Source: Cryobacterium inferilacus (lineage in GTDB: Bacteria > Actinomycetota > Actinomycetes > Actinomycetales > Microbacteriaceae). From it: a stretch of 64,000 bases of DNA. A program made the position numbers and the translations under genes. Location: NCBI RefSeq assembly GCF_019599185.1, contig NZ_JAIEUL010000008.1:1-64000 (forward strand), read 5' to 3'. The notes beneath the pieces are model-generated. The model did no database searches, was not told where the DNA came from, and saw nothing but the letters and a program-made list of their open reading frames with translations. Positions 1 through 64,000 of the stretch are shown here, piece by piece. Numbering within the stretch: position 1 is the first letter of the stretch; each line of letters starts with the position of its first letter.

Positions 1-233
1 GCTTTCTCCAGCGCACTGCGCTTACCCGGTGGAATAGTCATACGACCATCTTCGCGCGGGATCAGGCCACGTTCGAGGTCACCGTCATACACCGCGGCGC
101 TCCACCGCCTCAACCTGTTCCGTGAGATATCCCGCTCAAGCAACCACACGGCTTTCCGCCCGTACGAAAGCCCGTGGTACTCGTGGACCAACTCGCGGAT
201 CTCCACCGCCGTGAACCCTGGCGTAATCGACAT
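1..233 (-). CDS. Transposase OrfA-like protein (probable IS3 family), cut by window edge
   Basis: The frame opens at an ATG at 233, 7 nt after a perfect AGGAGG, and runs off the left edge, so only about 77 N-terminal codons are visible. The protein begins MSITPGFTAVEIRELV and contains a basic helix-turn-helix-like stretch (SRNRLRRW) followed by RGLIPREDG and PPGKR. I recognise this as the style of short OrfA proteins of IS3-type elements in Actinobacteria that recruit the transposase to the element ends; the orfB partner would lie to the left of the window. The 5' flank (289-350) carries an inverted-repeat sequence expected of an IS end. The family call rests on recall of similar proteins, not on a catalytic motif, because the DDE domain is not in view. 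Confidence 0.6.
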   Translation of the reverse strand, partial: MSITPGFTAVEIRELVHEYHGLSYGRKAVWLLERDISRNRLRRWSAAVYDGDLERGLIPREDGRMTIPPGKRSALEK

Positions 234-288
234 GTTCCTGCCTCCTGCTGATCGTGAACTGACTCACAACCAGATTGACGCAGAGGGA

Positions 289-350
289 CTGCGGACAAAT
301 GGTCCCGGTGTGCCGGACGCAATTGTCCGCAGCGGCAACAGTTACGGGCG
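289..350. mobile_element. Probable IS terminal region with inverted repeat
   Basis: Between the transposase start and the asparaginase stop codon lies an imperfect hairpin: CTGCGGACAA at 289-298 pairs with TTGTCCGCAG at 323-332, followed by CGGCAACAGTTACGGG. The block sits where the outer end of the insertion sequence should be and ends only about 10 bp from the asparaginase stop codon. A related block, 46 of 60 bases identical in an ungapped hand alignment, occurs at 48023-48082 with no transposase beside it. The exact element boundary and any target duplication cannot be set from one end. Confidence 0.5.
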
Positions 351-360
351 CAGCGGGCGG

Positions 361-1398
361 CTACACGTAGCTCGCGCGGATCTGGCCGATGGGCTTACCG
401 CCGCCGTGCACAGCGAGCTTGAGCTCTGGCGCGATGGCGTCGACATCGGCGCGACGCACGGCACCGGCATCCGCCAGCAGGCTGAGCGCCACAATGCTGG
501 CCGCCCGGAGGTTGCCGTCGAGGATCTTCAGCGCCACCGTGGTGCCGTTCTCGGCCGAGGCCACCATGATGCCCTCCGCACCACCCTTGACGAACAGGCC
601 CAGGCGTTCGATGGCGATCGAATCGGGCAGGCCAGGCCCGGCGATGACCCAACCGTTTTCCCGCACCGCCTCGGCCAGGAAACCGGCCTCCCGGTAGATC
701 GCGAACGGGGAGCTGGACTTCGACGTGGCGATGCGGGCGATGCCGCGGGCCAGCGCGGTCAGTGACAGCGCGTGCACGGGGGCGCCGCAGCCGTCAACAC
801 CGCTGGCGGCAGGCCGTTCACCGGTGAACCTCTCGACGACGTCGAGAATGCGCTTCTGCAACGGATGTTCGGGGTCGAGATAGCCGTTCGTCACCCAGTG
901 ATTCTGCACGCAGGCGGCGAGCATGGCCGCGTGCTTGCCGGAGCAATCCGAGTAGATCGGGGCGGGGCCCAGGCCCTGACGCACCAGGGCATCCCTGGTG
1001 CCGGAGTCGCCGGGCCAGGTCGGCGTGCAACCCAGGTCGGCCTCGGAGAGGCCGGCGCGGGCGAGCAGCCCGCGCACCAGGTCGGTGTGCTTCTGAGTGC
1101 CGGAGTGGCTCGACGTCGCTATCGCGGCATCCTCACCGCGCAGCACCACGCCGCTGGCCATCACCGCGATCGCCTGGAATGGTTTCATCGACGACCGCGG
1201 AAACACCGGAGCGGTCACGTCGCCGAGCGCGCGCAGCACAGCGCCGTCGCCGCTGAGGACGACGGCCGCACCGGCGTGGCGGGACTCGATGAAGCCGGAG
1301 CGTTCCACGACGGCGAGTTCGACGGCGTCGATGACCTCGATGGTGCCCGCGGTGGCGGGGGCTGCCGCGCTGAAAGCGGCCGGAGTCGATGTCGTCAC
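361..1398 (-). CDS. Asparaginase (asparaginase II-type family)
   Basis: The roughly 345-residue protein matches the family of L-asparaginases typified by the Rhizobium etli enzyme (Pfam Asparaginase_II), which hydrolyse asparagine to aspartate and ammonia in the cytoplasm and are unrelated to E. coli AnsA/AnsB. Characteristic stretches are RSSMKPFQ near residue 70, SSHSGTQKHTD near 95, YSDCSGKHAAMLAAC near 150, GVDGCGAPVHALSL near 200, and the C-terminal AVHGGGKPIGQI. The likely start is a GTG at 1398, 2 bp after the stop codon of the upstream aminotransferase; no good ribosome site is visible, so translation is probably coupled and the exact start is uncertain. Pairing with a GABA-type aminotransferase suggests amino-acid nitrogen catabolism. 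An IS-like sequence abuts its 3' end. Confidence 0.85.
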   Translation of the reverse strand: MTTSTPAAFSAAAPATAGTIEVIDAVELAVVERSGFIESRHAGAAVVLSGDGAVLRALGDVTAPVFPRSSMKPFQAIAVMASGVVLRGEDAAIATSSHSGTQKHTDLVRGLLARAGLSEADLGCTPTWPGDSGTRDALVRQGLGPAPIYSDCSGKHAAMLAACVQNHWVTNGYLDPEHPLQKRILDVVERFTGERPAASGVDGCGAPVHALSLTALARGIARIATSKSSSPFAIYREAGFLAEAVRENGWVIAGPGLPDSIAIERLGLFVKGGAEGIMVASAENGTTVALKILDGNLRAASIVALSLLADAGAVRRADVDAIAPELKLAVHGGGKPIGQIRASYV

Positions 1399-1400
1399 GG

Positions 1401-2783
1401 TTACAGGGTCGCCATCGCGTCGTCGATGACCGACAGGGCGTCGGCCAGCAGCGCATCCGTCACGGCCAGGCTGGGCAGGAACCGCAGCACATTGCCGTAG
1501 GTGCCGGCCGTGAGCAGCAGCACGCCGTGCTGCGCCGCGTACGCGGCAATCGCGGTGACCGCTGGGGCGTTGGGCACCTTGGCGGTGTCCTTGGTGCCGG
1601 ACTCCACAAGCTCGATCGCGATCATGGCCCCACGACCGCGGATGTCGCCGATGATGTCGTACTTCTCGGCCAGGGCGGTGAGGCCGGCCCGGAGGGTCTT
1701 CTCGATGCGGGCGCCCTCGTCGAGCAGGTTGTTGCGTTCGATCGCCTCGAACACCGCGATCGCGGCGGCACAGGCGACCGGGTTGCCACCGAAGGTGCCG
1801 CCGAGCCCGCCGGGCTGGGACGCGTCGAGGATCTCGGCGCGGCCGGTGACAGCGGCCAGCGGCATTCCGCCGGCGATGCCCTTGGCCACGAGCACCAGGT
1901 CGGGCTCCCAGCCGAAGTGCTCGCTGGCGAAGTACCGGCCGGTGCGGGCCATGCCGCTCTGGATCTCGTCTGCGATCATCACCACACCGTTGGCGGTGCA
2001 CCATTCCTGCAGCAGCACCAGGTAGCCCTCGGCCGGCACCATGAAGCCGCCCTCGCCCTGGATGGGCTCGACGACCAGGCAGGCCAGGTCGCTGGCACCG
2101 ATGACCTTCTCCAGATACGCGATGGTGCGGGCCGCGGCCTGCTGGCCGGTGAGGCCGTCGTGATAGGGGTACGAGTTCGGGGCGTGGTAGACATCGCTGG
2201 CCAGCGGGCCATACCCGGTGGCGTACGGGGCGGCCTTGTAGTTCATCGCCATGGTGAGCACCGTACGCCCGTGGTACGCGTGATCGAGCACGGCCACGGC
2301 GCGACGGCCGGTGTACTTGCGGGCGATCTTGACGCCGTTCTCCACGGCCTCGGCGCCCGAGTTGATCAGCACGGTCTTCTTCGGGAAGCTGCCAGGGGTG
2401 TGCGCGGCCAGGAGTTCGGCCACCCGCACGTACTCCTCGTATGGCGTGATCGTGAACAGGGTGTGCACAAAATCGTTCAGCTGCCCGGTCGCCGCGGCGA
2501 CGACGCTGGTCTCGGAGTGGCCGACGGTGGTGACGCCGATGCCCGCGCCGAGGTCGATGAACTGATTGTCGTCGAGGTCGACGACGATCGCCCCGCTGGC
2601 CTTCGTGATGTACACGGGCAGGGCCGAACTGACACCCGTGGACACCACCGCCAGGCGTCGCTCGTGCATAGCCGTGGATCGCGGGCCCGGAATGGCCGTG
2701 ACGATCTTGCGTTCCTGGGTCACCGAATAGACCGGGGACGAGGGGGAGGAGGCGGCTGCGGGATCAGTCAACGTGTCAGTCAT
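1401..2783 (-). CDS. gabT: 4-aminobutyrate aminotransferase, copy 1
   Basis: A 460-residue class III PLP aminotransferase that transfers the amino group of GABA (or a related omega-amino acid) to 2-oxoglutarate. Visible family features are GPRSTAMHERR near the N-terminus, NSGAEAVENGVKIARKYTGR, DHAYHGRTVLTMAM, VVEPIQGEGG, the DEIQSGMARTG cofactor-binding stretch, and the Schiff-base lysine in VAKGIAGGMPL near residue 301. The C-terminal GTFGGNPVACAAA is also typical. The ATG start lies 90 bp from the divergent OsmC gene. It is co-transcribed with the asparaginase gene just downstream. A paralogue of similar length and motif order lies about 1.9 kb away on the same strand. Substrate preference cannot be read from sequence alone. 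Confidence 0.9.
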   Translation of the reverse strand: MTDTLTDPAAASSPSSPVYSVTQERKIVTAIPGPRSTAMHERRLAVVSTGVSSALPVYITKASGAIVVDLDDNQFIDLGAGIGVTTVGHSETSVVAAATGQLNDFVHTLFTITPYEEYVRVAELLAAHTPGSFPKKTVLINSGAEAVENGVKIARKYTGRRAVAVLDHAYHGRTVLTMAMNYKAAPYATGYGPLASDVYHAPNSYPYHDGLTGQQAAARTIAYLEKVIGASDLACLVVEPIQGEGGFMVPAEGYLVLLQEWCTANGVVMIADEIQSGMARTGRYFASEHFGWEPDLVLVAKGIAGGMPLAAVTGRAEILDASQPGGLGGTFGGNPVACAAAIAVFEAIERNNLLDEGARIEKTLRAGLTALAEKYDIIGDIRGRGAMIAIELVESGTKDTAKVPNAPAVTAIAAYAAQHGVLLLTAGTYGNVLRFLPSLAVTDALLADALSVIDDAMATL

Positions 2784-2872
2784 GATCCGGCCAGTTTACC
2801 GCCAGCCCGGCGCGGCACCCGGGCTATTCCCTGCGAGAATTGACAGTAAGCGTGAAACCCGAAGGAGACACC

Positions 2873-3361
2873 ATGATCGGCGCACATCACTACGCGGTGC
2901 AGATCCAATGGACCGGCAATCGGGGAACCGGCACCAGCAGCTATCGGGCCTACGGACGCGAGCACACCCTCTCGTCACCGGGCAAGCACCAGATCCTCGG
3001 TTCGGCCGACCGAACCTTCCACGGCAACGCTGACCGGTGGAATCCGGAGGAACTGCTGCTGGCCGCCCTCAGCCAGTGCCACCTGCTGTCCTACCTGCAC
3101 GTGGCCGCGAACCACGGGCTGGTCGTTCTCGGCTACACCGACAATGCCATCGGCACCATGGCCCAGACGACGGATGGCGGTGGCCACTTCACCGCCGCCA
3201 CCCTGCGTCCTCGGGTCATCATCGCCGATCCCGACCAGGTCGAGCTGGCTCAGTCCCTGCACGCGGAGGCCGCCAAGGCCTGCTTCATCGCCGCATCGGT
3301 CAATTTCCCGGTCGGACACGAGCCGGTGACCACCGTCGCCGAGCCGGCCTCGCTGCTCTAA
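2873..3361 (+). CDS. OsmC family protein
   Basis: A 162-residue OsmC/Ohr-fold protein. The HYAVQIQWTGNRGTGTSSY opening, NPEELLLAALSQCHLLSYLHVA (with the first redox cysteine, about residue 63) and AAKACFIAASVNFPV (second cysteine) fit the family of cysteine-dependent peroxidases that detoxify organic hydroperoxides with thiol cofactors. I chose the ATG at 2873 because GAAGGAGA lies 4-11 nt upstream; the in-frame extension further upstream lacks a ribosome site. The 3' end overlaps the convergent MarR gene by 4 bp, so their stop codons interlock. Whether it reduces organic peroxides or another electrophile is not known. Confidence 0.85.
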   Translation: MIGAHHYAVQIQWTGNRGTGTSSYRAYGREHTLSSPGKHQILGSADRTFHGNADRWNPEELLLAALSQCHLLSYLHVAANHGLVVLGYTDNAIGTMAQTTDGGGHFTAATLRPRVIIADPDQVELAQSLHAEAAKACFIAASVNFPVGHEPVTTVAEPASLL

Positions 3362-3894
3362 GCGGGAGCCTGCGGGCCGAGTGTCGCGCCGGTGGCGGCG
3401 AGTGCCTCGCCCAGCTTCGTCGTTGTCGTCACCGCACGGTCCAGCTCGGTGCGGGTGAACCGCGCGGCCGTCTGCAGCTGGGCGGCGCAGATCGCGTCGT
3501 CGGCCGCACGAACCGTCGAGCGACCGGCATCGGTCAACCGGATGCGTCGCTCCCGCCGGGAATGCGGCGCCGGGTCCGGTTCGACCAGCCCGTCTGCCAG
3601 GGCGGCATCGACCAGCCGGCTGATGGTGGACTTCGTCAGGTTGAGGAGTGTGGCGATGTCCTGCTGCTTGAGGCAATCGTTCTCGGCGTCAAGGGTGCGC
3701 AGCACCGCGAACTGGCTTAGATTCAGCCCGGTGGAGCGCCTGACTGCATCTTCGGCCTGGCGGTCCAGCAGGGCGGCACTGTGACGCAGGGCCAACCACC
3801 ACTCGACGAACGGGTCGCTGTTCGTCGACGCGGCCGGCTGGGCCGGCGGGTCCATCGACCCTGGATCCTGAGGTTCGGCTGCGCTGTTCGTCAC
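3358..3894 (-). CDS. MarR family transcriptional regulator
   Basis: A 178-residue protein with the MarR winged-helix fold. After a disordered Pro/Ala-rich N-terminus (about 30 residues) it shows the dimerisation helix, then GLNLSQFAVLRTLDAE, the recognition-helix region LLNLTKSTISRLVDAALADGLVEP, and the wing RRERRIRLTDAGR. Start is GTG at 3894. It is divergent from a quinone reductase-like gene and tail-to-tail with OsmC, both typical redox-stress targets. The 86-bp divergent gap holds three 15-bp direct repeats, a plausible operator. I see no conserved N-terminal sensing cysteine of the OhrR kind; the first cysteine, in NDCLKQQD near residue 73, is at an unusual place. The ligand is unknown. 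Confidence 0.88.
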   Translation of the reverse strand: MTNSAAEPQDPGSMDPPAQPAASTNSDPFVEWWLALRHSAALLDRQAEDAVRRSTGLNLSQFAVLRTLDAENDCLKQQDIATLLNLTKSTISRLVDAALADGLVEPDPAPHSRRERRIRLTDAGRSTVRAADDAICAAQLQTAARFTRTELDRAVTTTTKLGEALAATGATLGPQAPA

Positions 3895-3927
3895 CGGGCC
3901 AGTCTACGCCGCGAGCACCACTAAACA

Positions 3928-3972
3928 GTTGCGCATCGAATGGTTGCACATCGAACGGTTGCGAGTGTAACG
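3928..3972. promoter_or_regulatory. Three 15-bp direct repeats in the marR/oxidoreductase divergent region
   Basis: Units GTTGCGCATCGAATG, GTTGCACATCGAACG and GTTGCGAGTGTAACG lie head to tail without spacers. Units 1 and 2 share 13 of 15 bases; unit 3 keeps the GTTGC start and the AACG-type end. The last repeat ends 9 bp before the ATG at 3981. Position and regular phase make this a candidate operator for the adjacent MarR protein; that is inference, since MarR sites are usually palindromic. Confidence 0.55.
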
Positions 3973-3980
3973 TTTGCTGC

Positions 3981-4571
3981 ATGCGAACACTTTTCATCAT
4001 CGATCATCCCTATCAGGGCAGTTTCTCCCGAGCGCTCTTGGCGGCGGCGATGGCCGGCGCGGAGCAGGCCGGTCATGACGTCGACCTCATCGACCTCGCC
4101 GCCGACAAGTTCAACCCGGCGATGACGGCGCCGGAATTGAACGCGTGGCGATCGGGGGAGTCACTGGATCCGCTCGTGCTCGACTACCAGGCCAAGCTCG
4201 GTCGGGCGGATCACGTGGCCTTCGTCTTCCCGATCTGGTGGATGAACATGCCGGCTGGCACCAAGGGGTTCCTCGACAAGGTGCTGCTGCCCGGTGTCTC
4301 GTACGACGAGCCCAAGCCAGGCGGCCGGCTGGTGGGGCGCTACGGGTCGCTGACCTCGGTGACGTTGCTGACCACCAGCACCACGCCGACGCTGTGGTAT
4401 CACCTCTTGTTCGGGCGTCCGGCGGTGCGTGCGCTCTTCGCCGGCACCTTCGGGCTGATCGGCGTGCGCAGGCTCCGGTGGCTCAGCCACGGCAACATCT
4501 CCCGCTCCGACGCGCTCACCCGCACGGCCTGGTTGCGCCGAGCCTCCCGCCGCTTCGCCAGGCTCGCCTGA
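3981..4571 (+). CDS. NAD(P)H-dependent oxidoreductase (flavodoxin-like, NQO1/MdaB type)
   Basis: A 196-residue flavoprotein of the flavodoxin_2 fold, expected to reduce quinones or other electrophiles by two electrons using NAD(P)H and FMN/FAD. Evidence: N-terminal RTLFIIDHPYQGSFSRALL with the phosphate-binding loop, DVDLIDLAADKFNPAM, and the flavin-site block AFVFPIWWMNMPAGTKGFLDKVLLPG near residues 80-110. The C-terminal RASRRFARLA is basic. It is divergent from a MarR regulator across a repeat-bearing gap, consistent with MarR control. A strong bidirectional hairpin follows the gene. Substrate cannot be assigned. Confidence 0.85.
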   Translation: MRTLFIIDHPYQGSFSRALLAAAMAGAEQAGHDVDLIDLAADKFNPAMTAPELNAWRSGESLDPLVLDYQAKLGRADHVAFVFPIWWMNMPAGTKGFLDKVLLPGVSYDEPKPGGRLVGRYGSLTSVTLLTTSTTPTLWYHLLFGRPAVRALFAGTFGLIGVRRLRWLSHGNISRSDALTRTAWLRRASRRFARLA

Positions 4572-4613
4572 CCGGCTGCCCCGCCCCGCGCCCGCCCGCC
4601 CGCACAAACCGCC

Positions 4614-4665
4614 AAAGCGGCCCTGTGGCTGCCTCCGCAAGCGGAGGTGACCACAGGACCGCTTT
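4614..4665. terminator. Bidirectional hairpin terminator
   Basis: Nested inverted repeat between two convergent genes: outer arms AAAGCGG/CCGCTTT with CCTGTGG/CCACAGG, and inner arms CCTCCGC and GCGGAGG around a 2-nt AA. There is no long T-run, as is usual in high-GC Actinobacteria. Confidence 0.75.
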
Positions 4666-4679
4666 CGCGAGATATTGAG

Positions 4680-6023
4680 CTACTTCTGGGCGGCCGCGAA
4701 CAGCGTGAAGGCCTCTTCGAGCACCGAGGCGGCGTCGTCGATCAGGGCTTCGGAGATGACCACGGACGGCATGATCCGCAGCACGGAGTCCCAGCTGCCG
4801 GCATCCAGCGCGATCACGCCGTTGGTGGTGGCGTGCTTGAGCACGAACGCGAGCGCCTCGGGGAACGGCTTCTTGGTGCCGGGGTGCACCAGCTCGACGC
4901 CGAACATGGCGCCCTTGCCGCGCACGTCGCCGACGATGTCGAACCTGTCGGCCCAGTCGCCGATCCGGGCCCAGAGGGCCTTCTCCACCCGCTTGGCCTC
5001 GTCGAGCAGGTTGTCGCGTTCGATGATGTCGAATACCGCCAGGGCCGCCGCGGTCGAGACCGGGTTGCCGCCGAAGGTGCCGCCGATGCCGCCGGGCTGC
5101 ACGGCATCCATGATCTCGGCGCGGCCGGTGACGGCGGCCAGTGGGAAGCCGCCGGCGATGCCCTTGGCGGTGGTGACCAGGTCGGGCACCACACCGTGGT
5201 GCTCGATGGCGTACCAGGCTCCGGTGCGGGCGATGCCGGCCTGGATCTCGTCGGAGACGAAGACGATGCCGTTCTCGGTGCAGAACTCGCTGAGGCGCTT
5301 GAAGTAGCCGGGAGCGGGGATGACGATGCCGCCGTCGCCCTGGATCGGCTCGACGAAGAACGCCGCGATCTCGGAGGCGCCGATGTGCGTCTGGATGTAG
5401 TCGATGGTCTTCTCGGCCGCTTCCTCGCCGCTCAGGCCGTCCTGGTATGGGTAGCTGGTGGGCACGCTGTAGATCTCACCGGGGAACGGTCCCATTCCGG
5501 CGCGCTCCGGCCAGGGGCGGTAGGTCATCGCCATGGTGAGGTTGGTGCGGCCGTGGAAGGCGTGGTCCAGGCTCACGATGGCGCGACGGCCGGTGTACTT
5601 GCGGGCGATCTTGACCGCGTTCTCGACGGCCTCTGCTCCGGTGTTCACCAGGATCGAGTGCTTCTCGAAGTCACCCGGGGTGATCTCTGCAAGCTTCTCG
5701 GCCACGCGCACGTAGTTCTCGTACGGGGTCACGGTGAACAGGGTGTGGGTGAGCTTGCCGGCCTGCTCGGCGGCGGCAGCGGCGACCTCCGGGTGGGCGT
5801 GGCCGATGGTGGTCACGCCGATGCCGCAACCCAGGTCGATGATCTGGTTGCCGTCCACATCCACCAGGATCGCCCCGGCGCCGTGGTCCATGTAGATGTT
5901 GGCGAGAGTGCCGGCACCGGCAGACACGGCGCGAACGCGTCGTTCCTGCAGCGCGATTGACCGTGGGCCCGGGAGGGCGGTGACGAGCTTGCGCTCCTGG
6001 CTGATCGAGAAGGAAGAAGACAT
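4680..6023 (-). CDS. gabT: 4-aminobutyrate aminotransferase, copy 2
   Basis: A 447-residue class III PLP aminotransferase, clearly paralogous to the enzyme encoded at 1401-2783: it starts with the same SQERKLVTALPGPRS block, keeps NTGAEAVENAVKIARKYTGR, DHAFHGRTNLTMAM, FFVEPIQGDGG and SDEIQAGIARTG, and has its PLP lysine in TTAKGIAGGFPLAAV near residue 287. GABA or another omega-amino acid is the likely amino donor. It stands alone, between a bidirectional terminator and a short divergent promoter gap shared with the YigZ-like gene. The two copies differ at substrate-facing places such as EGG/DGG and ATGYG/ERAGM, so different substrates are possible but unproven. Confidence 0.88.
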   Translation of the reverse strand: MSSSFSISQERKLVTALPGPRSIALQERRVRAVSAGAGTLANIYMDHGAGAILVDVDGNQIIDLGCGIGVTTIGHAHPEVAAAAAEQAGKLTHTLFTVTPYENYVRVAEKLAEITPGDFEKHSILVNTGAEAVENAVKIARKYTGRRAIVSLDHAFHGRTNLTMAMTYRPWPERAGMGPFPGEIYSVPTSYPYQDGLSGEEAAEKTIDYIQTHIGASEIAAFFVEPIQGDGGIVIPAPGYFKRLSEFCTENGIVFVSDEIQAGIARTGAWYAIEHHGVVPDLVTTAKGIAGGFPLAAVTGRAEIMDAVQPGGIGGTFGGNPVSTAAALAVFDIIERDNLLDEAKRVEKALWARIGDWADRFDIVGDVRGKGAMFGVELVHPGTKKPFPEALAFVLKHATTNGVIALDAGSWDSVLRIMPSVVISEALIDDAASVLEEAFTLFAAAQK

Positions 6024-6074
6024 GGCCCCAGCTTACGGACGTCGGCTGGGTCGGGCATGCGAGAGACTGGGCCC

Positions 6075-6728
6075 ATGCCGGATCTCACATTGCGCGGCGG
6101 CGTCGGCAGCCAGGTCACGGCCGAGACGGACGTGAAGAGATCCCGATTCCTCTGCCGGCTGGTCAGGGTCGACACCGAGGATGCGGCGCGCACCGTGATC
6201 GACACCGCGCGCTCTGAGCACTGGGCCGCCCGCCACCACTGCTCGGCCTTCGTGGTCAAGCCGAACGGCAGCCCCGATCAGGTGCGCCGATCCAACGACG
6301 ACGGCGAGCCATCCGGAACCGCGGGCCGACCGATGTTGGAGGCACTGTCCGGGCGTGGGCTGGTGGACTGCGTGGCGGTGGTCACGCGCTATTTCGGCGG
6401 CACGCTCCTCGGTGCCGGCGGCCTCGTGCGCGCATACTCCGACGCCGTTCTCAGCACGATCGACCTGGCCCAGTCCCGCAGGCTGCTGGTGGCGCGTGAG
6501 CGCCGTGAACTGTTCCGGCTCGCCCTCTCCCACGCGGATGCCGGTCGTATCGAGGCCGAATTACGCCAGCGCGGGGTGCTCATCCTGGGCACGAGCTACG
6601 CCGAGAAGGCAATGCTGAGCATCGCCGGCGACGATGCGGAGAAGCTCGGCGCGATCGTCGCCCAGGTGACCGCGGGGGCGACAGAGTTGCAGGCTCTCGG
6701 GCACGAGTGGGTCGACGTCGAGCGGTAG
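6075..6728 (+). CDS. YigZ/IMPACT family protein
   Basis: A 217-residue protein with the UPF0029/IMPACT N-terminal domain: KRSRFLCRLVRV, HHCSAFVV, SNDDGEPSGTAGRPML and VVTRYFGGTLLGAGGLVRAYSDAV are the hallmark strings of bacterial YigZ, followed by a C-terminal DUF1949 ferredoxin-like domain. Eukaryotic IMPACT modulates translation under stress; the bacterial role is unresolved, possibly RNA or nucleic-acid binding. An in-frame ATG at 6057 would add six residues; I prefer 6075 because GAGAG lies at a suitable distance, but both are weak. It is divergent from gabT copy 2. Confidence 0.88.
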   Translation: MPDLTLRGGVGSQVTAETDVKRSRFLCRLVRVDTEDAARTVIDTARSEHWAARHHCSAFVVKPNGSPDQVRRSNDDGEPSGTAGRPMLEALSGRGLVDCVAVVTRYFGGTLLGAGGLVRAYSDAVLSTIDLAQSRRLLVARERRELFRLALSHADAGRIEAELRQRGVLILGTSYAEKAMLSIAGDDAEKLGAIVAQVTAGATELQALGHEWVDVER

Positions 6729-6779
6729 TGGCGAGACGGCCGTCAACATGTTCACCGGGGGATGACGGCGGGCAGGCCG

Positions 6780-7247
6780 CTATTCGACGAGTTCGGCGAG
6801 CTGACGGATGACCGTGCCCCAGCCGTCATGAAAGCCGAGGTCGGCGTGCTGGTCGCGGTCTGCGACGCTGCGGTGCATCGCGGTCGCGGTGTACTCGGTG
6901 CCGTCGGGGTGGTCCGCGAAGGTCATCACGGCGGTCACGAACGCGGTTTCGGCTGGGCGCCAGCCGGCGACGAGGGCATCCGTGAAAACTATCCGCTCGA
7001 GTTCGTCGACGGCGAGGAAACAGCCGGTGATGTGCGAACCGAAGGCGAGACCGTCCTCGCTGATCTCGGTGCGGAAGGAACCGCCGGCATGCAGTTCCAT
7101 CGCGCGCACCTTGCAGGCCGTGGGCGCAGGCACCCACCACTTTTCGAAGCTGGCGGGGTCGGCCCAGGCGTTCCATACCGCGGCGCGCGGGGCCTTGATG
7201 ATGCGGGAGACGGTGAGGTCGAGCTCGGGGTGAACGGAGGCGGTCAT
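6780..7247 (-). CDS. SRPBCC (AHSA1-type) domain protein
   Basis: A 155-residue START-like fold protein of the Aha1 C-terminal-like family. SRIIKAPRAAVWNAWADPASFEKWW opens the domain, followed by GGSFRTEISEDG and a C-terminal GFHDGWGTVIRQLAELV helix, all typical. Such proteins have a hydrophobic cavity for a small ligand, but the ligand is usually unknown. Its ATG overlaps the stop codon of the upstream ArsR gene (ATGA), so the two are translationally coupled, a pairing found repeatedly in bacteria. Confidence 0.85.
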   Translation of the reverse strand: MTASVHPELDLTVSRIIKAPRAAVWNAWADPASFEKWWVPAPTACKVRAMELHAGGSFRTEISEDGLAFGSHITGCFLAVDELERIVFTDALVAGWRPAETAFVTAVMTFADHPDGTEYTATAMHRSVADRDQHADLGFHDGWGTVIRQLAELVE

Positions 7248-7618
7248 GCGGGGGACTCCTTGTCAGGATCGGTTTCGAGATTGTCATGGCCGGTTTCGAG
7301 GGCGGATGCGACGAACTCCTCGAGCCGGTCGGTGCGGCCCGTCCAGATGCTGCGCTGCTCGCCCAGCCACTTCTCGATCAGCGTGAAGGTGTCGCGCTCG
7401 AGGGTGCAGATGCGCACGCGTCCGGACTTTCGGGTGCGTATCAGCCCACATCTCTCGAGGTGGCCGATGTGCTTCATGAACGACGGCAGCGCCATGTCGA
7501 AGGGTGCGGCCAGCTCGCCGATGCTGGCCGGGCCTGTGCCGAGGCGGCCAATCACGGCCCGGCGGGTGGGATCGGACACGGCCTGGAAGACACCGTCAAG
7601 GGTTGAATGCTGAGCCAT
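7244..7618 (-). CDS. ArsR family transcriptional regulator
   Basis: A 124-residue winged-helix repressor: FQAVSDPTRRAVIGRLGTGPASIGELAAPFDMALPSFMKHIGHLERCGLIRTRKSGRVRICTLE is the canonical ArsR DNA-binding region. No metal-binding CxC motif is present in the recognition helix, so it is unlikely to sense arsenic or metals and belongs to the group linked to SRPBCC genes. It is followed by such a gene with a 4-bp overlap. The wing KSGRVRICTLE and the C-terminal WLGEQRSIW stretch are as in that group. Its inducer is unknown. Confidence 0.87.
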   Translation of the reverse strand: MAQHSTLDGVFQAVSDPTRRAVIGRLGTGPASIGELAAPFDMALPSFMKHIGHLERCGLIRTRKSGRVRICTLERDTFTLIEKWLGEQRSIWTGRTDRLEEFVASALETGHDNLETDPDKESPA

Positions 7619-7681
7619 ACGGCTAAGTTAGCGGGCGCTGTCACTAAGCGCAACGGCTAAGTGACGTGTGATCGATCGTCG

Positions 7682-8512
7682 CTAGCGCAGCTCACGCCAC
7701 CAGATGGCCCGCTTCACCCGCTGTACCACGGTCGTCGGCGGGGATTCGTTGTAGCTGTGCGCGAGTTCCTGACCGGTCAGAGCGTGAATCGCGGTCATGA
7801 TCTCGTCGGTGGCCTTGCGCCTTGCGCGGCCGGAGTCGGCCGTGCCGTGCACGCTCACGTCGATCGGCTCGCCGAACTTCACGCTGATGCGACGGATGCG
7901 CGGCATCTTCGAGCCCACCGGCATGATCTCCTGCGTACCGATCAGGCCCACCGGCACCACCACGGCTCCCGTGGTCAGCGCCAGCCAGGCCACGCCCGTG
8001 CGGCCACGATAGAGGCGGCCGTCCAGCGACCGGGTGCCCTCGGGGTAAATGGCGAAAGCGCCGTCAACGTCGAGCACTTCCTTGCCGGCGTCGAGGGCCA
8101 CCTGGGCGGCCTGACCCGCGCCACGCTCCACGCCGATGGCGCCGATGGACGTGAAAAACTGCTTCGACACCCAACCCTTGAGACCGGTGCCGGTGAAGTA
8201 GGTGGACTTGGCCAGGAACTGCACGCGGCGCGGCGCGGTGAGGGGGATGACGATGCTGTCGATGAAGGACAGGTGGTTGCTGGCGAGAATCACCCGGCCC
8301 TCGCGGGGGATGTTCTCCTTGCCGGTGATGCGCGGTCGGAACACCAGACGGGCGATCGGGGCCATGATGCCGTAGCCGAGGAAATAGACGAAGCCCGGCC
8401 GCTTGGGTTTTGCGGGCAGCTCGACGATCTCGTCGGCGGCCGGCACATTCTCGACCGGAACAGCCGGCGTGGATTCGGGCTCGGCTGCTGGGTCGTGCTT
8501 GGCTCCGGTCAC
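7682..8512 (-). CDS. plsC: 1-acyl-sn-glycerol-3-phosphate acyltransferase (PlsC family)
   Basis: A 276-residue membrane-associated acyltransferase that would add the second acyl chain in phospholipid synthesis. The catalytic NHxxxxD motif is read as NHLSFID near residue 78, and the substrate-binding FAIYPEGTRSLDG near residue 155 is the second family motif; VPVGLIGTQEIMP follows. A roughly 40-residue acidic and Pro-rich N-terminus precedes the domain. Start is GTG at 8512. It is divergent from ispC with 66 bp between starts. Several PlsC paralogues are usual in Actinobacteria, so this may not be the main one. Confidence 0.85.
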   Translation of the reverse strand: MTGAKHDPAAEPESTPAVPVENVPAADEIVELPAKPKRPGFVYFLGYGIMAPIARLVFRPRITGKENIPREGRVILASNHLSFIDSIVIPLTAPRRVQFLAKSTYFTGTGLKGWVSKQFFTSIGAIGVERGAGQAAQVALDAGKEVLDVDGAFAIYPEGTRSLDGRLYRGRTGVAWLALTTGAVVVPVGLIGTQEIMPVGSKMPRIRRISVKFGEPIDVSVHGTADSGRARRKATDEIMTAIHALTGQELAHSYNESPPTTVVQRVKRAIWWRELR

Positions 8513-8578
8513 TCCACGACCCTACAGCGCAGGTAAGTCGCACCCGGCATATATCGACGGTGCGCCTAGCATGGGCTC

Positions 8579-9667
8579 GTGCAGCGAATCATCATTCTCG
8601 GGTCCACGGGCTCGATCGGTACCCAGGCGCTCGACGTCATCAAAGCCAACCCCACCCGGTTCGAGGTGGTCGGCCTCTCGGCGGGCAGTAACCGCGACCT
8701 ACTGGCCGAGCAGGCCGCAGAGTTCCACGTCGACGACACCGCCATCGGGGCCGCAGAGGCCGAGCAGTTGGTGCGGGATGTCGATGCCGACGTCGTGCTC
8801 AACGGCATCACCGGTTCGGTGGGCCTGGGCCCGACCCTCGCCGCGCTCACGGCCGGCCGCACCCTGGCGCTGGCCAACAAGGAGTCCCTCATCGTCGGCG
8901 GCGACCTGGTCAAGGCCCTCGCCGCCCCCGGTCAGATCGTGCCGGTCGACTCCGAGCACTCCGCCATCGCGCAGGCGCTGCGCTCTGGCACCGCAGACGA
9001 GGTGCGCCGGCTGGTGCTCACGGCATCCGGTGGCCCGTTCCGCGGCCGGTCCCGTGCCGAGCTGACGGATGTGACGCCCCGCGAAGCCCTCGCCCACCCC
9101 ACCTGGGACATGGGGCTGGTCATCACCACCAACTCCGCCACCCTGGTGAACAAGGGCCTGGAGATCATCGAGGCGCACCTGCTCTTCGACGTGCCGTACG
9201 AGAGCATCGACGTCGTCGTGCACCCGCAGTCGCTCATCCACTCGATGGTCGAGTTCATCGACGGCTCCACCATCGCCCAGGCGTCGCCGCCGAACATGCG
9301 CCTGCCCATCTCACTGGGCCTGGACTGGCCGAACCGGGTGGCCGCCGTCGGCGTCCCGATCGACTGGACCACCGCGCACACCTGGACCTTCGAACCGCTC
9401 GACGATGAGGCCTTCCCCGCGGTGGAGCTGGCCAAGGAGGTCGGCCGCGCCGGCGCCACCTACCCGGCCGTGTTCAACGCGTCGAACGAGCAGGCCGTTC
9501 TGGCCTTCCACGCCGGCCGGATCGGCTACCTCGACATCGTCGACACCGTACAGCGGGTGGTGGAGGCGCACGAGAGTCAGGGAAAGCTCACCCTCGAGTC
9601 CCTCGCCGAGGCCGAAGACTGGGCTCGCGCCGCCGCAGACACCATCATCGACCGAATCGCCCGGTGA
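8579..9667 (+). CDS. ispC: 1-deoxy-D-xylulose 5-phosphate reductoisomerase
   Basis: A 362-residue NADPH-dependent enzyme of the MEP isoprenoid pathway, converting DXP to MEP. It opens with the Rossmann motif [15 protein letters not shown], contains [14 protein letters not shown] near residue 100, the metal/substrate motif PVDSEHSAI near 122, ASGGPFRG near 153, the flexible-loop HPTWDMG near 178, and [13 protein letters not shown] and [12 protein letters not shown]. Start GTG at 8579. The later pathway gene ispG lies at 14159, with rseP between, an arrangement like the conserved dxr-rseP-ispG order of Actinobacteria, here interrupted by an SDR gene, a lipoprotein gene and a kinase gene on the other strand. 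Confidence 0.95.
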
Positions 9668-9674
9668 ACCGGGC

Positions 9675-9693
9675 CCGCCGGCGTCACCGGCGG
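9675..9693. terminator. Short GC hairpin between convergent ispC and SDR gene
   Basis: Perfect 7-bp arms CCGCCGG and CCGGCGG around CGTCA. It starts just after the ispC stop and overlaps the last codons of the convergent gene. No T-run, so its activity as a terminator is uncertain. Confidence 0.35.
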
Positions 9694-10598
9694 TAACTCT
9701 CCGCCACGGTGACCAGGGCCTCATCCCATGCGGTGGCGGCCACGCCCAGTTCCCGCTCGGTTTCGAGGGAATCGATCACATAGGGCACCTGGAACTGGTA
9801 GCTGGACCGGTAGACCTCGCGCATCAGTGGGCTGACCGCGCCGAGCGAGCGCAGCATCCAGTCGGGGTAACCGGCCACGACACCGTGGCTGGTGTAGCGG
9901 GCGTTCAGCTGGGTGGCGATCTCGGTGCGGCTGTGTGCGCCGCTCGGCACGTGCCAGATCCGACCCCACGATCCGGTGTACCCGGCCGCGGCGATCAGGG
10001 TGGCGGCGATGTCCGGGATGTAGCTCCAGCTGTGCACGAGGTCGCCGCGACCGACGACCCTGGCGGTCTTGGAGGCCAGCACCGCGCTGAAAAACGCCTG
10101 ACCGAGGTGGGCGGTGCCGCTGACACCTGGGCCGAAGTAATCGCTCGCGCGCACCTCGACGGCGCGGATCTCCCCACGCTCGTGGGCGTCCAGCATCCGT
10201 CGCCAGCCGGCGCGGCGGATCAGGCCCTTCGACTCCGTCGTGGTCTCGGGGGAGTGCTCCGTCATCGGGCCGGTGGGTGAACCGTATGGATAGAGGTTGC
10301 CCATCGACACCAGCGTGGCTCCGGTGACGGATGCCGCGGCGATCGCCGCAGCGAACACCGGCGGCCACCGCCTGGCCCAGTCCGGGTACGGCGGATTGGT
10401 GCACAGGAAGATGGTGTCCATGCGTTCCGCCGCGAGGACGAAGGCCACCGGATCGGATGCGTCGAGCATCCGGGCGGTGCCGCCGGCAACGGCCGTACCC
10501 GACCGCGTGGCCACGGTCACGTTGTCTCCTCGAGCAACGAGCTGGCGGGCCAGTTCGCGCCCGATCCAGCCGGCACCGACGATGAGATGTGTGGGCAT
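9684..10598 (-). CDS. NAD(P)-dependent epimerase/dehydratase family protein
   Basis: A 304-residue extended short-chain dehydrogenase-like protein. The N-terminal LIVGAGWIGRELARQLVARG is an NAD(P)-binding Rossmann motif; GATLVSMGNLYPYGSP near residue 125 and RASDYFGPGVSG near 170 resemble sugar-nucleotide epimerase family members. The tail WDEALVTVAESYR is typical of atypical SDRs. It is monocistronic and convergent with ispC. The classical YxxxK pair is not obvious, so catalysis and substrate are open; it may be an NAD(P)-binding protein with a modified active site. Confidence 0.75.
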   Translation of the reverse strand: MPTHLIVGAGWIGRELARQLVARGDNVTVATRSGTAVAGGTARMLDASDPVAFVLAAERMDTIFLCTNPPYPDWARRWPPVFAAAIAAASVTGATLVSMGNLYPYGSPTGPMTEHSPETTTESKGLIRRAGWRRMLDAHERGEIRAVEVRASDYFGPGVSGTAHLGQAFFSAVLASKTARVVGRGDLVHSWSYIPDIAATLIAAAGYTGSWGRIWHVPSGAHSRTEIATQLNARYTSHGVVAGYPDWMLRSLGAVSPLMREVYRSSYQFQVPYVIDSLETERELGVAATAWDEALVTVAESYRR

Positions 10599-10657
10599 TG
10601 CGGCCTCCGGCTCTGGTGTGACGGGTATGGCTGGTGCGGGGTGGGGCGCCGAAGCGC

Positions 10658-11266
10658 CTACTCGCAGGTGTCCTTCTTGCCGCAGGGGCCGGTCTTGTCC
10701 TTGCCGGGCTTGTCCTTGCCGGGCTTGTCGGAGCCGGGCCCTGGCGCGTCCTCGACGTCTTCGGAGTCCTCGGAGTCCTCGGAATCTTCGGAGTCCTCTG
10801 GGTTTTCGGAATCCTCCGAGTCCTCAGGAATCGCGGGGTCTTCGGTGACCACAGGGGTGGGCTCGACGGGTTCCTCCGTCGGAGTGTCGACGGGCTCTGG
10901 AGTCACCGGGGCGTCCTCTGGTGTCTCCACCGGCGTCTCTGCCGGTGCTTCGGTGCCCAGAGCGGCCGCGAGGTCGGCGGCGACGAGGTCGATCGCGGAC
11001 TGGATCTGCGTGGCCTTGGCCTCCGTGACTCCCTCGGCGGCGCTCGCCGCGGTCAGGTCGGCCTGAACGTCCGCGAGCGCGGCCTGTGCGCCGGTGAAGT
11101 CCGCGGCGGCGGCGGCCGTGCTCACCGCGAGCACGCCGTCCTGCAGGCCGGCAGCCGTGTCGGCGTTCAGTCCGGATGCGGCGCAGCCGGTGAGCATGCC
11201 GCCGACCAGTCCCATGCCGGCCACGGCCAGCACAACCCGGGTGCGGAAGGTGGAGGTGTTACTCAC
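10658..11266 (-). CDS. Acidic repeat lipoprotein coupled to a Ser/Thr kinase
   Basis: A 202-residue predicted lipoprotein: signal peptide TRVVLAVAGMGLVGGML with lipobox LTGC near residue 28, then an Ala-rich helical segment (about 35-105), a Thr/Pro/Glu region, an acidic SED/PED tandem run (about 145-175), and a Lys/Gly tail with three cysteines' worth of positive-charge contrast (DKPGKDKPGK, PCGKKDTCE). The acidic run is encoded by imperfect 9-bp repeats. Start is GTG at 11266, whose last base pairs into the kinase stop codon (GTGA), so it is made together with the kinase. The N-terminal half resembles small actinobacterial lipoproteins annotated as mucin-like or hypothetical. It may be a kinase substrate or a wall-associated partner; function unknown. 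Confidence 0.7.
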   Translation of the reverse strand: MSNTSTFRTRVVLAVAGMGLVGGMLTGCAASGLNADTAAGLQDGVLAVSTAAAAADFTGAQAALADVQADLTAASAAEGVTEAKATQIQSAIDLVAADLAAALGTEAPAETPVETPEDAPVTPEPVDTPTEEPVEPTPVVTEDPAIPEDSEDSENPEDSEDSEDSEDSEDVEDAPGPGSDKPGKDKPGKDKTGPCGKKDTCE

Positions 11267-12585
11267 GGGTTCACGCTTTCCTGAAGCTGCTCGAGGTGGG
11301 TGCCAAGGTCGCCCTCGACCGCCGGGTAGTCCGGAGGCGCCGTGGCCGGATCGGTCGGCTGGACGAAGAACACCAGAGCGATCACCGCGGCCACGGCCAG
11401 CAGCGCCCCGATGATCAACGGCCGGCGGCCGACACGGGGCCGGGATCGGTCGGTGGACGAGGGCCGTTCAGCGCTCAGCCCGCGGCCGGAGGGGGCGGGC
11501 GTGGCCGGAGCCGGCCGGGCGAACCGTTCCGTCTGGGCGGTCTGGGCGGTCTGGGCGGTCTGTGCCGTCTGGCCGGCGTGTGCCATCACCCGGGTGGCTT
11601 CGTCGCCGGTGGCGGTCGGATACACCTGGGTCTCTGCGGTGCCGGCGGCGGGGGCGGCCATCAGAGCGGTTGCCTGATCAACGGGCCGTGCCACGGGTGC
11701 GCCCTGGTTCCCACCACCGGGAACGAGGTCGCGCAGGAGCACGGCGGCATCCGCAGACGACAGTCGCTCGGCCGGGTCGCGGGCGGTCATGCCGGCCAGC
11801 ACGGCCTGCCAGTCGGGGCCGAGCTCTGCGGGAATCTCGGGCTGACGCTGCAGCCTGGCCATGGCCGACTCGACTGCAGTACCGGGGTAGCTGCGGACGG
11901 CGGTGAGGCTCTCCAGCAACACCAGGCCCAGCGAGTACACATCGCTGGGCGGGCCGATCGGGTGGCCCAGGGCCTGCTCGGGGCTGAGGTAGCCGGCGGT
12001 GCCGAGTACGGCACCCGTGCGGGTGAGGTGAGTGGCGTCGAAGAGCCTGGCGATACCGAAGTCTGCCAGTTTCGCGTGCGACACCCGGCCGGGAAAGTCC
12101 GACGGCGCCAGCAGCACGTTGGCGGGCTTGATGTCGCGGTGGATGATGCCCTTGGCGTGCACGTAGTGCAGCGCCTCGGCAAGGTCTGCGCCCATTCTCG
12201 CCACCTCGACGGAGGCCACCGGACCGTCGCCGATTCGGCTGCGCAGGTCGGAGCCGTCGATGTACTCCATCACGATGAACGAGCGCGAGGCCCCATTCAC
12301 GTACTCGGCGCCGGCGTCGAAGAGGGTGACCAGGGCGAAGTGGTTGAGGCTGGCGAGCACCATGACCTCACCGCTCTGCCGCTCGGGTCCGGAGTCGTCT
12401 GAGGTGTCCATGCGGAACAGCTTCAGCGCGACAGTGCGGCCCAGGGCCAGATCGGCGGCCTGATACACCGTGGCCATACCACCGGTGCCGATCAGCCGGT
12501 CGAGGCGGAAGCGGTCGGCGAGGACGAGTCCGATCAGGCCGTCGGTCCGCGTCGAATCATCGGCGGGCTCGGTTGGAACAGACAG
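11263..12585 (-). CDS. Serine/threonine protein kinase (PknB-like, no PASTA domains)
   Basis: A 440-residue transmembrane Hanks-type kinase. Kinase domain in order: RLIGTGGMATVYQA (glycine loop), VALKLF with the ATP lysine near residue 55, IIHRDIKPANVLL with the catalytic Asp near 150, LADFGIARLF, and GTAGYLSPEQALG. A low-complexity linker follows with five AQT-type repeats (about residues 337-351), then one membrane helix PLIIGALLAVAAVIALVFFV near 388-408 and a short extracytoplasmic tail without PASTA repeats. No ATG, GTG or TTG fits upstream of the glycine loop; a CTG at 12585 sits 5 nt after a perfect AGGAGG and is my start. It overlaps the downstream lipoprotein by 4 bp. Confidence 0.88.
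   Translation of the reverse strand: MSVPTEPADDSTRTDGLIGLVLADRFRLDRLIGTGGMATVYQAADLALGRTVALKLFRMDTSDDSGPERQSGEVMVLASLNHFALVTLFDAGAEYVNGASRSFIVMEYIDGSDLRSRIGDGPVASVEVARMGADLAEALHYVHAKGIIHRDIKPANVLLAPSDFPGRVSHAKLADFGIARLFDATHLTRTGAVLGTAGYLSPEQALGHPIGPPSDVYSLGLVLLESLTAVRSYPGTAVESAMARLQRQPEIPAELGPDWQAVLAGMTARDPAERLSSADAAVLLRDLVPGGGNQGAPVARPVDQATALMAAPAAGTAETQVYPTATGDEATRVMAHAGQTAQTAQTAQTAQTERFARPAPATPAPSGRGLSAERPSSTDRSRPRVGRRPLIIGALLAVAAVIALVFFVQPTDPATAPPDYPAVEGDLGTHLEQLQESVNP
11531..11575. repeat. Five 9-bp tandem repeats in the kinase linker
   Basis: Units GTCTGGGCG (three near-identical copies) followed by GTCTGTGCC and GTCTGGCCG; read on the minus strand they encode AQT-like triplets. Because the unit is 9 bp, gain or loss of units would keep the reading frame and change only linker length. 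Confidence 0.75.
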
Positions 12586-12694
12586 GGAATCCTCCTGGAT
12601 TGGGCGATGCGCGGGTAGTGGGCCAGTCTTGCGCCTGCCTCGCTGCCGGTCAACGACCAGCAGCCTTGCAGCTAGAGAAGGATAATCTACGACT

Positions 12695-14074
12695 GTGGAA
12701 AACGTGCTGCTGTACATCTTGGGCGTCGCCGTGGTCGTCGTGGGCCTGGCGCTCTCTATCGGCCTGCACGAGATCGGCCACCTGGTGCCCGCCAAGCTGT
12801 TCGGGGTCAAGGTCACCCAGTACATGATCGGCTTCGGGCCCACCCTCTGGTCCAAGCGCAAGGGCGAGACCGAGTACGGCGTCAAGGCCATCCCCATGGG
12901 CGGTTACATCTCCATGATCGGCATGTTCCCACCGGCCAAGGACGGCGCGGTCGCCCGGTCCAACAGCACGGGGTTCTTTCAGCAACTGGTGCAGGAGGGT
13001 GAACCGGAGAAGAAGCCCGGCGCACTGGGCACCCTGGTCGAGGATGCCCGCCAGGCCAGCGCAGACACCATCGGCGAGGGCGAGGACCACCGCGCCTTCT
13101 ACAAGCTGCCGGTATTCAAGCGTGTGATCATCATGCTCGGCGGCCCGTTCATGAACCTGCTCATCGCCGTGGTGATGTTCACCGTGCTGCTGACCGGGTT
13201 CGGCAGCACCCAGGCCACCACCACGGTCGGCAGCGTCAGCGCCTGCGTGCTGCCCGCGACCAGCGACCGGCAGACCTGCGCCGACGGTGACGAAGCCGCG
13301 CCGGGCGCCGCCGCCGGCCTCGAGCCCGGTGACCGGCTGGTGAGCATCGACGGCACCACCATCACGACGTGGGAGCAGTCCACCGCGATCATCCGCGAGT
13401 CCGCCGGCACACCGCTGCAGGTCATCGTCGACCGCGACGGTGCCGAAGAGAACCTCGTCATCACCCCCAAACTCACCGAACGCTACGTCACGGATGACGC
13501 GGGCGAGACCGTCATGAACGCCGACGGAACGCCCCAGACCGTGGATGTCGGCTTCGTGGGCATCGGCCCCGCCGGTGAACTCGTGCCCCAGCCGATCACC
13601 GCGGTGCTGCCCGCCATCGGGGAGAACATCGCCGGGGTCGTGCACATGATCCTGAACCTGCCCGAACGGCTCATCGACGTGGCCAACGCCGCGTTCGGGC
13701 CGGGGGAGCGCGACCCGAACGGGCCGATCAGCGTCGTCGGCGTCGGCCGGGTCGCCGGCGAGATCGCCAGCATCGACACCATCCCGCTGGCCAGCAAGAC
13801 CGCCAGCCTGCTCGGCCTGCTCGGTTCGTTGAACATCGCCCTGTTCGTGTTCAACCTGGTGCCTCTCATGCCCTTGGACGGCGGCCACGTCGCCGGTGCG
13901 CTGTGGGAGGGCATCCGCCGCTGGTTCGCCAAGCTGTTCAAGCGCCCAGACCCCGGACCCATCGACACCGCCAAGCTGATGCCGCTCACCTTCGCCGTGG
14001 TCATCGTGCTCGGCGGGATGAGCCTGCTGCTGATCTACGCGGACATCGTCAAGCCGGTCAACCTCTTCGGCTGA
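12695..14074 (+). CDS. rseP: RseP-type site-2 membrane metalloprotease
   Basis: A 459-residue M50 family intramembrane zinc protease expected to cleave anti-sigma factors or other membrane-bound regulators. The zinc motif HEIGH is at residues 25-29 in the first membrane helix, followed by VKVTQYMIGFGP; a membrane helix near residue 150 (IIMLGGPFMNLLIAVVMF) precedes a PDZ domain (about 200-270, GLEPGDRLVSIDG), and the third zinc ligand lies in FNLVPLMPLDGGHVAG near 390. Start GTG at 12695. It lies just upstream of ispG, the usual actinobacterial order. An insertion of about 50 residues between HEIGH and the second helix is typical of the group. Confidence 0.92.
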   Translation: MENVLLYILGVAVVVVGLALSIGLHEIGHLVPAKLFGVKVTQYMIGFGPTLWSKRKGETEYGVKAIPMGGYISMIGMFPPAKDGAVARSNSTGFFQQLVQEGEPEKKPGALGTLVEDARQASADTIGEGEDHRAFYKLPVFKRVIIMLGGPFMNLLIAVVMFTVLLTGFGSTQATTTVGSVSACVLPATSDRQTCADGDEAAPGAAAGLEPGDRLVSIDGTTITTWEQSTAIIRESAGTPLQVIVDRDGAEENLVITPKLTERYVTDDAGETVMNADGTPQTVDVGFVGIGPAGELVPQPITAVLPAIGENIAGVVHMILNLPERLIDVANAAFGPGERDPNGPISVVGVGRVAGEIASIDTIPLASKTASLLGLLGSLNIALFVFNLVPLMPLDGGHVAGALWEGIRRWFAKLFKRPDPGPIDTAKLMPLTFAVVIVLGGMSLLLIYADIVKPVNLFG

Positions 14075-14158
14075 CCCGGCGCGGGCTGATCCGGCGCGGC
14101 GGCAAACCGTTCGGGAAGGGTTCAGCTTCACTGGATCGACGACGCGTAAGCTACATCC

Positions 14159-15319
14159 GTGGCCGCTATAAACCTGGGTACGCCCAAAGTCCCCGTAATC
14201 CTCGCTCCCCGACGCAAGTCCCGCCAGATCAAGGTCGGCAAGGTCCTTGTCGGCGGAGACGCGCAGGTCAGCGTGCAATCGATGACGACGACGCCGACAA
14301 CGAACATCAACGCGACTCTGCAGCAGATCGCCGAGCTCACCGCCTCCGGCTGTGACATCGTGCGCGTCGCCGTACCGAGCCGTGACGACGCCGAGGCGCT
14401 GCCGATCATTGCCAAGAAGAGCCAGATCCCGGTGATCGCCGACATCCACTTCCAGCCGAGCTACGTGTATCAGGCCATCGACGCCGGCTGCGCGGCCGTG
14501 CGGGTGAACCCGGGCAACATCCGCAAGTTCGACGACCAGGTCGGCAAGATCGCCGCCGCCGCGAAGGCCGCCGACGTCTCCATCCGCATCGGCGTCAACG
14601 CCGGTTCGCTTGAGCCCAGCCTGCTGCAGAAGTACGGCAAGGCCACCGCGGAGGCCCTCGTCGAGAGCGCCGTCTGGGAAGCCAGCCTGTTCGAAGAGCA
14701 CGACTTCCACGACTTCAAGATCTCGGTCAAGCACAACGACCCTGTGGTCATGGTCAAGGCCTACCGGATGCTCGCCGAGCGCGGCGACTGGCCGTTGCAC
14801 CTCGGTGTGACCGAGGCCGGCCCGTCCTTCCAGGGCACCATCAAGAGCGCCACGGCGTTCGGAATCCTGCTCGGCGAGGGCATCGGCGACACCATCCGGG
14901 TGTCGCTGTCGGCACCGCCGGCCGAAGAGATCAAGGTGGGTCTGCAGATCCTGCAGTCGCTGAACCTGCGCGAGCGCAAGCTCGAGATCGTCTCCTGCCC
15001 CAGCTGCGGCCGGGCCCAGGTGGATGTCTACAAGCTCGCCAACGACGTCACCGACGGTCTCGAGGGCATGACCGTGCCGCTGCGCGTGGCCGTGATGGGC
15101 TGCGTCGTCAACGGACCGGGCGAGGCCCGCGATGCGGACCTGGGCGTGGCATCCGGCAATGGCAAGGGCCAGATCTTCGTGCGCGGCGAGGTCATCAAGA
15201 CCGTGCCGGAGTCCGAGATCGTGCAGACCCTGATCGAGGAGGCCAACCGCATGGCCGCCGAGATGCCGCCGAGCGAAGACAGCCTCGGCGCCCCCGTGGT
15301 CACGGTCGGCTCCCGCTAG
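14159..15319 (+). CDS. ispG: 4-hydroxy-3-methylbut-2-en-1-yl diphosphate synthase (flavodoxin/ferredoxin)
   Basis: A 386-residue [4Fe-4S] enzyme of the MEP pathway that converts MEcPP to HMBPP. Family strings: [68 protein letters not shown]. The three cluster cysteines are read as CPSC (residues 280 and 283) and [10 protein letters not shown] (near 315). Start GTG at 14159, 84 bp after rseP; a short GC hairpin-prone stretch follows before proS. With ispC it supplies isoprenoid precursors for menaquinone, carotenoids and wall lipids. Confidence 0.95.
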
Positions 15320-15389
15320 CGAGATCTCGCCGCGGGCGGTGAGATGCCGCGCGCCGACGGGCGACCGGCGCGCGCCGTAAAGTAGGTGC

Positions 15390-17171
15390 GTGCCTATTCG
15401 TATGTCGAACTACTTCCTCCGAACCCTTCGCGAAGACCCCTCTGATGCCGAGGTCACCAGCCACCGCCTGCTCGTGCGGGCCGGCTACATCCGCCGTCAG
15501 GCTCCTGGCATCTTCGCCTGGCTGCCGCTTGGCCTCAAGGTCAAGGCGAAGATCGAGACCATCATCCGCGAGGAGATGGCCGCAGCCGGCGCCTTCGAGG
15601 TGCACTTCCCGGCGCTGCTGCCGCGTGAACCCTACGAGGTCACCGGCCGCTGGGAGGAATACGGCGACGGCCTGTTCCGCCTGCAGGACCGCAAGGGCAG
15701 CGACCTGCTGCTGGCCCCCACCCACGAAGAGGTCTTCACCCTCATGGTGAAGGACCTGTACAACAGCTACAAGGACCTGCCGCTGTCGATCTTCCAGATC
15801 CAGGACAAGTACCGCGACGAGGCCCGTTCCCGCGGTGGCCTGCTGCGTGGCCGCGAGTTCACCATGAAGGACGCCTACTCCTTCGACATCAGCGACGCCG
15901 GACTCGACCTGAGCTACCAGGCCCAGCGCGACGCCTACGAGCGCATCTTCACCCGCCTCGGCCTCGAGTACGTTGTGGTGCAGGCGGATGCCGGTGCCAT
16001 GGGCGGGTCCAAGAGCGAAGAGTTCCTGCACCCCACCCCGGTCGGCGAAGACACCTTCGTGCGCAACGACGCCGGCTACGCGGCCAACGTCGAGGCGTTC
16101 CGCACCCTGGTTCCTGAGGCCATCGACTTCACCGGCGTCCCGGCCGCCGAGGTGCACGACACCCCGGACACCCCCACCATCCAGACCCTGGTCGACTCGG
16201 CCAACACCAACCACCCGCGCCCCGACGGTCGCGAGTGGACGGGAGCGGACACGCTCAAGAACGTCGTGCTCGCTCTCGTGCAGCCGGACGGCACCCGCGA
16301 GATCGTGGTCATCGGCCTGCCGGGCGACCGTGAGGTCGACCTCAAGCGCGTCGAGGTGGCCGTCGCTCCCGCCGAGGTGGAGGCCGCCAATGACGGCGAC
16401 TTCGCCAAGCTCAACAAGATCGAGGGCCGCCCCGGCCTGGTCAAGGGCTACATCGGCCCGTGGGCCGCGGCCGGCGCGATGCTGGGCGAGAAGTCGGCCA
16501 CGGGCATCCGATACCTCGTCGACCCGCGCGTGGTCGACGGCACCGAGTGGATCACCGGCGCCAACGAGGCCGGCCGGCACGTCTTCGGACTCGTCGCCGG
16601 GCGCGACTTCATCGCCGACGGCACCGTCGAAGCCGCAGAGGTGCGCGCGGGTGACCCCGCCCCCGACGGCTCTGGCCCGGTGGAACTGGCCCGCGGCATG
16701 GAGATCGGTCACGTGTTCCAGCTCGGCCGCAAGTACGCCGAGGCGCTGGGGCTCAAGGTGCTCGACGAGAACGGCAAGCTCGCCACCGTCACCATGGGTT
16801 CGTACGGCATCGGCGTCACCCGCGCGCTGGCCGTGATCGCCGAACTCAACAACGATGCCAAGGGCCTGATCTGGCCGGAGGCGGTTGCCCCGTTCGACGT
16901 GCACGTGATCGCCACCGGTCGCGACGAGATCGTCTTCGAGACCAGCGAAGCCGTGACCGCCATGGTCGAGGCCTCCGGCCGCGACGTGCTCTACGACGAC
17001 CGCCGCAAGGTGTCGCCCGGCGTGAAGTTCGGTGACGCCGAACTGATCGGCATCCCCACCATCGTGATCGTGGGCCGCGGCGCGGCCGACGGCATCGTGG
17101 AACTGTGGGACCGCCGCTCTGGCGAGCGCACCCAGGTGGCCGTCACCGAGCTGGCCGCGCACTTCGCCTGA
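15390..17171 (+). CDS. proS: Proline--tRNA ligase (bacterial type)
   Basis: A 593-residue class II aminoacyl-tRNA synthetase. [32 protein letters not shown] opens the catalytic domain; [14 protein letters not shown] and the [24 protein letters not shown] block form motif 2, an inserted YbaK-like editing domain spans roughly residues 235-390, [17 protein letters not shown] near 470 is motif 3, and an anticodon-binding domain ends the protein. This is the bacterial architecture with the INS editing domain. Start GTG at 15390; an in-frame ATG at 15402 (MSNYF) is an alternative. A REP-like inverted repeat follows the stop codon. Confidence 0.96.
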
Positions 17172-17183
17172 CCGCTCGCTCGC

Positions 17184-17255
17184 TGGTCGAGCTTGTCGAC
17201 GCCGTGCTGAGCCTGTCGAAGTAGACCTCGTGCGGGGTCTCGACAAGCTCGACCA
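17184..17255. repeat. REP-like inverted repeat after proS
   Basis: Perfect 16-bp arms TGGTCGAGCTTGTCGA at 17184-17199 and its reverse complement at 17240-17255, separated by 40 bp that contain a further GAGCCTGTCGAAG half-site. It lies between the convergent proS and DUF1206 genes and may end transcription from both. I recall sequences of this kind scattered between genes in Microbacteriaceae; no second copy is obvious in this window. Confidence 0.65.
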
Positions 17256-17280
17256 ATGTCTGGTCGCCTCGCGCCCGTAG

Positions 17281-18114
17281 TCAGAGGCGGGCGAACCGGG
17301 CCCGGAAGAGGCAGTACAGGCCGTACGCGATCAGGCCCAGACCGACGAGCACCAGGATGGCCACGCCGAACGGCAGTGCGGCAAGCGAGCGCAGCGCACC
17401 GTCGAGCCCGGTGGACTGACTCGGGTCGACCGTGAAGCCGGCCACGATCACCAGGATGCCGACAACGCCGACGGCGATGCCCTTGGCGATGTACCCGGCC
17501 ACGCCCAGCCCCACCGTGACCCGGCCCAGCGTGCCAGTCGGCACGGCCAGGTCTTCGGTGAAGGTCTTCGCCACACCCTTGTAGACGAAGTAGCCGCCAA
17601 TCGCCAGAACGGCCAGTCCGGCGATCACGAGCAGCACCGGCCCGCCGGGCAGGGCGAGCACGGATGCGCTGGCCGACGACGTGCTGCCCGACGAGTCCGC
17701 AGACCCCGTCAGCGCCACCGTCAGGGCCGTGCCGGCCACGAACAGGTACGCCACGCCCTTGCCGATCTCCTTCAGCCGGTGAGCCCAGACCTTCTTCGGG
17801 TCGCTGCCTGGCACCAGGAACGCCTGCAGCAGCTGCCACAGGCCGAGGGCGGTGAGCCCGACGACGATGGTCCAGATCACGAACACGCCACCGGGGGACT
17901 GGGCGAGCTGGCCGAGCGCGCCGGACTGGTCGGCGCTCTCGCCGCCCGCACCGACGGCGAGGCCGATCGCGATGGCGCCGATCAGGGCGTGCAGCAGCCC
18001 GTTGACGGCGTAACCCACCTTGGCCAGGGTCTTCAAATGCGGGTTGTTGCCGGCGCTTTGGGCTGCGCGGCCGGCCGATTGCGCGCCGGACTCTGCCGAG
18101 GATCGAGTGTTCAT
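17281..18114 (-). CDS. DUF1206 integral membrane protein
   Basis: A 277-residue protein with an Ala/Ser-rich N-terminus (about 25 residues) and six predicted membrane helices arranged as three related two-helix units. Each unit contains a version of the sequence GYxxxGxxxxxxG: VGYAVNGLLHALIGAIAIGLAVG, KEIGKGVAYLFVAGTALTVAL and LGVAGYIAKGIAVGVVGILVI, matching Pfam DUF1206. Function is unknown. I chose the ATG at 18114 because it gives MNTRSSAESG with the hydrophobic repeats in frame. It stands between proS and nusA, the place where rimP is usually found in Actinobacteria, but points the opposite way. Confidence 0.85.
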   Translation of the reverse strand: MNTRSSAESGAQSAGRAAQSAGNNPHLKTLAKVGYAVNGLLHALIGAIAIGLAVGAGGESADQSGALGQLAQSPGGVFVIWTIVVGLTALGLWQLLQAFLVPGSDPKKVWAHRLKEIGKGVAYLFVAGTALTVALTGSADSSGSTSSASASVLALPGGPVLLVIAGLAVLAIGGYFVYKGVAKTFTEDLAVPTGTLGRVTVGLGVAGYIAKGIAVGVVGILVIVAGFTVDPSQSTGLDGALRSLAALPFGVAILVLVGLGLIAYGLYCLFRARFARL

Positions 18115-18278
18115 CGGGTTATCGTAACCGTGCGGGCCCGCGCAACCGCCAGAATGCGGCTGGTGAGTCGCCGCTAGTGGCACCGTACGGGTGACGGGCA
18201 CCGCGGGATTCCGGTACCGTAGGGAGAAGCCCGCTGCGCGGTTTCGCGGCGGCAAGATCTGAATAGAGGAGGCCGGCC

Positions 18279-19289
18279 ATGGACATCGACCTCAGCGTGT
18301 TGCGGCTGATGGAGCGCGAGAAAGAGATTCCCTTTGAGGAACTCGTGCAGATCATCGAGCAAGCAATTCTGACGGCCTACCTCAAGCACACCCACCAGGG
18401 TGAGCCACTGAAGCAGGCTGCGGAAGAAGAACCCGGAGCTCGCGTCGTACTCGACCGCAAGTCCGGTCACGTCGACATTTACATTCCTGAGCGCGACGAC
18501 GAGGGCAATATCATCGGCGAAGCCGTTGACAACCCAGACGACTTCGGTCGTATTGCCGCATTCGCGGCCAAGCAGGTCATTAACCAGCGTCTGCGCGACA
18601 TCGCGGATGACGCGGTGCTTGGCGAATTCAAGGGTCGCGAAGGCGAGATCGTCGCCGGCGTGATCCAGCAGGGGCCCAACCCCCGCATGATTCACGTCGA
18701 CCTCGGCACCATCGAGGCGATCCTTCCCCCAGAAGAGCAGGTGCCGGGCGAAAGCTACGTGCACGGTGCACGCATCCGGGTGTACGTCACGGCCGTCGGC
18801 CGCGGCATGAAGGGCCCGCAGATCACCGTCTCGCGCACCCACCCGTCGCTGGTGCGTCGACTGTTCGCCCTGGAGGTCCCCGAGATCGCCAGCGGCGTCG
18901 TGGAGATCGTGTCGCTGGCCCGCGAGGCCGGCCACCGCACCAAGATGGCCGTGCGCGCCACCGAGCCCGGCGTCAACGCCAAGGGCGCCTGCATCGGCGA
19001 GCTCGGCCAGCGCGTTCGCGCGGTGACCGTGGAGCTCAACAACGAGAAGATCGACATCGTCGACTACTCGCCAGACCTGGCCACCTTCGTGGCCAGCGCC
19101 CTCTCCCCGGCCAAGGTCACCAGCTCCTACGTCATCGACGAGTCGATCAAGGCGGTGCGGGCCCTGGTTCCCGACTACCAGCTGTCGCTCGCGATCGGCA
19201 AGGAGGGCCAGAATGCCCGCCTCGCCGCCAAGCTGACCGGTGCCAAAATCGACATCCAGCCGGACAGCATTCTGGAGGATGACGAATAG
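18279..19289 (+). CDS. nusA: Transcription termination/antitermination factor NusA
   Basis: A 336-residue protein: N-terminal RNA polymerase-binding domain (MDIDLSVLRLMEREKEIPFEELVQ onward), S1 domain (about 105-180, GEIVAGVIQQGPNPRMIHVDLG), and two KH domains (SRTHPSLVRRLFALEVPEI; AIGKEGQNARLAAKLTGAKIDI at the end). It lacks the C-terminal acidic repeats of E. coli NusA, as usual in Actinobacteria. AGAGGAGG precedes the ATG. It heads the nusA-ylxR-infB-rbfA cluster. The gene upstream is not rimP. Confidence 0.96.
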   Translation: MDIDLSVLRLMEREKEIPFEELVQIIEQAILTAYLKHTHQGEPLKQAAEEEPGARVVLDRKSGHVDIYIPERDDEGNIIGEAVDNPDDFGRIAAFAAKQVINQRLRDIADDAVLGEFKGREGEIVAGVIQQGPNPRMIHVDLGTIEAILPPEEQVPGESYVHGARIRVYVTAVGRGMKGPQITVSRTHPSLVRRLFALEVPEIASGVVEIVSLAREAGHRTKMAVRATEPGVNAKGACIGELGQRVRAVTVELNNEKIDIVDYSPDLATFVASALSPAKVTSSYVIDESIKAVRALVPDYQLSLAIGKEGQNARLAAKLTGAKIDIQPDSILEDDE

Positions 19290-19297
19290 GGGGTACG

Positions 19298-19555
19298 ATG
19301 GATCCCGTTAGAACGTGCATTGGATGCCGTTCCCGCGCCTCGCGATCCTCTCTTCTGAGGGTTGTCGCCCAGAATTCGCTGCTGGTGGTCGATGAGACCG
19401 CCACCCTGCCTGGGCGAGGTGCGTGGATTCATCCCACCATCGCGTGCTTCCAGGAGGCCGTAAAGAGGCGCGCTTTTGGGCGTGCCCTCCGCGTGACCAG
19501 CCCCCTGGACGCAAATCAACTAGAGAACAGGCTGACTTGGCTAATGGATAACTAA
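19298..19555 (+). CDS. YlxR family RNA-binding protein (RnpM-like)
   Basis: An 85-residue DUF448 protein starting MDPVRTCIGCRSRASRSSLLRVV with the family GRGAWIHPTIACFQEAVKRRAFGRAL motif. YlxR of Firmicutes binds RNase P RNA and has been named RnpM; the actinobacterial role is less clear. It begins 8 bp after nusA and is co-transcribed with infB. Cysteines at 8 and 11 and near 52 are family positions. Confidence 0.9.
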   Translation: MDPVRTCIGCRSRASRSSLLRVVAQNSLLVVDETATLPGRGAWIHPTIACFQEAVKRRAFGRALRVTSPLDANQLENRLTWLMDN

Positions 19556-19631
19556 TGAGCGGCTCGAAATGAGACCCGTCCGTTACTAACGGCCTGCCCC
19601 TTTCCGGGTGCAGGCCCGGAACAGGAGAATT

Positions 19632-22490
19632 GTGGCTGCGAAACCACGCGTACACGAGATCGCAACTGAGCTCGGTGTCGACAGCAAGGTAGCCCTTGCT
19701 AAATTGAAAGAAATGGGCGAGTTCGTCAAGGGACCGTCCAGTAGCGTTGAGCCCCCCGTTGCGCGCCGTCTGCGTGCAGCACTCGAGGCCGATGGGGCCG
19801 CCACCGGCGGTGCCGCAGCTGCGACCCCCGCGGCACCCGCCGCCGCCGCGAAGCCGGCGACGTCGGCCAAGCCCGGTGGCGCACGTCCGTCCCCCGCACG
19901 TCCCGCCGCACCGGTGCCCGCACCCGTCGTCGAGGCTCCCGCAGCGGATGCCCCGCCCATGCCCGCCGCGCCGCTCACCGTAGCGGAGCGTCAGGCCGCA
20001 GCAGCCGAGAAGGCCGCAGCAGCCGAAAAGGCCGCTGCGACCGAGAAGGCCGCCGCAGAGGCGCCCGCCAGCACGAGCACCGAGACCACCCCCGACGCGG
20101 CCAAGCCGGCCGCCAAGGCCGACGGCGACGCTGCTCCGGCCGCCAAGCCGGGTGGAACCGTCCCGCGTCCGGGAGCTCGTCCGGGTAACAACCCGTTCGC
20201 CAGCAACCAGGGCATGGGCAAGACCCCCACCCCGCGTCCGGGCAACAACCCGTTCGCGAGCGCGCAGGGCATGGGACAGCGTCCGCCGTCCTCCGCCTCG
20301 CCCAGCAACATCCCGCGCCCTGCCGCACCCCGCCCCGGCGCCCCGCGTCCGGGTGGACCCGGCCAGGCACCCCGCCCGACCGGCTTCGGCCAGCGTCCGG
20401 GTGGCTTCCAGCGCCCCGGTGGCGCTCCGGGCGGCGCCGGTGGCGCACGCCCCGGCTTCACCCGTCCAGGTGCACCTGCCGGTGCTCCCGGCTTCGGCCC
20501 GCCCCGCCCCGCCGGTGGCGGCGGCGCAGGCGGTCGTGGCCGTGGCCCCGGTGGTGGAACCGCTGGTGCGTTCGGTCGCGGAGGCGGCAAGAACAAGGCA
20601 CGCAAGTCGAAGCGGACCAAGAGGGCCGAGTTCGAGCTGCGCGAGGCCCCGTCGCTGGGTGGCGTCAGCGTCCCCCGCGGCGACGGCGGAACCGTTGTGC
20701 GTCTGCGCCGCGGTGCCTCGATCACGGACTTCGCCGACAAGATCGACGCGAGCCCGGGCAACCTGGTCACCGTGCTGTTCCACCTCGGTGAGATGGCAAC
20801 GGCAACCGAGTCGCTCGACGAGGCCACCTTCGACGTGCTGGGCAGCGAGCTGGGTTACAAGATCCAGATGGTCTCGCCCGACGACGAGGACCGCGAACTG
20901 CTGCTCGCCTTCGACATCGACATCGACCAGGAACTGGCCGACGAGACCGACGAAGAGCTCGAAGTCCGTCCTCCCGTCGTCACGGTCATGGGTCACGTCG
21001 ACCATGGTAAGACCGCGCTGCTCGACGCCATCCGTAACGCCAAGGTGGCAGCGGGCGAAGCCGGTGGCATCACCCAGCACATCGGTGCCTACCAGGTCGT
21101 CACCGAGCACGAGGGCATCGAACGTGCCATCACCTTCATCGACACCCCCGGTCACGAGGCGTTCACCGCCATGCGTGCTCGTGGTGCGCAGGTCACCGAC
21201 ATCGCGATCCTCGTGGTCGCCGCCGATGACGGCATCATGCCGCAGACGATTGAGGCGCTCAACCACGCGCAGGCCGCCAACGTGCCGATCGTGGTCGCAG
21301 TGAACAAGATCGACAAGGAAGGCGCCAACCCGCAGAAGGTGCGCCAGCAGCTCACCGAATTCGGCCTCGTCGCCGAAGAGTACGGCGGAGACGTCATGTT
21401 CGTCGACGTGTCTGCTCGGAACAAGGTCGGCATCCAGGAAGTTCTGGACGCCGTTCTGCTCACCGCAGACGCCGGACTCGACATGCGCGCCAACCCGAAC
21501 AAGGATGCCCGCGGTGTGGCCATCGAGGCCAAGCTCGACAAGGGCCGCGGTGCTGTCGCTACTGTGCTGATCCAGTCCGGAACGCTGAGGGTCGGTGACT
21601 CGATCGTCGCCGGTACCGCCTACGGACGTGTTCGTGCCATGGCCGACGAAAACGGCAACTCCGTTCTCGCCGCCGTGCCGTCCCGTGCCGTTCAGGTGCA
21701 GGGCCTCTCGAGCGTTCCCCGCGCCGGTGACACCTTCCTCGTCATTGAGGAAGACCGCACCGCGCGTCAGATCGCCGAGAAGCGCGAAGCCGCCGAGCGC
21801 AACGCCCTGCTGGCCAAGGCCCGCAAGCGCATCAGCCTCGAGGACTTCACCCGTGCACTCGAAGAGGGCAAGGTCGAATCGCTCAACCTCATCATCAAGG
21901 GTGACGTGTCCGGTGCCGTTGAGGCGCTGGAAGAATCGCTGCTCAAGATCGAGGTCGACGACTCCGTTCAGCTGCGCATCATCCACCGCGGTGTCGGTGC
22001 GGTCACGGAGAGCGACGTCAACCTCGCCACCGTCGACAACGCCATCATCATCGGCTTCAACGTTCGCCCCGACACGAAGGCGCGCGAACGTGCGGCTCGT
22101 GAAGGCGTGGACGTGCGCTTCTACTCCGTCATCTACAACGCGCTCGAGGACATCGAGTCTTCCCTCACCGGAATGCTCAAGCCCGAGTTCGAAGAGGTGC
22201 AGAGTGGTGTCGCCGAGATCCGCGAGGTCTTCAGCTCGTCCAAGTTCGGAAACGTCGCCGGTGTCATCGTGCGTTCGGGAACGATCACGCGAAACGCCAA
22301 GGCGCGGGTCATCCGCGACGGCATCGTCGTGGGCGACAACCTGGCCATCGAATCGCTGCGTCGCTTCAAGGATGACGTCACCGAGGTCCGTACGGACTTC
22401 GAGGCGGGTATTGGACTGGGTAAGTTCAATGACATTCAGATCGGCGATGAGATCGAGACGATCGAATTGAAGGAAAAGCCGAGAGGTTAA
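19632..22490 (+). CDS. infB: Translation initiation factor IF-2
   Basis: A 952-residue GTPase that brings initiator tRNA to the 30S subunit. N-terminal IF2_N helix ([34 protein letters not shown]) is followed by about 300 residues of Ala/Pro/Gly/Arg-rich low complexity, a basic [15 protein letters not shown] patch, then the G domain: G1 GHVDHGKT near residue 454, [16 protein letters not shown]. The C-terminal IF2 domains 2-4 complete it. Start is GTG at 19632 with CAGGAGA 4-10 nt upstream. The stop codon lies inside a perfect 23-nt palindrome (22479-22501). Confidence 0.96.
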
Positions 22491-22585
22491 TAACCTCTCG
22501 GTGGTACGGGGTCTCCGCTTGATCCCCCTAAAAAGGGAAGAGAGCGGGGACCCCTACCCCGATTCCCTTTTTAGGGGGATCAAGC
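22479..22585 (+). other. Structured infB-rbfA junction: palindrome plus two interlocked hairpins
   Basis: Three strong inverted repeats in 107 nt. First, a perfect 23-nt palindrome at 22479-22501 spanning the infB stop codon (arms CCGAGAGGTTA and TAACCTCTCGG). Second, arms 22503-22519 and 22543-22558 pair over 16 bp with one bulged C and one G-U. Third, perfect 23-bp arms at 22517-22539 and 22563-22585 (GCTTGATCCCCCTAAAAAGG type). The loop of the second helix holds the left arm of the third, so the two are interlocked, as in a pseudoknot or in alternative folds. It may terminate, process or regulate rbfA. I do not recognise a named RNA family. Confidence 0.6.
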
Positions 22586-22676
22586 TACGACCCACACTCC
22601 CCGAGACATCATCCGTCAATCGATGGTGGGGGAGGGCTTAAGAGCTATTGAAGTACCCACAAACTAGGAGTTCGAC

Positions 22677-23210
22677 ATGGTAGATCCGGCACGCGCTAGG
22701 AAGATGGCGGACCGCATCAAGGTCATCGTGGCCAAGCGGCTCGAACGCGGCATCCGCGACCCGAGGCTCGGCTTCGTGACCATCACCGACGTCAAGGTCA
22801 CCGGCGACCTGCAGCACGCCTCGGTGTTCTACACGGTCTACGGCTCCGACGAGGAGCGCAAGGACAGCGCCGCGGCGCTCAAGGCCGCCACCGGAATGAT
22901 GCGCAGCGAGGTCGGCAAGAACATCACCGCCAGGCTCACGCCGTCCATCGAATTCATCGCAGACGGCATCCCGGAGAACGCCGCCCTCATCGACGACCTG
23001 CTGCGCGAGGCCCGCGAACGCGACACCCAGGTTGAAGAGATGGCCCGTGCCGCCGTCTACGCCGGCGACGAAGACCCGTACGTCAAGCCCCGCGAATGGG
23101 CAGACGAGGACGACGACGTCGAGGACGACGACACCGACGAGGACGAGGCGCCTGCCGCCCCGGCCCGCACCGGCCGTCACGTCGCGGACACAGAGCCCGA
23201 CGCGCAGTAA
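22677..23210 (+). CDS. rbfA: Ribosome-binding factor A
   Basis: A 177-residue 30S maturation factor with the KH-like RbfA fold: DPARARKMADRIKVIVAKRLERGIRDPRLG, then VTITDVKVTGDLQHASVFYTVYG and IPENAALIDDLLREARERD. The normal domain ends near residue 125; the remaining 50 residues form a strongly acidic tail (DEDDDVEDDDTDEDE) ending in a basic TGRHVAD segment, longer than in E. coli but seen in Actinobacteria. ATG at 22677 follows AGGAG. The 186 bp between infB and rbfA are unusually structured. Confidence 0.94.
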   Translation: MVDPARARKMADRIKVIVAKRLERGIRDPRLGFVTITDVKVTGDLQHASVFYTVYGSDEERKDSAAALKAATGMMRSEVGKNITARLTPSIEFIADGIPENAALIDDLLREARERDTQVEEMARAAVYAGDEDPYVKPREWADEDDDVEDDDTDEDEAPAAPARTGRHVADTEPDAQ

Positions 23211-23226
23211 CCACTCGCGACCTGCC

Positions 23227-23265
23227 GCAGAAGGCCCCTTGACGACTCGTCACGGGGTCTTCTGC
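23227..23265 (+). terminator. Terminator hairpin after rbfA
   Basis: Arms GCAGAAGGCCCC and GGGGTCTTCTGC pair over 12 bp with one G-U around a 15-nt loop, starting 16 bp after the rbfA stop. A short CATC-type tail rather than a T-run follows. Confidence 0.7.
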
Positions 23266-23286
23266 GTCATCTCGGGGTGCGATGTT

Positions 23287-23351
23287 CCCGCGAGTTGCCG
23301 CGAAGTGCCCCTTCAGCGCTTATGAAAGGGGCGTTCGGCGGATGTCGCGGG
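23287..23351. terminator. Second, long hairpin between rbfA and galM
   Basis: A branched or interrupted stem: outer CCCGCGA/TCGCGGG, middle GCCG-CGAA/TTCGGCGG, inner GCCCCTT/AAAGGGGC around CAGCGCTTATG. It lies in the convergent gap and could act on either strand. Confidence 0.55.
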
Positions 23352-23384
23352 CGCGTTCTCGCTACCGGCCGGCGGCAGTTGGGG

Positions 23385-24365
23385 TCAGGCCTCGGTTGCC
23401 GCGATGGTCCAGCTGGCGGAGTGGGAGGCTCCGGGGGCCAGACGAACCAGGTCCTCGCCGGTGGAGAAGGCATCCGGTGGGCAGGTCATCGGTTCGACGG
23501 CCAGGCCGATGCGGCTGGGCTCCGGTGCCGGCCGGTCGGCGGTGTGCACCTGCAGCCAGGGCAGCTCGGCGCCGAAGCTCATGCGCACCCCGGTACCGAC
23601 CGGGCTGGTCACTGTGACGCTCGCCTCGCCATCCGCGTCTCTGGCGATGGCGGTGAAGGCGTGATCGATGAAGGTGTCACCGATCAGCCGGGGAGCGCGG
23701 AAATCGAACTCGGGGGTGGAATCGACCGAGGCCACCGCCACCGGGCTGAGCCTCTCCGGCGTCACCGTGAGGTAGCTGTCGGCCGGGAACTGCAGCGTCC
23801 AGTCGTCGACGGAGCCTGGGCCGGCGACGAGGTAGGGGTGCGGGCCCGTGCCGTACGGGGCGGTGGTGGCGCCGAGGTTGTCGGCGGTGACCCTGCTGGT
23901 CAGGCCGTCATCGTCGAGGCGGTAGGTGACCCCAACCGTGACCCGATGCGGGTAACCATCGCTGGGCACGATGGTGGTGCGCAGTGTCACCGCGTCGGTG
24001 GTGCGGGCTTCGAGCGACCAGTCCGCCCAGCAGACCAGGCCGTGCAGGGCGTGCGAGCGGCTGGGCTCGGTGAGGGGTAGCTGGTAGGCGACGCCGTCGA
24101 AGGTGTAGCTTCCGTCGACGACCCGGTTCGGCCAGGGCGCCAGCACGGCGCCACGGTAGCCGGGGCGCACCTCGTCCACGTCGAACGGCACCACCAGATC
24201 GCGACCCTGCCAGGTGAACCGACGCAGGCTCGCGCCGATGCTGGCGATCGTGGCGGAGTAGTCACCGTGGCTGATCGTGTACTGCAGGCCGGAGAGGGGC
24301 AGCACGGACGCATCCGCGCCGGTGCCGGTCAGATCGGTGTCGGTGGTGACGGCGGCGTCAGTCAT
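23385..24365 (-). CDS. galM: Aldose 1-epimerase family protein
   Basis: A 326-residue beta-sandwich mutarotase-like protein that would interconvert alpha and beta anomers of a hexose. ATIASIGASLRRFTWQGRDLVVPF, GAVLAPWPNRVVDGSY (with the sugar-binding NR pair near residue 85), HALHGL (catalytic-type His near 114) and GTGPHPYLV fit the family; the catalytic glutamate region is near the C-terminus (VEPMTCPPDAF). Its ATG at 24365 overlaps the end of the alditol oxidase gene by 8 bp, so both probably act on sugars or polyols. Substrate is not determined. Confidence 0.85.
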   Translation of the reverse strand: MTDAAVTTDTDLTGTGADASVLPLSGLQYTISHGDYSATIASIGASLRRFTWQGRDLVVPFDVDEVRPGYRGAVLAPWPNRVVDGSYTFDGVAYQLPLTEPSRSHALHGLVCWADWSLEARTTDAVTLRTTIVPSDGYPHRVTVGVTYRLDDDGLTSRVTADNLGATTAPYGTGPHPYLVAGPGSVDDWTLQFPADSYLTVTPERLSPVAVASVDSTPEFDFRAPRLIGDTFIDHAFTAIARDADGEASVTVTSPVGTGVRMSFGAELPWLQVHTADRPAPEPSRIGLAVEPMTCPPDAFSTGEDLVRLAPGASHSASWTIAATEA

Positions 24366-25629
24366 GGGGCAGCACTCGTTTCAGGTAGGGGTTCATGAAC
24401 CGGCCGGCCGGGTCGACCCGGCGCACGTGCGCCGCGAAATCGCCCAGACGGGGGTATGCCCTGGCGAGGCCCGCCGGGGACATCGTGGCGACCTTGCCCC
24501 AGTGCGGGCGCGGCGCGAAGGGCTCGAGGGTGTGTTCGATCAGGGGCAGCACGGCCAGGATGGCCTCGGGCAGCGGCTTCCAGGTGAAATGGATGGCGAG
24601 CGAGTCGCGGGCGTAGCTCGGGCTGAGCCAGGCGGTGTCGGCGGCGACGCTGCGCAGCTCGGAGACGTGCAGCAGCGGGGCGATCCGGTCGCCGATGGCG
24701 CGGAGCGCCGTGATCGCCGCGACGGCGTGCTCGGCGGGAATCAGGTACTCGGACTGGATCTCCTCGCCGTGGCTGGGCTGGAACTCGCTCCGGAAGTGCG
24801 CGAGACGTTCGTTCCAGGGGCCGGGTTCGCGCAGCTGGGCGGTGACACTGTCAGCGGCGACACCGGGCAGGGGGTGCACGGTCACGCTGGCCTCTGTGGC
24901 GCCGAGGGCGACCAGGTCGACCTCTGGCCCGTCCACGTCCGGCCGGCGCTTCGACCAGATCTGGTGGGTGTTCTCGCCCTGGAAGGTGGTGAACACGCTG
25001 ACGCTGTAGCCGCCGGACATGATCGCCGACCAGTTCGACAGGGCGGCCGCCCACGGCAGACCCTCGTGCACGTGTTGAGCGACCTCGAAGTGCGGCTGCA
25101 CCCTCAGGGTGACCGCGGTGACGATGCCGAGGGCGCCGAGTCCCACCACGGATGCGGCAAAGTCCGGGTCGTGCTCACGCACGATCTCCAGCTGCCCGGA
25201 GGCTCGCACGATCTCCAGCGCCAGAACCGACGAGGCGAGCGAGCCGTTGCGCACTCCCGAACCGTGTGTGCCGGTCTGCACTGCTCCGGCCACGGAAATG
25301 TGTGGCAGGGAGGCGAGGTTGGGCAGAGCCAGGTCGTTGGCGGCGAGGAACGCGCCGACCTGGGCGTAGGTGCTGCCGGCACCCACCCGAACGCTGACGG
25401 CGACGCCGTCGTCGCCGAGCTGCAGGGTCGGCTCGACCACCAGCTCGTCCAGCGCCACGAGGGTGCCGGCCGTGTCGGCGATGAGGGAGAACGAGTGCCG
25501 GGAACCCAGGGCCTTGAGCTGTCCGTCAGCGGCGTCCACCGCGGCCACGATCTCCGCCACCTCGGCCGGAGTGGTGGGATGCCTCACGTCGTGTGTCGAG
25601 TACTCGACGTTGCCGGCCCAGTTCTTCAT
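24358..25629 (-). CDS. FAD-dependent alditol/aldonolactone oxidase
   Basis: A 423-residue VAO-family flavoprotein. The N-terminal NWAGNVEYSTHDVRHP and LGSRHSFSLIADTAG strings match Streptomyces alditol oxidase (AldO), where the histidine of the RHSF motif carries FAD covalently; THGSGVRNGSLAS and the C-terminal PHWGK motif are typical of the aldonolactone/alditol oxidase group. It would oxidise a polyol (xylitol, sorbitol) to an aldose with production of hydrogen peroxide. I chose ATG at 25629 (MKNWAG), 8 nt after GAGAGAAG. It overlaps an aldose epimerase gene, consistent with making an aldose. Confidence 0.85.
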   Translation of the reverse strand: MKNWAGNVEYSTHDVRHPTTPAEVAEIVAAVDAADGQLKALGSRHSFSLIADTAGTLVALDELVVEPTLQLGDDGVAVSVRVGAGSTYAQVGAFLAANDLALPNLASLPHISVAGAVQTGTHGSGVRNGSLASSVLALEIVRASGQLEIVREHDPDFAASVVGLGALGIVTAVTLRVQPHFEVAQHVHEGLPWAAALSNWSAIMSGGYSVSVFTTFQGENTHQIWSKRRPDVDGPEVDLVALGATEASVTVHPLPGVAADSVTAQLREPGPWNERLAHFRSEFQPSHGEEIQSEYLIPAEHAVAAITALRAIGDRIAPLLHVSELRSVAADTAWLSPSYARDSLAIHFTWKPLPEAILAVLPLIEHTLEPFAPRPHWGKVATMSPAGLARAYPRLGDFAAHVRRVDPAGRFMNPYLKRVLPHD

Positions 25630-25663
25630 CGAAACCACTTCTCTCGGAGTATGCGCGGGGTTG

Positions 25664-26563
25664 TCACCCCTGCGAAAGAGCGTACATCCCCGCCTCGACG
25701 GTGACAGCGAGGCCGTCGCTCAGCAGCCCGGCCAGAGCGCGTTCGAGTTGCACGGGTTCAGCCCACAGCCCGTCGATCTCGGCACGGGTCACCGGGTGAT
25801 GGGTGGCGCGCAGCTCGGCCATGATCAGGCCGCGCACCTGCCGGTCGCTGCCCTCGAACTTCTTCTGCACCGCCTTCTTCGGTCCGGTGTACTGCGGGTA
25901 CCCGTCCGCGCGCCAGGCGCAGGCATCCCGAATGGGGCAGGCCTCGCAGCGCGGGCTGCGGCTGGTGCACACCACGGCGCCCAGCTCCATGATCGCCGCG
26001 TTGAACACGGCGGCAGCGACGGGCTCCTGCGGCAGTAGCGCCGACATCGCGTCGAGATCGCGGGCGCGGCTGGGCGGCGCCGGTTCGCCCTGCCCGCCTA
26101 CGGCCCTGGCGATCACCCGGCGGGTATTGGTGTCGACCACCGGATGCCTGTGGCCGAACGCGAAGGCGGCCACCGCCCTGGCCGTGTAGTCGCCGATGCC
26201 GGTGAGGGCCAGCAGTTCGTCGATGTCCTCAGGCACAACCCCGCCGTGCCGCTCGGTGATCTGCACGGCGGCGGCGTGCAGCCACAGCGCCCGCCTGGGG
26301 TAGCCCAGGCTGGACCACGCCCGCACGGCCTCGCCAGGTGGCACCGCGGCAAGGTCGGCCGGCGCCGGCCAACGCTCCAACCACTCGGTCAGGCGGGGAA
26401 TCACCCGACTGACCGGCGTCTGCTGCAGCATGAACTCGCTCACCAGGGTGCCCCAGGCGCTGAAGCCGTCGCGCCGCCACGGCAGGTCGCGGGCATTCTC
26501 GCCGAACCAGGCGCTGATGGTGTGGCTGAGGTCGGGGGAGACGCTCCGGGCTGTGACGTTCAT
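25664..26563 (-). CDS. mutY: A/G-specific adenine glycosylase
   Basis: A 299-residue base-excision repair glycosylase that removes adenine mispaired with 8-oxoguanine. LPWRRDGFSAWGTLVSEFMLQQTPVSRVIPRL opens the domain with catalytic Glu in VSEFMLQQT, the helix-hairpin-helix reads LTGIGDYTARAVAAF, the catalytic Asp lies in VVDTNTRRVIAR, and the [4Fe-4S] cysteines follow C-X6-C-X2-C-X5-C in the CTSRSPRCEACPIRDAC stretch. It lacks the C-terminal NUDT1-like domain of long MutY proteins, as in other actinobacterial MutYs. It is divergent from the next gene with 23 bp between starts. Confidence 0.95.
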   Translation of the reverse strand: MNVTARSVSPDLSHTISAWFGENARDLPWRRDGFSAWGTLVSEFMLQQTPVSRVIPRLTEWLERWPAPADLAAVPPGEAVRAWSSLGYPRRALWLHAAAVQITERHGGVVPEDIDELLALTGIGDYTARAVAAFAFGHRHPVVDTNTRRVIARAVGGQGEPAPPSRARDLDAMSALLPQEPVAAAVFNAAIMELGAVVCTSRSPRCEACPIRDACAWRADGYPQYTGPKKAVQKKFEGSDRQVRGLIMAELRATHHPVTRAEIDGLWAEPVQLERALAGLLSDGLAVTVEAGMYALSQG

Positions 26564-26586
26564 CCGTTCTAACCTAGGCTCGATTC

Positions 26587-27189
26587 ATGAAGCTCGTTTC
26601 CACCCCGCGCGTCGAGTACCTACGTACCCTCGCGGCCGAGATCCTCAACCTGAACGGTCGGGGCCGGGTGATCGTGGCCGTGGACGGCGCGGACCACGCC
26701 GCCCGCACCGCCTTCGCCGACGACCTGGCGGCAGTGTTCGACGAGGCCGAGAAGCCGGCGTTCCGGGCGTCACTGCGGTACTTCCAGCGCTCCAGGGATG
26801 GGCAGTCCGAGTTCGGGCCTGAGACGCCCGAGCGTTTCTACCGGCACGGCTACGACTATTCCTCGCTGCGCCGGGTGCTGCTCGAACCGTTCCGGCTGGG
26901 CGGAAGCACCGCGTTCGTCACCCAGGTTTTCGACCCCGACCGGGATACCTGGATCGAGCCCACCTGGACGACCGCCCCGACGGATGCCTTCCTCGTGATC
27001 GACGGCGAGTTCGCCCTGCGCAGTGAGTTGCGGGACGGCTGGAATTACCGGATCCTGCTGGAGAGCGAAGCGACCTCTGAGGCCGATTACCTCTACCAGA
27101 AAGAGGAACGCCCCCGCCAGGTGGCGTCTGCGGTGATCGACCTCAGCGAGAGGCACCAGCCGCAGCGGGTCTTCAGCGACTCCTGCTGA
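26587..27189 (+). CDS. Nucleoside-kinase-like protein with altered P-loop
   Basis: A 200-residue protein with the layout of the uridine-kinase-like family: RVIVAVDGADHAARTAFADDLAAVF at the N-terminus occupies the place of the Walker A loop (normally GxxxxGK[ST]), but reads GADHAART without the invariant lysine, so ATP phosphate binding by the usual mode seems lost. DYSSLRRVLLEPFRLGG and the later DAFLVIDGEFALRSELRDGWNYRILLE follow the family. Homologues are annotated as uridine kinase in Actinobacteria. Function here is uncertain: a pseudo-kinase or variant enzyme. It is divergent from mutY and its 3' end overlaps panE by 17 bp. Confidence 0.65.
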   Translation: MKLVSTPRVEYLRTLAAEILNLNGRGRVIVAVDGADHAARTAFADDLAAVFDEAEKPAFRASLRYFQRSRDGQSEFGPETPERFYRHGYDYSSLRRVLLEPFRLGGSTAFVTQVFDPDRDTWIEPTWTTAPTDAFLVIDGEFALRSELRDGWNYRILLESEATSEADYLYQKEERPRQVASAVIDLSERHQPQRVFSDSC

Positions 27190-28174
27190 ACCGCGCCAGC
27201 ACCTGCTCCGGCCGGTAGAACGTGCCCCGTTCCTCCACCTCGTGCACCAAAGCGGTGAGCAGCGCGTTCACCGGCGTCGGCACGCCGGCGACACCGCCCT
27301 CACGCACCACGGCGCCGTTGAGGTAGTCGACCTCGGTGCGCTGGCCGCGGGTGACGCTCTGCAGGGTCGAACCCAGGTTGGGCACATCGCCCATACGGGC
27401 GCGCATCCTCAGCGGCAGCACCTGACCGGCCCAGGCCGGCGCCAGCGAGAACAGCCGCAGTCGGCGGTCGCCCAGGGCCTGCATGGCGCCGAAGCGGATG
27501 CCGCGGCGGATGCCGACCCGCACGGCTTCACGCATACTCAGGGTCATCACGCGGCGCAGACCCCGATCGGCGACGACGGCCTGAACGCTCAGCCCGGTGA
27601 TCGCCGGCAGGGCATTGAGCATGTTCACCACGAGCTTGGTCCACTGGGCGCCCACGAAATTGTCGATGACAACGCAGGGAACGGCCTCCGCGAGCACGCC
27701 CTGCCAGCGGCGGGTGGCCGCATCGGCCGCTCCGGCGCCGCGGCCGAGGTAGGTGGGCGCCGCCGTCGTGACGGTGACCAGGCCGGGCTCGGTGTAGTTG
27801 GCGGCGATGATCGACAGCGCGCCGAAGCAGTCCGAGCGCGGCAGCAACCGCCTGGCGGTGTCGACACCGTCGAGGCCGTTCTGGATGACGATGACCGCCG
27901 CCCCGTCGAGCACGGCCGCGTTCTCGCTGATGGCCGCCTCGGCATCCTGCGCCTTGGTGCAGACCAGGGCCAGATCGGGTGTCTCGACCAGCCGCTCGAG
28001 GGCACGCGGATGCGCCGTCGCCTGGCCGAATCCGCCCTCCAGCCGAATGCCCCGGTCGCGGATCGCGGCCAGCCCGGCCCCGCGGGCCGTGACGGTGATC
28101 TCGTGGCCCGCCGCGCTGAGCAGAGTGGCGAATGTTCCGCCGAGGGCGCCGGCACCGATCACAGCAATTCGCAT
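27173..28174 (-). CDS. panE: 2-dehydropantoate 2-reductase (ApbA/PanE family)
   Basis: A 333-residue NADPH-dependent reductase of the pantothenate branch (ketopantoate to pantoate) or a related ketoreductase. The N-terminal MRIAVIGAGALGGTFATLLSAAGHEITVTARG is the family nucleotide motif; VIVIQNGLDGVDTAR near residue 95, LVVNMLNALPAITGL with the conserved K-x-x-x-N region near 180, and QSVTRGQRTEVDYLNGAVV near 280 complete it. ApbA/PanE paralogues are common, so use in pantothenate synthesis is likely but not sure. The end overlaps the kinase-like gene by 17 bp on the opposite strand. Confidence 0.82.
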   Translation of the reverse strand: MRIAVIGAGALGGTFATLLSAAGHEITVTARGAGLAAIRDRGIRLEGGFGQATAHPRALERLVETPDLALVCTKAQDAEAAISENAAVLDGAAVIVIQNGLDGVDTARRLLPRSDCFGALSIIAANYTEPGLVTVTTAAPTYLGRGAGAADAATRRWQGVLAEAVPCVVIDNFVGAQWTKLVVNMLNALPAITGLSVQAVVADRGLRRVMTLSMREAVRVGIRRGIRFGAMQALGDRRLRLFSLAPAWAGQVLPLRMRARMGDVPNLGSTLQSVTRGQRTEVDYLNGAVVREGGVAGVPTPVNALLTALVHEVEERGTFYRPEQVLARFSRSR

Positions 28175-28299
28175 GCACTCAGCCTAGAGTCACCGCTCTC
28201 GCGAGGTGCTCCGCGCCCGGGGTGGTCGGGTTCCGTGGCAAGCTCGATGTGTGTGCTTCCAGAGGAGCACGGCCTGACCCAGCCCACGAAGGACCCCCA

Positions 28300-29310
28300 G
28301 TGAACGCGCCCCGCCGTAAACCGAGCAGCACCACGAGCGGCCTCGTACTGATCGACAAGCCGCAGGGCTGGACCAGCCACGACGCCGTCGCCCGCACCCG
28401 CCGCCTGGCCAACACCCGCAAGGTCGGCCACGCCGGCACCCTCGACCCGATGGCGACGGGCCTGCTGATCCTCGGCATCAACAGCTCCACCCGGTTGCTC
28501 ACCTACGTGGTGGGCCTCGACAAGGAATACCTGGCCACGATTCGGCTCGGTGCCGCGACGACCACGGACGACGCCGAGGGGGAGGAGCTCACCCGCGCGC
28601 CCGCCGGCGCGATCGACGCCCTGGCCGCAACAGCCATCACCGCCGGCATCCGCGCGCTCACCGGTGACATCAGCCAGCGGCCCAGCGCCGTGAGCGCCAT
28701 CAAGGTGGACGGCAAACGTGCCTACGCCAGGGTGCGGGCCGGCGAAGACGTGGAACTGCCAGCGCGGCCCGTCACGGTCACCGAATTCGAGCTGGTCAGC
28801 AGCACCCCGGTCGACGCTTTCCTCGATCTCGAGGTGCGTGTGGTCTGCTCCTCCGGCACCTACATCCGGGCGCTGGCCCGCGACCTCGGCGCCGGTCTCG
28901 GCGTCGGCGGGCACCTCACGAGCCTCCGCCGCACCCGCATCGGCCCGTTCGGCATCGCTGACGCCGACCCGCTCGACCAGCTCGACGTGGGCCGGGCCAT
29001 GATCGGTCCGGCGGATGCGGCCAGCCGGCTCTTCGACAGGTTCGACCTGGATGAGCAGCAGGCCATCGACCTCAGCCAGGGCAAACGCATCGCCGCGCCG
29101 GCCGGCGCCGTCGACGGCGGTCCCGTCGCCGCGGTCGACCCGCACGGTCGGCTCGTCGGCCTGGCCGAATACCGCGACGGCCGCGCCAAGTCGATCGTGA
29201 ACTTCCCGCCGGATGCGCCGCCTGCCGCTCCGACCGACTCCGCGGACACCGCCGAACCGGAGGCATCGGCCGAACCGGCCGCCTCCGCCGAGGCAGGGGC
29301 CGCCTCGTGA
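28300..29310 (+). CDS. truB: tRNA pseudouridine(55) synthase
   Basis: A 336-residue RNA-modifying enzyme making pseudouridine-55 in the tRNA T loop. GLVLIDKPQGWTSHDAVARTRR and KVGHAGTLDPMATGLLILG (catalytic Asp in TLDP near residue 47) are the signature; YLATIRLG, QRPSAVSAIKVDGKRAYARVRAGE and SSGTYIRALARDLG follow. The C-terminal 45 residues are a low-complexity Ala/Glu/Pro tail beyond the normal end. Start GTG at 28300 with AAGGA 7 nt upstream. It overlaps the next gene by GTGA and is part of an operon with ribF. Confidence 0.95.
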   Translation: MNAPRRKPSSTTSGLVLIDKPQGWTSHDAVARTRRLANTRKVGHAGTLDPMATGLLILGINSSTRLLTYVVGLDKEYLATIRLGAATTTDDAEGEELTRAPAGAIDALAATAITAGIRALTGDISQRPSAVSAIKVDGKRAYARVRAGEDVELPARPVTVTEFELVSSTPVDAFLDLEVRVVCSSGTYIRALARDLGAGLGVGGHLTSLRRTRIGPFGIADADPLDQLDVGRAMIGPADAASRLFDRFDLDEQQAIDLSQGKRIAAPAGAVDGGPVAAVDPHGRLVGLAEYRDGRAKSIVNFPPDAPPAAPTDSADTAEPEASAEPAASAEAGAAS

Positions 29311-29675
29311 TCGAGTGGTTCACCTACCTGCAGCTGGGTGTCGCCATCATCGCAGGCCTCCTCTGCCTGGGCCTGGGCATCGCCGGCCGCAAACCCACCG
29401 ACCTCAGCATGGGGGCCACGGCACTGGTCGAACTGCTGCTGATCGTGCAGCTCGTGGTGGCCATCGTGGCGCCGTTCACCGGCAACCAGGCCACGGGCAG
29501 CCTGCTGGAGTTCTACACCTACCTAGTCAGCGCCATCCTGCTGCCGCTGGCCGGAGCCGCGTGGGCCCTGATCGAACGCAGCCGCTGGAGCACCATTATC
29601 CTGGGTGTGGTGTGCCTGTCTGTGGCCGTGATGGTCTACCGGATGCTGCAGATCTGGACGGTGCAGGGCGTCTGA
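29307..29675 (+). CDS. Small four-helix membrane protein, function unknown
   Basis: A 122-residue protein made almost entirely of four predicted membrane helices (LGVAIIAGLLCLGLGIAG; ALVELLLIVQLVVAIVA; FYTYLVSAILLPLAGAAWALI; IILGVVCLSVAVMVYRML), with a short IERSRW loop between the last two. Its GTG start overlaps the truB stop codon (GTGA), so it is translationally coupled to truB. I recall similar small proteins in Actinobacteria annotated only as membrane or integral membrane protein. No residues suggest an enzyme. Presence in the truB-ribF operon suggests housekeeping expression, nothing more. Confidence 0.7.
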   Translation: MIEWFTYLQLGVAIIAGLLCLGLGIAGRKPTDLSMGATALVELLLIVQLVVAIVAPFTGNQATGSLLEFYTYLVSAILLPLAGAAWALIERSRWSTIILGVVCLSVAVMVYRMLQIWTVQGV

Positions 29676-29744
29676 TCCGCCGACGAGCGCGCCCGGCCGC
29701 GGCGGCGACACGGCGGTCGCGGATGCTGCGATAATTACTGAGCG

Positions 29745-30209
29745 ATGAATGAGCTGCGAACCGACTCCGGAGACACGTCCACTGGCACGAAGACCCCCGC
29801 CAGGGTGACCGGTATCGGCCGTGTGCTGATCGCGGTCTACGGCGTGCTGGCCCTCGCGGCCACTGGGCGCTCGTTCGTGCAGATCGTGAGCAAGTTCGAC
29901 GAGGCCCCCGTGGCGTATGCCCTGTCGGCCCTGGCCGCCGTGGTCTACATCGTGGCGACGATCGCCCTGATCAACCGCGGCGCGGCCTGGTACCGGGTGG
30001 CCTGGATCACCATCGGCTTCGAACTTCTCGGTGTGCTCGTCATCGGCACCCTCAGCCTGGTCGACCCCGAGCTGTTCCCGCACGACACCGTCTGGTCGTT
30101 CTATGGCCGCGGCTACCTGTTCATCCCACTGGTGTTGCCGATCCTGGGCATGTGGTGGCTGACCAGACACGCGCCGGCCCGCACCGCCCGAGACGGTGCC
30201 GCCGCATGA
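29745..30209 (+). CDS. Four-helix membrane protein, function unknown
   Basis: A 154-residue membrane protein with a polar N-terminus of about 25 residues and four helices (VLIAVYGVLALAATGRSF; YALSALAAVVYIVATIALI; VAWITIGFELLGVLVIGTL; LFIPLVLPILGMWWLTRH). The second half with DPELFPHDTVWSFYGRGYLFIPL is recognisable as a family I recall only as hypothetical in Microbacteriaceae and relatives. It starts 69 bp after the preceding small membrane protein and its stop overlaps the ribF ATG (ATGA), placing it in the same operon. Function cannot be assigned. Confidence 0.72.
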   Translation: MNELRTDSGDTSTGTKTPARVTGIGRVLIAVYGVLALAATGRSFVQIVSKFDEAPVAYALSALAAVVYIVATIALINRGAAWYRVAWITIGFELLGVLVIGTLSLVDPELFPHDTVWSFYGRGYLFIPLVLPILGMWWLTRHAPARTARDGAAA

Positions 30210-31171
30210 CCGCCGCACCGAAGTCGCCCATGACGGTGCTCTACGGGCTCGACGACGTGCCGGCAGAGTGGCCGGCCTCCGCCGTGAGCATCGGCAAGTT
30301 CGACGGCGTGCACGCCGGCCACAGGGCCATCATCGGCGAGCTCAAGACCCTCGCCCGCCGGGAGGGCCTGGCCGCTGTCGTGGTCACCTTCGACCGGCAT
30401 CCGCTCGCCCTGCTCAACCCGGAGCGGTGCCCGACCGAGCTGATCAGCGTGCAGCAGAAGCTCGACCTGCTCGCCGAGACCGGCCTCGACGCCACCCTCC
30501 TGCTCACCTTCGACACGGCGTTGTCGTCGCTGCCGCCGGAGGATTTCGTGCGGGACATCCTCGTGAACACCCTGCACGCGCGGCACGTGTCCGTCGGCCG
30601 GGACTTCAGGTTCGGTGCCCGCGGCGCCGGCGACGTCGAGCTGCTCACTGCTCTCGGCCGGCAGTACGGTTTCGACGTGCGACCGATCGACGACGTGATG
30701 CCGCAGGGGGAGCGCCGGGTATCGTCCACCTGGATCCGCGAGCTGCTCGCGGAAGGGGATGTACGCAGCGCCACCCGGCTGCTCGGGCACGCCCCGACGG
30801 TGCGCGGCGAGGTCGTGCACGGCGCGGCCAGGGGCCGCGAACTCGGTTTCCCCACCGCGAACCTCTCCAGGCTGTCCGAGGGGCTGATCCCCGCCGACGG
30901 TGTCTACGCCGGCTGGCTCACCGACGACGGTCAGCGCTACCCGGCCGCCATCTCCATCGGCAACAACCCCACCTTCGACGGTGTGGCGCAGAAGCAGGTG
31001 GAGGCGTATGTGCTCGATCAGGAGATCGACCTGTACGACCACGTCGTCGAGGTGTCCTTCGTCGAACACATCCGTGGCATGGTCGCGTTCACCGGTATCG
31101 AACCGTTGATCCGGCAGATGCAGGACGATGTCGTGAAGACCCGCGCGATCCTGCACCGCCCCCTCGACTAG
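30206..31171 (+). CDS. ribF: Bifunctional riboflavin kinase/FMN adenylyltransferase
   Basis: A 321-residue enzyme that phosphorylates riboflavin to FMN and then adenylates it to FAD. N-terminal adenylyltransferase domain: VSIGKFDGVHAGHRAII with the HxGH-type nucleotide motif near residue 30, VVTFDRHPL, and SVGRDFRFG; the SSTWIRELL stretch links to the C-terminal riboflavin kinase domain: GRELGFPTANL near 215, PADGVYAGW and ISIGNNPTF. ATG at 30206 overlaps the upstream stop codon; an internal ATG at 30230 is also possible. No FMN riboswitch is visible upstream. It overlaps the convergent gene by 4 bp. Confidence 0.95.
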   Translation: MTAAPKSPMTVLYGLDDVPAEWPASAVSIGKFDGVHAGHRAIIGELKTLARREGLAAVVVTFDRHPLALLNPERCPTELISVQQKLDLLAETGLDATLLLTFDTALSSLPPEDFVRDILVNTLHARHVSVGRDFRFGARGAGDVELLTALGRQYGFDVRPIDDVMPQGERRVSSTWIRELLAEGDVRSATRLLGHAPTVRGEVVHGAARGRELGFPTANLSRLSEGLIPADGVYAGWLTDDGQRYPAAISIGNNPTFDGVAQKQVEAYVLDQEIDLYDHVVEVSFVEHIRGMVAFTGIEPLIRQMQDDVVKTRAILHRPLD

Positions 31172-31851
31172 GCCGGTTCTGGCGGGATGCCGGCCGTTTC
31201 CGCCGGCAGCGGGCCGCGACCGAACAGGAACACGATCAACTCGGCGGCGGTTCCCCGCAGGGGAGCGCCGTGGCCGACGCTCCACTCGGCATCCGTCGCC
31301 ACCAGCCGGCGGATGCGCAGCACGCCCTTGATCTCGGTGGGCGCGGTGAGGCTGCGCCGCAGCGCCACGGCCCCGCCGGCGGTGGCGTGGATGGGCAGGT
31401 TGAGGCCCAACGGCCGCGCCAGGTCGAGGCCGTGCACCACGGCCTCGGTCAACTCGCTGATGCCGCCGCGGCCCACACCGGCGGTCTTGGCGGCCGCGAT
31501 TTCGCGCAGGCTGGCGATCAGGGCGTCGGGTTCGGCCTCCGCGGCCGCCCGGCTCACGGCGTCGATGGCGCGGCCGGGGTGCCAGACGTCGGCCAGGTAC
31601 GCGCGGGCGGCGCTGCCGAGCAGTTCGCGGTTGCTACTGCCGAGCCGCCAGACCAGGTGACCGGCCACATCCCGCACCCGCCAGCCGCCGCATAGGCTCG
31701 CCGTCTCCCACTGCTCGGGGGTGAGCTCGGCCAGGAGGTCGGCGATGGCCGTGACGGTCGCGCCGACGTGCCCTGACCACCGCGCGTTCACACCGGATTC
31801 GTTCCCGACGCTCCGCAGGCTCAGGGGGAGGTGACGCGCGAATTCTGCCAT
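31168..31851 (-). CDS. DinB/maleylpyruvate isomerase-like protein (TIGR03083 type)
   Basis: A 227-residue protein of the DinB-fold group often annotated maleylpyruvate isomerase family or TIGR03083. ATVTAIADLLAELTPEQWETASLCGGWRVRDVAGHLVW near residue 30-70 is the hallmark, with the metal-ligand histidine in AGHLVW; ELTEAVVHGLDLARPLG supplies a further histidine. Such proteins may act with mycothiol, but most are uncharacterised. It is monocistronic on the minus strand, overlapping the ribF stop by 4 bp and divergent from an MFS transporter. Confidence 0.8.
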   Translation of the reverse strand: MAEFARHLPLSLRSVGNESGVNARWSGHVGATVTAIADLLAELTPEQWETASLCGGWRVRDVAGHLVWRLGSSNRELLGSAARAYLADVWHPGRAIDAVSRAAAEAEPDALIASLREIAAAKTAGVGRGGISELTEAVVHGLDLARPLGLNLPIHATAGGAVALRRSLTAPTEIKGVLRIRRLVATDAEWSVGHGAPLRGTAAELIVFLFGRGPLPAETAGIPPEPA

Positions 31852-31874
31852 GCCGTCCAGCCTAGACTTGCTGA

Positions 31875-33101
31875 GTGTCAGCCACCCCGCCCCGCTCCCT
31901 CTGGGCCGGGCGCACCCTGGCGCTGGTCGGCATCATCCTCGTCGCCGCCACCCTGCGCACCGCGGTGGCGGGCATGTCGCCCATCGTCAGCCAGATCTCC
32001 GGCGACATCCCGCTGAGCTCAACCGCCATCGGCGTGCTCGGCATGCTGCCGCCGGTGTGCTTCGCGGTCTTCGGCATCTTCACCCCGGTGTACACCCGCC
32101 GGCTGGGGCTGGAGAACGTGCTGGTGCTCGCGCTCACCGCGATGCTGATCGGGCACCTCACTCGCGGCCTGGCCGGCTCCCTCACCATCCTGCTGATCGG
32201 CAGCGTCATCACCTTCGCCGGGCTCGGCGTCGGCAACGTGCTGCTGCCGCCGCTGGTGAAGAAGTACTTCCCCGACCGGGTCGGCCTGATCACCTCCCTC
32301 TACGTCACGACGTTGTCGCTGAGCACCCTGTTCCCGCCGCTGATCGCGGTGCCGGTCGCGGATGCCGCCGGCTGGCGGGTGTCTCTCGGCATGTGGCTCG
32401 TGCCCGTGGTCATCGCCCTCGTGCCCTGGCTGACCATGTTCGTCAGGCACCGCGTGCAGGTCACCCCTGGAGCCATCGTCGAGGAGGCCGAACCGGCCCT
32501 GGTCGGCCGAATTTGGCGCTCCTCGATCGCCTGGGCCCTCGCCGTGGTGTTCGCGGCATCATCGTTGAATGCCTACGCCATGTTCGCCTGGTTACCGCAG
32601 CTGCTCATCGACACCGCAGGAGTGACCCCGGCCCAGGCCGGAACGCTGCTGTCGGTCTACGCGGCGATGGGCATCCCGTGCGCCCTGTTGATTCCCTGGC
32701 TGACCGCGCGGCTGAAGAACGTCGCGGTGCTGGTGTACCTCGGGGTCGCCGTGTTCCTCATCGGCGACCTGGGCCTGCTGCTGGCGCCGGCCACGCTGAC
32801 CTGGCTGTGGGTGGTCATGGCCGGACTCGGGCCGCTGCTCTTCCCGCTGGTGCTGGTGCTGATCAACCTGCGCACGCGCACCCACGCCGGTTCGGTGGCT
32901 CTCAGCGGGTTCGTGCAGAGCGTCGGGTACACGCTCGGCGCCCTCGGTCCACTGAGCGTGGCCCTGCTGCACGAGCTCACCGGCGGCTGGACGGCACCGT
33001 TGATCTTCCTGATCTGCACGGCGCTGGCCATCAGCGTCGCCGGCGCCGTGATCGCCCGCCCGCACCTGCTCGAGGACGACCTGGAGCGCCGCCACAGCTA
33101 G
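31875..33101 (+). CDS. MFS transporter, CynX/NimT-type
   Basis: A 408-residue major facilitator with 12 predicted helices. RTLALVGIILVAATLRTAVAGMSPIVSQI and GVLGMLPPVCFAVFGIFTP are close to the CynX/NimT (cyanate/2-nitroimidazole) transporter group; GLGVGNVLLPPLVKKYFPDRVGLITSLY is the loop 2-3 type signature. Helix 7 onward (SSIAWALAVVFAASSLNAYAMFAWLPQLL) keeps the family pattern. Substrate is not predictable; relatives include uncharacterised amino-acid or drug exporters. It starts with GTG at 31875 only 23 bp from the divergent DinB-like gene and is followed 88 bp later by a SorC regulator, not an obvious partner. Confidence 0.85.
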   Translation: MSATPPRSLWAGRTLALVGIILVAATLRTAVAGMSPIVSQISGDIPLSSTAIGVLGMLPPVCFAVFGIFTPVYTRRLGLENVLVLALTAMLIGHLTRGLAGSLTILLIGSVITFAGLGVGNVLLPPLVKKYFPDRVGLITSLYVTTLSLSTLFPPLIAVPVADAAGWRVSLGMWLVPVVIALVPWLTMFVRHRVQVTPGAIVEEAEPALVGRIWRSSIAWALAVVFAASSLNAYAMFAWLPQLLIDTAGVTPAQAGTLLSVYAAMGIPCALLIPWLTARLKNVAVLVYLGVAVFLIGDLGLLLAPATLTWLWVVMAGLGPLLFPLVLVLINLRTRTHAGSVALSGFVQSVGYTLGALGPLSVALLHELTGGWTAPLIFLICTALAISVAGAVIARPHLLEDDLERRHS

Positions 33102-33105
33102 CAGC

Positions 33106-33119
33106 TGCTCATATGAGCA
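33106..33119. promoter_or_regulatory. Palindromic operator, SorC type
   Basis: Perfect 14-bp palindrome TGCTCATATGAGCA, 71 bp upstream of the SorC-family ATG. This ATATGA-centred form is of the kind bound by SorC/DeoR sugar regulators. A less perfect TGCCCG-N5-CGGGCA pair lies at 33137-33153, next to the likely promoter. Autoregulation is inference. Confidence 0.55.
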
Positions 33120-33189
33120 AGATCGCCAACGTGTGTTGCCCGGTATGCGGGCACAACCCTACGCTGGGGTCATCGGGAAGGCATCAGGA

Positions 33190-34137
33190 ATGAGCGACAT
33201 CGACGAACTCCTGTCCATTCGGGCGGCAGAGCTGTACTACGAAGAAGACAAGACCCAGGACGAGATCGGCACGATCCTCCGGCTCACCCGGTGGAAGGTC
33301 GGCCGGCTGCTCGCGCAGGCCAAGGCCAACGGCTTCATCCGCATCGAGATCGTGCATCCCCGAGCCAGAAGACTCGGCCTGGAACGCGCGCTCCGGGAGA
33401 AGACCGGACTGACCGATGCCATCGTGGTGTCCACGGCCGGCCTCGTCGATGAGACCGATCTGCACAAGCGCACCGCGCTGGCCGCAGCCGACTACCTCAC
33501 CGCGCTCCGCCCGGTGCCGCGCACCCTCGGCATCAGCTGGGGCCGCACCCTGCACGACATCTCCGTGCAGCTCAAGCCCGGCTGGGCCAGCGGTGTCGAC
33601 GTCGTGCAGATCAACGGGGGTGTGAGCCTGAACGCCCGGCCGGGCACGGCGGCGGCCACCGCGGTGAACATCGCCCAGAAGGGCGGCGGCCAGTTCACCC
33701 TGCTGCCCAGCCCGGCCATCCTGGAACGCGTCGAGACCAAACACGCCATCGCAACCGACCGGTCGGTCACCGCCGTGCTCGAGATGGGGTCGGCCGCATC
33801 GGCCTACCTGTTCAGCGCCGGGCAGGCGGATGCCGGCTCCGCCCACGTGGACAGCGGCTACCTGACCGTCGACCAGATCGACGAACTCGTGCGGAAGGGC
33901 GCCGTCGGCGACATCGTCGGCCGGTTCATCGACAGTGCGGGGCAGATCGTCGACCCGGCCCTGAACGAACGCACCTTCGGCATCCCGCTGGAGCACCTGC
34001 GCCGCGCCACCACCGCCATCGCGGTGATCGCCGGTCCACGCAAGCACGCCATTGCGCGCTCGGTGGTGCTCTCCCGCCTGTGCACGGTCCTGATCACCGA
34101 CGAAGACACGGCCGCGGCTCTGCTCCAGACGCCCTGA
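33190..34137 (+). CDS. SorC family transcriptional regulator
   Basis: A 315-residue regulator with an N-terminal HTH (LLSIRAAELYYEEDKTQDEIGTILRLTRWKVGRLLAQAKANGFIRIEI) and a C-terminal sugar-phosphate-binding domain of the SorC group (LGISWGRTLHDI, VVQINGGVSL, PAILERVETK, DIVGRFIDSAGQIV, VIAGPRKHAIARSVVLS). It would respond to a phosphorylated sugar and regulate sugar uptake or catabolism. I chose ATG at 33190 over upstream frames because GGGAAGG precedes it. No sugar operon lies next to it; a palindromic site 71 bp upstream suggests self-control. Confidence 0.88.
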   Translation: MSDIDELLSIRAAELYYEEDKTQDEIGTILRLTRWKVGRLLAQAKANGFIRIEIVHPRARRLGLERALREKTGLTDAIVVSTAGLVDETDLHKRTALAAADYLTALRPVPRTLGISWGRTLHDISVQLKPGWASGVDVVQINGGVSLNARPGTAAATAVNIAQKGGGQFTLLPSPAILERVETKHAIATDRSVTAVLEMGSAASAYLFSAGQADAGSAHVDSGYLTVDQIDELVRKGAVGDIVGRFIDSAGQIVDPALNERTFGIPLEHLRRATTAIAVIAGPRKHAIARSVVLSRLCTVLITDEDTAAALLQTP

Positions 34138-34155
34138 CCGCCCGCGAGCGGAGGA

Positions 34156-35523
34156 CTAAGCCTCGTGCGGGCGGTCGGGGGTGTCGTCGCGGAGCAGGTC
34201 GGCCAGGGCCTGGTCGACGTCATCGAGCACGGGCGGCTCGCCCTTCGCGGCGCTGCTGAGCCGGGCGACCAGGGCCGCTGGGTCGTCGAGGTCTTCGTCG
34301 CGAGGCAGGATGTCGGGGTGTGCCCAGAGGGCGTCCCTGGCCTCATTGCCCACGGCATCCGTCACGGCCTGCCACATTGCGGCGGCCTCACGCAGCCGGC
34401 GCGGCCGCAGTTCGAGGCCCATCAGGGTGGCGAAGGCCGACTCGGCCGGTCCGCCGGATGCGCGGCGCCGTTTGACGGTCTCGTTGATGGCGTCGGCGCG
34501 GGGCAGCCGGCTGGTGGCCTCGAGGGTGACCACGTCGACCCAGCCCTCGACCAGGGCCAGCATGGTCTCCAGCCGGCCGAGCGCGGCGAGCTGCGCCTCG
34601 GTCTTGGGCGGGATCAGCGAGCCGTTGACCATCGCGTCGCGCAGTTCCTCCGGGTTCGACGGGTCGAAGCCGTCGGCCAGGGATTCCAGCCGTTCGGTGT
34701 CGATGCTGATGCCGCGGGCGAAGTCGGTGATCGAGCTGATCATGTGCAGGCGCAGCCACCTGGCGTGCCGGAACAGGCGGGCGTGTGCGAGTTCGCGCAC
34801 GGCCAGGTAGATCTGCACCTGGTCGACGGGCACGTCCAGGCCCTCGCCGAACTCGGCGACGTTCTGGGGGAGAAGCGCGGCCTGCTGGTCGCCGAACAGA
34901 GGGATGCCGATGTCGCCGCCGGAGACGACCTCGCTGGAGAGCTGGCCGACGACCTGACCCAGCTGCATGGCGAACAGGGTGCCGCCGAGGCTGCGCATCA
35001 TTTGGCTCGCACCGGCCAGCATGCCCCTGAGCTCCTCGGGGGCCTGCTCGGTGAGCACCTTGGTGAGCGAGTCGGAGATGCTCGTGGCCACGGGCTCGGC
35101 GAGCTGGCTCCACAGCGGCATGGTCGCGGTGACCCATTCCTTGCGGGTCATCAGCCGCGGCTCCACGGTGAGTTCGGCCACCGAGATCACGTCGTCCAAC
35201 CAGAGGGCCGCGATGTGGAAGGCCTGCTCCAGCTCGGCGCGCTGCGCCGGGGTGGTGCTCTGCTGCCCGGTGGCCGCGCGTTCCTGGCCCTGCTGCAGCG
35301 CGATGTCCCAGTTGATGCCGCCGCTGCCGTCGCCGCCGGCGCGCAGAGCGCCCTGCAGCTGCTGCATCAGTGCGGCCACACTCGCCGGATCGTTGGGCAG
35401 CCCGGCAGCACCGGCCAGCTGGCTCGGGTCGATAGACGACTTGCCCGACAGTATGTCGCGGAGCATGTCCTGGAATTCGTCTTCTGGGTTCTGACCGTCG
35501 TCGGGTCGGGAGTCATCGGCCAC
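34156..35523 (-). CDS. Zinc-dependent metalloprotease-like protein (Zincin_2, DUF2342)
   Basis: A roughly 455-residue actinobacterial protein of the TIGR03624/Zincin_2 type. The conserved core DVPVDQVQIYLAVRELAHARLFRHARWLRLHMISSITDFARGI carries an unusual zinc-site-like motif ELAHARLF with H-x4-H spacing instead of HExxH. The N-terminus is disordered with Gly/Gln stretches (GGDGSGGINW). I prefer GTG at 35523 because GAGAGG lies 8 nt upstream; a GTG at 35532 is in frame. Family role is unknown, though it is widespread in Actinobacteria. It is divergent from the YlbL-type protease. Confidence 0.8.
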   Translation of the reverse strand: MADDSRPDDGQNPEDEFQDMLRDILSGKSSIDPSQLAGAAGLPNDPASVAALMQQLQGALRAGGDGSGGINWDIALQQGQERAATGQQSTTPAQRAELEQAFHIAALWLDDVISVAELTVEPRLMTRKEWVTATMPLWSQLAEPVATSISDSLTKVLTEQAPEELRGMLAGASQMMRSLGGTLFAMQLGQVVGQLSSEVVSGGDIGIPLFGDQQAALLPQNVAEFGEGLDVPVDQVQIYLAVRELAHARLFRHARWLRLHMISSITDFARGISIDTERLESLADGFDPSNPEELRDAMVNGSLIPPKTEAQLAALGRLETMLALVEGWVDVVTLEATSRLPRADAINETVKRRRASGGPAESAFATLMGLELRPRRLREAAAMWQAVTDAVGNEARDALWAHPDILPRDEDLDDPAALVARLSSAAKGEPPVLDDVDQALADLLRDDTPDRPHEA

Positions 35524-35664
35524 TTCAGGCACCTCTCAGTTGCTTGCCTCTACGCTAGCCCGAGAACCCCGGCCAGAACTGGGAAATGACCTACGCTGGG
35601 TCCTTACGGTGTCCGCCTGTCGCGAACACCCGGCAGACCCCGTACACGCCTCTTAAGGAGCCTG

Positions 35665-36768
35665 GTGGCCCTCTTCACCGATGATTCACCCCGAGGCCCC
35701 GGCCGTACCCACCGTGGCTCCCGGCCGGGCTGGGTGGTGCTGGGCATTGCGCTGGTCACCGGGCTGGCCCTGGCGATCGTGCCGTCACCGTACGTGGTCG
35801 AAAAGCCCGGCCCGGTGTACAACACCCTCGGCGCTGCGGACTACGAGGGGGAGGAGCGGGACCTCATCTCCATCCCGGACGAGACCGTCTACCCCACAGA
35901 GGGTTCCCTCGACCTGCTCACGGTGTCGGTGCTGGGCAACCCGGAGAACCGCCTGAACTGGCTCACCGTCGCTGCCGCCTGGCTCGACCCCAGCCAGGCC
36001 GTCGTGCCGATGGATGCCGTCTTCCCGGCCGACGAGACCACCGAGGACCGCGAAGAGGCCAACCAGGTGGCGATGGTCAACTCCCAGCAGGACTCCATCG
36101 CCGCGGCACTGACCAGCCTGGGCTACGAGTACCCGAGCGAACTCAGCGTCGTGTCGCTGGCCGATGACGCCGCCGCGACCGGCCTGATCGAACCCGGCGA
36201 CCTGATCACGGCCGTCAACGGCGAGGGCGTGGCCGACATCACCGCCCTGCGCGAGGCGCTGACGGCCAGCGGCGCAGACCGGCCGGCCACGATCGGCCTG
36301 ACCCGGGACGGTGCCGACCTGAGCGTGGACGTGACCCCCGTCGAGGTCGACGGCGCCGTGGTGCTGGGCATCAACGTCAAGTCCGACTACCAGTTCCCGG
36401 TCGACGTCGAGATCCAGCTCGACAAGGTGGGCGGCCCGAGCGCCGGCATGATGTTCGCACTGGGCATCATCGACAAACTCACCCCGGGGGCCATTCAAGG
36501 CGGGGCGGATGTCGCCGGCACCGGAACAATCAACCAGGCCGGCGCCGTGGGCGCCATCGGCGGCATCCGGCAGAAGCTGTTCGGCGCCCAGGACGCCGGG
36601 GCCGAGTGGTTCCTGGCCCCGACCGCGAACTGCGACGAGGTCACCGGCCATGTGCCGGACGGGCTGACCGTGCTGGCCGTGAGCACCCTTGACGAGGCGC
36701 TTACGGCGCTGGAAGCCATCCGCACCGACGCGGATACCAGCGCCCTGCCCACCTGCCCCGCGGCCTGA
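35665..36768 (+). CDS. YlbL-type PDZ/Lon-C domain protease
   Basis: A 367-residue membrane-anchored serine protease. N-terminal membrane helix (WVVLGIALVTGLALAIVPSPYVV), then KPGPVYNTLG and EGSLDLLTVSV, a PDZ domain (about residues 155-235, GLIEPGDLITAVNGEGVADI), and a Lon-type proteolytic domain with the catalytic Ser in GGPSAGMMFALGIID near 257 and Lys in GGIRQKLFGA near 300. In Bacillus YlbL acts in cell-cycle and DNA-damage recovery; the actinobacterial role is less defined. Start GTG at 35665 behind AAGGAG. The long upstream gap with divergent Zincin_2 gene contains the promoter. Confidence 0.9.
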   Translation: MALFTDDSPRGPGRTHRGSRPGWVVLGIALVTGLALAIVPSPYVVEKPGPVYNTLGAADYEGEERDLISIPDETVYPTEGSLDLLTVSVLGNPENRLNWLTVAAAWLDPSQAVVPMDAVFPADETTEDREEANQVAMVNSQQDSIAAALTSLGYEYPSELSVVSLADDAAATGLIEPGDLITAVNGEGVADITALREALTASGADRPATIGLTRDGADLSVDVTPVEVDGAVVLGINVKSDYQFPVDVEIQLDKVGGPSAGMMFALGIIDKLTPGAIQGGADVAGTGTINQAGAVGAIGGIRQKLFGAQDAGAEWFLAPTANCDEVTGHVPDGLTVLAVSTLDEALTALEAIRTDADTSALPTCPAA

Positions 36769-36877
36769 TAGCGGAGGCGGTTCTGGGTGAGCCCTCAGCG
36801 AACTGGGGGTTTGCCCAGAGGAGGCTTGCATAGAATGAGGGTCTGACCCCCGATCTATCAGAGCAAGAGGCCAATTC

Positions 36878-39796
36878 GTGACCACATCATCCGCCGGAAG
36901 CGCTCCACGTCGGAGCCGTGCCCCGCTCGCCATCACGGCAGCGATAATCGCCGGGTTGGTGATCTTATTCTTCATCTTCGCGGGGTTGTACGCGGATGTG
37001 TTGTGGTTCGATCAGCTCGGCTTCCTCAGCGTCCTGACCACCCAGTGGATCGCCGGCGCCGCTCTGTTCGTGATCGGGTTCCTCGGCATGGCCGTGCCGG
37101 TCTGGGTGAGCATCCAGGTCGCCTACCGGATGCGCCCCGTCTACGCGAAGCTGAACTCCTCGGTTGATCGCTACCAGCAGGTGATCGAGCCGCTGCGGCG
37201 CCTCGCGATGTACGGCATCCCCGCCCTGCTCGGTCTCTTCGCCGGCGTCGCCGCCGCGACGCGCTGGCAGACCATTCTGATGTGGCTCAACCGCACGGAG
37301 GCCGGCACCACAGACCCGCAGTTCGGCTTCGACGTGTCGTTCTACCTCTTCGACCTGCCGTTCTACCAGTCGGTTCTGGCGTTCAGCTCGGCCGTGGTGC
37401 TCATCTCCGCCCTCGTCGCGCTGGCCACCTCGTACCTGTACGGCGCCATCCGCGTCACCGGCCGTGAGGTCTACGTGGCCAAGGCCGCCCGCGTGCAGAT
37501 CGCCGTCACCGCGGCCGTCTACCTGCTGCTGCAGGCTGTGAGCATCTGGCTCGACCAGTACTCCACCCTCACCCAGGCCAACGAACTCATCACCGGCGCC
37601 GGTTACACCGACGTCAACGCCACCATCCCCGGCCGGGCCATCCTCGCCGGTGCCGCGGTCTTCGTCGCCATCCTGTTCCTCATCACCGCCTTCATCGGCC
37701 GCTGGCGTCTGCCGGTGATCGGCACCGCGCTGCTGATCGTGAGCAGCCTGCTGATCGGTTCGCTCTACCCCTGGGTCGTGCAGCGCTTCCAGGTCGACCC
37801 GAGCGCCAGAACCCTCGAGGCTCCGTACATTCAGAAGAACATCGACCTCACCCGGGACGCCTACGGTGTGGCCGACATCGAGGAGATTCCCTACACCGCC
37901 GAGACCGAAGCCACCGCGGGCGCCCTGCGCGAGGACGCCCAGACCACGGCCAACATCCGAATCCTCGACCCGGCCCTGGTCAGTGACGCGTTCGCCCAGC
38001 TCGAGCAGTTCCGCCAGTTCTACCAGTTCCCGAGCAACCTCGACGTCGACCGCTACACGATCGACGGCGAATCCCAGGACACCGTGGTCGCCGTGCGTGA
38101 CCTCGACCTCTCCGGCCTGAGCAGCGAGACCTGGGTCAACTCCACAGTGGTCTACACGCACGGGTACGGTGTGGTCGCCGCCTACGGCAACCAGCGTTCG
38201 GCCGACGGCCAGCCGGTCTTCCTCGAGGGCGGCATCCCCACCTCCGGTGCGCTCGGCGACTTCGAGCCGCGGGTGTACTTCGGCGAATCCTCGCCCACCT
38301 ACTCCATCGTCGGCGCCCCAGAGGGCACCGACCCGGTCGAGCTGGACTACCCGTCCGGTGAGGACGGCGCCCAGCAGACCTACACGACCTTCAGCGGCGA
38401 CGGTGGGCCCAGCCTGAACGGTGCCTTCAACAAGCTGATCTACGCGCTCAAGTTCCAGTCCGAGCAGATCTTCCTCGCGAACGCCGTCAACGACGAGTCG
38501 CAGATTCTCTACGACCGTGACCCGATCACGCGCGTGCAGAAGGTGGCGCCGTACCTCACCCTCGACTCCGACCCGTATCCCACGGTCGTCGATGGTCGGG
38601 TCAAGTGGGTTGTCGACGCGTACACGACGTCGGCCACCTACCCGTACTCCACCGGAGTCAGCCTGAGCGACGCGATCGCCGACACCGAAACGCCCGAGCA
38701 GCCGTTCGCGCTGGACAACATCAACTACATGCGCAACTCGATCAAGGCCACGGTGGACGCCTACGACGGCTCCGTCACCCTGTACGCCTGGGACGAGGAG
38801 GACCCGCTGCTGCAGACCTGGCAGAAGATCTTCCCGTCGACCGTCGAGCCGATGAGCGAGATGAGCGGTGACCTGATGAGCCACGTTCGCTACCCGGCGG
38901 ACATGTTCAAGGTGCAGCGCGCCATCCTCGGCAAGTACCACGTCACCGACCCCGGTACCTTCTACTCCGAGAACGACGCCTGGACCACTCCGAACGACCC
39001 CGTGTCGCCGAGCACCAACACCACTCTGCAGCCGCCGTACTACCTGACGATGCAGATGCCCGGCCAGGAGTCGCCGTCGTTCTCGCTGTACTCCACGTTC
39101 ATCCCTGACGCCACCGGCGAGACCACCCGTAACGTGCTGACGGGCTACCTGGCAGCGGATGCCGACGCGGGCAATGTCGACGGCGAACGGGACGAGGACT
39201 ACGGCGCACTGCGGCTGTTGACCCTGCCGAACGACGTCACGGTGCCCGGCCCCGGCCAGGTGCAGGCGCAGTTCAACGGTGATCCCACCATCTCCGCCGA
39301 GCTGAACCTGCTGCGTCAGGGCCAGTCCACGGTGCTCAACGGCAACCTGCTCACCCTGCCCGTCGGTGGTGGCCTGCTCTACGTGCAGCCCGTCTACGTG
39401 CGGTCCACCGGTGAGACCAGCTACCCGCTGCTGCAGAAGGTGCTCGTCGCGTTCGGCGACCAGATCGCCTTCGAGGACACCCTGGACAGCGCGCTCAACG
39501 TGCTGTTCGAGGGCGAATCGGGAGCGAACGCCGGCGACACGGACGTTCCGCCGGCCGTCGAGACCGACGGCGAGACAGCCCCCGAGACGGATGGCGACGG
39601 CACCGAGACGCCCAGCACCGACACCGGTGACCCGGCGACGGATGCGCAGCTGAAGACGCTCCTCGACGTGGCCAAGCAGGCCATGGCCGAGAAGCAGGCC
39701 GCGCTGACGGCCGGCGACTTCGCCGCATACGGTGTCGCAGACGAGAAGCTCTCCGAGACCGTCGACAGCATGCTGGCACTGCTCGGCGAGCAGTAA
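36878..39796 (+). CDS. UPF0182 family membrane protein
   Basis: A 972-residue protein with seven predicted membrane helices in the first 320 residues (for example RAPLAITAAIIAGLVILFFIFAGLYADVLWFDQLGF, LSVLTTQWIAGAALFVIGFLG and FYQSVLAFSSAVVLISALVALA) followed by a large extracytoplasmic domain that starts at the IQKNIDLTRDAYGV motif and contains FVRYPADMFKVQRAILGKYH-like HVRYPADMFKVQ. The C-terminus is a Thr/Glu/Asp-rich linker plus a short helical end. UPF0182 proteins are actinobacterial and of unknown function. Length and order fit Mycobacterium and Streptomyces homologues. A hairpin terminator follows. Confidence 0.9.
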   Translation: MTTSSAGSAPRRSRAPLAITAAIIAGLVILFFIFAGLYADVLWFDQLGFLSVLTTQWIAGAALFVIGFLGMAVPVWVSIQVAYRMRPVYAKLNSSVDRYQQVIEPLRRLAMYGIPALLGLFAGVAAATRWQTILMWLNRTEAGTTDPQFGFDVSFYLFDLPFYQSVLAFSSAVVLISALVALATSYLYGAIRVTGREVYVAKAARVQIAVTAAVYLLLQAVSIWLDQYSTLTQANELITGAGYTDVNATIPGRAILAGAAVFVAILFLITAFIGRWRLPVIGTALLIVSSLLIGSLYPWVVQRFQVDPSARTLEAPYIQKNIDLTRDAYGVADIEEIPYTAETEATAGALREDAQTTANIRILDPALVSDAFAQLEQFRQFYQFPSNLDVDRYTIDGESQDTVVAVRDLDLSGLSSETWVNSTVVYTHGYGVVAAYGNQRSADGQPVFLEGGIPTSGALGDFEPRVYFGESSPTYSIVGAPEGTDPVELDYPSGEDGAQQTYTTFSGDGGPSLNGAFNKLIYALKFQSEQIFLANAVNDESQILYDRDPITRVQKVAPYLTLDSDPYPTVVDGRVKWVVDAYTTSATYPYSTGVSLSDAIADTETPEQPFALDNINYMRNSIKATVDAYDGSVTLYAWDEEDPLLQTWQKIFPSTVEPMSEMSGDLMSHVRYPADMFKVQRAILGKYHVTDPGTFYSENDAWTTPNDPVSPSTNTTLQPPYYLTMQMPGQESPSFSLYSTFIPDATGETTRNVLTGYLAADADAGNVDGERDEDYGALRLLTLPNDVTVPGPGQVQAQFNGDPTISAELNLLRQGQSTVLNGNLLTLPVGGGLLYVQPVYVRSTGETSYPLLQKVLVAFGDQIAFEDTLDSALNVLFEGESGANAGDTDVPPAVETDGETAPETDGDGTETPSTDTGDPATDAQLKTLLDVAKQAMAEKQAALTAGDFAAYGVADEKLSETVDSMLALLGEQ

Positions 39797-39809
39797 CCAG
39801 CACGCCCCT

Positions 39810-39855
39810 AGCGGGTGTCGCACCGGGGTTCCTCCCGGCGCGGCACCCGCTTTGC
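39810..39855 (+). terminator. Terminator after the UPF0182 gene
   Basis: Hairpin with arms AGCGGGTG and CACCCGCT plus inner CCGGG/CCCGG pairing, followed by TTTGCT. It begins 14 bp after the stop codon and ends before the tRNA. Confidence 0.7.
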
Positions 39856-39935
39856 TGTGGCCCGGAGCGCGACGCGCCCGGGACGGGGCACCGATTCGAG
39901 GGGCTTGGGGAACTGTGGTAACTTAGTTCTTGTAG

Positions 39936-40009
39936 CGCGGGGTGGAGCAGTTCGGTAGCTCGCTGGGCTCATAACCCAGAGGTCGTAGGTTCAAATCCTG
40001 CCCCCGCAA
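39936..40009 (+). tRNA. Initiator tRNA-fMet (CAT)
   Basis: A 74-nt cloverleaf with anticodon CAT in the GGGCTCATAACCC stem-loop. The three consecutive G-C pairs of that stem and the unpaired C1-A72 end (CGCGGGG against CCCCGCA) are the marks of bacterial initiator tRNA, so this is the formyl-methionine tRNA rather than the elongator. GTTCAAATC gives the T loop. The 3' CCA is not encoded (CAG follows), so it must be added. A terminator follows directly. Confidence 0.95.
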
Positions 40010-40015
40010 CAGAAA

Positions 40016-40050
40016 CAAAAATCCCGGTCTCGAAAGAGGCCGGGATTTTT
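40016..40050. terminator. Bidirectional terminator between tRNA-fMet and arsA
   Basis: Arms ATCCCGGTCT and AGGCCGGGAT (10 bp, one G-T) around CGAAAG, with five T after and five A before, the classical form for both strands. It ends the tRNA and probably the arsD-arsA transcript. Confidence 0.9.
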
Positions 40051-40066
40051 GCGTTAACCACGAGTG

Positions 40067-41902
40067 CTACGCCCTGGAGAGGGCGGCCAGCGCGGGGATG
40101 CCGATCGGCTCTTCCGGCAGCAACGGCACGATCGCCGTGCGCTCGGCCAGACGAGAGCACACCTCGTCGATCTCGGGCAGTTCGTTCGCGGCCCTACGCT
40201 GCAGCAGCGCCGAGGTGGGCGCGGCCGCTGCGATGGAATTGTTCACGATCCATGCCCACGGTTCGATCCCGGCCCGGCGCAGGTCGTCCTGCAGGCCGGC
40301 GGCCTCCAGTACCGGGGTCGTCTCGGCGAGGGTGACCAGCAGCACCTTGGTCTGGGCCGGGTCCTGCAACTTCATCATCGGGGTGACGAAGTGCATCGTG
40401 CTGCCCATCTGACGCGAGACCTCGCGGTGGTACGAACCGGTCGCATCCAGCAGCAGCAGCGTGTGCCCGGTGGGCGCGGTGTCGAGCACCACGAACTTGT
40501 TCTTGGCCTCCCGGGTCACCCGGGAGAAGGCCTGGAACACGGCGATCTCCTCGGTGCACGGCGATCGCAGGTCTTCCCGCAGCATGTCCAGGCCCTGCTC
40601 GTCGAGCTGTGCGCCCTTGGTGGCCAGCACGTGCTCGGTGTAGCGCTCGACCTCCACCGCCGGGTCGATCCGGGAGACCTCGAGGTTGGCGAGTTCGCCG
40701 GAGAGGGTGTCGGACAGGTGCGCCGCCGGGTCGGTGGTGGTGAGGTGCACGGCGAATCCGCGATCGGCCAGAGCCACCGCCACTGCGGCCGCCAGGGTGG
40801 TCTTGCCCACCCCGCCCTTGCCCATCAGCATCACCAGACCGTGGCCGTCGGCGGCGATCTGGTCGACCAGCGCCGCCAGGCTCCGCTCGCCGACCTGCCC
40901 CGCTTCGGACGAGCTGCCCCGGTGTGCCGGCGCGGCTCGCCCGGATGCGGGCAGGTCGGTGGTGGGCGCGGCGGCGTGGGGGAGGAGCGCGCGGAGCGCG
41001 GGCAGCCCCACCATATTGGTGGCCATCAGCGGCAGGTAGTCCGTGGGCAGATCGACCAGGGTGGGGTCGCGGGCGTCGAGGGCGCGCTGCTCGCGTCGAC
41101 GGATGGCGGCGGCCAGTGGATCGTCTGCTGCCTCGCCGGGCAGAACCCCGTTCACCACCAGGTACTGCCTGGCCATGCCCATGGCAGCCAGCTCGGCGTG
41201 AGTGCGGGCGGCCTCGGCCAGGGTGGACTGCTGGGCCCGGGCGACAAGAACCAGCCGGGTGCGCTCCGGGTCGCCGAGCGCGGCCACGGCCTGCGCGTAC
41301 ACCGCACGCTGCTTCTCCAGGCCAGACAACGGACCCAGGCAGGACGGGTCGCCCTTGCCCGCGGTGAGGAACTCGGTCCAGTCGCCGGGCAGCTGCAGCA
41401 GCCGGATGGTGTGCCCGGTCGGCGCGGTGTCGAAGACGATGTGATCGTACGCGGCCGTCCAAGCGGCATCCGTGAGCAGATCGGTGAACTCGTTGAACGA
41501 CGCGATCTCGGTGGTGCAGGCGCCAGAGAGCTGCTCCTCGATCGAGGCGACCTCCGCGGCGGGCAACAGCCCACGCACCGGGCCCACGATGCGTTCGCGG
41601 TACTGCTCAACGGCCTGCTCCGGGTCGATCTCCAGCGCGGCCAGGCCGGGCACGGCCGCAATGGGTGTGACGGTGTTGCCGATGCTGACGCCGAACACCT
41701 GGCCCACGTTCGAGGCCGGGTCGGTGCTGACCAGCAGCACGGATGCGCCGCTCACCGCCAGCCGGATCGCACTCGCGCAGGCGATCGAGGTCTTGCCCAC
41801 GCCGCCCTTGCCGGTGAAGAAGAGGAACCGCGGGGCATCGGTCAGGAAGGCCGGCGCAACGCGGGCGTCGGTGTCGGAGAGGGTGGCGCTGCCGAGGGAC
41901 AT
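40067..41902 (-). CDS. arsA: Arsenical pump-driving ATPase
   Basis: A 611-residue ArsA-type ATPase made of two homologous halves. Each half has a P-loop (FFTGKGGVGKTSIACA near residue 30 and LMGKGGVGKTTLAAA near 340), a DTAPTGHT signal (near 155 and 470), and metalloid-binding cysteines in similar places (GACTTEIASF and RSPCTEEIAVF). It couples ATP hydrolysis to ArsB-mediated efflux of arsenite or antimonite. Its ATG overlaps the arsD stop codon (ATGA), so ArsD and ArsA are made together, as in other clusters where ArsD hands metalloid to ArsA. It is divergent from arsC and arsB. Confidence 0.93.
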   Translation of the reverse strand: MSLGSATLSDTDARVAPAFLTDAPRFLFFTGKGGVGKTSIACASAIRLAVSGASVLLVSTDPASNVGQVFGVSIGNTVTPIAAVPGLAALEIDPEQAVEQYRERIVGPVRGLLPAAEVASIEEQLSGACTTEIASFNEFTDLLTDAAWTAAYDHIVFDTAPTGHTIRLLQLPGDWTEFLTAGKGDPSCLGPLSGLEKQRAVYAQAVAALGDPERTRLVLVARAQQSTLAEAARTHAELAAMGMARQYLVVNGVLPGEAADDPLAAAIRRREQRALDARDPTLVDLPTDYLPLMATNMVGLPALRALLPHAAAPTTDLPASGRAAPAHRGSSSEAGQVGERSLAALVDQIAADGHGLVMLMGKGGVGKTTLAAAVAVALADRGFAVHLTTTDPAAHLSDTLSGELANLEVSRIDPAVEVERYTEHVLATKGAQLDEQGLDMLREDLRSPCTEEIAVFQAFSRVTREAKNKFVVLDTAPTGHTLLLLDATGSYHREVSRQMGSTMHFVTPMMKLQDPAQTKVLLVTLAETTPVLEAAGLQDDLRRAGIEPWAWIVNNSIAAAAPTSALLQRRAANELPEIDEVCSRLAERTAIVPLLPEEPIGIPALAALSRA

Positions 41903-42300
41903 CAGCAGCAGCTCTCGGCGGCGGCCCCGCCACAACAGCCGTCGGCGGCGGCCGGAGCTGCGGTGAGCAGCGACGGCCGATCCTCGGCCGCGGGGGCACC
42001 CAAACCGGCCCACTTCGCCAGCTCGGGGCGGGACGGGTACCGACCGGTGAGCACGGTGGCGCCGTCGACCATCGTCACCGGCAGGCCCTCCTGGCCCACG
42101 GTGTGCAGAAAGGCGCGCACGGTCTCGTTCTCGGCGAACGCGAGCGGCTCCTGGGCCAGGTTGAACCGGCGCACGCTACCGCCGACCGAGGTGGCCCAGT
42201 CGATGTCGGCCGACACCGTGACGAGCTGCTGGTCGACGTCGACGCCGCAAATGCCGGTGCCGCAGCACAGGCCGGGTTCGAAGATCTGGATGGTCGTCAT
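41902..42300 (-). CDS. arsD: Arsenic metallochaperone
   Basis: A 132-residue thioredoxin-fold-like chaperone that delivers As(III) to ArsA. IQIFEPGLCCGTGICGVDVD at the start gives the adjacent cysteine pair and the third cysteine used for arsenite binding, and the C-terminus has two more pairs (DGCCGG and ESCC). LVTVSADIDWATS and TGRYPSRPELAKW follow the family. I chose ATG at 42300 because GAGG lies just upstream; an in-frame ATG at 42360 would add 20 residues. It overlaps arsA by ATGA. Divergent operator-like sequences lie upstream. Confidence 0.93.
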   Translation of the reverse strand: MTTIQIFEPGLCCGTGICGVDVDQQLVTVSADIDWATSVGGSVRRFNLAQEPLAFAENETVRAFLHTVGQEGLPVTMVDGATVLTGRYPSRPELAKWAGLGAPAAEDRPSLLTAAPAAADGCCGGAAAESCC

Positions 42301-42359
42301 GGGAGCCTCTGATCCGCCGGATGCTTCGACACGGTGTCGCCCGTCCAGCACTCCCATCA

Positions 42360-42377
42360 TATCGATGCCTATCGATT
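42360..42377. promoter_or_regulatory. ArsR-like operator candidate upstream of arsD
   Basis: TATCGATGCCTATCGATT: two ATCGAT hexamers, each palindromic, with a 4-bp CCTA-type spacer. It lies about 60 bp upstream of the arsD ATG. The regulator that would bind it is not encoded in the window. Confidence 0.4.
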
Positions 42378-42466
42378 TAGGGCGACAGGTGAACGGCCGT
42401 TGAACAACGGGTGTCGAGTGGTGGTCGAAGCTTCCGACGCCGCCGAACCGATCGTGAACCGTCTAT

Positions 42467-42486
42467 ATTGACAGGTGTCGATCAAT
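42467..42486. promoter_or_regulatory. ArsR-like operator candidate upstream of arsC
   Basis: ATTGA and TCAAT half-sites separated by 10 bp, the arrangement of ArsR/SmtB sites (ATTGA-N-TCAAT), overlapping a TATATT -10-like box at 42464-42469 and 19 bp before the arsC ATG. Confidence 0.5.
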
Positions 42487-42505
42487 CTCCACCGAAGGAA
42501 GCCCC

Positions 42506-42940
42506 ATGTCTGACATCAGCACCGACCCGTCCGCGGCCAAGCCCACCGTTCTGTTCGTCTGCGTGCACAACGCCGGCCGATCCCAGATGGCTGCCGGATA
42601 CCTTGCCGCGCTCTCCGACGGTCGCGTCGAGGTCCTCTCCGCGGGCTCGGAGCCCAAGGACCAGATCAACCCCGTCGCCATCCAGGCCATGGCCGAAGAC
42701 GGCATCGACATCGCCGACAACGTGCCCAAGATCCTCACCGTCGAAGCCGTCAAGGACTCCGACGTCGTGATCACCATGGGCTGCGGCGACGCCTGCCCGA
42801 TTTTCCCCGGCAAGCGCTACGAGGACTGGGAACTGGCGGACCCGGCCGGCCAGGGCATCGAGTCGGTGCGGCCGATCCGCGACGACATCAAGGCGCGCAT
42901 CCAGAAACTGCTCACCGAGATCCTTCCCGCCTCGGCTTAG
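42506..42940 (+). CDS. arsC: Arsenate reductase (LMW phosphatase type), short form
   Basis: A 144-residue reductase of the low-molecular-weight phosphatase fold. The anion loop is CVHNAGRSQ (C-x5-R, near residue 21), followed by VLSAGSEP and the VVITMGCGDACPIFPGKRYEDWELADPAG block with the second redox cysteine pair of the thioredoxin- or mycoredoxin-linked type. It would reduce arsenate to arsenite for export by ArsB. ATG at 42506 with AAGGAAG before it. A longer paralogue follows 31 bp later. In mycothiol producers this group can use mycothiol and mycoredoxin; the exact donor is not read from the sequence. Confidence 0.9.
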   Translation: MSDISTDPSAAKPTVLFVCVHNAGRSQMAAGYLAALSDGRVEVLSAGSEPKDQINPVAIQAMAEDGIDIADNVPKILTVEAVKDSDVVITMGCGDACPIFPGKRYEDWELADPAGQGIESVRPIRDDIKARIQKLLTEILPASA

Positions 42941-42971
42941 TCCCACTCCCAACGACAAGGCGCAAACGCAC

Positions 42972-43640
42972 ATGGATGTTTCGGACCGTCGCCCCCTGCC
43001 CGGCCTCACCTACCCGGAGGCGTACCTGCACCGTCTCGCCGACGAGCTGTCACTGAAGTTCTCCGGCATTTTCGGGCTCGAGACCGTGGAACGCTACGTG
43101 CTCGAGTCGTACACCAGTCTTCTGCGGGGCTCCACGGTGCGGGCCCACGTGGCCGCACGCACGGTGCGGTTCGCCACCGACCGGCTCACCGCTCTCGCCC
43201 AGGCCAAGGGCGCAATCGCCAGGGACGTTCCGGAGGTGCTCTTCGTCTGCGAGCAGAACGCCGGTCGCTCCCAGATGGCCGCGGTGCTCACCGCGCACCT
43301 CTCCGGTGGTCGGGTGCACGTGCGCAGCGCCGGGTCGATGCCCTCGGGCGAGATCCACGCCACCGTGGTCGAGGCCATGCGCGAACTGGGTCTGGACCTG
43401 GGCGAGGAATTCCCCAAGCCGCTCACCGACGACGTGGTGCAGGCCGCCGACGTCGTGGTGACGATGGGCTGCGGCGACGCCTGCCCGGTCTACCCGGGCA
43501 AGCGCTACCAGGACTGGGAACTGGCCGACCCGGCCGGCCAGTCCCTGGACGCCGTGCGAGGCATCCGTGAAGAAATTCGTGCCCATGTGGTTGTCTTGCT
43601 GAACAGCGTCGGCGTCGAGCCGCAGGCCTTACCCGCCTGA
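42972..43640 (+). CDS. arsC: Arsenate reductase with extra N-terminal helical domain
   Basis: A 222-residue protein: residues 1-85 form a mostly helical domain (TYPEAYLHRLADELSLKFSG; TVERYVLESYTSLLRGSTVRAHV; ATDRLTALAQAKG) and the rest is an LMW-phosphatase-type reductase with CEQNAGRSQ near residue 93 and VVTMGCGDACPVYPGKRYQDWELADPAG. The N-terminal piece is the three-helix dimerisation domain known from some actinobacterial ArsC proteins. The catalytic part keeps C-x5-R and the second cysteines, so it should be active. It sits between the short arsC and arsB. Confidence 0.9.
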   Translation: MDVSDRRPLPGLTYPEAYLHRLADELSLKFSGIFGLETVERYVLESYTSLLRGSTVRAHVAARTVRFATDRLTALAQAKGAIARDVPEVLFVCEQNAGRSQMAAVLTAHLSGGRVHVRSAGSMPSGEIHATVVEAMRELGLDLGEEFPKPLTDDVVQAADVVVTMGCGDACPVYPGKRYQDWELADPAGQSLDAVRGIREEIRAHVVVLLNSVGVEPQALPA

Positions 43641-43678
43641 GCCGCTCGCACACGTAGCCCTACCGCAGGAGTACCACC

Positions 43679-45052
43679 ATGGCCGTCGTCGCCATTCTCA
43701 TTTTTGTGCTCACCCTCACGCTGGTCATCTGGCAACCCAAGGGGTTGGGCATCGGCTGGAGCGCCCTGGGCGGGGCTGTCCTGGCTCTCGTGACCATGGT
43801 CGTGCAGCTCTCCGACATCCCCACGGTCATCGACATCGTCTGGAACGCCACCCTCGCCTTCGTGGCGATCGTGCTGATCTCGCTGATTCTGGACGAGAGC
43901 GGGTTCTTCGAGTGGGCTGCCCTGCACGTGGCCAGGTGGGGGAGAGGCAACGGGCGGCTGCTCTTCGTTCTGATCGTGCTGCTGGGCGCCGTCATCGCGG
44001 CCGTGTTCGCCAACGACGGTGCGGCGCTGATCCTCACCCCGATCGTGATCCAAATGCTCCTGGCGCTGAAGTTCCCGCCGTCGGCAGCACTGGGCTTCGT
44101 CATGGCCACCGGGTTCATCGCCGATGCCGGCAGCCTGCCGCTGGTGGTGTCGAACCTGGTCAACATCGTCTCGGCCGACTACTTCGACATCAGCTTCGCC
44201 CGATACGCACTGGTCATGGTGCCGGTCGGCATCGTCACCGTCCTCGCCAGCCTGGCCGTGCTGTTCCTCTACTTCCGGAAGACGATCCCCAAGACCTACG
44301 ACGTGTCCCACCTGCCGGCGCCGGCCACCGCGGTCACCGACGTGGTCACCTTCCGGGCCGGCTGGATCGTGCTGGCTCTGCTGCTGATCGGTTACTTCAG
44401 CGCAGACCCCCTGGGCATCCCCTTGTCGGTGATCGCCGGCAGCGCAGCCATCGTGCTCATCCTGGTCGCGGCCCGCCAGCCCCGCTTCCTGTTCCGCCGC
44501 GTCGTCGCCGACGCCGAGCGTTCGGCGCTGGCCGCCGAGGCCGGCGTCACGGTTCAGAAGCGCATCTCGGTGCTCACCGTCGTGAAGAACGCACCGTGGC
44601 AGATCGTGCTGTTCAGCATCGGCATGTACCTCGTGGTCTACGGTCTGCGCAACCAGGGGCTCACCGATGAACTCGCCAAGGTCTTCGGCTCGTTCAACGA
44701 CCAGGGTGTGCTCGTGGCCGCCCTCGGTACCGGCATCGTCGTCGCGGTGCTCGCCTCGATGATGAACAACATGCCCACCGTGCTGATCGCCGCCCTGGCC
44801 ATCGGCGCCGTCGGGGCGAGCGGTCTCACCCATGAGGCCATGGTCTACGCCAACATCATCGGCTCCGACCTGGGCCCGAAGATCACCCCGATCGGCAGCC
44901 TGGCCACGCTGCTCTGGCTGCACGTGCTCGACAAGAAGGGCATGCACATCGGCTGGGGTCGGTACTTCCGCACCGGCATCGTGCTCACCATCCCGGTGCT
45001 GCTGATCAGCCTGGTCACCCTCGCCGGCTGGCTGATGGTGGTCGGCGTCTAA
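43679..45052 (+). CDS. arsB: Arsenite efflux transporter ArsB
   Basis: A 457-residue membrane protein of the ArsB/NhaD group with about 11-12 helices. [44 protein letters not shown] near residue 75-120 and [15 protein letters not shown] near 360 are ArsB signatures. It is the membrane channel driven by ArsA. ATG at 43679 with GCAGGAG at a suitable distance upstream. It ends the arsC-arsC-arsB transcript and is followed by a hairpin. Together with the divergent arsD-arsA this is a complete As(V)/As(III) resistance system. Confidence 0.92.
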
Positions 45053-45079
45053 GACAACCGCGGGCGCCCGCACACGCAG

Positions 45080-45109
45080 AACGGGCCCGCACGTGAGTGC
45101 GGGGCCGTT
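45080..45109 (+). terminator. Hairpin after arsB
   Basis: Arms AACGGGCCCGCA and TGCGGGGCCGTT, 12 bp with one mismatch, around CGTGAG, 27 bp after the arsB stop; convergent with adhE. Confidence 0.7.
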
Positions 45110-45149
45110 GTGGTGCAGGTCGAACGGATGCTGCCGTAAGCGGTGAAGC

Positions 45150-47903
45150 CTACTTGCCGGCCTTACGGGCCGGCTTCTTGGCGTCCACGGCCGGGGCGGC
45201 ACCCTCTGCACCGGTCTCGAGCGCGGCGTCAACCACGGCTGCGCGTCCGGCGCGAACCTCGGCGAACGACGTGCCGTAGTACGCGGCCTCCATGAGGGTC
45301 TTCATGTCGTCCAGCATCGGCATCCGCGGGTTGGCGGGTGCGCACTGGTCGCCGTATGCGCCCATGGCGAGCGAATCGAGACGGCCGATGAACTCGGCCT
45401 CCGGCACGCCCTGCGCCTGGAAGGACGGCTTGATGCCGACCTGGTCGCGCAGCTTCTCGACGGCCTTGGCGTACGACTCGACGCCCTCGGCGGGAGTCGA
45501 GGCCGGGAGGCCGAGGTGCTTGGCGATCTCCTGGAAGCGCTCCGGGGCGATGTAGTGCTCGTACTTGGGCCAGCTGGTCAGCTTCGTCGGGACGGTGCCG
45601 TTGTACCGGATCACGTGCGGCAGGTAGGTCGCGTTGACCCGGCCGTGGATCAGGTGCAGCTGCGCGCCGGTGACGTGCGCCATGGCGTGGACTATGCCCA
45701 GGAACGCGTTACCGAAGGCCATACCGGCGATCGAGGCGGCGTTGTGCATCTTCTCGCGTGCCTTGATCACGGTGTCATCGGTGCTGCCGACGGTGCCCTT
45801 GACGCTGGCCTCGATGTTCTCGAAGATCAGCTTGATCGCGTGCAGGCAGAGACCGTCGGTGAAGTCGTTCGCGTATACCGACACGTACGCCTCGGTGGCG
45901 TGGGTCAGGGCGTCGAAGCCGGAGTCGGCGGCGAGGAACGACGGCATCATGGCCGTGAGCACGGGGTCGATGATCGCGACGGACGGGATCAGCGCGTAGT
46001 CGGCCAGCGGGTACTTGACTCCGGTGACGTCATCGGTGATGACGGCGAACGGGGTCATCTCGCTACCGGTACCCGAGGTGGTCGGGATGCAGACCAGCTT
46101 GGCGAGTTCACCGAGGTCGGGGAACTTGAACGCGCGCTTGCGCACGTCGAAGAACTTCTCCTTCATGTCGGCGAATTCGATTTCGGGGTGTTCGTACAGC
46201 AGCCACATGACCTTCGCGGCGTCCATGGGCGAACCTCCACCGAGGGCGATGATGGTGTCCGGCTTGAAGGCGCGCATTTCCTCTGCGCCCTTCTCGACGG
46301 CGGCAACGGTGGGCTCGGGGAGCACGTTGTCGATGATCTGCAGGGCGACGCGGCCCTCGCGGCGGTTGAGCACGTCGAGGATCTTGTCGACGAAGCCCAG
46401 GCGGGTCATGGTCGAGTCGGTGACGATGGTGACCCGGCTGACGTCGCGCATGTCGGCCAGGTAGCGCACCGCGTTCGGCTCGAAGTAGGTCTTCGCGGGG
46501 ATCTTGAACCACTGCAAGTTGTTGTTCCTCCGGCCGATGCGCTTGACGTTGATCAGGTTGATGGCCGACACGTTGTTCGAGACGGAGTTGTGTCCGTACG
46601 AGCCACAGCCGAGCGTGAGCGAGGGGATGAACGCGTTGTAGATGTCACCGATGCCACCGAGCGAGCTGGGGGCGTTGGTGATGATGCGAACGGCCTTGAC
46701 GCGCTTGCCGAACTCCTCGATGATCGCGGGGTTTTCGCTGTGGATCGAGCCGGAGTGGCCGAGGCCGTCGAATTCCACCATCTGCTCGGAGAGCGAGATG
46801 CCCTCTTCGGCGTCCTTGGCGTGCATGACGGCGAGAACCGGGGCCAGCTTCTCGCGGGTCATCGGCTCGTGCGGGCCGACTCCGGAGACCTCGACCAGGA
46901 TGATCGACGTGTCGTCAGGAACGCTGAAACCGGCCTGCTGGGCGATCCACACCGGCGACTTGCCGACGACGTTCGGGTTCAGCTTGGCGCCGGCGCAGTT
47001 CTCCGAGTGGGCCTGCACACCGAAGATGAACTCCTCGAGGAGGGCCTTTTCTTCCTTGTTGGTGCGGTAGGCGTGCAGGATGGCGAACTCGGCCATGGCC
47101 TCGTTGTAGAGGGGCTCTTCGATGATGACGGCCTGCTCCGAAGCGCAGATCATGCCGTAGTCGAAGGCCTTGGAGAGCACGACGTCGTTGACGGCACGCT
47201 TGAGCTTGGCGCTCTTCTCGATGAAGGCGGGCACGTTGCCGGCGCCGACGCCCAGGGCGGGCTTGCCGCAGGAGTACGCGGCGCGGACCATGGCGTTTCC
47301 GCCGGTGGCGAGGATCAGGGCCACACCGGGGTGGTTCATCAGTAGGGTGGAGGCCTCGAGGGAGGGCTGTTCGATCCACTGGATGCAGTTGGCGGGTGCG
47401 CCTGCTGCGATGGCGGCGTCGCGGACGACGCGGGCGGCGGCTGCGGAGGACTCCTGCGCGGCCGGGTGGAAGCCGAAGATGATGGGGTTGCGGGTCTTGA
47501 GCGCGATGAGCGACTTGAAGATCGCGGTGGAGGTACAGTTCGTGACCGGGGTGATGCCACAGATGACGCCGACGGGCTCGGCGATCTCGGTGATGCCGGT
47601 CAGTTCGTCGCGGCTGATGATGCCGACGGTCTTGAGGTTCTGCATGGAGTTGGTGACGTGCTCGCACGCGAAGAGGTTCTTCACGGCCTTGTCTTCGAAG
47701 ACACCACGGCCGGTCTCGGCGACGGCGTGAACGGCGAGCGTGGCGTGCTGGGACAGCGCGGCGACGGAGGCCTTCTTGACGATGAAGTCGATCTGCTCCT
47801 GAGTGAAGTCAGCGTAATCCTTCAGCGCGACGTTGCCGGCGGCAACCAAGGTGTCGATCTGCGTAGCTATGGGAGTGGCGACTGGTTGGTCTGTGATCGT
47901 CAT
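45150..47903 (-). CDS. adhE: Bifunctional acetaldehyde-CoA/alcohol dehydrogenase
   Basis: A 917-residue fusion enzyme that reduces acetyl-CoA to acetaldehyde and then ethanol. N-terminal aldehyde dehydrogenase domain with the catalytic Cys in GMICASEQAVI near residue 252; C-terminal iron-dependent alcohol dehydrogenase domain with GGGSPMDAAKVMWLLYEHPE, FDALTHATEAYVS and GIVHAMAHVTGAQLHLIHG metal histidines. A 40-residue Ala/Lys tail (AVVDAALETGAEGAAP) extends beyond the usual end. ATG at 47903 is chosen because AGGAGG is 6 nt upstream. AdhE is a fermentation enzyme, unusual for a mainly aerobic actinobacterium. The upstream gap contains the 48008 palindrome. Confidence 0.95.
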   Translation of the reverse strand: MTITDQPVATPIATQIDTLVAAGNVALKDYADFTQEQIDFIVKKASVAALSQHATLAVHAVAETGRGVFEDKAVKNLFACEHVTNSMQNLKTVGIISRDELTGITEIAEPVGVICGITPVTNCTSTAIFKSLIALKTRNPIIFGFHPAAQESSAAAARVVRDAAIAAGAPANCIQWIEQPSLEASTLLMNHPGVALILATGGNAMVRAAYSCGKPALGVGAGNVPAFIEKSAKLKRAVNDVVLSKAFDYGMICASEQAVIIEEPLYNEAMAEFAILHAYRTNKEEKALLEEFIFGVQAHSENCAGAKLNPNVVGKSPVWIAQQAGFSVPDDTSIILVEVSGVGPHEPMTREKLAPVLAVMHAKDAEEGISLSEQMVEFDGLGHSGSIHSENPAIIEEFGKRVKAVRIITNAPSSLGGIGDIYNAFIPSLTLGCGSYGHNSVSNNVSAINLINVKRIGRRNNNLQWFKIPAKTYFEPNAVRYLADMRDVSRVTIVTDSTMTRLGFVDKILDVLNRREGRVALQIIDNVLPEPTVAAVEKGAEEMRAFKPDTIIALGGGSPMDAAKVMWLLYEHPEIEFADMKEKFFDVRKRAFKFPDLGELAKLVCIPTTSGTGSEMTPFAVITDDVTGVKYPLADYALIPSVAIIDPVLTAMMPSFLAADSGFDALTHATEAYVSVYANDFTDGLCLHAIKLIFENIEASVKGTVGSTDDTVIKAREKMHNAASIAGMAFGNAFLGIVHAMAHVTGAQLHLIHGRVNATYLPHVIRYNGTVPTKLTSWPKYEHYIAPERFQEIAKHLGLPASTPAEGVESYAKAVEKLRDQVGIKPSFQAQGVPEAEFIGRLDSLAMGAYGDQCAPANPRMPMLDDMKTLMEAAYYGTSFAEVRAGRAAVVDAALETGAEGAAPAVDAKKPARKAGK

Positions 47904-48007
47904 AGTTTTCCTCCTGGACAACCCGATCTGGGATCTTTGTCTCTGGTTCAAACATAGGCTCCATAAACGCCGGAAACACGGGCCAAAGGTCCCACGTCCA
48001 GCCATCC

Positions 48008-48077
48008 GCAACTGTTGCCCGTGCGGACATTTGCGCCCGGCGCACCGGGACCATTTGTCCGCTTCGGGAACAGTTAC
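48008..48077. repeat. 70-bp imperfect palindrome related to the left-edge IS sequence
   Basis: Two 35-bp arms (48008-48042 and 48043-48077) match at 25 of 35 positions with no loop, outer ends GCAACTGTT/AACAGTTAC. The right part, 48023-48082, matches 291-350 beside the transposase at 46 of 60 bases. No transposase is nearby. It lies between the adhE start and the nifS stop. It could be an IS-derived remnant or MITE, a terminator or an adhE operator. Confidence 0.6.
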
Positions 48078-48108
48078 GGGCGGGCCGGGCGGGGCGGGCC
48101 GGGCGCGG

Positions 48109-49251
48109 CTAGCGGGCGAGGCCGCGCACGGCGAGCACGGCGTCGTGCACGCGGGCGGCGGTCTCGGTGAGCTCGGCGGCCGTGGTGGTGGCCGAGAGGG
48201 TGAAGCGCACGGCGGTCTGGGCGAGGTCGGCCGGGATGCCCAGCGCGGTGAGCACGTGCGACGGCTCGTCGCTGCCGGCGGCGCACGCCGATCCGCTCGA
48301 GCAAACGATGTCGAAGCGCTCCAGCTCGAGCAGCACGGCCTCCCCGCCGGTGCCGGCGAAGGTGAACGAGGCGTGGCCGGGCAGGCGGTGCACGGGGTCG
48401 CCGGTCAGGGCGGCACCCGGGGTGCCGGCCAGCACCGTGGCCACGAAGGTGTCGCGCAGCCCGGCCAGCCGCTCGGCCAGTTCGAGGCGTTCGGTCTCGG
48501 CCAGATCGAGGGCTGTCGCCAGGCCCACGGCGCCGGCCACGTTCTCGGTGCCGCTGCGTTTGCCGCGCTCCTGGCCGCCGCCGTGCAGCACCGGTTCCAC
48601 GGTGAGCCGGCCGCGCATGAACAGCGCGCCCACGCCCTGCGGCGCGCCGAGCTTGTGCCCGGAGATGCTCAGGGCATCGACACCGAGGTCGGCGACGTTC
48701 AGCGGTAGCCAGCCGGCGGCCTGCACGGCATCGGTGTGGAACGGCACACCGTTCGCGCGGGCGACCGCGGCCAGGTCGGCGATCGGCTGCACGGTGCCGA
48801 TCTCATTGTTGGCGTAGTGCACGGTGACGAGGGTGCTGTCGGGGCGGATGACCCTGGCGAGTTCGACCGGGTCGACGCGGCCGGCGGCATCCGTGGCCAG
48901 CATCGTGATCTCGAAGCCGTGCAGCCGGTGCAGGTAGTCGCAGGATTCGAGTACGGCCTCGTGTTCGAGGGCGGTGGTGATGATGTGGCGGCCGCGCGGG
49001 TTGCCGAGGGCGAGGCCCTTGATCGCCAGGTTGTCGGCCTCTGTGCCGCCGCTGGTGAGGGTGATCTCGCCCGGGCGGCAGCCCAGCACCCTGGCGATGC
49101 GGGTGCGGGCAGACGTGAGTGCGGCCGCGGCCGCCTCGCCCACCCGGTGGTGGCTGGACGGGTTGCCGAAGCCGCGGGTCAGGAGGGGCCAGATCGCCTC
49201 GGCGACCTCGCGGCGCAGCGGCGTTGTCGCGGCGTTATCGAGGTAGATCAT
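48109..49251 (-). CDS. nifS: Cysteine desulfurase (NifS-like)
   Basis: A 380-residue PLP enzyme releasing sulfur from cysteine. MIYLDNAATTPLRREVAEAI opens it; LTSGGTEADNLAIKG, HEAVLESCDYLHRL, the PLP lysine in SISGHKLGAPQGVGAL near residue 200, GGGQERGKRSGTENV, and the loop cysteine in DIVCSSGSACAAGSDEPSHVL near 320 are all present. It is last in the nrtR-nadA-nadB-nadC operon, where a NifS-type enzyme probably supplies sulfur for the NadA [4Fe-4S] cluster. ATG at 49251 with AGGAAG upstream. Confidence 0.93.
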   Translation of the reverse strand: MIYLDNAATTPLRREVAEAIWPLLTRGFGNPSSHHRVGEAAAAALTSARTRIARVLGCRPGEITLTSGGTEADNLAIKGLALGNPRGRHIITTALEHEAVLESCDYLHRLHGFEITMLATDAAGRVDPVELARVIRPDSTLVTVHYANNEIGTVQPIADLAAVARANGVPFHTDAVQAAGWLPLNVADLGVDALSISGHKLGAPQGVGALFMRGRLTVEPVLHGGGQERGKRSGTENVAGAVGLATALDLAETERLELAERLAGLRDTFVATVLAGTPGAALTGDPVHRLPGHASFTFAGTGGEAVLLELERFDIVCSSGSACAAGSDEPSHVLTALGIPADLAQTAVRFTLSATTTAAELTETAARVHDAVLAVRGLAR

Positions 49252-49294
49252 GGCGGCTTCCTGGCGGCTGGCGGGTGGATGGACGGGGCGGCGG

Positions 49295-50170
49295 TCAGGC
49301 CGTGGGGAAGACGGCCTCTGGCAGGATGACGACGTCGAGGCCGAGGTCGAGGGAACGCACGCTGTGGGTGAGCGCGCCGACGGAGATGACGTCGACACCG
49401 GACTCGGCGATGCGTTTCACGGTCTGCAGGGAGACACCGCCGCTGGCCTCCACGATCGCCCGGCCGGCGATGCGCCGCACGCCCTCACGCAGGTCACCCT
49501 GGTCGAAGTTGTCGAGCATGATCGTGTCGATGCCGGCCGCGAGCACGGGTTCGATCTGCTCGAGGGTGTCCACCTCCACCTCGAAGTGCGTGGTGTGCGA
49601 GAGCTTCGCTCGCACGGCCCGCAGCGCCTCGGTGAGGTCGGTGCCGCCGGCGCTGAGCACGGCCAGGTGGTTGTCCTTGGCCATCACGGCGTCGGACAGG
49701 CTGAAGCGATGGTTGTGGCCGCCGCCGTCGCGCACGGCCTGGCGTTCGAACGCGCGGAGGCCGGGTGTGGTCTTGCGGGTGTCGACGATGCGGGCGTTGG
49801 TGCCGGCGACCTCGGCGACGTACCGGGCGGTGAGGGTGGCGATTCCGCTCATCCGCTGCACGAAGTTCAGGCCGATGCGTTCGGCCTGCAGAATGCCCCT
49901 GGCCGGGCCGGATGCCTCGGCGAGCAGATCGCCGGCGGCGAAAGTGCTGCCGTCGCGGGCGAGCAGGCGCACGGTGATGCGCGGGTCGACCAGCCGGAAG
50001 GCGGCGTCGAACACGGCCCCGCCGCTGAAGACGCCGGGCTCCCTGGCCACCAGCTGGGCGGTGGCGACGGCGTCTTCGGGAATCAGCATCTCGCTGGTGA
50101 GGTCGCCCCAGGGGGCGTCTTCGTCGAGGGCCGCGCGAACGACGGTGTCGATGGCGGACGTGGTCAGCAT
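49295..50170 (-). CDS. nadC: Nicotinate-nucleotide diphosphorylase (carboxylating)
   Basis: A 291-residue quinolinate phosphoribosyltransferase making nicotinate mononucleotide from quinolinate and PRPP. ALDEDAPWGDLTSEMLIP, MSGIATLTARYV, VDTRKTTPGLRAFERQAVRDGGGHNHRFSLSDAVMAKDNHL and EVEVDTLEQI, with IMLDNF near residue 225, are the known substrate-binding blocks. ATG at 50170 overlaps the nadB stop (7 bp). It follows nadA-nadB in the usual actinobacterial order. Confidence 0.95.
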   Translation of the reverse strand: MLTTSAIDTVVRAALDEDAPWGDLTSEMLIPEDAVATAQLVAREPGVFSGGAVFDAAFRLVDPRITVRLLARDGSTFAAGDLLAEASGPARGILQAERIGLNFVQRMSGIATLTARYVAEVAGTNARIVDTRKTTPGLRAFERQAVRDGGGHNHRFSLSDAVMAKDNHLAVLSAGGTDLTEALRAVRAKLSHTTHFEVEVDTLEQIEPVLAAGIDTIMLDNFDQGDLREGVRRIAGRAIVEASGGVSLQTVKRIAESGVDVISVGALTHSVRSLDLGLDVVILPEAVFPTA

Positions 50171-51780
50171 GCGATGGCCTCCGAGGCGGTTGATGAAGCG
50201 GTGACCAGGGTGCGGGCGTCGGCGCGCACGGTGAAGCGCGGCCGGGCCAATTCCAGGCGGGTGTCGGGGAAATCGGCCCGGTGGTGGGCGCCGCGGGATT
50301 CCTCGCGGGCGAGGGCGGCGGCCACGATCAGCCGGCCCAGGTCGAGCAGGTTGCCGGTCTCGAGCTCGGCGACACCGGCCTCGGCCCGGTCGACCGAGCG
50401 CCAGCCGGCCAGGGTCGCGGCGGCGTCGGCGAGGCCGGCGCCGTCGCGGTGCACGCCGGCGGCTTCCCAGAGCAGGTTCTGCAGGGTGGTGCGCTCCACG
50501 ACCACGGGCTCGGCATCGGCGCTGCCGGCGGGGGGCTCGTGGTGCGCCGGGTGCAGTTCGGTGTCGAAGTGCGGATGCCGGCCGGTGGTCTCAGCCAGCG
50601 CCCGCACGGCCCGGTCGGCGAAGACCGCGGCCTCCAGCAGCGAGTTCGAGGCCAGTCGGTTGGCGCCGTGTGCTCCGGTGCGGGCGACCTCGCCGACGGC
50701 GAACAGGCCGGGCAGGGAGGTGCGGCCCCAGACGTCGGTGGCGACCCCGCCCATCCAGTAGTGCGCGGCGGGGGCGACGGGGATCGGTTCGAGTGCCCAG
50801 TCCAGGCCGGCGGCTCGGCAGGCGGCCGTGATGGTGGGGAAGCGGCTTTCGAGCAGGTCGCGGCCGAGCCCGGTGGCGTCCAATAGCACCGGGGCGCCGC
50901 CCTGGGACTGCATCTGGGCGGCGATGCTGCGGGCCACGATGTCGCGCGGCGCGAGCTCGGCATCCGGGTGGATGGCGGGCATGAAGCGCTCGCCCGTGCT
51001 GCCCAGCAGCACCGCCCCCTCGCCGCGCACGGCCTCGGAGACCAACGGGGTGCCTGGCACCGCGAGGGCGGTGGGGTGGAACTGGTAGAACTCCACGTCG
51101 GCGATCACCGCACCGGCCCGCCAGGCGGCGGCGACGCCGTCACCGGTGGCGATGGCCGGGTTGGTGGTGTGCCGGTAGAGTGCGCCGGCGCCGCCGGTGG
51201 CGAGGATCACCGCGTCGGCGGTCACCGTGCGCCGCCGGTCGTGCGGGCCGAGCAGCGTGGCCCCGGACACCCGGCCGGCGTCGACCACCAGGTCGACCAG
51301 CATGGTGTGCTCGTGGATGGTGATCTGGTCGCCGCCGAGGGCGTGGGCGCGGTTGGCGCGCTCCCGCACCGTGGCCACCAGGGCGGCTTCGATGGCGGCA
51401 CCGGTGGCGTCACCGCCGGCGTGCAGCACGCGGGAACGGGAGTGCGCGGCTTCGAGGCCGCGGGTGATACCGGATTCGTCGCGGTCGAAGTCGACGCCGA
51501 ACCGGATCAGGTCCCGCACCCGGGCCGGGCCTTCCTCGCAGAGCACGGTGACGGCGGCCGGGTCGCAGAGGCCGGCACCGGCGCGCAGGGTGTCGAGGAT
51601 GTGGGCGTCGGTGGAGTCATCGGGGAACAGGGCGGCGGCGATCCCGCCCTGGGCGTAGCGGGTGTTGCTCTCTGGCAGCGCCGCCTTGGTCACCAGGGTC
51701 ACCCGGTGGCCGGCATCGGTGGCCCGCACCGCGGCGAGGAGGCCGGCGAGCCCGCTACCGACGACCAGCACGTCGGTCAT
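50164..51780 (-). CDS. nadB: L-aspartate oxidase
   Basis: A 538-residue FAD enzyme oxidising aspartate to iminoaspartate for NAD synthesis. Dinucleotide motif VLVVGSGLAGLLAAVRA at the start, then ESNTRYAQGGIAAALFPDDS, HSRSRVLHAGGDATG, EFYQFHPTALAVPGTPLVSEAVRGEGAVL, and AAHYWMGGVATDVWGRTSLPGLFAVGEVARTGAHGANRLASNSLLEA. Start ATG at 51780, 2 bp after the nadA stop; ribosome site is weak, suggesting coupling. The C-terminal helical domain is present but short. Catalytic Arg/His residues of the succinate dehydrogenase family appear kept. Confidence 0.95.
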   Translation of the reverse strand: MTDVLVVGSGLAGLLAAVRATDAGHRVTLVTKAALPESNTRYAQGGIAAALFPDDSTDAHILDTLRAGAGLCDPAAVTVLCEEGPARVRDLIRFGVDFDRDESGITRGLEAAHSRSRVLHAGGDATGAAIEAALVATVRERANRAHALGGDQITIHEHTMLVDLVVDAGRVSGATLLGPHDRRRTVTADAVILATGGAGALYRHTTNPAIATGDGVAAAWRAGAVIADVEFYQFHPTALAVPGTPLVSEAVRGEGAVLLGSTGERFMPAIHPDAELAPRDIVARSIAAQMQSQGGAPVLLDATGLGRDLLESRFPTITAACRAAGLDWALEPIPVAPAAHYWMGGVATDVWGRTSLPGLFAVGEVARTGAHGANRLASNSLLEAAVFADRAVRALAETTGRHPHFDTELHPAHHEPPAGSADAEPVVVERTTLQNLLWEAAGVHRDGAGLADAAATLAGWRSVDRAEAGVAELETGNLLDLGRLIVAAALAREESRGAHHRADFPDTRLELARPRFTVRADARTLVTASSTASEAIAC

Positions 51781-51782
51781 GG

Positions 51783-53114
51783 TCAGGCGCCCGCCGACAC
51801 GGGGGCGACGGGACCGGCCGCTGGCGGCTTGGCCGCGAGCATCCGTTCGAGTGCCACTCTGGCGTGCCCGGCGACGTCGTCGGCGACCGTGATGCGGTTG
51901 AGCACCTCTGCCGGCACGCCGTCGCCGCCGACGAGCGCCTCGAGTACCCAAGCCAGGTAGCCGGAGTGGATGCGGTACATGGTGCTGCACGGGCAGACCA
52001 CCGGATCAAGGCAGAAGATGGTGTGCTCGGGGTGCTGGGCGGCGAGGCGCTGCACGAGGTTGATCTCGGTGCCGATCGCGAACGTCGACCCGGCCGGGGC
52101 GGCCGCGATGGCCTTGGCGATGTAGTCGGTGGAGCCGTATTCGTCGGCGGCGTCGACGACGGCCATGGGGCACTCGGGGTGCACGATCACGCGCACGCCG
52201 GGGTGCTCGGCGCGGGCGGTGTCGATCTGGTCCACGGTGAAGCGGCGGTGCACGCTGCAGAAGCCGTGCCAGAGGATCACCCGCGAGTCCTCGAGTTCGG
52301 TCTCGGTGTTGCCGCCGAGGGGCTTGCGCGGGTTCCACATCGGCATCTGCTCCAGGGGCACGCCCATGGCCTTGGCCGTGTTGCGGCCCAGGTGCTGGTC
52401 GGGGAAGAACAAGACCCGCTGGCCGCGTTCGAAGGCCCACTCCAGCACGGTTTCGGCGTTGGAGGAGGTGCAGACGATGCCGCCGTGCTCGCCGCAGAAA
52501 CCCTTGAGGGCGGCGGAGGAGTTCATGTAGGTGACCGGGATCACGGGCACGCGACCTGAGGCATCCGGTTCGGTGCCGTAGAGCTCTTCGAGCTGCTCCC
52601 AGCACTCGGTGACGGAGTCGATGTCGGCCATGTCGGCCATCGAGCAGCCGGCGGCCAGGTTGGGCAGGATCACGGCCTGCTCCGGCGTCGAGAGCAGGTC
52701 GGCGGTTTCGGCCATGAAGTGCACACCGCAGAAGACGATGGCTTCGGCGTCCGGCTTGCTCTGGGTGGCGACGGCGAGCTGGAAGGAGTCGCCGATGAAG
52801 TCGGCGTGCTGGAGCACCTCTTCGCGCTGGTAGAAGTGTCCGAGCACCACGACACGGTCGCCGAGGGTGGCCTTGGCGGCGCGGATCCAGTCGCCCAGTT
52901 CGCCGTTGGACGCTGTGCGGTACTTGGCCGGCAGCTCGCCCTGGCGGGGAGAGCCGGTGGGGATGACATCGCCCATCGACGAGCCAGGACCGTAGCCTGG
53001 CTCCTTGGCGTCGAAGTACCAGGGATCGACGGCGAGGTCGGGCGTGCAGGTGCTGCCGTCGGTCTTGCCGGTGCTGATCAGACGGATGGTGCGGTCGACC
53101 GATGCGATGGTCAT
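51783..53114 (-). CDS. nadA: Quinolinate synthase
   Basis: A 443-residue [4Fe-4S] enzyme condensing iminoaspartate and dihydroxyacetone phosphate into quinolinate. VVVLGHFYQREEVLQHADFIGDSFQLA, IVFCGVHFMAETADLL (first cluster cysteine), NLAAGCSMADMA, YMNSSAALKGF, HPECPMAVVDAADE and CLDPVVCPCSTMYRI carry the conserved cysteines and substrate residues. It has an N-terminal extension of about 80 residues and a C-terminal Ala/Pro tail, typical of actinobacterial NadA. ATG at 53114 behind GAGGAGC overlaps the nrtR stop (ATGA). Confidence 0.95.
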   Translation of the reverse strand: MTIASVDRTIRLISTGKTDGSTCTPDLAVDPWYFDAKEPGYGPGSSMGDVIPTGSPRQGELPAKYRTASNGELGDWIRAAKATLGDRVVVLGHFYQREEVLQHADFIGDSFQLAVATQSKPDAEAIVFCGVHFMAETADLLSTPEQAVILPNLAAGCSMADMADIDSVTECWEQLEELYGTEPDASGRVPVIPVTYMNSSAALKGFCGEHGGIVCTSSNAETVLEWAFERGQRVLFFPDQHLGRNTAKAMGVPLEQMPMWNPRKPLGGNTETELEDSRVILWHGFCSVHRRFTVDQIDTARAEHPGVRVIVHPECPMAVVDAADEYGSTDYIAKAIAAAPAGSTFAIGTEINLVQRLAAQHPEHTIFCLDPVVCPCSTMYRIHSGYLAWVLEALVGGDGVPAEVLNRITVADDVAGHARVALERMLAAKPPAAGPVAPVSAGA

Positions 53115-53854
53115 GTCGTGCTCCTCGGGGGGTGCGGTGTGGATTGGAGGGGAGTGTCGTTCAGGCCGAGTGCCGGCGCGAGCGGGCCCTGTTCGGCGAG
53201 GGCCTGCAGGTCGTTGTACCGGTAGAGCCGGGGCGGCCGGTGCGGCACCCCGGCGAGCCGGAGACCGGTATCGACGACGGTGCCGGATGCCTCGATGGTG
53301 CGCCGGAAATTCGCCGGGTCAAGGGCGCGGCGCAGAACGGCCTCGTGCACGTCGCGCAGCTGGGCCAGGGTGAAGGTCTCGCCGAGGAAGGCGTGCGCGA
53401 TGCGGGAGTATTCCACCTTGGTGCGGAGGCGCCAGAGCGCGTAGTCGACGATCTGATTGTGATCGAAGGCCAGCGCCGGAAGGCGGTCGGCGGGGAACCA
53501 CTGCACGTTGTCGTCGACCGCGGCGAGGTCGGCCTCGCCGGATTGCACCAGCGCCCAGTAGACGACCGAGATCACCCGGTTGCCGGGGGAGCGGCCGACG
53601 TCGCCGAAGGTGTACAGCTGCTCGAGGTATTTGGGGGTGAGCCCCGTCGTCTCGCGCAGGGTGCGGGCGGCGGCCGCGGACATCTCTTCGTCGCTGGGCA
53701 GCCATCCGCCCGGCAGCGCCCAGAGGCCAAGGTGCGGCTCGCGAGTGCGGCGCACCAGCGGCAACCAGAGCGTCATGAAGCCGGACTCGAGGTCTGGCCG
53801 CAGAGCGAAGATGACCGTCGACACCGCGAGTGCGGGTGGCTGGATCTCGGTCAT
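53111..53854 (-). CDS. nrtR: NrtR-type Nudix transcriptional regulator of NAD synthesis
   Basis: A 247-residue protein with an N-terminal Nudix-like domain (ALAVSTVIFALRPD; LWALPGGWLPSDEEMSAAAARTLRETTGL) and a C-terminal winged helix (KVEYSRIAHAFLGETFTLAQLRDVHEAVLRRALDPANFRRTIEASG). The Nudix box is degenerate: REx2EE is read as RTLRETTG, so it binds ADP-ribose-type ligands rather than cleaving them. NrtR represses NAD genes; here it heads the nadA-nadB-nadC-nifS operon, and a TNAGAGTCA-N3-TGACTCTNA palindrome lies 15 bp upstream of its ATG. That agrees with known NrtR sites. Confidence 0.9.
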   Translation of the reverse strand: MTEIQPPALAVSTVIFALRPDLESGFMTLWLPLVRRTREPHLGLWALPGGWLPSDEEMSAAAARTLRETTGLTPKYLEQLYTFGDVGRSPGNRVISVVYWALVQSGEADLAAVDDNVQWFPADRLPALAFDHNQIVDYALWRLRTKVEYSRIAHAFLGETFTLAQLRDVHEAVLRRALDPANFRRTIEASGTVVDTGLRLAGVPHRPPRLYRYNDLQALAEQGPLAPALGLNDTPLQSTPHPPRSTT

Positions 53855-53869
53855 CGGAACATCCTCTAC

Positions 53870-53890
53870 TAAGAGTCAGTGTGACTCTAA
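53870..53890. promoter_or_regulatory. NrtR operator
   Basis: TAAGAGTCA, GTG, TGACTCTAA: arms of 9 bp match at 8 of 9 positions around a 3-bp centre, in the form of known actinobacterial NrtR sites (TGAC/GTCA core). It lies just upstream of nrtR, with a TATGAT-like box nearby, so it should repress the whole nrtR-nadABC-nifS transcript. Confidence 0.75.
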
Positions 53891-53978
53891 CGTGATGCCC
53901 ATCATATAGTCATTTTGACCAAAAGGAGAACCGCGCCCAGGGGCGCCCCGGTGCAGACGGCCGCTGATGGTCGCCGAT

Positions 53979-54734
53979 TCAGCGGTCCTCGGTGGGTCGT
54001 GGTGCGATGGCGGGGTTGGAGTGCCGGGCGCCATGCCCGGTCAGGCCCCACATTGTCACCCGGCCCATGGCCTCGAGCACGATGCCGCCGCTCATCTTGG
54101 AGCTGCCCAGGGTGCGTTCGACGAAGGTGATGGGAACCTCCACCACGCGCAGGCGAGCGCGCACGGCGTGCAGCAGCATGTCGATCTGGAAGCAGTAGCC
54201 GAGGCTGTCCACGCTGCCCAGCTGCATCCGTTCGAGCGCGTCCGAGCTGTATACCCGGTAGCCGCCGGTGACGTCGTGCTGCGGCAATCGCAACAGCAGG
54301 CGCGAATAGAGCGATCCGCCACGGGAGAGCATCCGGCGGTGCCACGGCCAGTTCTCCACCCGGCCGCCGGGGATCCAGCGGGACCCCATCACCACGTCGG
54401 CGCTGCCCGCTGCCGCGAGGAGGGCTGGCAGCTGCTCCGGCAGGTGCGACCCGTCGGCGTCGAGCTGAACCAGGTATTCGAAGCCGCGCTGCCGTGCCCA
54501 GATGAAGGCGTCGAGGTAGGCCGCTCCGAGGCCGTTCTTCGCGGTGCGGTGCAGCACGTGCACCAGGTCGTCGTCGGCGGCGAGACGGTCGGCGATGGCG
54601 CCGGTGCCGTCGGGGGAGGCGTCGTCCACGATGAGGACTTCGGCGTCGGGCACGCTGGCCCGCACGCGGCCCACGATCAGGCCGACGTTCTCGCGTTCGT
54701 TGTATGTGGGAATGATGACCACAGTGGCTGGCAT
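53979..54734 (-). CDS. Polyprenol phosphate mannosyltransferase (Ppm/Dpm1 type)
   Basis: A 251-residue GT-A glycosyltransferase of family 2. VVIIPTYNERENVGLIVGRV, LIVDDASPDGTGAIADRLA, RTAKNGLGAAYLDAF, LVQLDADGSHLPEQLPALL (the DxD-type site), and DVTGGYRVYSSDALER are the signatures of dolichol- or polyprenol-phosphate mannose synthases. It would load mannose on decaprenyl phosphate for wall glycolipids or protein O-mannosylation. It has no membrane or Lnt domain fused, unlike some mycobacterial Ppm1. It is followed by nothing on its strand until the NrtR locus. Confidence 0.9.
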   Translation of the reverse strand: MPATVVIIPTYNERENVGLIVGRVRASVPDAEVLIVDDASPDGTGAIADRLAADDDLVHVLHRTAKNGLGAAYLDAFIWARQRGFEYLVQLDADGSHLPEQLPALLAAAGSADVVMGSRWIPGGRVENWPWHRRMLSRGGSLYSRLLLRLPQHDVTGGYRVYSSDALERMQLGSVDSLGYCFQIDMLLHAVRARLRVVEVPITFVERTLGSSKMSGGIVLEAMGRVTMWGLTGHGARHSNPAIAPRPTEDR

Positions 54735-54818
54735 GAATCTACCTTGTCAGTTTGAAGATCGAACGGCGGGGCGCGGATGCTGTTGAAGAGTAGAACGCCC
54801 AGGTGAACGTTGACCCCG

Positions 54819-56198
54819 TCACCGGGTGTGTCGGGGGAGCCGAATCGTGACCGCAAGGCCGCCGCCGGTGTTGCGCAGCACGATAGTGCCATTGGCGCGT
54901 TCGACGATGGCGTGCACGATGGCCAGGCCGAGGCCCGAGCCGCCCGCACTGCTCGACCTGGCGTTGTCTGGGCGGGAGAACCTGTCGAAGGCCAACTCGA
55001 TGAAATCCTCTGGAAGGCCTGGGCCGGTGTCGACGACGGTGAGGAGGACGCCGTCGCCCTCGCGTCCGAGGGTGACGGTGATGCTGCCGTGCCCGCCCAT
55101 CGCGGTGGCGGCGTTGGAGATGAGGTTGTCGAGGAGCTGGCCGAGGTTCGTCCCCGAGATGCCGTACCGGCCCGTGTCGTCGTCGCCGTCAATGCGGTAG
55201 ACGACCTCGAGTTCCTGACCGGCTCGCATGACCCTGGCCCGGTCGACCGAGGCCGTGATCTCTCCGACGAGCTCAGCCCAGTCGGTCTCCGGCGGCACCT
55301 GTTCGCTCTCCAGCTTGCTCAGCTCGAGCAGGTTGGTGGCCAGCCGGCTGAGCCGTTCCGCGGTGACCGCGGCGTCGCGGATGTCCCGCTCCAGCGCCGG
55401 GGCATCCCCGGAATCCAGGTGGGCCAGTTCAAGCTGGGCGCGGAGTACGGCGAGCGGGGTACGCAACTCGTGGCTCGCATCCGATACGATCTGCTTCTCG
55501 CGATCGACACCGCGCCGCAGCCGCTCGATGAAGACGTTCAGGGTACGGGCGAGCCGGCTCACCTCGTCGTGTCCGGCGGGTACGCGCAGTTGGGCAGACG
55601 ATCCGGTGGCGCTCAGGCTTTCGGCCTCTTCGCGCAGCCGGGTGACCGGGCGCAGGGCCGCCCCGGTGAGCAGCCAGGACGCCCAGCCGAACCCGATTGT
55701 GAGAACCAGGGTTCCCAGGGTCAGCACCCCGGTGAGCTCGTCGAGCAGCAACCCGGATGACTGCTGGCTGCGGGCGGCGACGACCACCCAGTCGCCGCCG
55801 TCCGTGTTCACCGTGGTGGCCGAGACCAGGTACGCCGCCGCCGGGGTGTCCACGGTCTGCGGGTCTGGGCCGAGGTCGGCCAGGGCCTCGAGCTGCCGGT
55901 CGAGGCTGCGCGGCAGCGACGTCTTGCGCACGGTGCCGCCGGGGTCGACGATGGCGAGCAGCTGGCCCTCTGAGGCGGCCTCGATGGCGTCGGTCGGTGC
56001 GGCGGCCAGCTGGCTGATCCAGGGCTCGGCATCGTTTTGCAGCATGGTCTCGTTCGTCTCCGTGAGGATCGACTCGACCTCGAGACGGAAGAAGAACGCG
56101 GCGATGCTGAACAGCACGGTCGCGACGATCAGGCTGCCGGCGGTGATCCGGGCCCGGATCGACAGGGGGCGTAGCCATCGGCGGCGAAACGGCTTCAC
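54819..56198 (-). CDS. Sensor histidine kinase
   Basis: A roughly 459-residue two-component sensor. A membrane helix near residue 15-40 (SIRARITAGSLIVATVLFSIAAFFF), an extracytoplasmic sensing domain, a second helix near 155-180 (LTLGTLVLTIGFGWASWLL), a HAMP domain, the phosphoacceptor box SDASHELRTPLAVLRAQLELAH (His near 245), and an ATPase domain with LDNLISNAATAMG and DTGPGLP and GGSGLGLAIVHAIV. Start GTG at 56198 overlaps the response regulator end in a different frame; GAGGCGG is upstream. The partner regulator gene is just upstream. Stimulus unknown. Confidence 0.9.
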   Translation of the reverse strand: MKPFRRRWLRPLSIRARITAGSLIVATVLFSIAAFFFRLEVESILTETNETMLQNDAEPWISQLAAAPTDAIEAASEGQLLAIVDPGGTVRKTSLPRSLDRQLEALADLGPDPQTVDTPAAAYLVSATTVNTDGGDWVVVAARSQQSSGLLLDELTGVLTLGTLVLTIGFGWASWLLTGAALRPVTRLREEAESLSATGSSAQLRVPAGHDEVSRLARTLNVFIERLRRGVDREKQIVSDASHELRTPLAVLRAQLELAHLDSGDAPALERDIRDAAVTAERLSRLATNLLELSKLESEQVPPETDWAELVGEITASVDRARVMRAGQELEVVYRIDGDDDTGRYGISGTNLGQLLDNLISNAATAMGGHGSITVTLGREGDGVLLTVVDTGPGLPEDFIELAFDRFSRPDNARSSSAGGSGLGLAIVHAIVERANGTIVLRNTGGGLAVTIRLPRHTR

Positions 56199-56211
56199 CG
56201 GCCGTGCCGCC

Positions 56212-56886
56212 TCATTCGACGAGCTCCACGGCGTAGCCGGCTCCGCGCACGGTGACGATGCGCACGCCGGCGGCATCCGTGTCGATCTTGCGGCGCAGGT
56301 AGCTGATGTACTGGTCGACGATGTTGGGATCGATGTGGTCGGTGCCGTTCCAGATCTCCTCGAGGATGGTGGTGCGATCCACGGTGCTGCCGGCTCGGCT
56401 GCAGAGCAGCCGGAGCAGGGCGACCTCCTTGGGGCTCATCGAGACCGGCCGGCCGGCCACGGTGACGCGCAGGTCGCGGGAATCCAGCACGAGGTTGCCG
56501 ATCTCCACCGTGAGTGGGGCGCCCATGGAGTGCCGGCGTAGGAGCGCACGCACCCGGGCGGAGAGTTCGGCGAACGCGAACGGCTTGGTGAGGTAGTCGT
56601 CCGCGCCGCTGTCGAGGCCGAAGACCCGGTCATCGACGGTGTCCCTGGCGGTGAGCAGCAGCACGGGCATCGTGCTGCCCGATTCACGGATGCGCCGGCA
56701 GATTTCGAAGCCGGACATCTGCGGCAGCATCACGTCGATGGCCGCCAGGCCGAAGCCGTCCCCGGACAGCGCGATCAGCGCATCGACACCGTTGGACACC
56801 CGGGTGGTCCCGTACCCCTCTGCCTGCAGTCCTCGTTCGATGAGTGCGCCCATCTGGTCATCGTCTTCCACGACCAAGATCTTCAT
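56212..56886 (-). CDS. OmpR/PhoB-type response regulator
   Basis: A 224-residue regulator: receiver domain MKILVVEDDDQMGALIERGLQAEGY with the phospho-acceptor Asp in GLAAIDVMLPQMSGFE near residue 52, LLLTARDTVDDRVFGLDSGADDYLTKPFAFAEL with the conserved Lys, then a winged-helix DNA-binding domain with SPKEVALLRLLCSRAGSTVDRTTILEEIW and VDQYISYLRRKI. It works with the histidine kinase encoded next. Target genes unknown. Confidence 0.93.
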   Translation of the reverse strand: MKILVVEDDDQMGALIERGLQAEGYGTTRVSNGVDALIALSGDGFGLAAIDVMLPQMSGFEICRRIRESGSTMPVLLLTARDTVDDRVFGLDSGADDYLTKPFAFAELSARVRALLRRHSMGAPLTVEIGNLVLDSRDLRVTVAGRPVSMSPKEVALLRLLCSRAGSTVDRTTILEEIWNGTDHIDPNIVDQYISYLRRKIDTDAAGVRIVTVRGAGYAVELVE

Positions 56887-56992
56887 TCGGCCACCCTTCG
56901 CTCACCTCAGGTTCTCATGCTGACACGTTGCCCCGCGAACTGCTTGCGACCGGCCGCCGCACTGGCTGGGAACCCGCCGGTAGGCTGACGCC

Positions 56993-57823
56993 ATGGTGGA
57001 ATCGAGCAGCCCAGGCGACCTCGGCGTGGCGGTGGCGCAGTTCGCGCCAGGCACCGACCCGTCGGTGAACCTGGCCCAGATGCGCACACTGGCCCAGACC
57101 GCGCGGTCCCGCGGGGCGCGCCTGGTGGTCTTCCCCGAGTATTCGTCGTTCTTCGAGGGCGCGCTCGGTGAAGCCTCCCTGGCGGCCGCCGAGGAGCTGG
57201 ACGGCCCCTTTGTCACGGCGCTGGCCCGGCTGGCCGTCGACCTCGACCTGCACATCGTGGCGGGGCTTCTGGAGAGCAGCCCAGACCCGACCCGGGTGCA
57301 GAACACCATCGTCGCCATCGACCCGACCGGCGGAATCGTGGCCCGGTACCGCAAGCTGCACCTCTATGACGCCTTCGGGTCGCGGGAGTCGGACCGGGTG
57401 CGGGCCGGCGCGATCGAGGCGCCAGAGACGTTCCAGGTGGCGGGCTTCACCGTGGGCTTGCAGACCTGTTACGACATCCGGTTCCCCGAGGTGACCCGCA
57501 GGTTGGTCGACGCCGGTGCCGACCTCGTGCTCGTGCCGGCCGAGTGGGTGCCCGGCCCGCTCAAGGAGCAGCACTGGCGCACCCTCGTCACGGCCCGCGC
57601 GTTGGAGAACACGATCTACCTGGCCGCCGCCGACCACGCCCCGCCCGGCGGGGTGGGGGCGAGTATGGTGGTTGATCCAATGGGGGTGGAGCTGGCCACG
57701 CTCGGGGTGACGACGGATGTCGCGCTCGCGTGGATTTCACACACCCGGCTGGCCGAGGTTCGCCGCATCAACCCGGCTCTGGCTCTGCGCCGGTTCGGAG
57801 TCGTCCCTGTGCCCGAGGACTGA
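56993..57823 (+). CDS. Carbon-nitrogen hydrolase (nitrilase superfamily)
   Basis: A 276-residue amidase-like hydrolase with the Glu-Lys-Cys triad: LVVFPEYSSFF (Glu near residue 48), VARYRKLHLYDAFG (Lys near 123), and GLQTCYDIRFPEVTR (Cys near 157). The LALRRF and SMVVDPMG strings are typical of the omega-amidase/YafV-like group. It hydrolyses amide bonds in small compounds; substrate is unclear, possible omega-amidase or deaminated-glutathione amidase. ATG at 56993, 107 bp from the divergent response regulator start. It is convergent with the DUF7882 gene. Confidence 0.85.
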   Translation: MVESSSPGDLGVAVAQFAPGTDPSVNLAQMRTLAQTARSRGARLVVFPEYSSFFEGALGEASLAAAEELDGPFVTALARLAVDLDLHIVAGLLESSPDPTRVQNTIVAIDPTGGIVARYRKLHLYDAFGSRESDRVRAGAIEAPETFQVAGFTVGLQTCYDIRFPEVTRRLVDAGADLVLVPAEWVPGPLKEQHWRTLVTARALENTIYLAAADHAPPGGVGASMVVDPMGVELATLGVTTDVALAWISHTRLAEVRRINPALALRRFGVVPVPED

Positions 57824-57828
57824 CGCGG

Positions 57829-57855
57829 CCTACTCCGCCTACTCCGCCTACTCCG
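57829..57855. repeat. Three 9-bp tandem repeats at the end of the DUF7882 gene
   Basis: CCTACTCCG three times in a row. Read on the minus strand the unit holds a TAG in the DUF7882 frame, so the three units give three successive in-frame stop codons; the first one reached, at 57850-57848, ends the protein. Confidence 0.7.
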
Positions 57856-58243
57856 GCGAGGCGATCGACGACTTCGGCAGCGTCGCCGCAGACTTGACCG
57901 CGAACGACACCTCGGTGCCGCCGGAGTGCCCGGAGTGCCCGGAGTCGACACAGCGTTCCTCACTGGTGGCGATGAGCCCCTGGGAGCTGTTCGCCGAGCG
58001 AGTCAATTGCGCGATCCAGTCCGGATTGAGGGTGGGGGTATGGCCGCCGGTGAACTTGAAGTACAGCGGAATCGCCGGATTCATCCACGCCGAACTGCGC
58101 CCGTCACCAACCTCGACGGCGTTGCGCCACGAGAACAGGAAGCTCTCACCTCGACGGAGTTTCTGCACGATCACAACCTGCAGGTGCGTCAGGATTCTGT
58201 CGTCAAACTCCACAACGACCCGGTCATACGACAGGGTTCCCAT
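57848..58243 (-). CDS. DUF7882-like protein
   Basis: A 131-residue protein beginning MGTLSYDRVVVEFDDRILTH, with VVIVQKLRRGESFLFSW, then RSSAWMNPAIPLYFKFTGGHTPTLNPDWIAQLTRSANSSQGLI. I recognise this as the small protein family common in Microbacteriaceae and often mis-named ATP-dependent DNA ligase; function unknown. The C-terminal 30 residues carry Ser/Gly/His repeats (DSGHSGHSGG). ATG at 58243. It ends in a tandem repeat convergent with the nitrilase-type gene. Presence supports assignment of the host to Microbacteriaceae. Confidence 0.8.
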   Translation of the reverse strand: MGTLSYDRVVVEFDDRILTHLQVVIVQKLRRGESFLFSWRNAVEVGDGRSSAWMNPAIPLYFKFTGGHTPTLNPDWIAQLTRSANSSQGLIATSEERCVDSGHSGHSGGTEVSFAVKSAATLPKSSIASPE

Positions 58244-58393
58244 GAGCTGTCACGTTCACTTTCACTTGTGTGGTGCGCGGTGCCGGGAACGGGTGGGAGC
58301 GGTGATGGGTCACTGACAGAAGAACCGGAGTATTTGTCAATTCTCCTCCGTTGCGGTGCAAAGAGCAAGCGATTCGGCGAATGATCGAGACCG

Positions 58394-59356
58394 TCACGGC
58401 CGGGCCGGCCACACGCCGCGCAGAGCGGCGAGCGGGCGCTCGATGTGCCCGAAATGACCGGTGTCGGCGAGCTCGGTCACCGCGAAATCGGCGATGACCG
58501 CGGCCATCCGCCGATCGTCACCTGTCGTGACGAAGACGTCACGGTCACCGTGCACGGCCCGAACCGGGCACACGATGCGGGCCCACGACCGGTCGGCGTC
58601 GTAGCGCCCGGCCAGGGCCGCGGCCAGTGCGAACGCGCGCGGCCGGGCCTCGGCGGCCAGCGCGTCGACGACGGTGGCGTCGATCCTGTCGGTGTGGGCG
58701 AACAGCGGTGCTACGAGAGCCCGCATCAGGCCACGTCGGTGCAGCGCGCCGACCAGCCCGCGGCCCTCGTCGCGGAGACCCGCCAGCGCCCGCATCACAC
58801 CGAGCAGACCCGTGAACCCGGGCAGCACGGCCAGTCCAGCCCACGGCTGCCGGGCGCTCGCGATCACGCCGTATGTGGTCGCGGACACCAGGCCCACATG
58901 CTCGGTGCGGTCGGGGGCGCTCGCCGCGAGCTCCAGTGCCACGAACCCACCGAGTGAGTGGCCGATGACCCGCCACCGCTGATAGCCCAGGAACTGTGCG
59001 ATGTCCGCCACGTCGACGGCCAGGGCCTGAATGGTTTCCGTGGCGGCGTCCTCGGGCAGCGGGGTGTCGCCCCAACCGGGCAGATCGGGAATCACGACGT
59101 CCCGCAGCGGGGCAGCGTCGCCCTGGTCAGCGGCCTCGAGCACGGGCGTCCAGGTGGTCCACGATCCGGCCGCACCGTGCAGCAGGATGGTCGCCACCGG
59201 CCCACCGGCTCGGCCGTGCCGCACGGTGACCGGGCCGAGCGCGGTGGGGATCAGACTGGTGTGCAGGCCCCATCTTGTCGGGTCGCCGCCCAGCGGAAAC
59301 GGGCTGTAGTCCGTTTCGGTGGCGATGGTGACCGGTTCGGCCGTGGGGATGCGCAT
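58394..59356 (-). CDS. Alpha/beta-fold hydrolase
   Basis: A serine hydrolase of the alpha/beta fold, about 320 residues from ATG at 59356; an in-frame start at 59506 would add 50 Pro-rich residues. ATILLHGAAGSWTTWTPVLEAA gives the oxyanion HG, VIGHSLGGFVALELAASAP gives the nucleophile (GHSLGG), and the acid and histidine lie near HGDRDVFVT and ELADTGHFGHIERP. Substrate unknown; esterase or lipase-like. It is divergent from the OYE gene by about 190 bp. Confidence 0.82.
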   Translation of the reverse strand: MRIPTAEPVTIATETDYSPFPLGGDPTRWGLHTSLIPTALGPVTVRHGRAGGPVATILLHGAAGSWTTWTPVLEAADQGDAAPLRDVVIPDLPGWGDTPLPEDAATETIQALAVDVADIAQFLGYQRWRVIGHSLGGFVALELAASAPDRTEHVGLVSATTYGVIASARQPWAGLAVLPGFTGLLGVMRALAGLRDEGRGLVGALHRRGLMRALVAPLFAHTDRIDATVVDALAAEARPRAFALAAALAGRYDADRSWARIVCPVRAVHGDRDVFVTTGDDRRMAAVIADFAVTELADTGHFGHIERPLAALRGVWPARP

Positions 59357-59544
59357 ATCCAGGGTTCGTCGCCGCGCAGGGTCCGGATTGCCCGCCGGGT
59401 GAGTCTGGCCGAGGCCTGGCCGTTCTGGCGAACCCGGAATAGCCGGAGGGGCTGCACTGTTGCCAGAACGGGACGCGGATTCGTCGGCGCTGAATTGATC
59501 GTGCACGCACCGCGCCCATCCCCACCATCTACAAGGAGCACTAC

Positions 59545-60618
59545 GTGAGTCTTTTCACCCCGCTGACACTCGGCGCCCTCGACCTGCCCAACCGACTGGT
59601 GATGGCACCCCTGACCCGGATGCGTTCCGGCGTTGAGGGCATCCCCGGGGCACTGAACGTGGAGCACTACGGACAGCGGGCGACCCTCGGGCTCATCGTG
59701 TCTGAGGGCGTCTACCCCGACCAGGCCGGGCAAGGCTTCCCTGGCCAGCCCGGGCTGGTCACGCCCGATCAGATCGCCGGTTGGGCCAAGGTGGCCGACG
59801 CCGTGCACGCGGCCGGCGGCCGCATCGTCGCGCAGGTCATGCATGCCGGCCGGGTCACCCACGAGGAGACCAACGGCGGCCTCACCGTCGTCGCCCCGAG
59901 CGCCATTGCGATCCAGGGCGAGAGCCACACCTACAAGGGCAAGCTGCCCTACCCCGTGCCGCACGCGCTCACGGCCGATGAACTGCCCGGCATCATCGCC
60001 GGCTTCGTGCAGGCCTCCCGCAACGCCATCTCGGCCGGACTCGACGGTGTCGAGATCCACGGTGCCAACGGGTACCTCCTGCACGAGTTCCTCTCCCCGG
60101 CATCGAACGTGCGCGACGACGTCTACGGCGGCTCGCCCGAGAACCGGGCCCGGTTTGTGATCGAGCTGGCCACGGCCGTGGCGGCCGCGATCGGCGCCGA
60201 CCGGGTCGGCATCCGTATCTCGCCCGAGCACAACATTCAGGATGCGGTCGAGACCGACTCCGCCGATGTGCTGGCCACCTATGGTGCGCTGGTTGACGGC
60301 CTGGCGCCGCTCGGCCTGGCCTACCTCAGCGTGCTGCACCAGGATCCCGCCGGCGAGCTCGTGCAGACCCTCCGCACCCGCTTCGGTGGACCGCTGCTGG
60401 TGAACTCGGGCTTCGGCACCGTTACCACCCGTGACGAGGCCGCGGCGATGCTGGCCGACGGCCACGGCGATGGCGTGGTCGTGGGCCGCGCCGTGATCGC
60501 GAACCCCGACCTGGTGCGCCGCTGGCTCGAGGACCTGCCGCTGAACGAGCCCAACCCGCTGACGTTCTACGGCCCGGATGCCGTGGGGTACACCGACTAC
60601 CCGGCCTACGCCGGCTAA
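59545..60618 (+). CDS. Alkene reductase / old yellow enzyme
   Basis: A 357-residue FMN oxidoreductase of the OYE class that reduces activated C=C or nitro groups with NAD(P)H. LFTPLTLGALDLPNRLVMAPLTRMRS, QVMHAGRVTH, IEIHGANGYLLHEFLSP-type EIHGANGYLLHEFL, YGGSPENRARF and the C-terminal VVVGRAVIANPDLVRRWL are present. XenB/NemA-type homologues degrade nitro-esters. Start GTG at 59545 with AAGGAG 6 nt upstream. A perfect hairpin follows. Confidence 0.92.
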   Translation: MSLFTPLTLGALDLPNRLVMAPLTRMRSGVEGIPGALNVEHYGQRATLGLIVSEGVYPDQAGQGFPGQPGLVTPDQIAGWAKVADAVHAAGGRIVAQVMHAGRVTHEETNGGLTVVAPSAIAIQGESHTYKGKLPYPVPHALTADELPGIIAGFVQASRNAISAGLDGVEIHGANGYLLHEFLSPASNVRDDVYGGSPENRARFVIELATAVAAAIGADRVGIRISPEHNIQDAVETDSADVLATYGALVDGLAPLGLAYLSVLHQDPAGELVQTLRTRFGGPLLVNSGFGTVTTRDEAAAMLADGHGDGVVVGRAVIANPDLVRRWLEDLPLNEPNPLTFYGPDAVGYTDYPAYAG

Positions 60619-60631
60619 GTCCCGCCGAGTT

Positions 60632-60672
60632 GCCAAACTGCCCCATGAACCTCGTTCATGGGGCAGTTTGGC
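60632..60672. terminator. Perfect 19-bp hairpin between OYE and aminotransferase genes
   Basis: GCCAAACTGCCCCATGAAC and its reverse complement separated only by CTC. It lies 13 bp after the OYE stop, between convergent genes, so it should end both transcripts. Confidence 0.85.
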
Positions 60673-60702
60673 GTCAGTCGACGCTGTTGTGGCGTGTGGC
60701 GG

Positions 60703-61893
60703 CTACAGCCGGGCGAGGCGGGAGGCCGCCTCTTCGAGCACATCCACGCGCTTGCAGAACGCGAACCGCACCAGCGACGCGTACTCCGGCTTGTGCTCCG
60801 GTAGGCAGAAGGCGCTGATCGGGATGCCCACCACCCCGGCCAGGTCGGGCAGGGCGCGACAGAACTCGACCCCGTCGGCGTGACCGAGCGCGGCGGCATC
60901 CGCCACGATGAAATAGGACCCCTGCGGCACGGTGAGCGTGAACCCGGCCGCGGTGAGCCCGCCGGCGAGCAGGTCGCGTTTGGCCGCCAGGTCGTCGGCG
61001 ATGCCGGTGAAATAGGAGTCGGGCAGGTCGAGTCCGAGCGCCGTGGCGGGTTGGAACGGCGCACCGTTGACGTAGGTGAGGAACTGCTTGACGGCGAGGA
61101 TCGCCGTGACGATCGCCGCCGGGGCGCTCAGCCAGCCGATCTTCCAACCGGTGGTGCTGAAGGTCTTGCCGCCGGAGGAGATGGTGACGGTGCGTTCGCG
61201 CGCGCCGGGCAGGGTCGCGATCGGGACGTGGGCGACACCGAAGGTGAGGTGTTCGTACACCTCATCGGTGACGATGAGCGCGTCGTGCTTGTTCGCCAGT
61301 TCCACGAGCAGGTCCAGGGTCTCGCGGCTGAAGACGGTTCCGGTGGGGTTGTGCGGGTTGTTCACCAGGATGATCCGGGTGCGGTCGGACACGACGTTCG
61401 TGAGTTCGTCGAGGTCGGGCTGAAAATCGGGGGAGCGCAGTCGCACCGTGCGGTGCACCCCGCCGGCCAGGGCGATCAGCCCGCCGTACGCGTCGTAGAA
61501 CGGCTCGAAGGTCACGACCTCGTCGCCGGGTTCGAGCAGGGCCAGCAGGGTGGCGGACAACGCCTCGGTGGCGCCGGCGGTGACCAGTACCTCGCTGTGC
61601 GGGTCCAGGGCGATGTCGTAGAAACGCTGCTGGTGGCGTGCGATCGCGTCGAGCAGCACGGGCATGCCCCGCCCGGGTGGGTACTGGTTGAGGCCATCGC
61701 TGATGGCCTGGCGGGCGGCCTCGAGCACGACGGCCGGGCCGTCCTGGTCGGGGAATCCCTGGCCCAGGTTGATGGCCCCTGTGCGCATGGCGAGAGCGGA
61801 CATCTCGGCGAAAATGCTGGCGGAGATGCTGCCGTCGGCGCCCAGGAGGCCCGCGCCGCGGGCGGTGCGCTGCCAGGCGCCTGAAATCGTCAT
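60703..61893 (-). CDS. PLP aminotransferase class I/II
   Basis: A 396-residue aminotransferase of fold type I. MRTGAINLGQGFPDQDGP, GLNQYPPGRGMPVLLDAIARH, GATEALSATLLALLEPGDEVVTFEPFYDAYG, ILVNNPHNPTGTVFS, IVTDEVYEHLTF, the PLP lysine in SSGGKTFSTTGWKIGW near residue 240, and VRFAFCKRVDVLEEAASRL are characteristic of the YbdL/kynurenine-aminotransferase-like group. It probably acts on methionine, glutamine or similar amino acids. ATG at 61893. Upstream lies a long inverted repeat. Exact substrate unknown. Confidence 0.88.
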   Translation of the reverse strand: MTISGAWQRTARGAGLLGADGSISASIFAEMSALAMRTGAINLGQGFPDQDGPAVVLEAARQAISDGLNQYPPGRGMPVLLDAIARHQQRFYDIALDPHSEVLVTAGATEALSATLLALLEPGDEVVTFEPFYDAYGGLIALAGGVHRTVRLRSPDFQPDLDELTNVVSDRTRIILVNNPHNPTGTVFSRETLDLLVELANKHDALIVTDEVYEHLTFGVAHVPIATLPGARERTVTISSGGKTFSTTGWKIGWLSAPAAIVTAILAVKQFLTYVNGAPFQPATALGLDLPDSYFTGIADDLAAKRDLLAGGLTAAGFTLTVPQGSYFIVADAAALGHADGVEFCRALPDLAGVVGIPISAFCLPEHKPEYASLVRFAFCKRVDVLEEAASRLARL

Positions 61894-61960
61894 GTGGTGA
61901 CCTGCATGCCCCAAATTTACGACATCCCCGCCCGGCCCCCGCCCACCTCCCTCGTCGTGC

Positions 61961-62056
61961 GTGCATAACTCCGGCAATTTTCTGCCCCGCAGTCTGCCGA
62001 CCCCGGAATCACGCGGGTGACTTTCTGCCGGAGTGGATGCAGCAGGAGTTGTGCAC
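61961..62056. repeat. Nested intergenic inverted repeat
   Basis: Outer arms GTGCATAACT (61961-61970) and AGTTGTGCAC (62047-62056) pair with one mismatch, and inner arms ACTCCGGCA (61968-61976) and TGCCGGAGT (62026-62034) pair perfectly; the spacer holds a further TTTCTGCC/GGCAG-type pair. It lies between divergent genes, so it is not a simple terminator. Such sequences are scattered in related genomes in my recollection. Confidence 0.5.
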
Positions 62057-62094
62057 CGCAGACCCTGATGAGGGCAGCGGATTCGCGGCGGGGT

Positions 62095-62103
62095 TGTGGA
62101 TAA
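62095..62103 (-). promoter_or_regulatory. Single perfect DnaA-box-like 9-mer
   Basis: TGTGGATAA reads TTATCCACA on the minus strand, the bacterial DnaA-box consensus. Only one copy is seen and no origin genes are near, so it may be chance or a regulatory site 40 bp before the lipoprotein ATG. Confidence 0.3.
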
Positions 62104-62142
62104 CTTGCACCGGGGTGGGGCGCTTACGCATACGGTGACCTC

Positions 62143-62724
62143 ATGACGATCCGCGGGGGTACGAGACAGCACAGACGACGGATGGTCGCGGTCGCCGGTG
62201 CCGGTCTACTCCTGTTCGCCGCCGCGGGGTGCGCCACCGCTCCGGAGCCGGTGCAAACCTCCACTGTTCCCACGGCCGCGCCCGTCTTCGCCTCTGACGA
62301 GGAAGCGCTCGCCGCGGCGACCGAGGCCTACGCCAACTACCTAGCGCTTTCGAGCGCTATTGCTCATGCGGGTGGGAATGACGCGCAGCGAATCTCCGAA
62401 GTCACCACTGGAGAGGCGCTGGATACTGAGATTCAGTCAATGGAGCGCTTGTCCGAAGCCGGGACTACGGGCGTTGGCGAATTGAAGTTCGATACGTTCA
62501 CGATTCAATCGGCCGAGCTATCTTCAGGCTCCGTCTCCGCGTACGTGTGCCTTGATGTTTCTGCGACTGATGTGGTCGATGCAACTGGCACGAGTGTCCT
62601 AACTGGCGACCGCAGAGAGCGACTTCCCCTTGAGATTGCTTTCATCTATGACGATGAAAGCCGCCAGTTGCTCCTGGAAAGGACTCGAACATGGGATGGC
62701 GAGAGCTTCTGCTCACCGCAGTGA
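62143..62724 (+). CDS. Putative lipoprotein, partly atypical in composition
   Basis: A 193-residue protein with a signal peptide RRRMVAVAGAGLLLFAAAGC whose lipobox AAGC ends near residue 30, then a Thr/Pro linker and a soluble domain (DEEALAAATEAYANYLALS; DTEIQSMERLSEAGTTG; KFDTFTIQSAELSSGSVSAYVCLDVSATDV). It resembles lipoproteins found beside PKD-type secreted proteins in Microbacteriaceae. From about 62340 on the base composition drops: three 60-base lines counted give 53-58% G+C against 77% in a line just after. The stop lies 34 bp inside the next gene. Function unknown. Confidence 0.75.
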   Translation: MTIRGGTRQHRRRMVAVAGAGLLLFAAAGCATAPEPVQTSTVPTAAPVFASDEEALAAATEAYANYLALSSAIAHAGGNDAQRISEVTTGEALDTEIQSMERLSEAGTTGVGELKFDTFTIQSAELSSGSVSAYVCLDVSATDVVDATGTSVLTGDRRERLPLEIAFIYDDESRQLLLERTRTWDGESFCSPQ

Positions 62725-63644
62725 TTTCTGCAGCGCTCGCAGGATCGATGTCGGCTCAGAGCATGCCGGCAAGACCCGGGTGTGGTGCCTGGGATGGCGC
62801 GAGCGGTGAGTGCCCGGAGGTGGAAGCTGCAGTGGGCGACGGTGGGGTCGATGTGAGCGCGGGTTGGGAGGAGGTGTCGCCGGGGAGCGGTGCTGGCGGC
62901 GGTGGCGGTGACTGGTTCGGCGGGGGCGGCTTCGGCAACGGCAACGGCAACGGCTTCGGCTCCGGCAATGGCGGTGGCGCAGGCGCAGACGAACCGGTGC
63001 CGGACGGGCTGAGCTGGGTGCCGGTGGCGGCAGATGCAGACGGCGGCGGGCCGGTGAACGGCACCGTGCCCCGGCTGGTTCTGCCGGTGCCGGGTGACCC
63101 GGCTGCCGCGCCCGAAGCCCCGGTCTGTCAACCGCAGACGCCGTGTGACCCAGCACTGGTCGTTCGGGTCAACGACCTGGTGAGTATTGACGCTGATCCA
63201 CCCACGCAGGGGATGGAACCCGACGGCTGGTTGGTCGTGGGGGTCCCGACGAATTTCTACGCGTCGGCAGCGCCACACTCGCGGTCCGGGCCGCTGCTCG
63301 GCTCTCCGGCCGAGGTGCGCTTCATGCCGGTCGGCTACACCTGGGACTACGGTGACGGAACCTCCGGCAGTACGGCGACCGGTGGCGCGAGTTGGGCGGC
63401 CCAGGGCCTGCCGGAATTCTCGGAGACCTCCACTAGTCACATCTACGAGAGCACCGGCACCCTCACGATCGGGCTCACCGTGTCCTATGCGGCCGAGTAC
63501 CGTTTCGACGGCGGTGCCTGGCGCCCCGTCGACGGTCTTCTCGAGGTGTCTGGCAGCCCGATGACAGCGATCGCGGACCGCTCGGGCACGGTGCTGGTGG
63601 CCGAGGAGTGCTCGGCGAACCCCGGCGGCCCGGGCTGCCGGTGA
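62691..63644 (+). CDS. Secreted protein with PKD-like segment
   Basis: A 317-residue exported protein. N-terminal hydrophobic signal (LLLTAVISAALAGSMSAQS), a Gly-rich linker (GGGGGDWFGGGGFGNG), Pro/Ala stretch, then a C-terminal domain with a PKD-type string VGYTWDYGDGTSGSTATGG and STSHIYESTGTLTIGLTVSYAAEY, where WDYGDG is the PKD signature. Three cysteine pairs (CGAWDGASGEC, CQPQTPC, CSANPGGPGC) suggest extracellular disulfides. Its ATG overlaps the lipoprotein gene by 34 bp, with GGAAAGGA upstream, so the pair is co-expressed. Known relatives are uncharacterised; binding or wall role possible. Confidence 0.75.
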   Translation: MGWRELLLTAVISAALAGSMSAQSMPARPGCGAWDGASGECPEVEAAVGDGGVDVSAGWEEVSPGSGAGGGGGDWFGGGGFGNGNGNGFGSGNGGGAGADEPVPDGLSWVPVAADADGGGPVNGTVPRLVLPVPGDPAAAPEAPVCQPQTPCDPALVVRVNDLVSIDADPPTQGMEPDGWLVVGVPTNFYASAAPHSRSGPLLGSPAEVRFMPVGYTWDYGDGTSGSTATGGASWAAQGLPEFSETSTSHIYESTGTLTIGLTVSYAAEYRFDGGAWRPVDGLLEVSGSPMTAIADRSGTVLVAEECSANPGGPGCR

Positions 63645-63749
63645 CGAATTGATGCGGCCCTCACGACAAAGTGTCGGGCAAGAGTGCGACCATGAACGTG
63701 CCGCCGAATTTCTGCGGTGCGCGGACCCGGCAAGGTCACGGCTTCGTCA

Positions 63750-63777
63750 TTGACTGCTCCCAGTCTGCGCATATCAA
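63750..63777 (+). promoter_or_regulatory. Sigma-70-like promoter candidate
   Basis: TTGACT, 16 bp, TATCAA at 63750-63777, with AAGGAG at 63814 and ATG at 63826 downstream. It is one of the clearest -35/-10 pairs in the window. Confidence 0.5.
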
Positions 63778-63825
63778 ACGTTCAGGTTCAGGCGAGAAGC
63801 TAATTTCGCTTGGAAGGAGCACACC

Positions 63826-64000
63826 ATGACCGATAGCACTCAGGACCCGGACAAGACTCCGGACCAGCCGCAGGACACCACGCCGTTCGAGGTCAATTCG
63901 TCCGGCGAGGCAGCCGCAGCGACCCCAGACTCCGCAGCGGCCCAGAACACGACCGCCGCGTCGGCGAACACCCCTACCGCAGACCACACCACCGCCGTGC
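63826..64000 (+). CDS. N-terminus of an unidentified protein, cut by window edge
   Basis: Starts at ATG 63826 after GGAAGGAG; 58 codons are visible, without a stop, reading MTDSTQDPDKTPDQPQDT and then an Ala/Thr/Ser/Pro-rich disordered stretch. Such N-termini precede membrane proteases of the HtrA type or other membrane proteins in Actinobacteria, but nothing diagnostic is in view, so I give no function. The upstream promoter candidate is strong. Confidence 0.7.
   Translation, partial: MTDSTQDPDKTPDQPQDTTPFEVNSSGEAAAATPDSAAAQNTTAASANTPTADHTTAV

Follow-up and report, generated by a model that had tools for sequence, protein, structure and literature searches.

A dispersed 66-bp palindrome family in Cryobacterium inferilacus and an IS3-like element that inserts at its shoulder

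The palindrome at 48 kb of the stretch analysed here (the window, bases 1-64000 of contig C74 in a 4.02-Mb draft genome of 75 contigs, G000) is one copy of a dispersed, sharply bounded family of 66-bp palindromes that is found at about 66 places in the genome, is intergenic and lies mostly shortly after stop codons. An IS3-like insertion sequence (IS) uses the shoulder between the outer and the inner arm of this palindrome as a preferred insertion site, and a copy broken in this way is preserved at 288-343, near the left edge of the window. We consider it probable that the palindrome is an older, REP-like and non-autonomous repeat, that the constraint on it acts on double-stranded DNA, and that a putative protein reads and perhaps also copies it.

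The 66-bp element and its copies in the genome

The relevant features of the window are as follows.

48010..48075, no strand: intact 66-bp palindromic element, defined over all 66 bp by a 36-copy alignment, with a model match of 1-66 and a four-motif layout (motif 48010-48021, spacer 48022-48028, motif 48029-48040, YRYR centre 48041-48044, then the mirror image)
288..343, minus strand: second copy, columns 1-56 (a remnant of 56 of the 66 columns), interrupted by the IS; 288-290 are columns 54-56 of this copy and correspond to the expected 3-bp target duplication, the other side being off the contig
1..287, minus strand: 5' end of the IS3-like insertion sequence, cut by the contig edge, with the orfA start codon at 231-233 and the family taken from a full-length relative in genome G031
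361..1398, minus strand: asparaginase II-like gene (PF06089), whose stop adjoins the interrupted copy
45150..47903, minus strand: adhE-type aldehyde/alcohol dehydrogenase gene (PF00171, PF00465), whose 5' leader extends towards the element
48109..49398, minus strand: aminotransferase class V / cysteine desulfurase-like gene (PF00266), whose 3' end adjoins the element (the gene-calling script places its start at 49251)

A preliminary description of this DNA had reported an orphan 70-bp palindrome sharing its sequence with an IS end close to the left edge. The underlying match was reproduced: 291-350 and 48023-48082 are identical at 46 of 60 positions in an ungapped comparison within the window, where the next best place on the same strand reaches 34/60 (mean 16.9, sd 3.4). 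The antiparallel register is stronger, with 48006-48062 being 89% complementary to 291-347 over 57 nt, the longest inverted pair among the matches listed for the window. The palindromic nature of the block also stands (fold energy -46.9 kcal/mol, z = -7.5 against 200 shuffles), as does the observation that minus-strand stop codons adjoin both blocks, at 361 (asparaginase) and 48109 (cysteine desulfurase-like). The length and boundaries had to be revised to the 66 bp given above, and a search of the genome removes the orphan status. The block at 291 is not an IS end, since the IS ends at 287 and 288-343 is a broken copy of the palindrome; the extra left arm is indeed missing there, because the IS interrupts that copy.

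A first genome search with the palindrome gave 63 matches, many of them the two strands of one copy. A covariance model gave 133 matches, which were merged by hand into at least 67 places, or 66 without a weak and different match on contig C44 (the best 150 of 5027 candidates were scored). Some places are 67 bp long or broken by the IS. The 36 aligned copies occupy 66 columns without gaps and have sharp ends (AACTGTT...AACAGTT), and the median likeness between copies is 82%.

In each element, both arms hold two copies of a 12-bp motif; a CGGAC spacer and a CCGG-YRYR-CCGG centre complete it, in the layout motif(12)-7-motif(12)-4-mirror. The strict skeleton CGGAC-8-CCGG-4-CCGG-8-GTCCG has 61 matches in this genome, compared with 0 for a reversed control. 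The centre is YRYR in all 99 copies analysed (59 of 63 from this genome, four weak or IS-broken copies having been dropped, and 40 from elsewhere) and is represented by 13 different sequences. Outside the elements, YRYR occupies 25 of 173 comparable CCGGNNNNCCGG sites, a control that excludes nine sites close to the skeleton and whose loci overlap slightly with the window and with each other. There is one exception, a skeleton match outside the analysed set with the centre GATG (G033). Many of the copies counted here have a common ancestry, which makes the counts non-independent. A reading of the repeat as an uptake sequence was rejected, as half motifs hardly occur beyond the palindromes in 175 kb of this genome.

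Placement after gene ends and tests for a transcribed hairpin

Neighbouring genes were called with a simple codon-usage script, and both neighbours were obtained for 59 of 63 copies (4 were left out). None of the 59 lies inside a gene; 21 stand between convergent, 31 between tandem and 7 between divergent genes. A stop codon occurs within 30 bp of 37 copies and within 50 bp of 45, the median distances being 22 nt to a stop (n=73) and 104 nt to a start (n=45), and 29 of the 31 tandem copies are closer to the stop than to the start. The copy at 48010-48075 lies 33 bp away from the stop of the desulfurase gene and 106 bp away from the start of adhE. It had been placed in the adhE promoter region, which is correct as a location; this position is incidental, as the adhE leader is conserved in close relatives and the element lies outside this conserved part. 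Of 40 loci outside this lineage, 35 in other genera and 5 in Cryobacterium G047/G033, 25 are tandem, 9 convergent and 1 divergent, with 5 not assignable. Copies also cluster locally, 8 of 44 neighbouring pairs being less than 3.5 kb apart against about 2.5 expected.

A bidirectional transcription terminator or mRNA 3'-end hairpin, duplicated many times and kept for its RNA structure, would fit this placement and is the main rival reading, though in our view a rather doubtful one. Its attractions are the position after stop codons, repeated in the other lineages (there the stop is closer than the start for 22 of 25 tandem copies), the long stable fold, and the convergent gap at C33_180827, where three relatives carry a GC-rich hairpin instead of the element. 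One element is located directly 3' of a tRNA-Gly gene (L275:939-1012, in G007) and a look-alike directly 3' of a tRNA-Pro gene (L195:1576-1650, genus 43). Convergent neighbours are also more frequent for copies (21/59) than for the remaining gaps of 70 bp or more in these loci (1 convergent, 20 tandem, 11 divergent; 1/32, p = 0.0003). However, this excess disappears when gaps of 70 bp or more from the window itself serve as the control (7 convergent, 11 tandem, 10 divergent; 7/28, p = 0.46), and convergent-gene enrichment as proof of a terminator was set aside as dependent on the control chosen. No U-run follows the hairpin in the 36-copy alignment or the flank composition, and a terminator needs neither a YRYR centre nor a constant length.

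If a transcribed hairpin were the constraint, G.U should be preferred over A.C on the sense strand, together with one type of centre. On the sense strand of 30 of the 31 tandem copies, G.T and A.C occur 9 and 10 times (the test thus rests on 19 wobble-type events), centre types divide 15 to 14, model orientations divide 15 to 15, and the fold energies of the two strands do not differ (p = 0.54). Covariation between the arms scores 0.042 against 0.034, with 39 of 500 shuffles as high, which is borderline; paired cells amount to 91.7% against 90.8% (29/500 shuffles as high), and 4 pairs have changed on both sides compared with 3.6 in shuffles. Covariation as proof of a hairpin is therefore at most borderline. 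The agreement of the inner arms is slightly raised in the window's own clade (0.765 against 0.729 when shuffled, p = 0.004), no other group reaching p < 0.1, and together with the borderline column test this makes a pairing constraint conceivable in that clade. Given no strand bias and at most borderline covariation, in tests of modest power, we lean towards a site for a protein that binds double-stranded DNA, and favour such a DNA-level site over an RNA terminator, though not decisively. A shared terminator form, as proposed in the preliminary description, may still hold: the 3'-end position agrees with it, but the symmetry between the strands and the weak covariation argue against RNA structure being what mainly constrains the element.

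Turnover and distribution among relatives

In the spacer between adhE and the desulfurase-like gene, five of ten resolved close relatives (G039, G052, G050, G023 and G011) have an intact or near-intact copy. The spacer of G007 holds a deletion derivative with outer-arm remnants only, those of G031 and G004 a degenerate copy, and those of G002 and G041 none that is intact; an eleventh relative, G024, gave no clear result and is outside the ten. No copy was seen by eye in this spacer in the more distant relatives displayed. At another eight sites, orthologous loci from as many as three relatives each were examined, and the 20 ortholog comparisons made (a partial set) comprise 10 with the element present, 1 with an inner-stem deletion and 9 with the element absent. 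Deletion derivatives with outer arms only were seen at L270 (around C22:41315), L271 (around C23:24476), L080 and L175, as expected from replication slippage.

Within the genus the distribution is patchy, with a match at E 0.001 in 19 of 41 genomes, and the genomes with the most matches are also those closest at the adhE locus. All 6 stretches of named records that contain the exact core pattern are from Cryobacterium (C. zongtaii, C. lactosi and a MAG of the genus). A family-wide model search gave matches in 16 of 299 genomes and 11 of 85 genera, some being weak look-alikes only, and the strict skeleton is present in 17 of 398 family genomes and 6 of 85 genera, within each genus in only part of the genomes drawn. 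Among 396 genomes drawn from the order, it was found in the present genome and in one other, whose single match looks like chance. Some positions are common to different genera: both genes flanking L250 (genus 3) are shared with C18_27397, L256 (genus 76) and C4_112060 share the gene whose 3' end adjoins the element, and at L232 the element is one gene away in the desulfurase cluster.

The motif itself differs between lineages, which can be described as dialects. It is AACTGTTsCCCG in the outer and AATTGCGCCCGG in the inner position in the genome of the window, AACTGTTGCCGG in Cryobacterium G047/G033, AGTAGT... in genus 78 and GTTTTCACCCG / GAGTTCACCCGG in genus 3, with others in genera 17 and 76. 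Several lineages have similar outer and inner motifs; the resemblance is weaker in the window's genome and in genus 78 and absent in genus 58.

We regard as unlikely that the element serves as a binding site for a nucleoid or chromosome-organising protein and is inherited vertically, without mobility and with dialects produced by slow co-evolution. Such a site would fit the positions common to species, the symmetric four-motif layout with its YRYR centre, and the proximity at adhE of the genomes richest in matches. Against this, the element is missing from 9 of the 20 ortholog comparisons, the strict skeleton is restricted to some of the genomes drawn from each of the six genera, and copies form clusters rather than being evenly spaced.

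Search for a mobilizing enzyme or parent element

We detected no Y1 transposase (PF01797) in the 57 genomes of the genus, with 5 of 14 control genomes positive. Around 59 copies, target-site duplications of 2-9 bp show no clear excess over shuffled flanks, and thus no transposition signature; one exact 5-bp flank duplication was found, with 0.16 expected. Among the unpaired arms listed for this genome there is no autonomous parent with the same ends, the two arms outside known copies being internal-deletion derivatives. Collections of plasmids, phages and viral contigs gave no match to the palindrome at the limits used, and gene starts in nine cluster regions revealed no apparent common candidate between clustered copies. 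By eye, neither a GTAG nor a CGTC end tag is present in the 36-copy consensus or in the flank counts of the 59 copies.

REP-type palindromes are best known from proteobacteria, and RAYT transposases are thought to move them. Like REP, BIME and REPIN sequences, the Cryobacterium repeat consists of short, dispersed extragenic palindromes with tens of copies per genome that serve as IS targets; it differs in its two motif copies per arm, CGGAC spacer and YRYR centre. That it could be a classical REP or REPIN moved by a RAYT (Y1 tyrosine transposase) is very improbable: dispersal, local clustering and targeting by an IS3-like element, as documented for REPs (PMC1525189), would agree with this, whereas the missing Y1 enzyme and end tags, and a length of 66 bp compared with the 20-40 bp given for REPs in PMC3733652, do not.

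Integron attC sites are likewise palindromes that follow stop codons, with paired boxes and shoulders and similarity within a genome; their outer boxes are RYYYAAC / GTTRRRY. The 66-bp copies share the first set of properties, but lack these outer boxes, having a strong flank bias only at the first base outside, and they follow unrelated chromosomal genes. Compared with intrinsic terminators, which are also stable hairpins just 3' of stop codons, the 66-bp element is without U-run or strand bias and has a sequence skeleton common to six genera. Among the best-ranked titles of open-licence literature on Cryobacterium or Microbacteriaceae repeats, Cryobacterium insertion sequences and transposases, actinobacterial REPs and terminators, we recognized no description of this repeat.

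An IS3-like element that lands in palindromes

Mapping of the left-edge IS placed its end at 287, and full-length relatives in G031 measure 1508 bp. Two ORFs are present in the G031 element, one of 134 aa and one listed at 354 aa; the latter overruns the IS end by about 34 bp. It contains an integrase core (PF00665, E 3.6e-18), and its best model is the IS3 transposase NF033516 (E 7.7e-43); we use the name IS3-like because the score of 147.1 bits is below the curated cut-off of 160.

In G000, all 6 of the IS 5' junctions found abut a piece of the palindrome, as do both of those in G031 and one of the two in G007. Of these 10 junctions, 9 are at a shoulder, with 7 following column 56 and 2 following mirror column 13, and the two G031 copies with both sides present have 3-bp target duplications, TTC and ATT. 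The suggestion that the palindrome is a target favoured by the IS is thereby borne out. Contigs C5 and C3 start with what appear to be the two sides of one broken copy, inferred rather than joined, with CGT on both. Several ends of the draft contigs (C74:1, C74:159543, C13, C14, C5, C6 and C3) fall inside IS copies, and the IS is therefore under-assembled in copy number.

IS relatives in other genomes do not use the 66-bp palindrome. In G005 (L131-L135), a different palindrome, CCAATTCGACGGAG...CTCCGTCGAATTGG, probably another dispersed repeat, was seen by eye to contain 4 of 5 copies of an IS relative and to have the fifth at its edge; the duplications of four copies, also read by eye, are GAA, TTC, TTT and GAA. 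Thus, the preference of the IS appears to be for palindromes, not for a single sequence. In G035 (L138), an IS relative seems to sit within yet another hairpin, with ATGCCCTG and CAGGGCAT on its two sides.

The palindrome does not owe its presence to the IS. In the five relatives with an intact or near-intact copy upstream of adhE, the 77-aa transposase start found no match at E 1e-6. This argues against the shared transposase that had been proposed for a non-autonomous element and supports a favoured target; a palindrome kept upstream of adhE in genomes lacking the IS was one of the outcomes that the preliminary description had named as refuting. The palindrome as a MITE or relic mobilized by the left-edge IS can be dismissed almost entirely: the two adjoin at several sites, but the IS termini (CCCTCTGCG... 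and ...CGCGCG) and the palindrome ends differ, with no terminal inverted repeats in common, the IS is found inserted within the palindrome, flanked by 3-bp duplications, those five genomes carry the palindrome without a transposase match, and in G005 the same kind of IS occurs at a different palindrome.

The closest precedent for this choice of target is ISPsy8, an IS3-family element that interrupts a REP at a single point and leaves a three-base repeat (PMC1525189); IS1397 and ISKpn1 are further REP-targeting IS3-family elements, and in the type 1 REP-targeting IS of PMC1525189 every copy is at one REP position. The Cryobacterium IS resembles ISPsy8 in its apparent insertion at a fixed point of a repeated palindrome, its 3-base duplication and its IS3-like transposase. 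It differs from ISPsy8, which inserts at the axis, by inserting at the shoulder between two helices, in an actinobacterial host, and by having relatives in G005 that use another palindrome. The present data add an actinobacterial case of an IS3-like element landing in palindromes at one exact point, and the palindrome copies provide defined sites for testing IS target choice.

A repeat probably read by a putative protein

In Microbacteriaceae the repeat forms a REP-like family of novel construction, and its fixed length and lineage dialects, with no Y1 enzyme detected in the genus, point to a different engine. In the reading we prefer, that of an older repeat constrained as double-stranded DNA, a lineage-specific 12-bp motif present four times (motif-7-motif-4-mirror), on either side of a flexible pyrimidine-purine centre, would be the layout expected for a symmetric protein complex. 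A putative trans-acting protein would read, and probably copy, the palindrome, so that each lineage would keep its own motif dialect. Copies would survive where they do least harm, i.e., after gene ends, and any use as bidirectional terminators would be secondary. We infer the copying by a protein from the dialects, the gain and loss of copies and their clustering.

Some observations run against this preferred reading. The searches described above revealed neither a mobilizing enzyme nor a binding protein, and the flanks gave no transposition signature. Several sites are common to different species, and the L250/C18_27397 pair is conserved on both sides across genera, which also fits vertical inheritance with a local function. 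Moreover, outer and inner motifs differ in the window's clade, and the genus-58 pair breaks the pattern of equal outer and inner motifs.

A more specific version is possible, and we propose it tentatively: the element may be a four-site DNA docking array for an undescribed Microbacteriaceae protein, either a domesticated transposase or recombinase or an organizer of gene ends. Its motif would have drifted into dialects while the CGGAC spacer, the 66-bp length and the kinkable YRYR dyad stayed fixed, making it REP-like with a non-RAYT engine.

Other features of the window

Rfam models at gathering scores matched only a single tRNA in the whole window. A 44-nt inverted repeat at 22496-22606, with arms 80% complementary and 23 nt between them, is apparently unrelated to the 66-bp family. 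In the adhE leader, GGGCCAAAGGTCCC (47980-47993) has at most one change in all ten resolved close relatives, and the spacer behind it diverges; we take this sequence to be reminiscent of an anaerobic-regulator (DosR-like) box.
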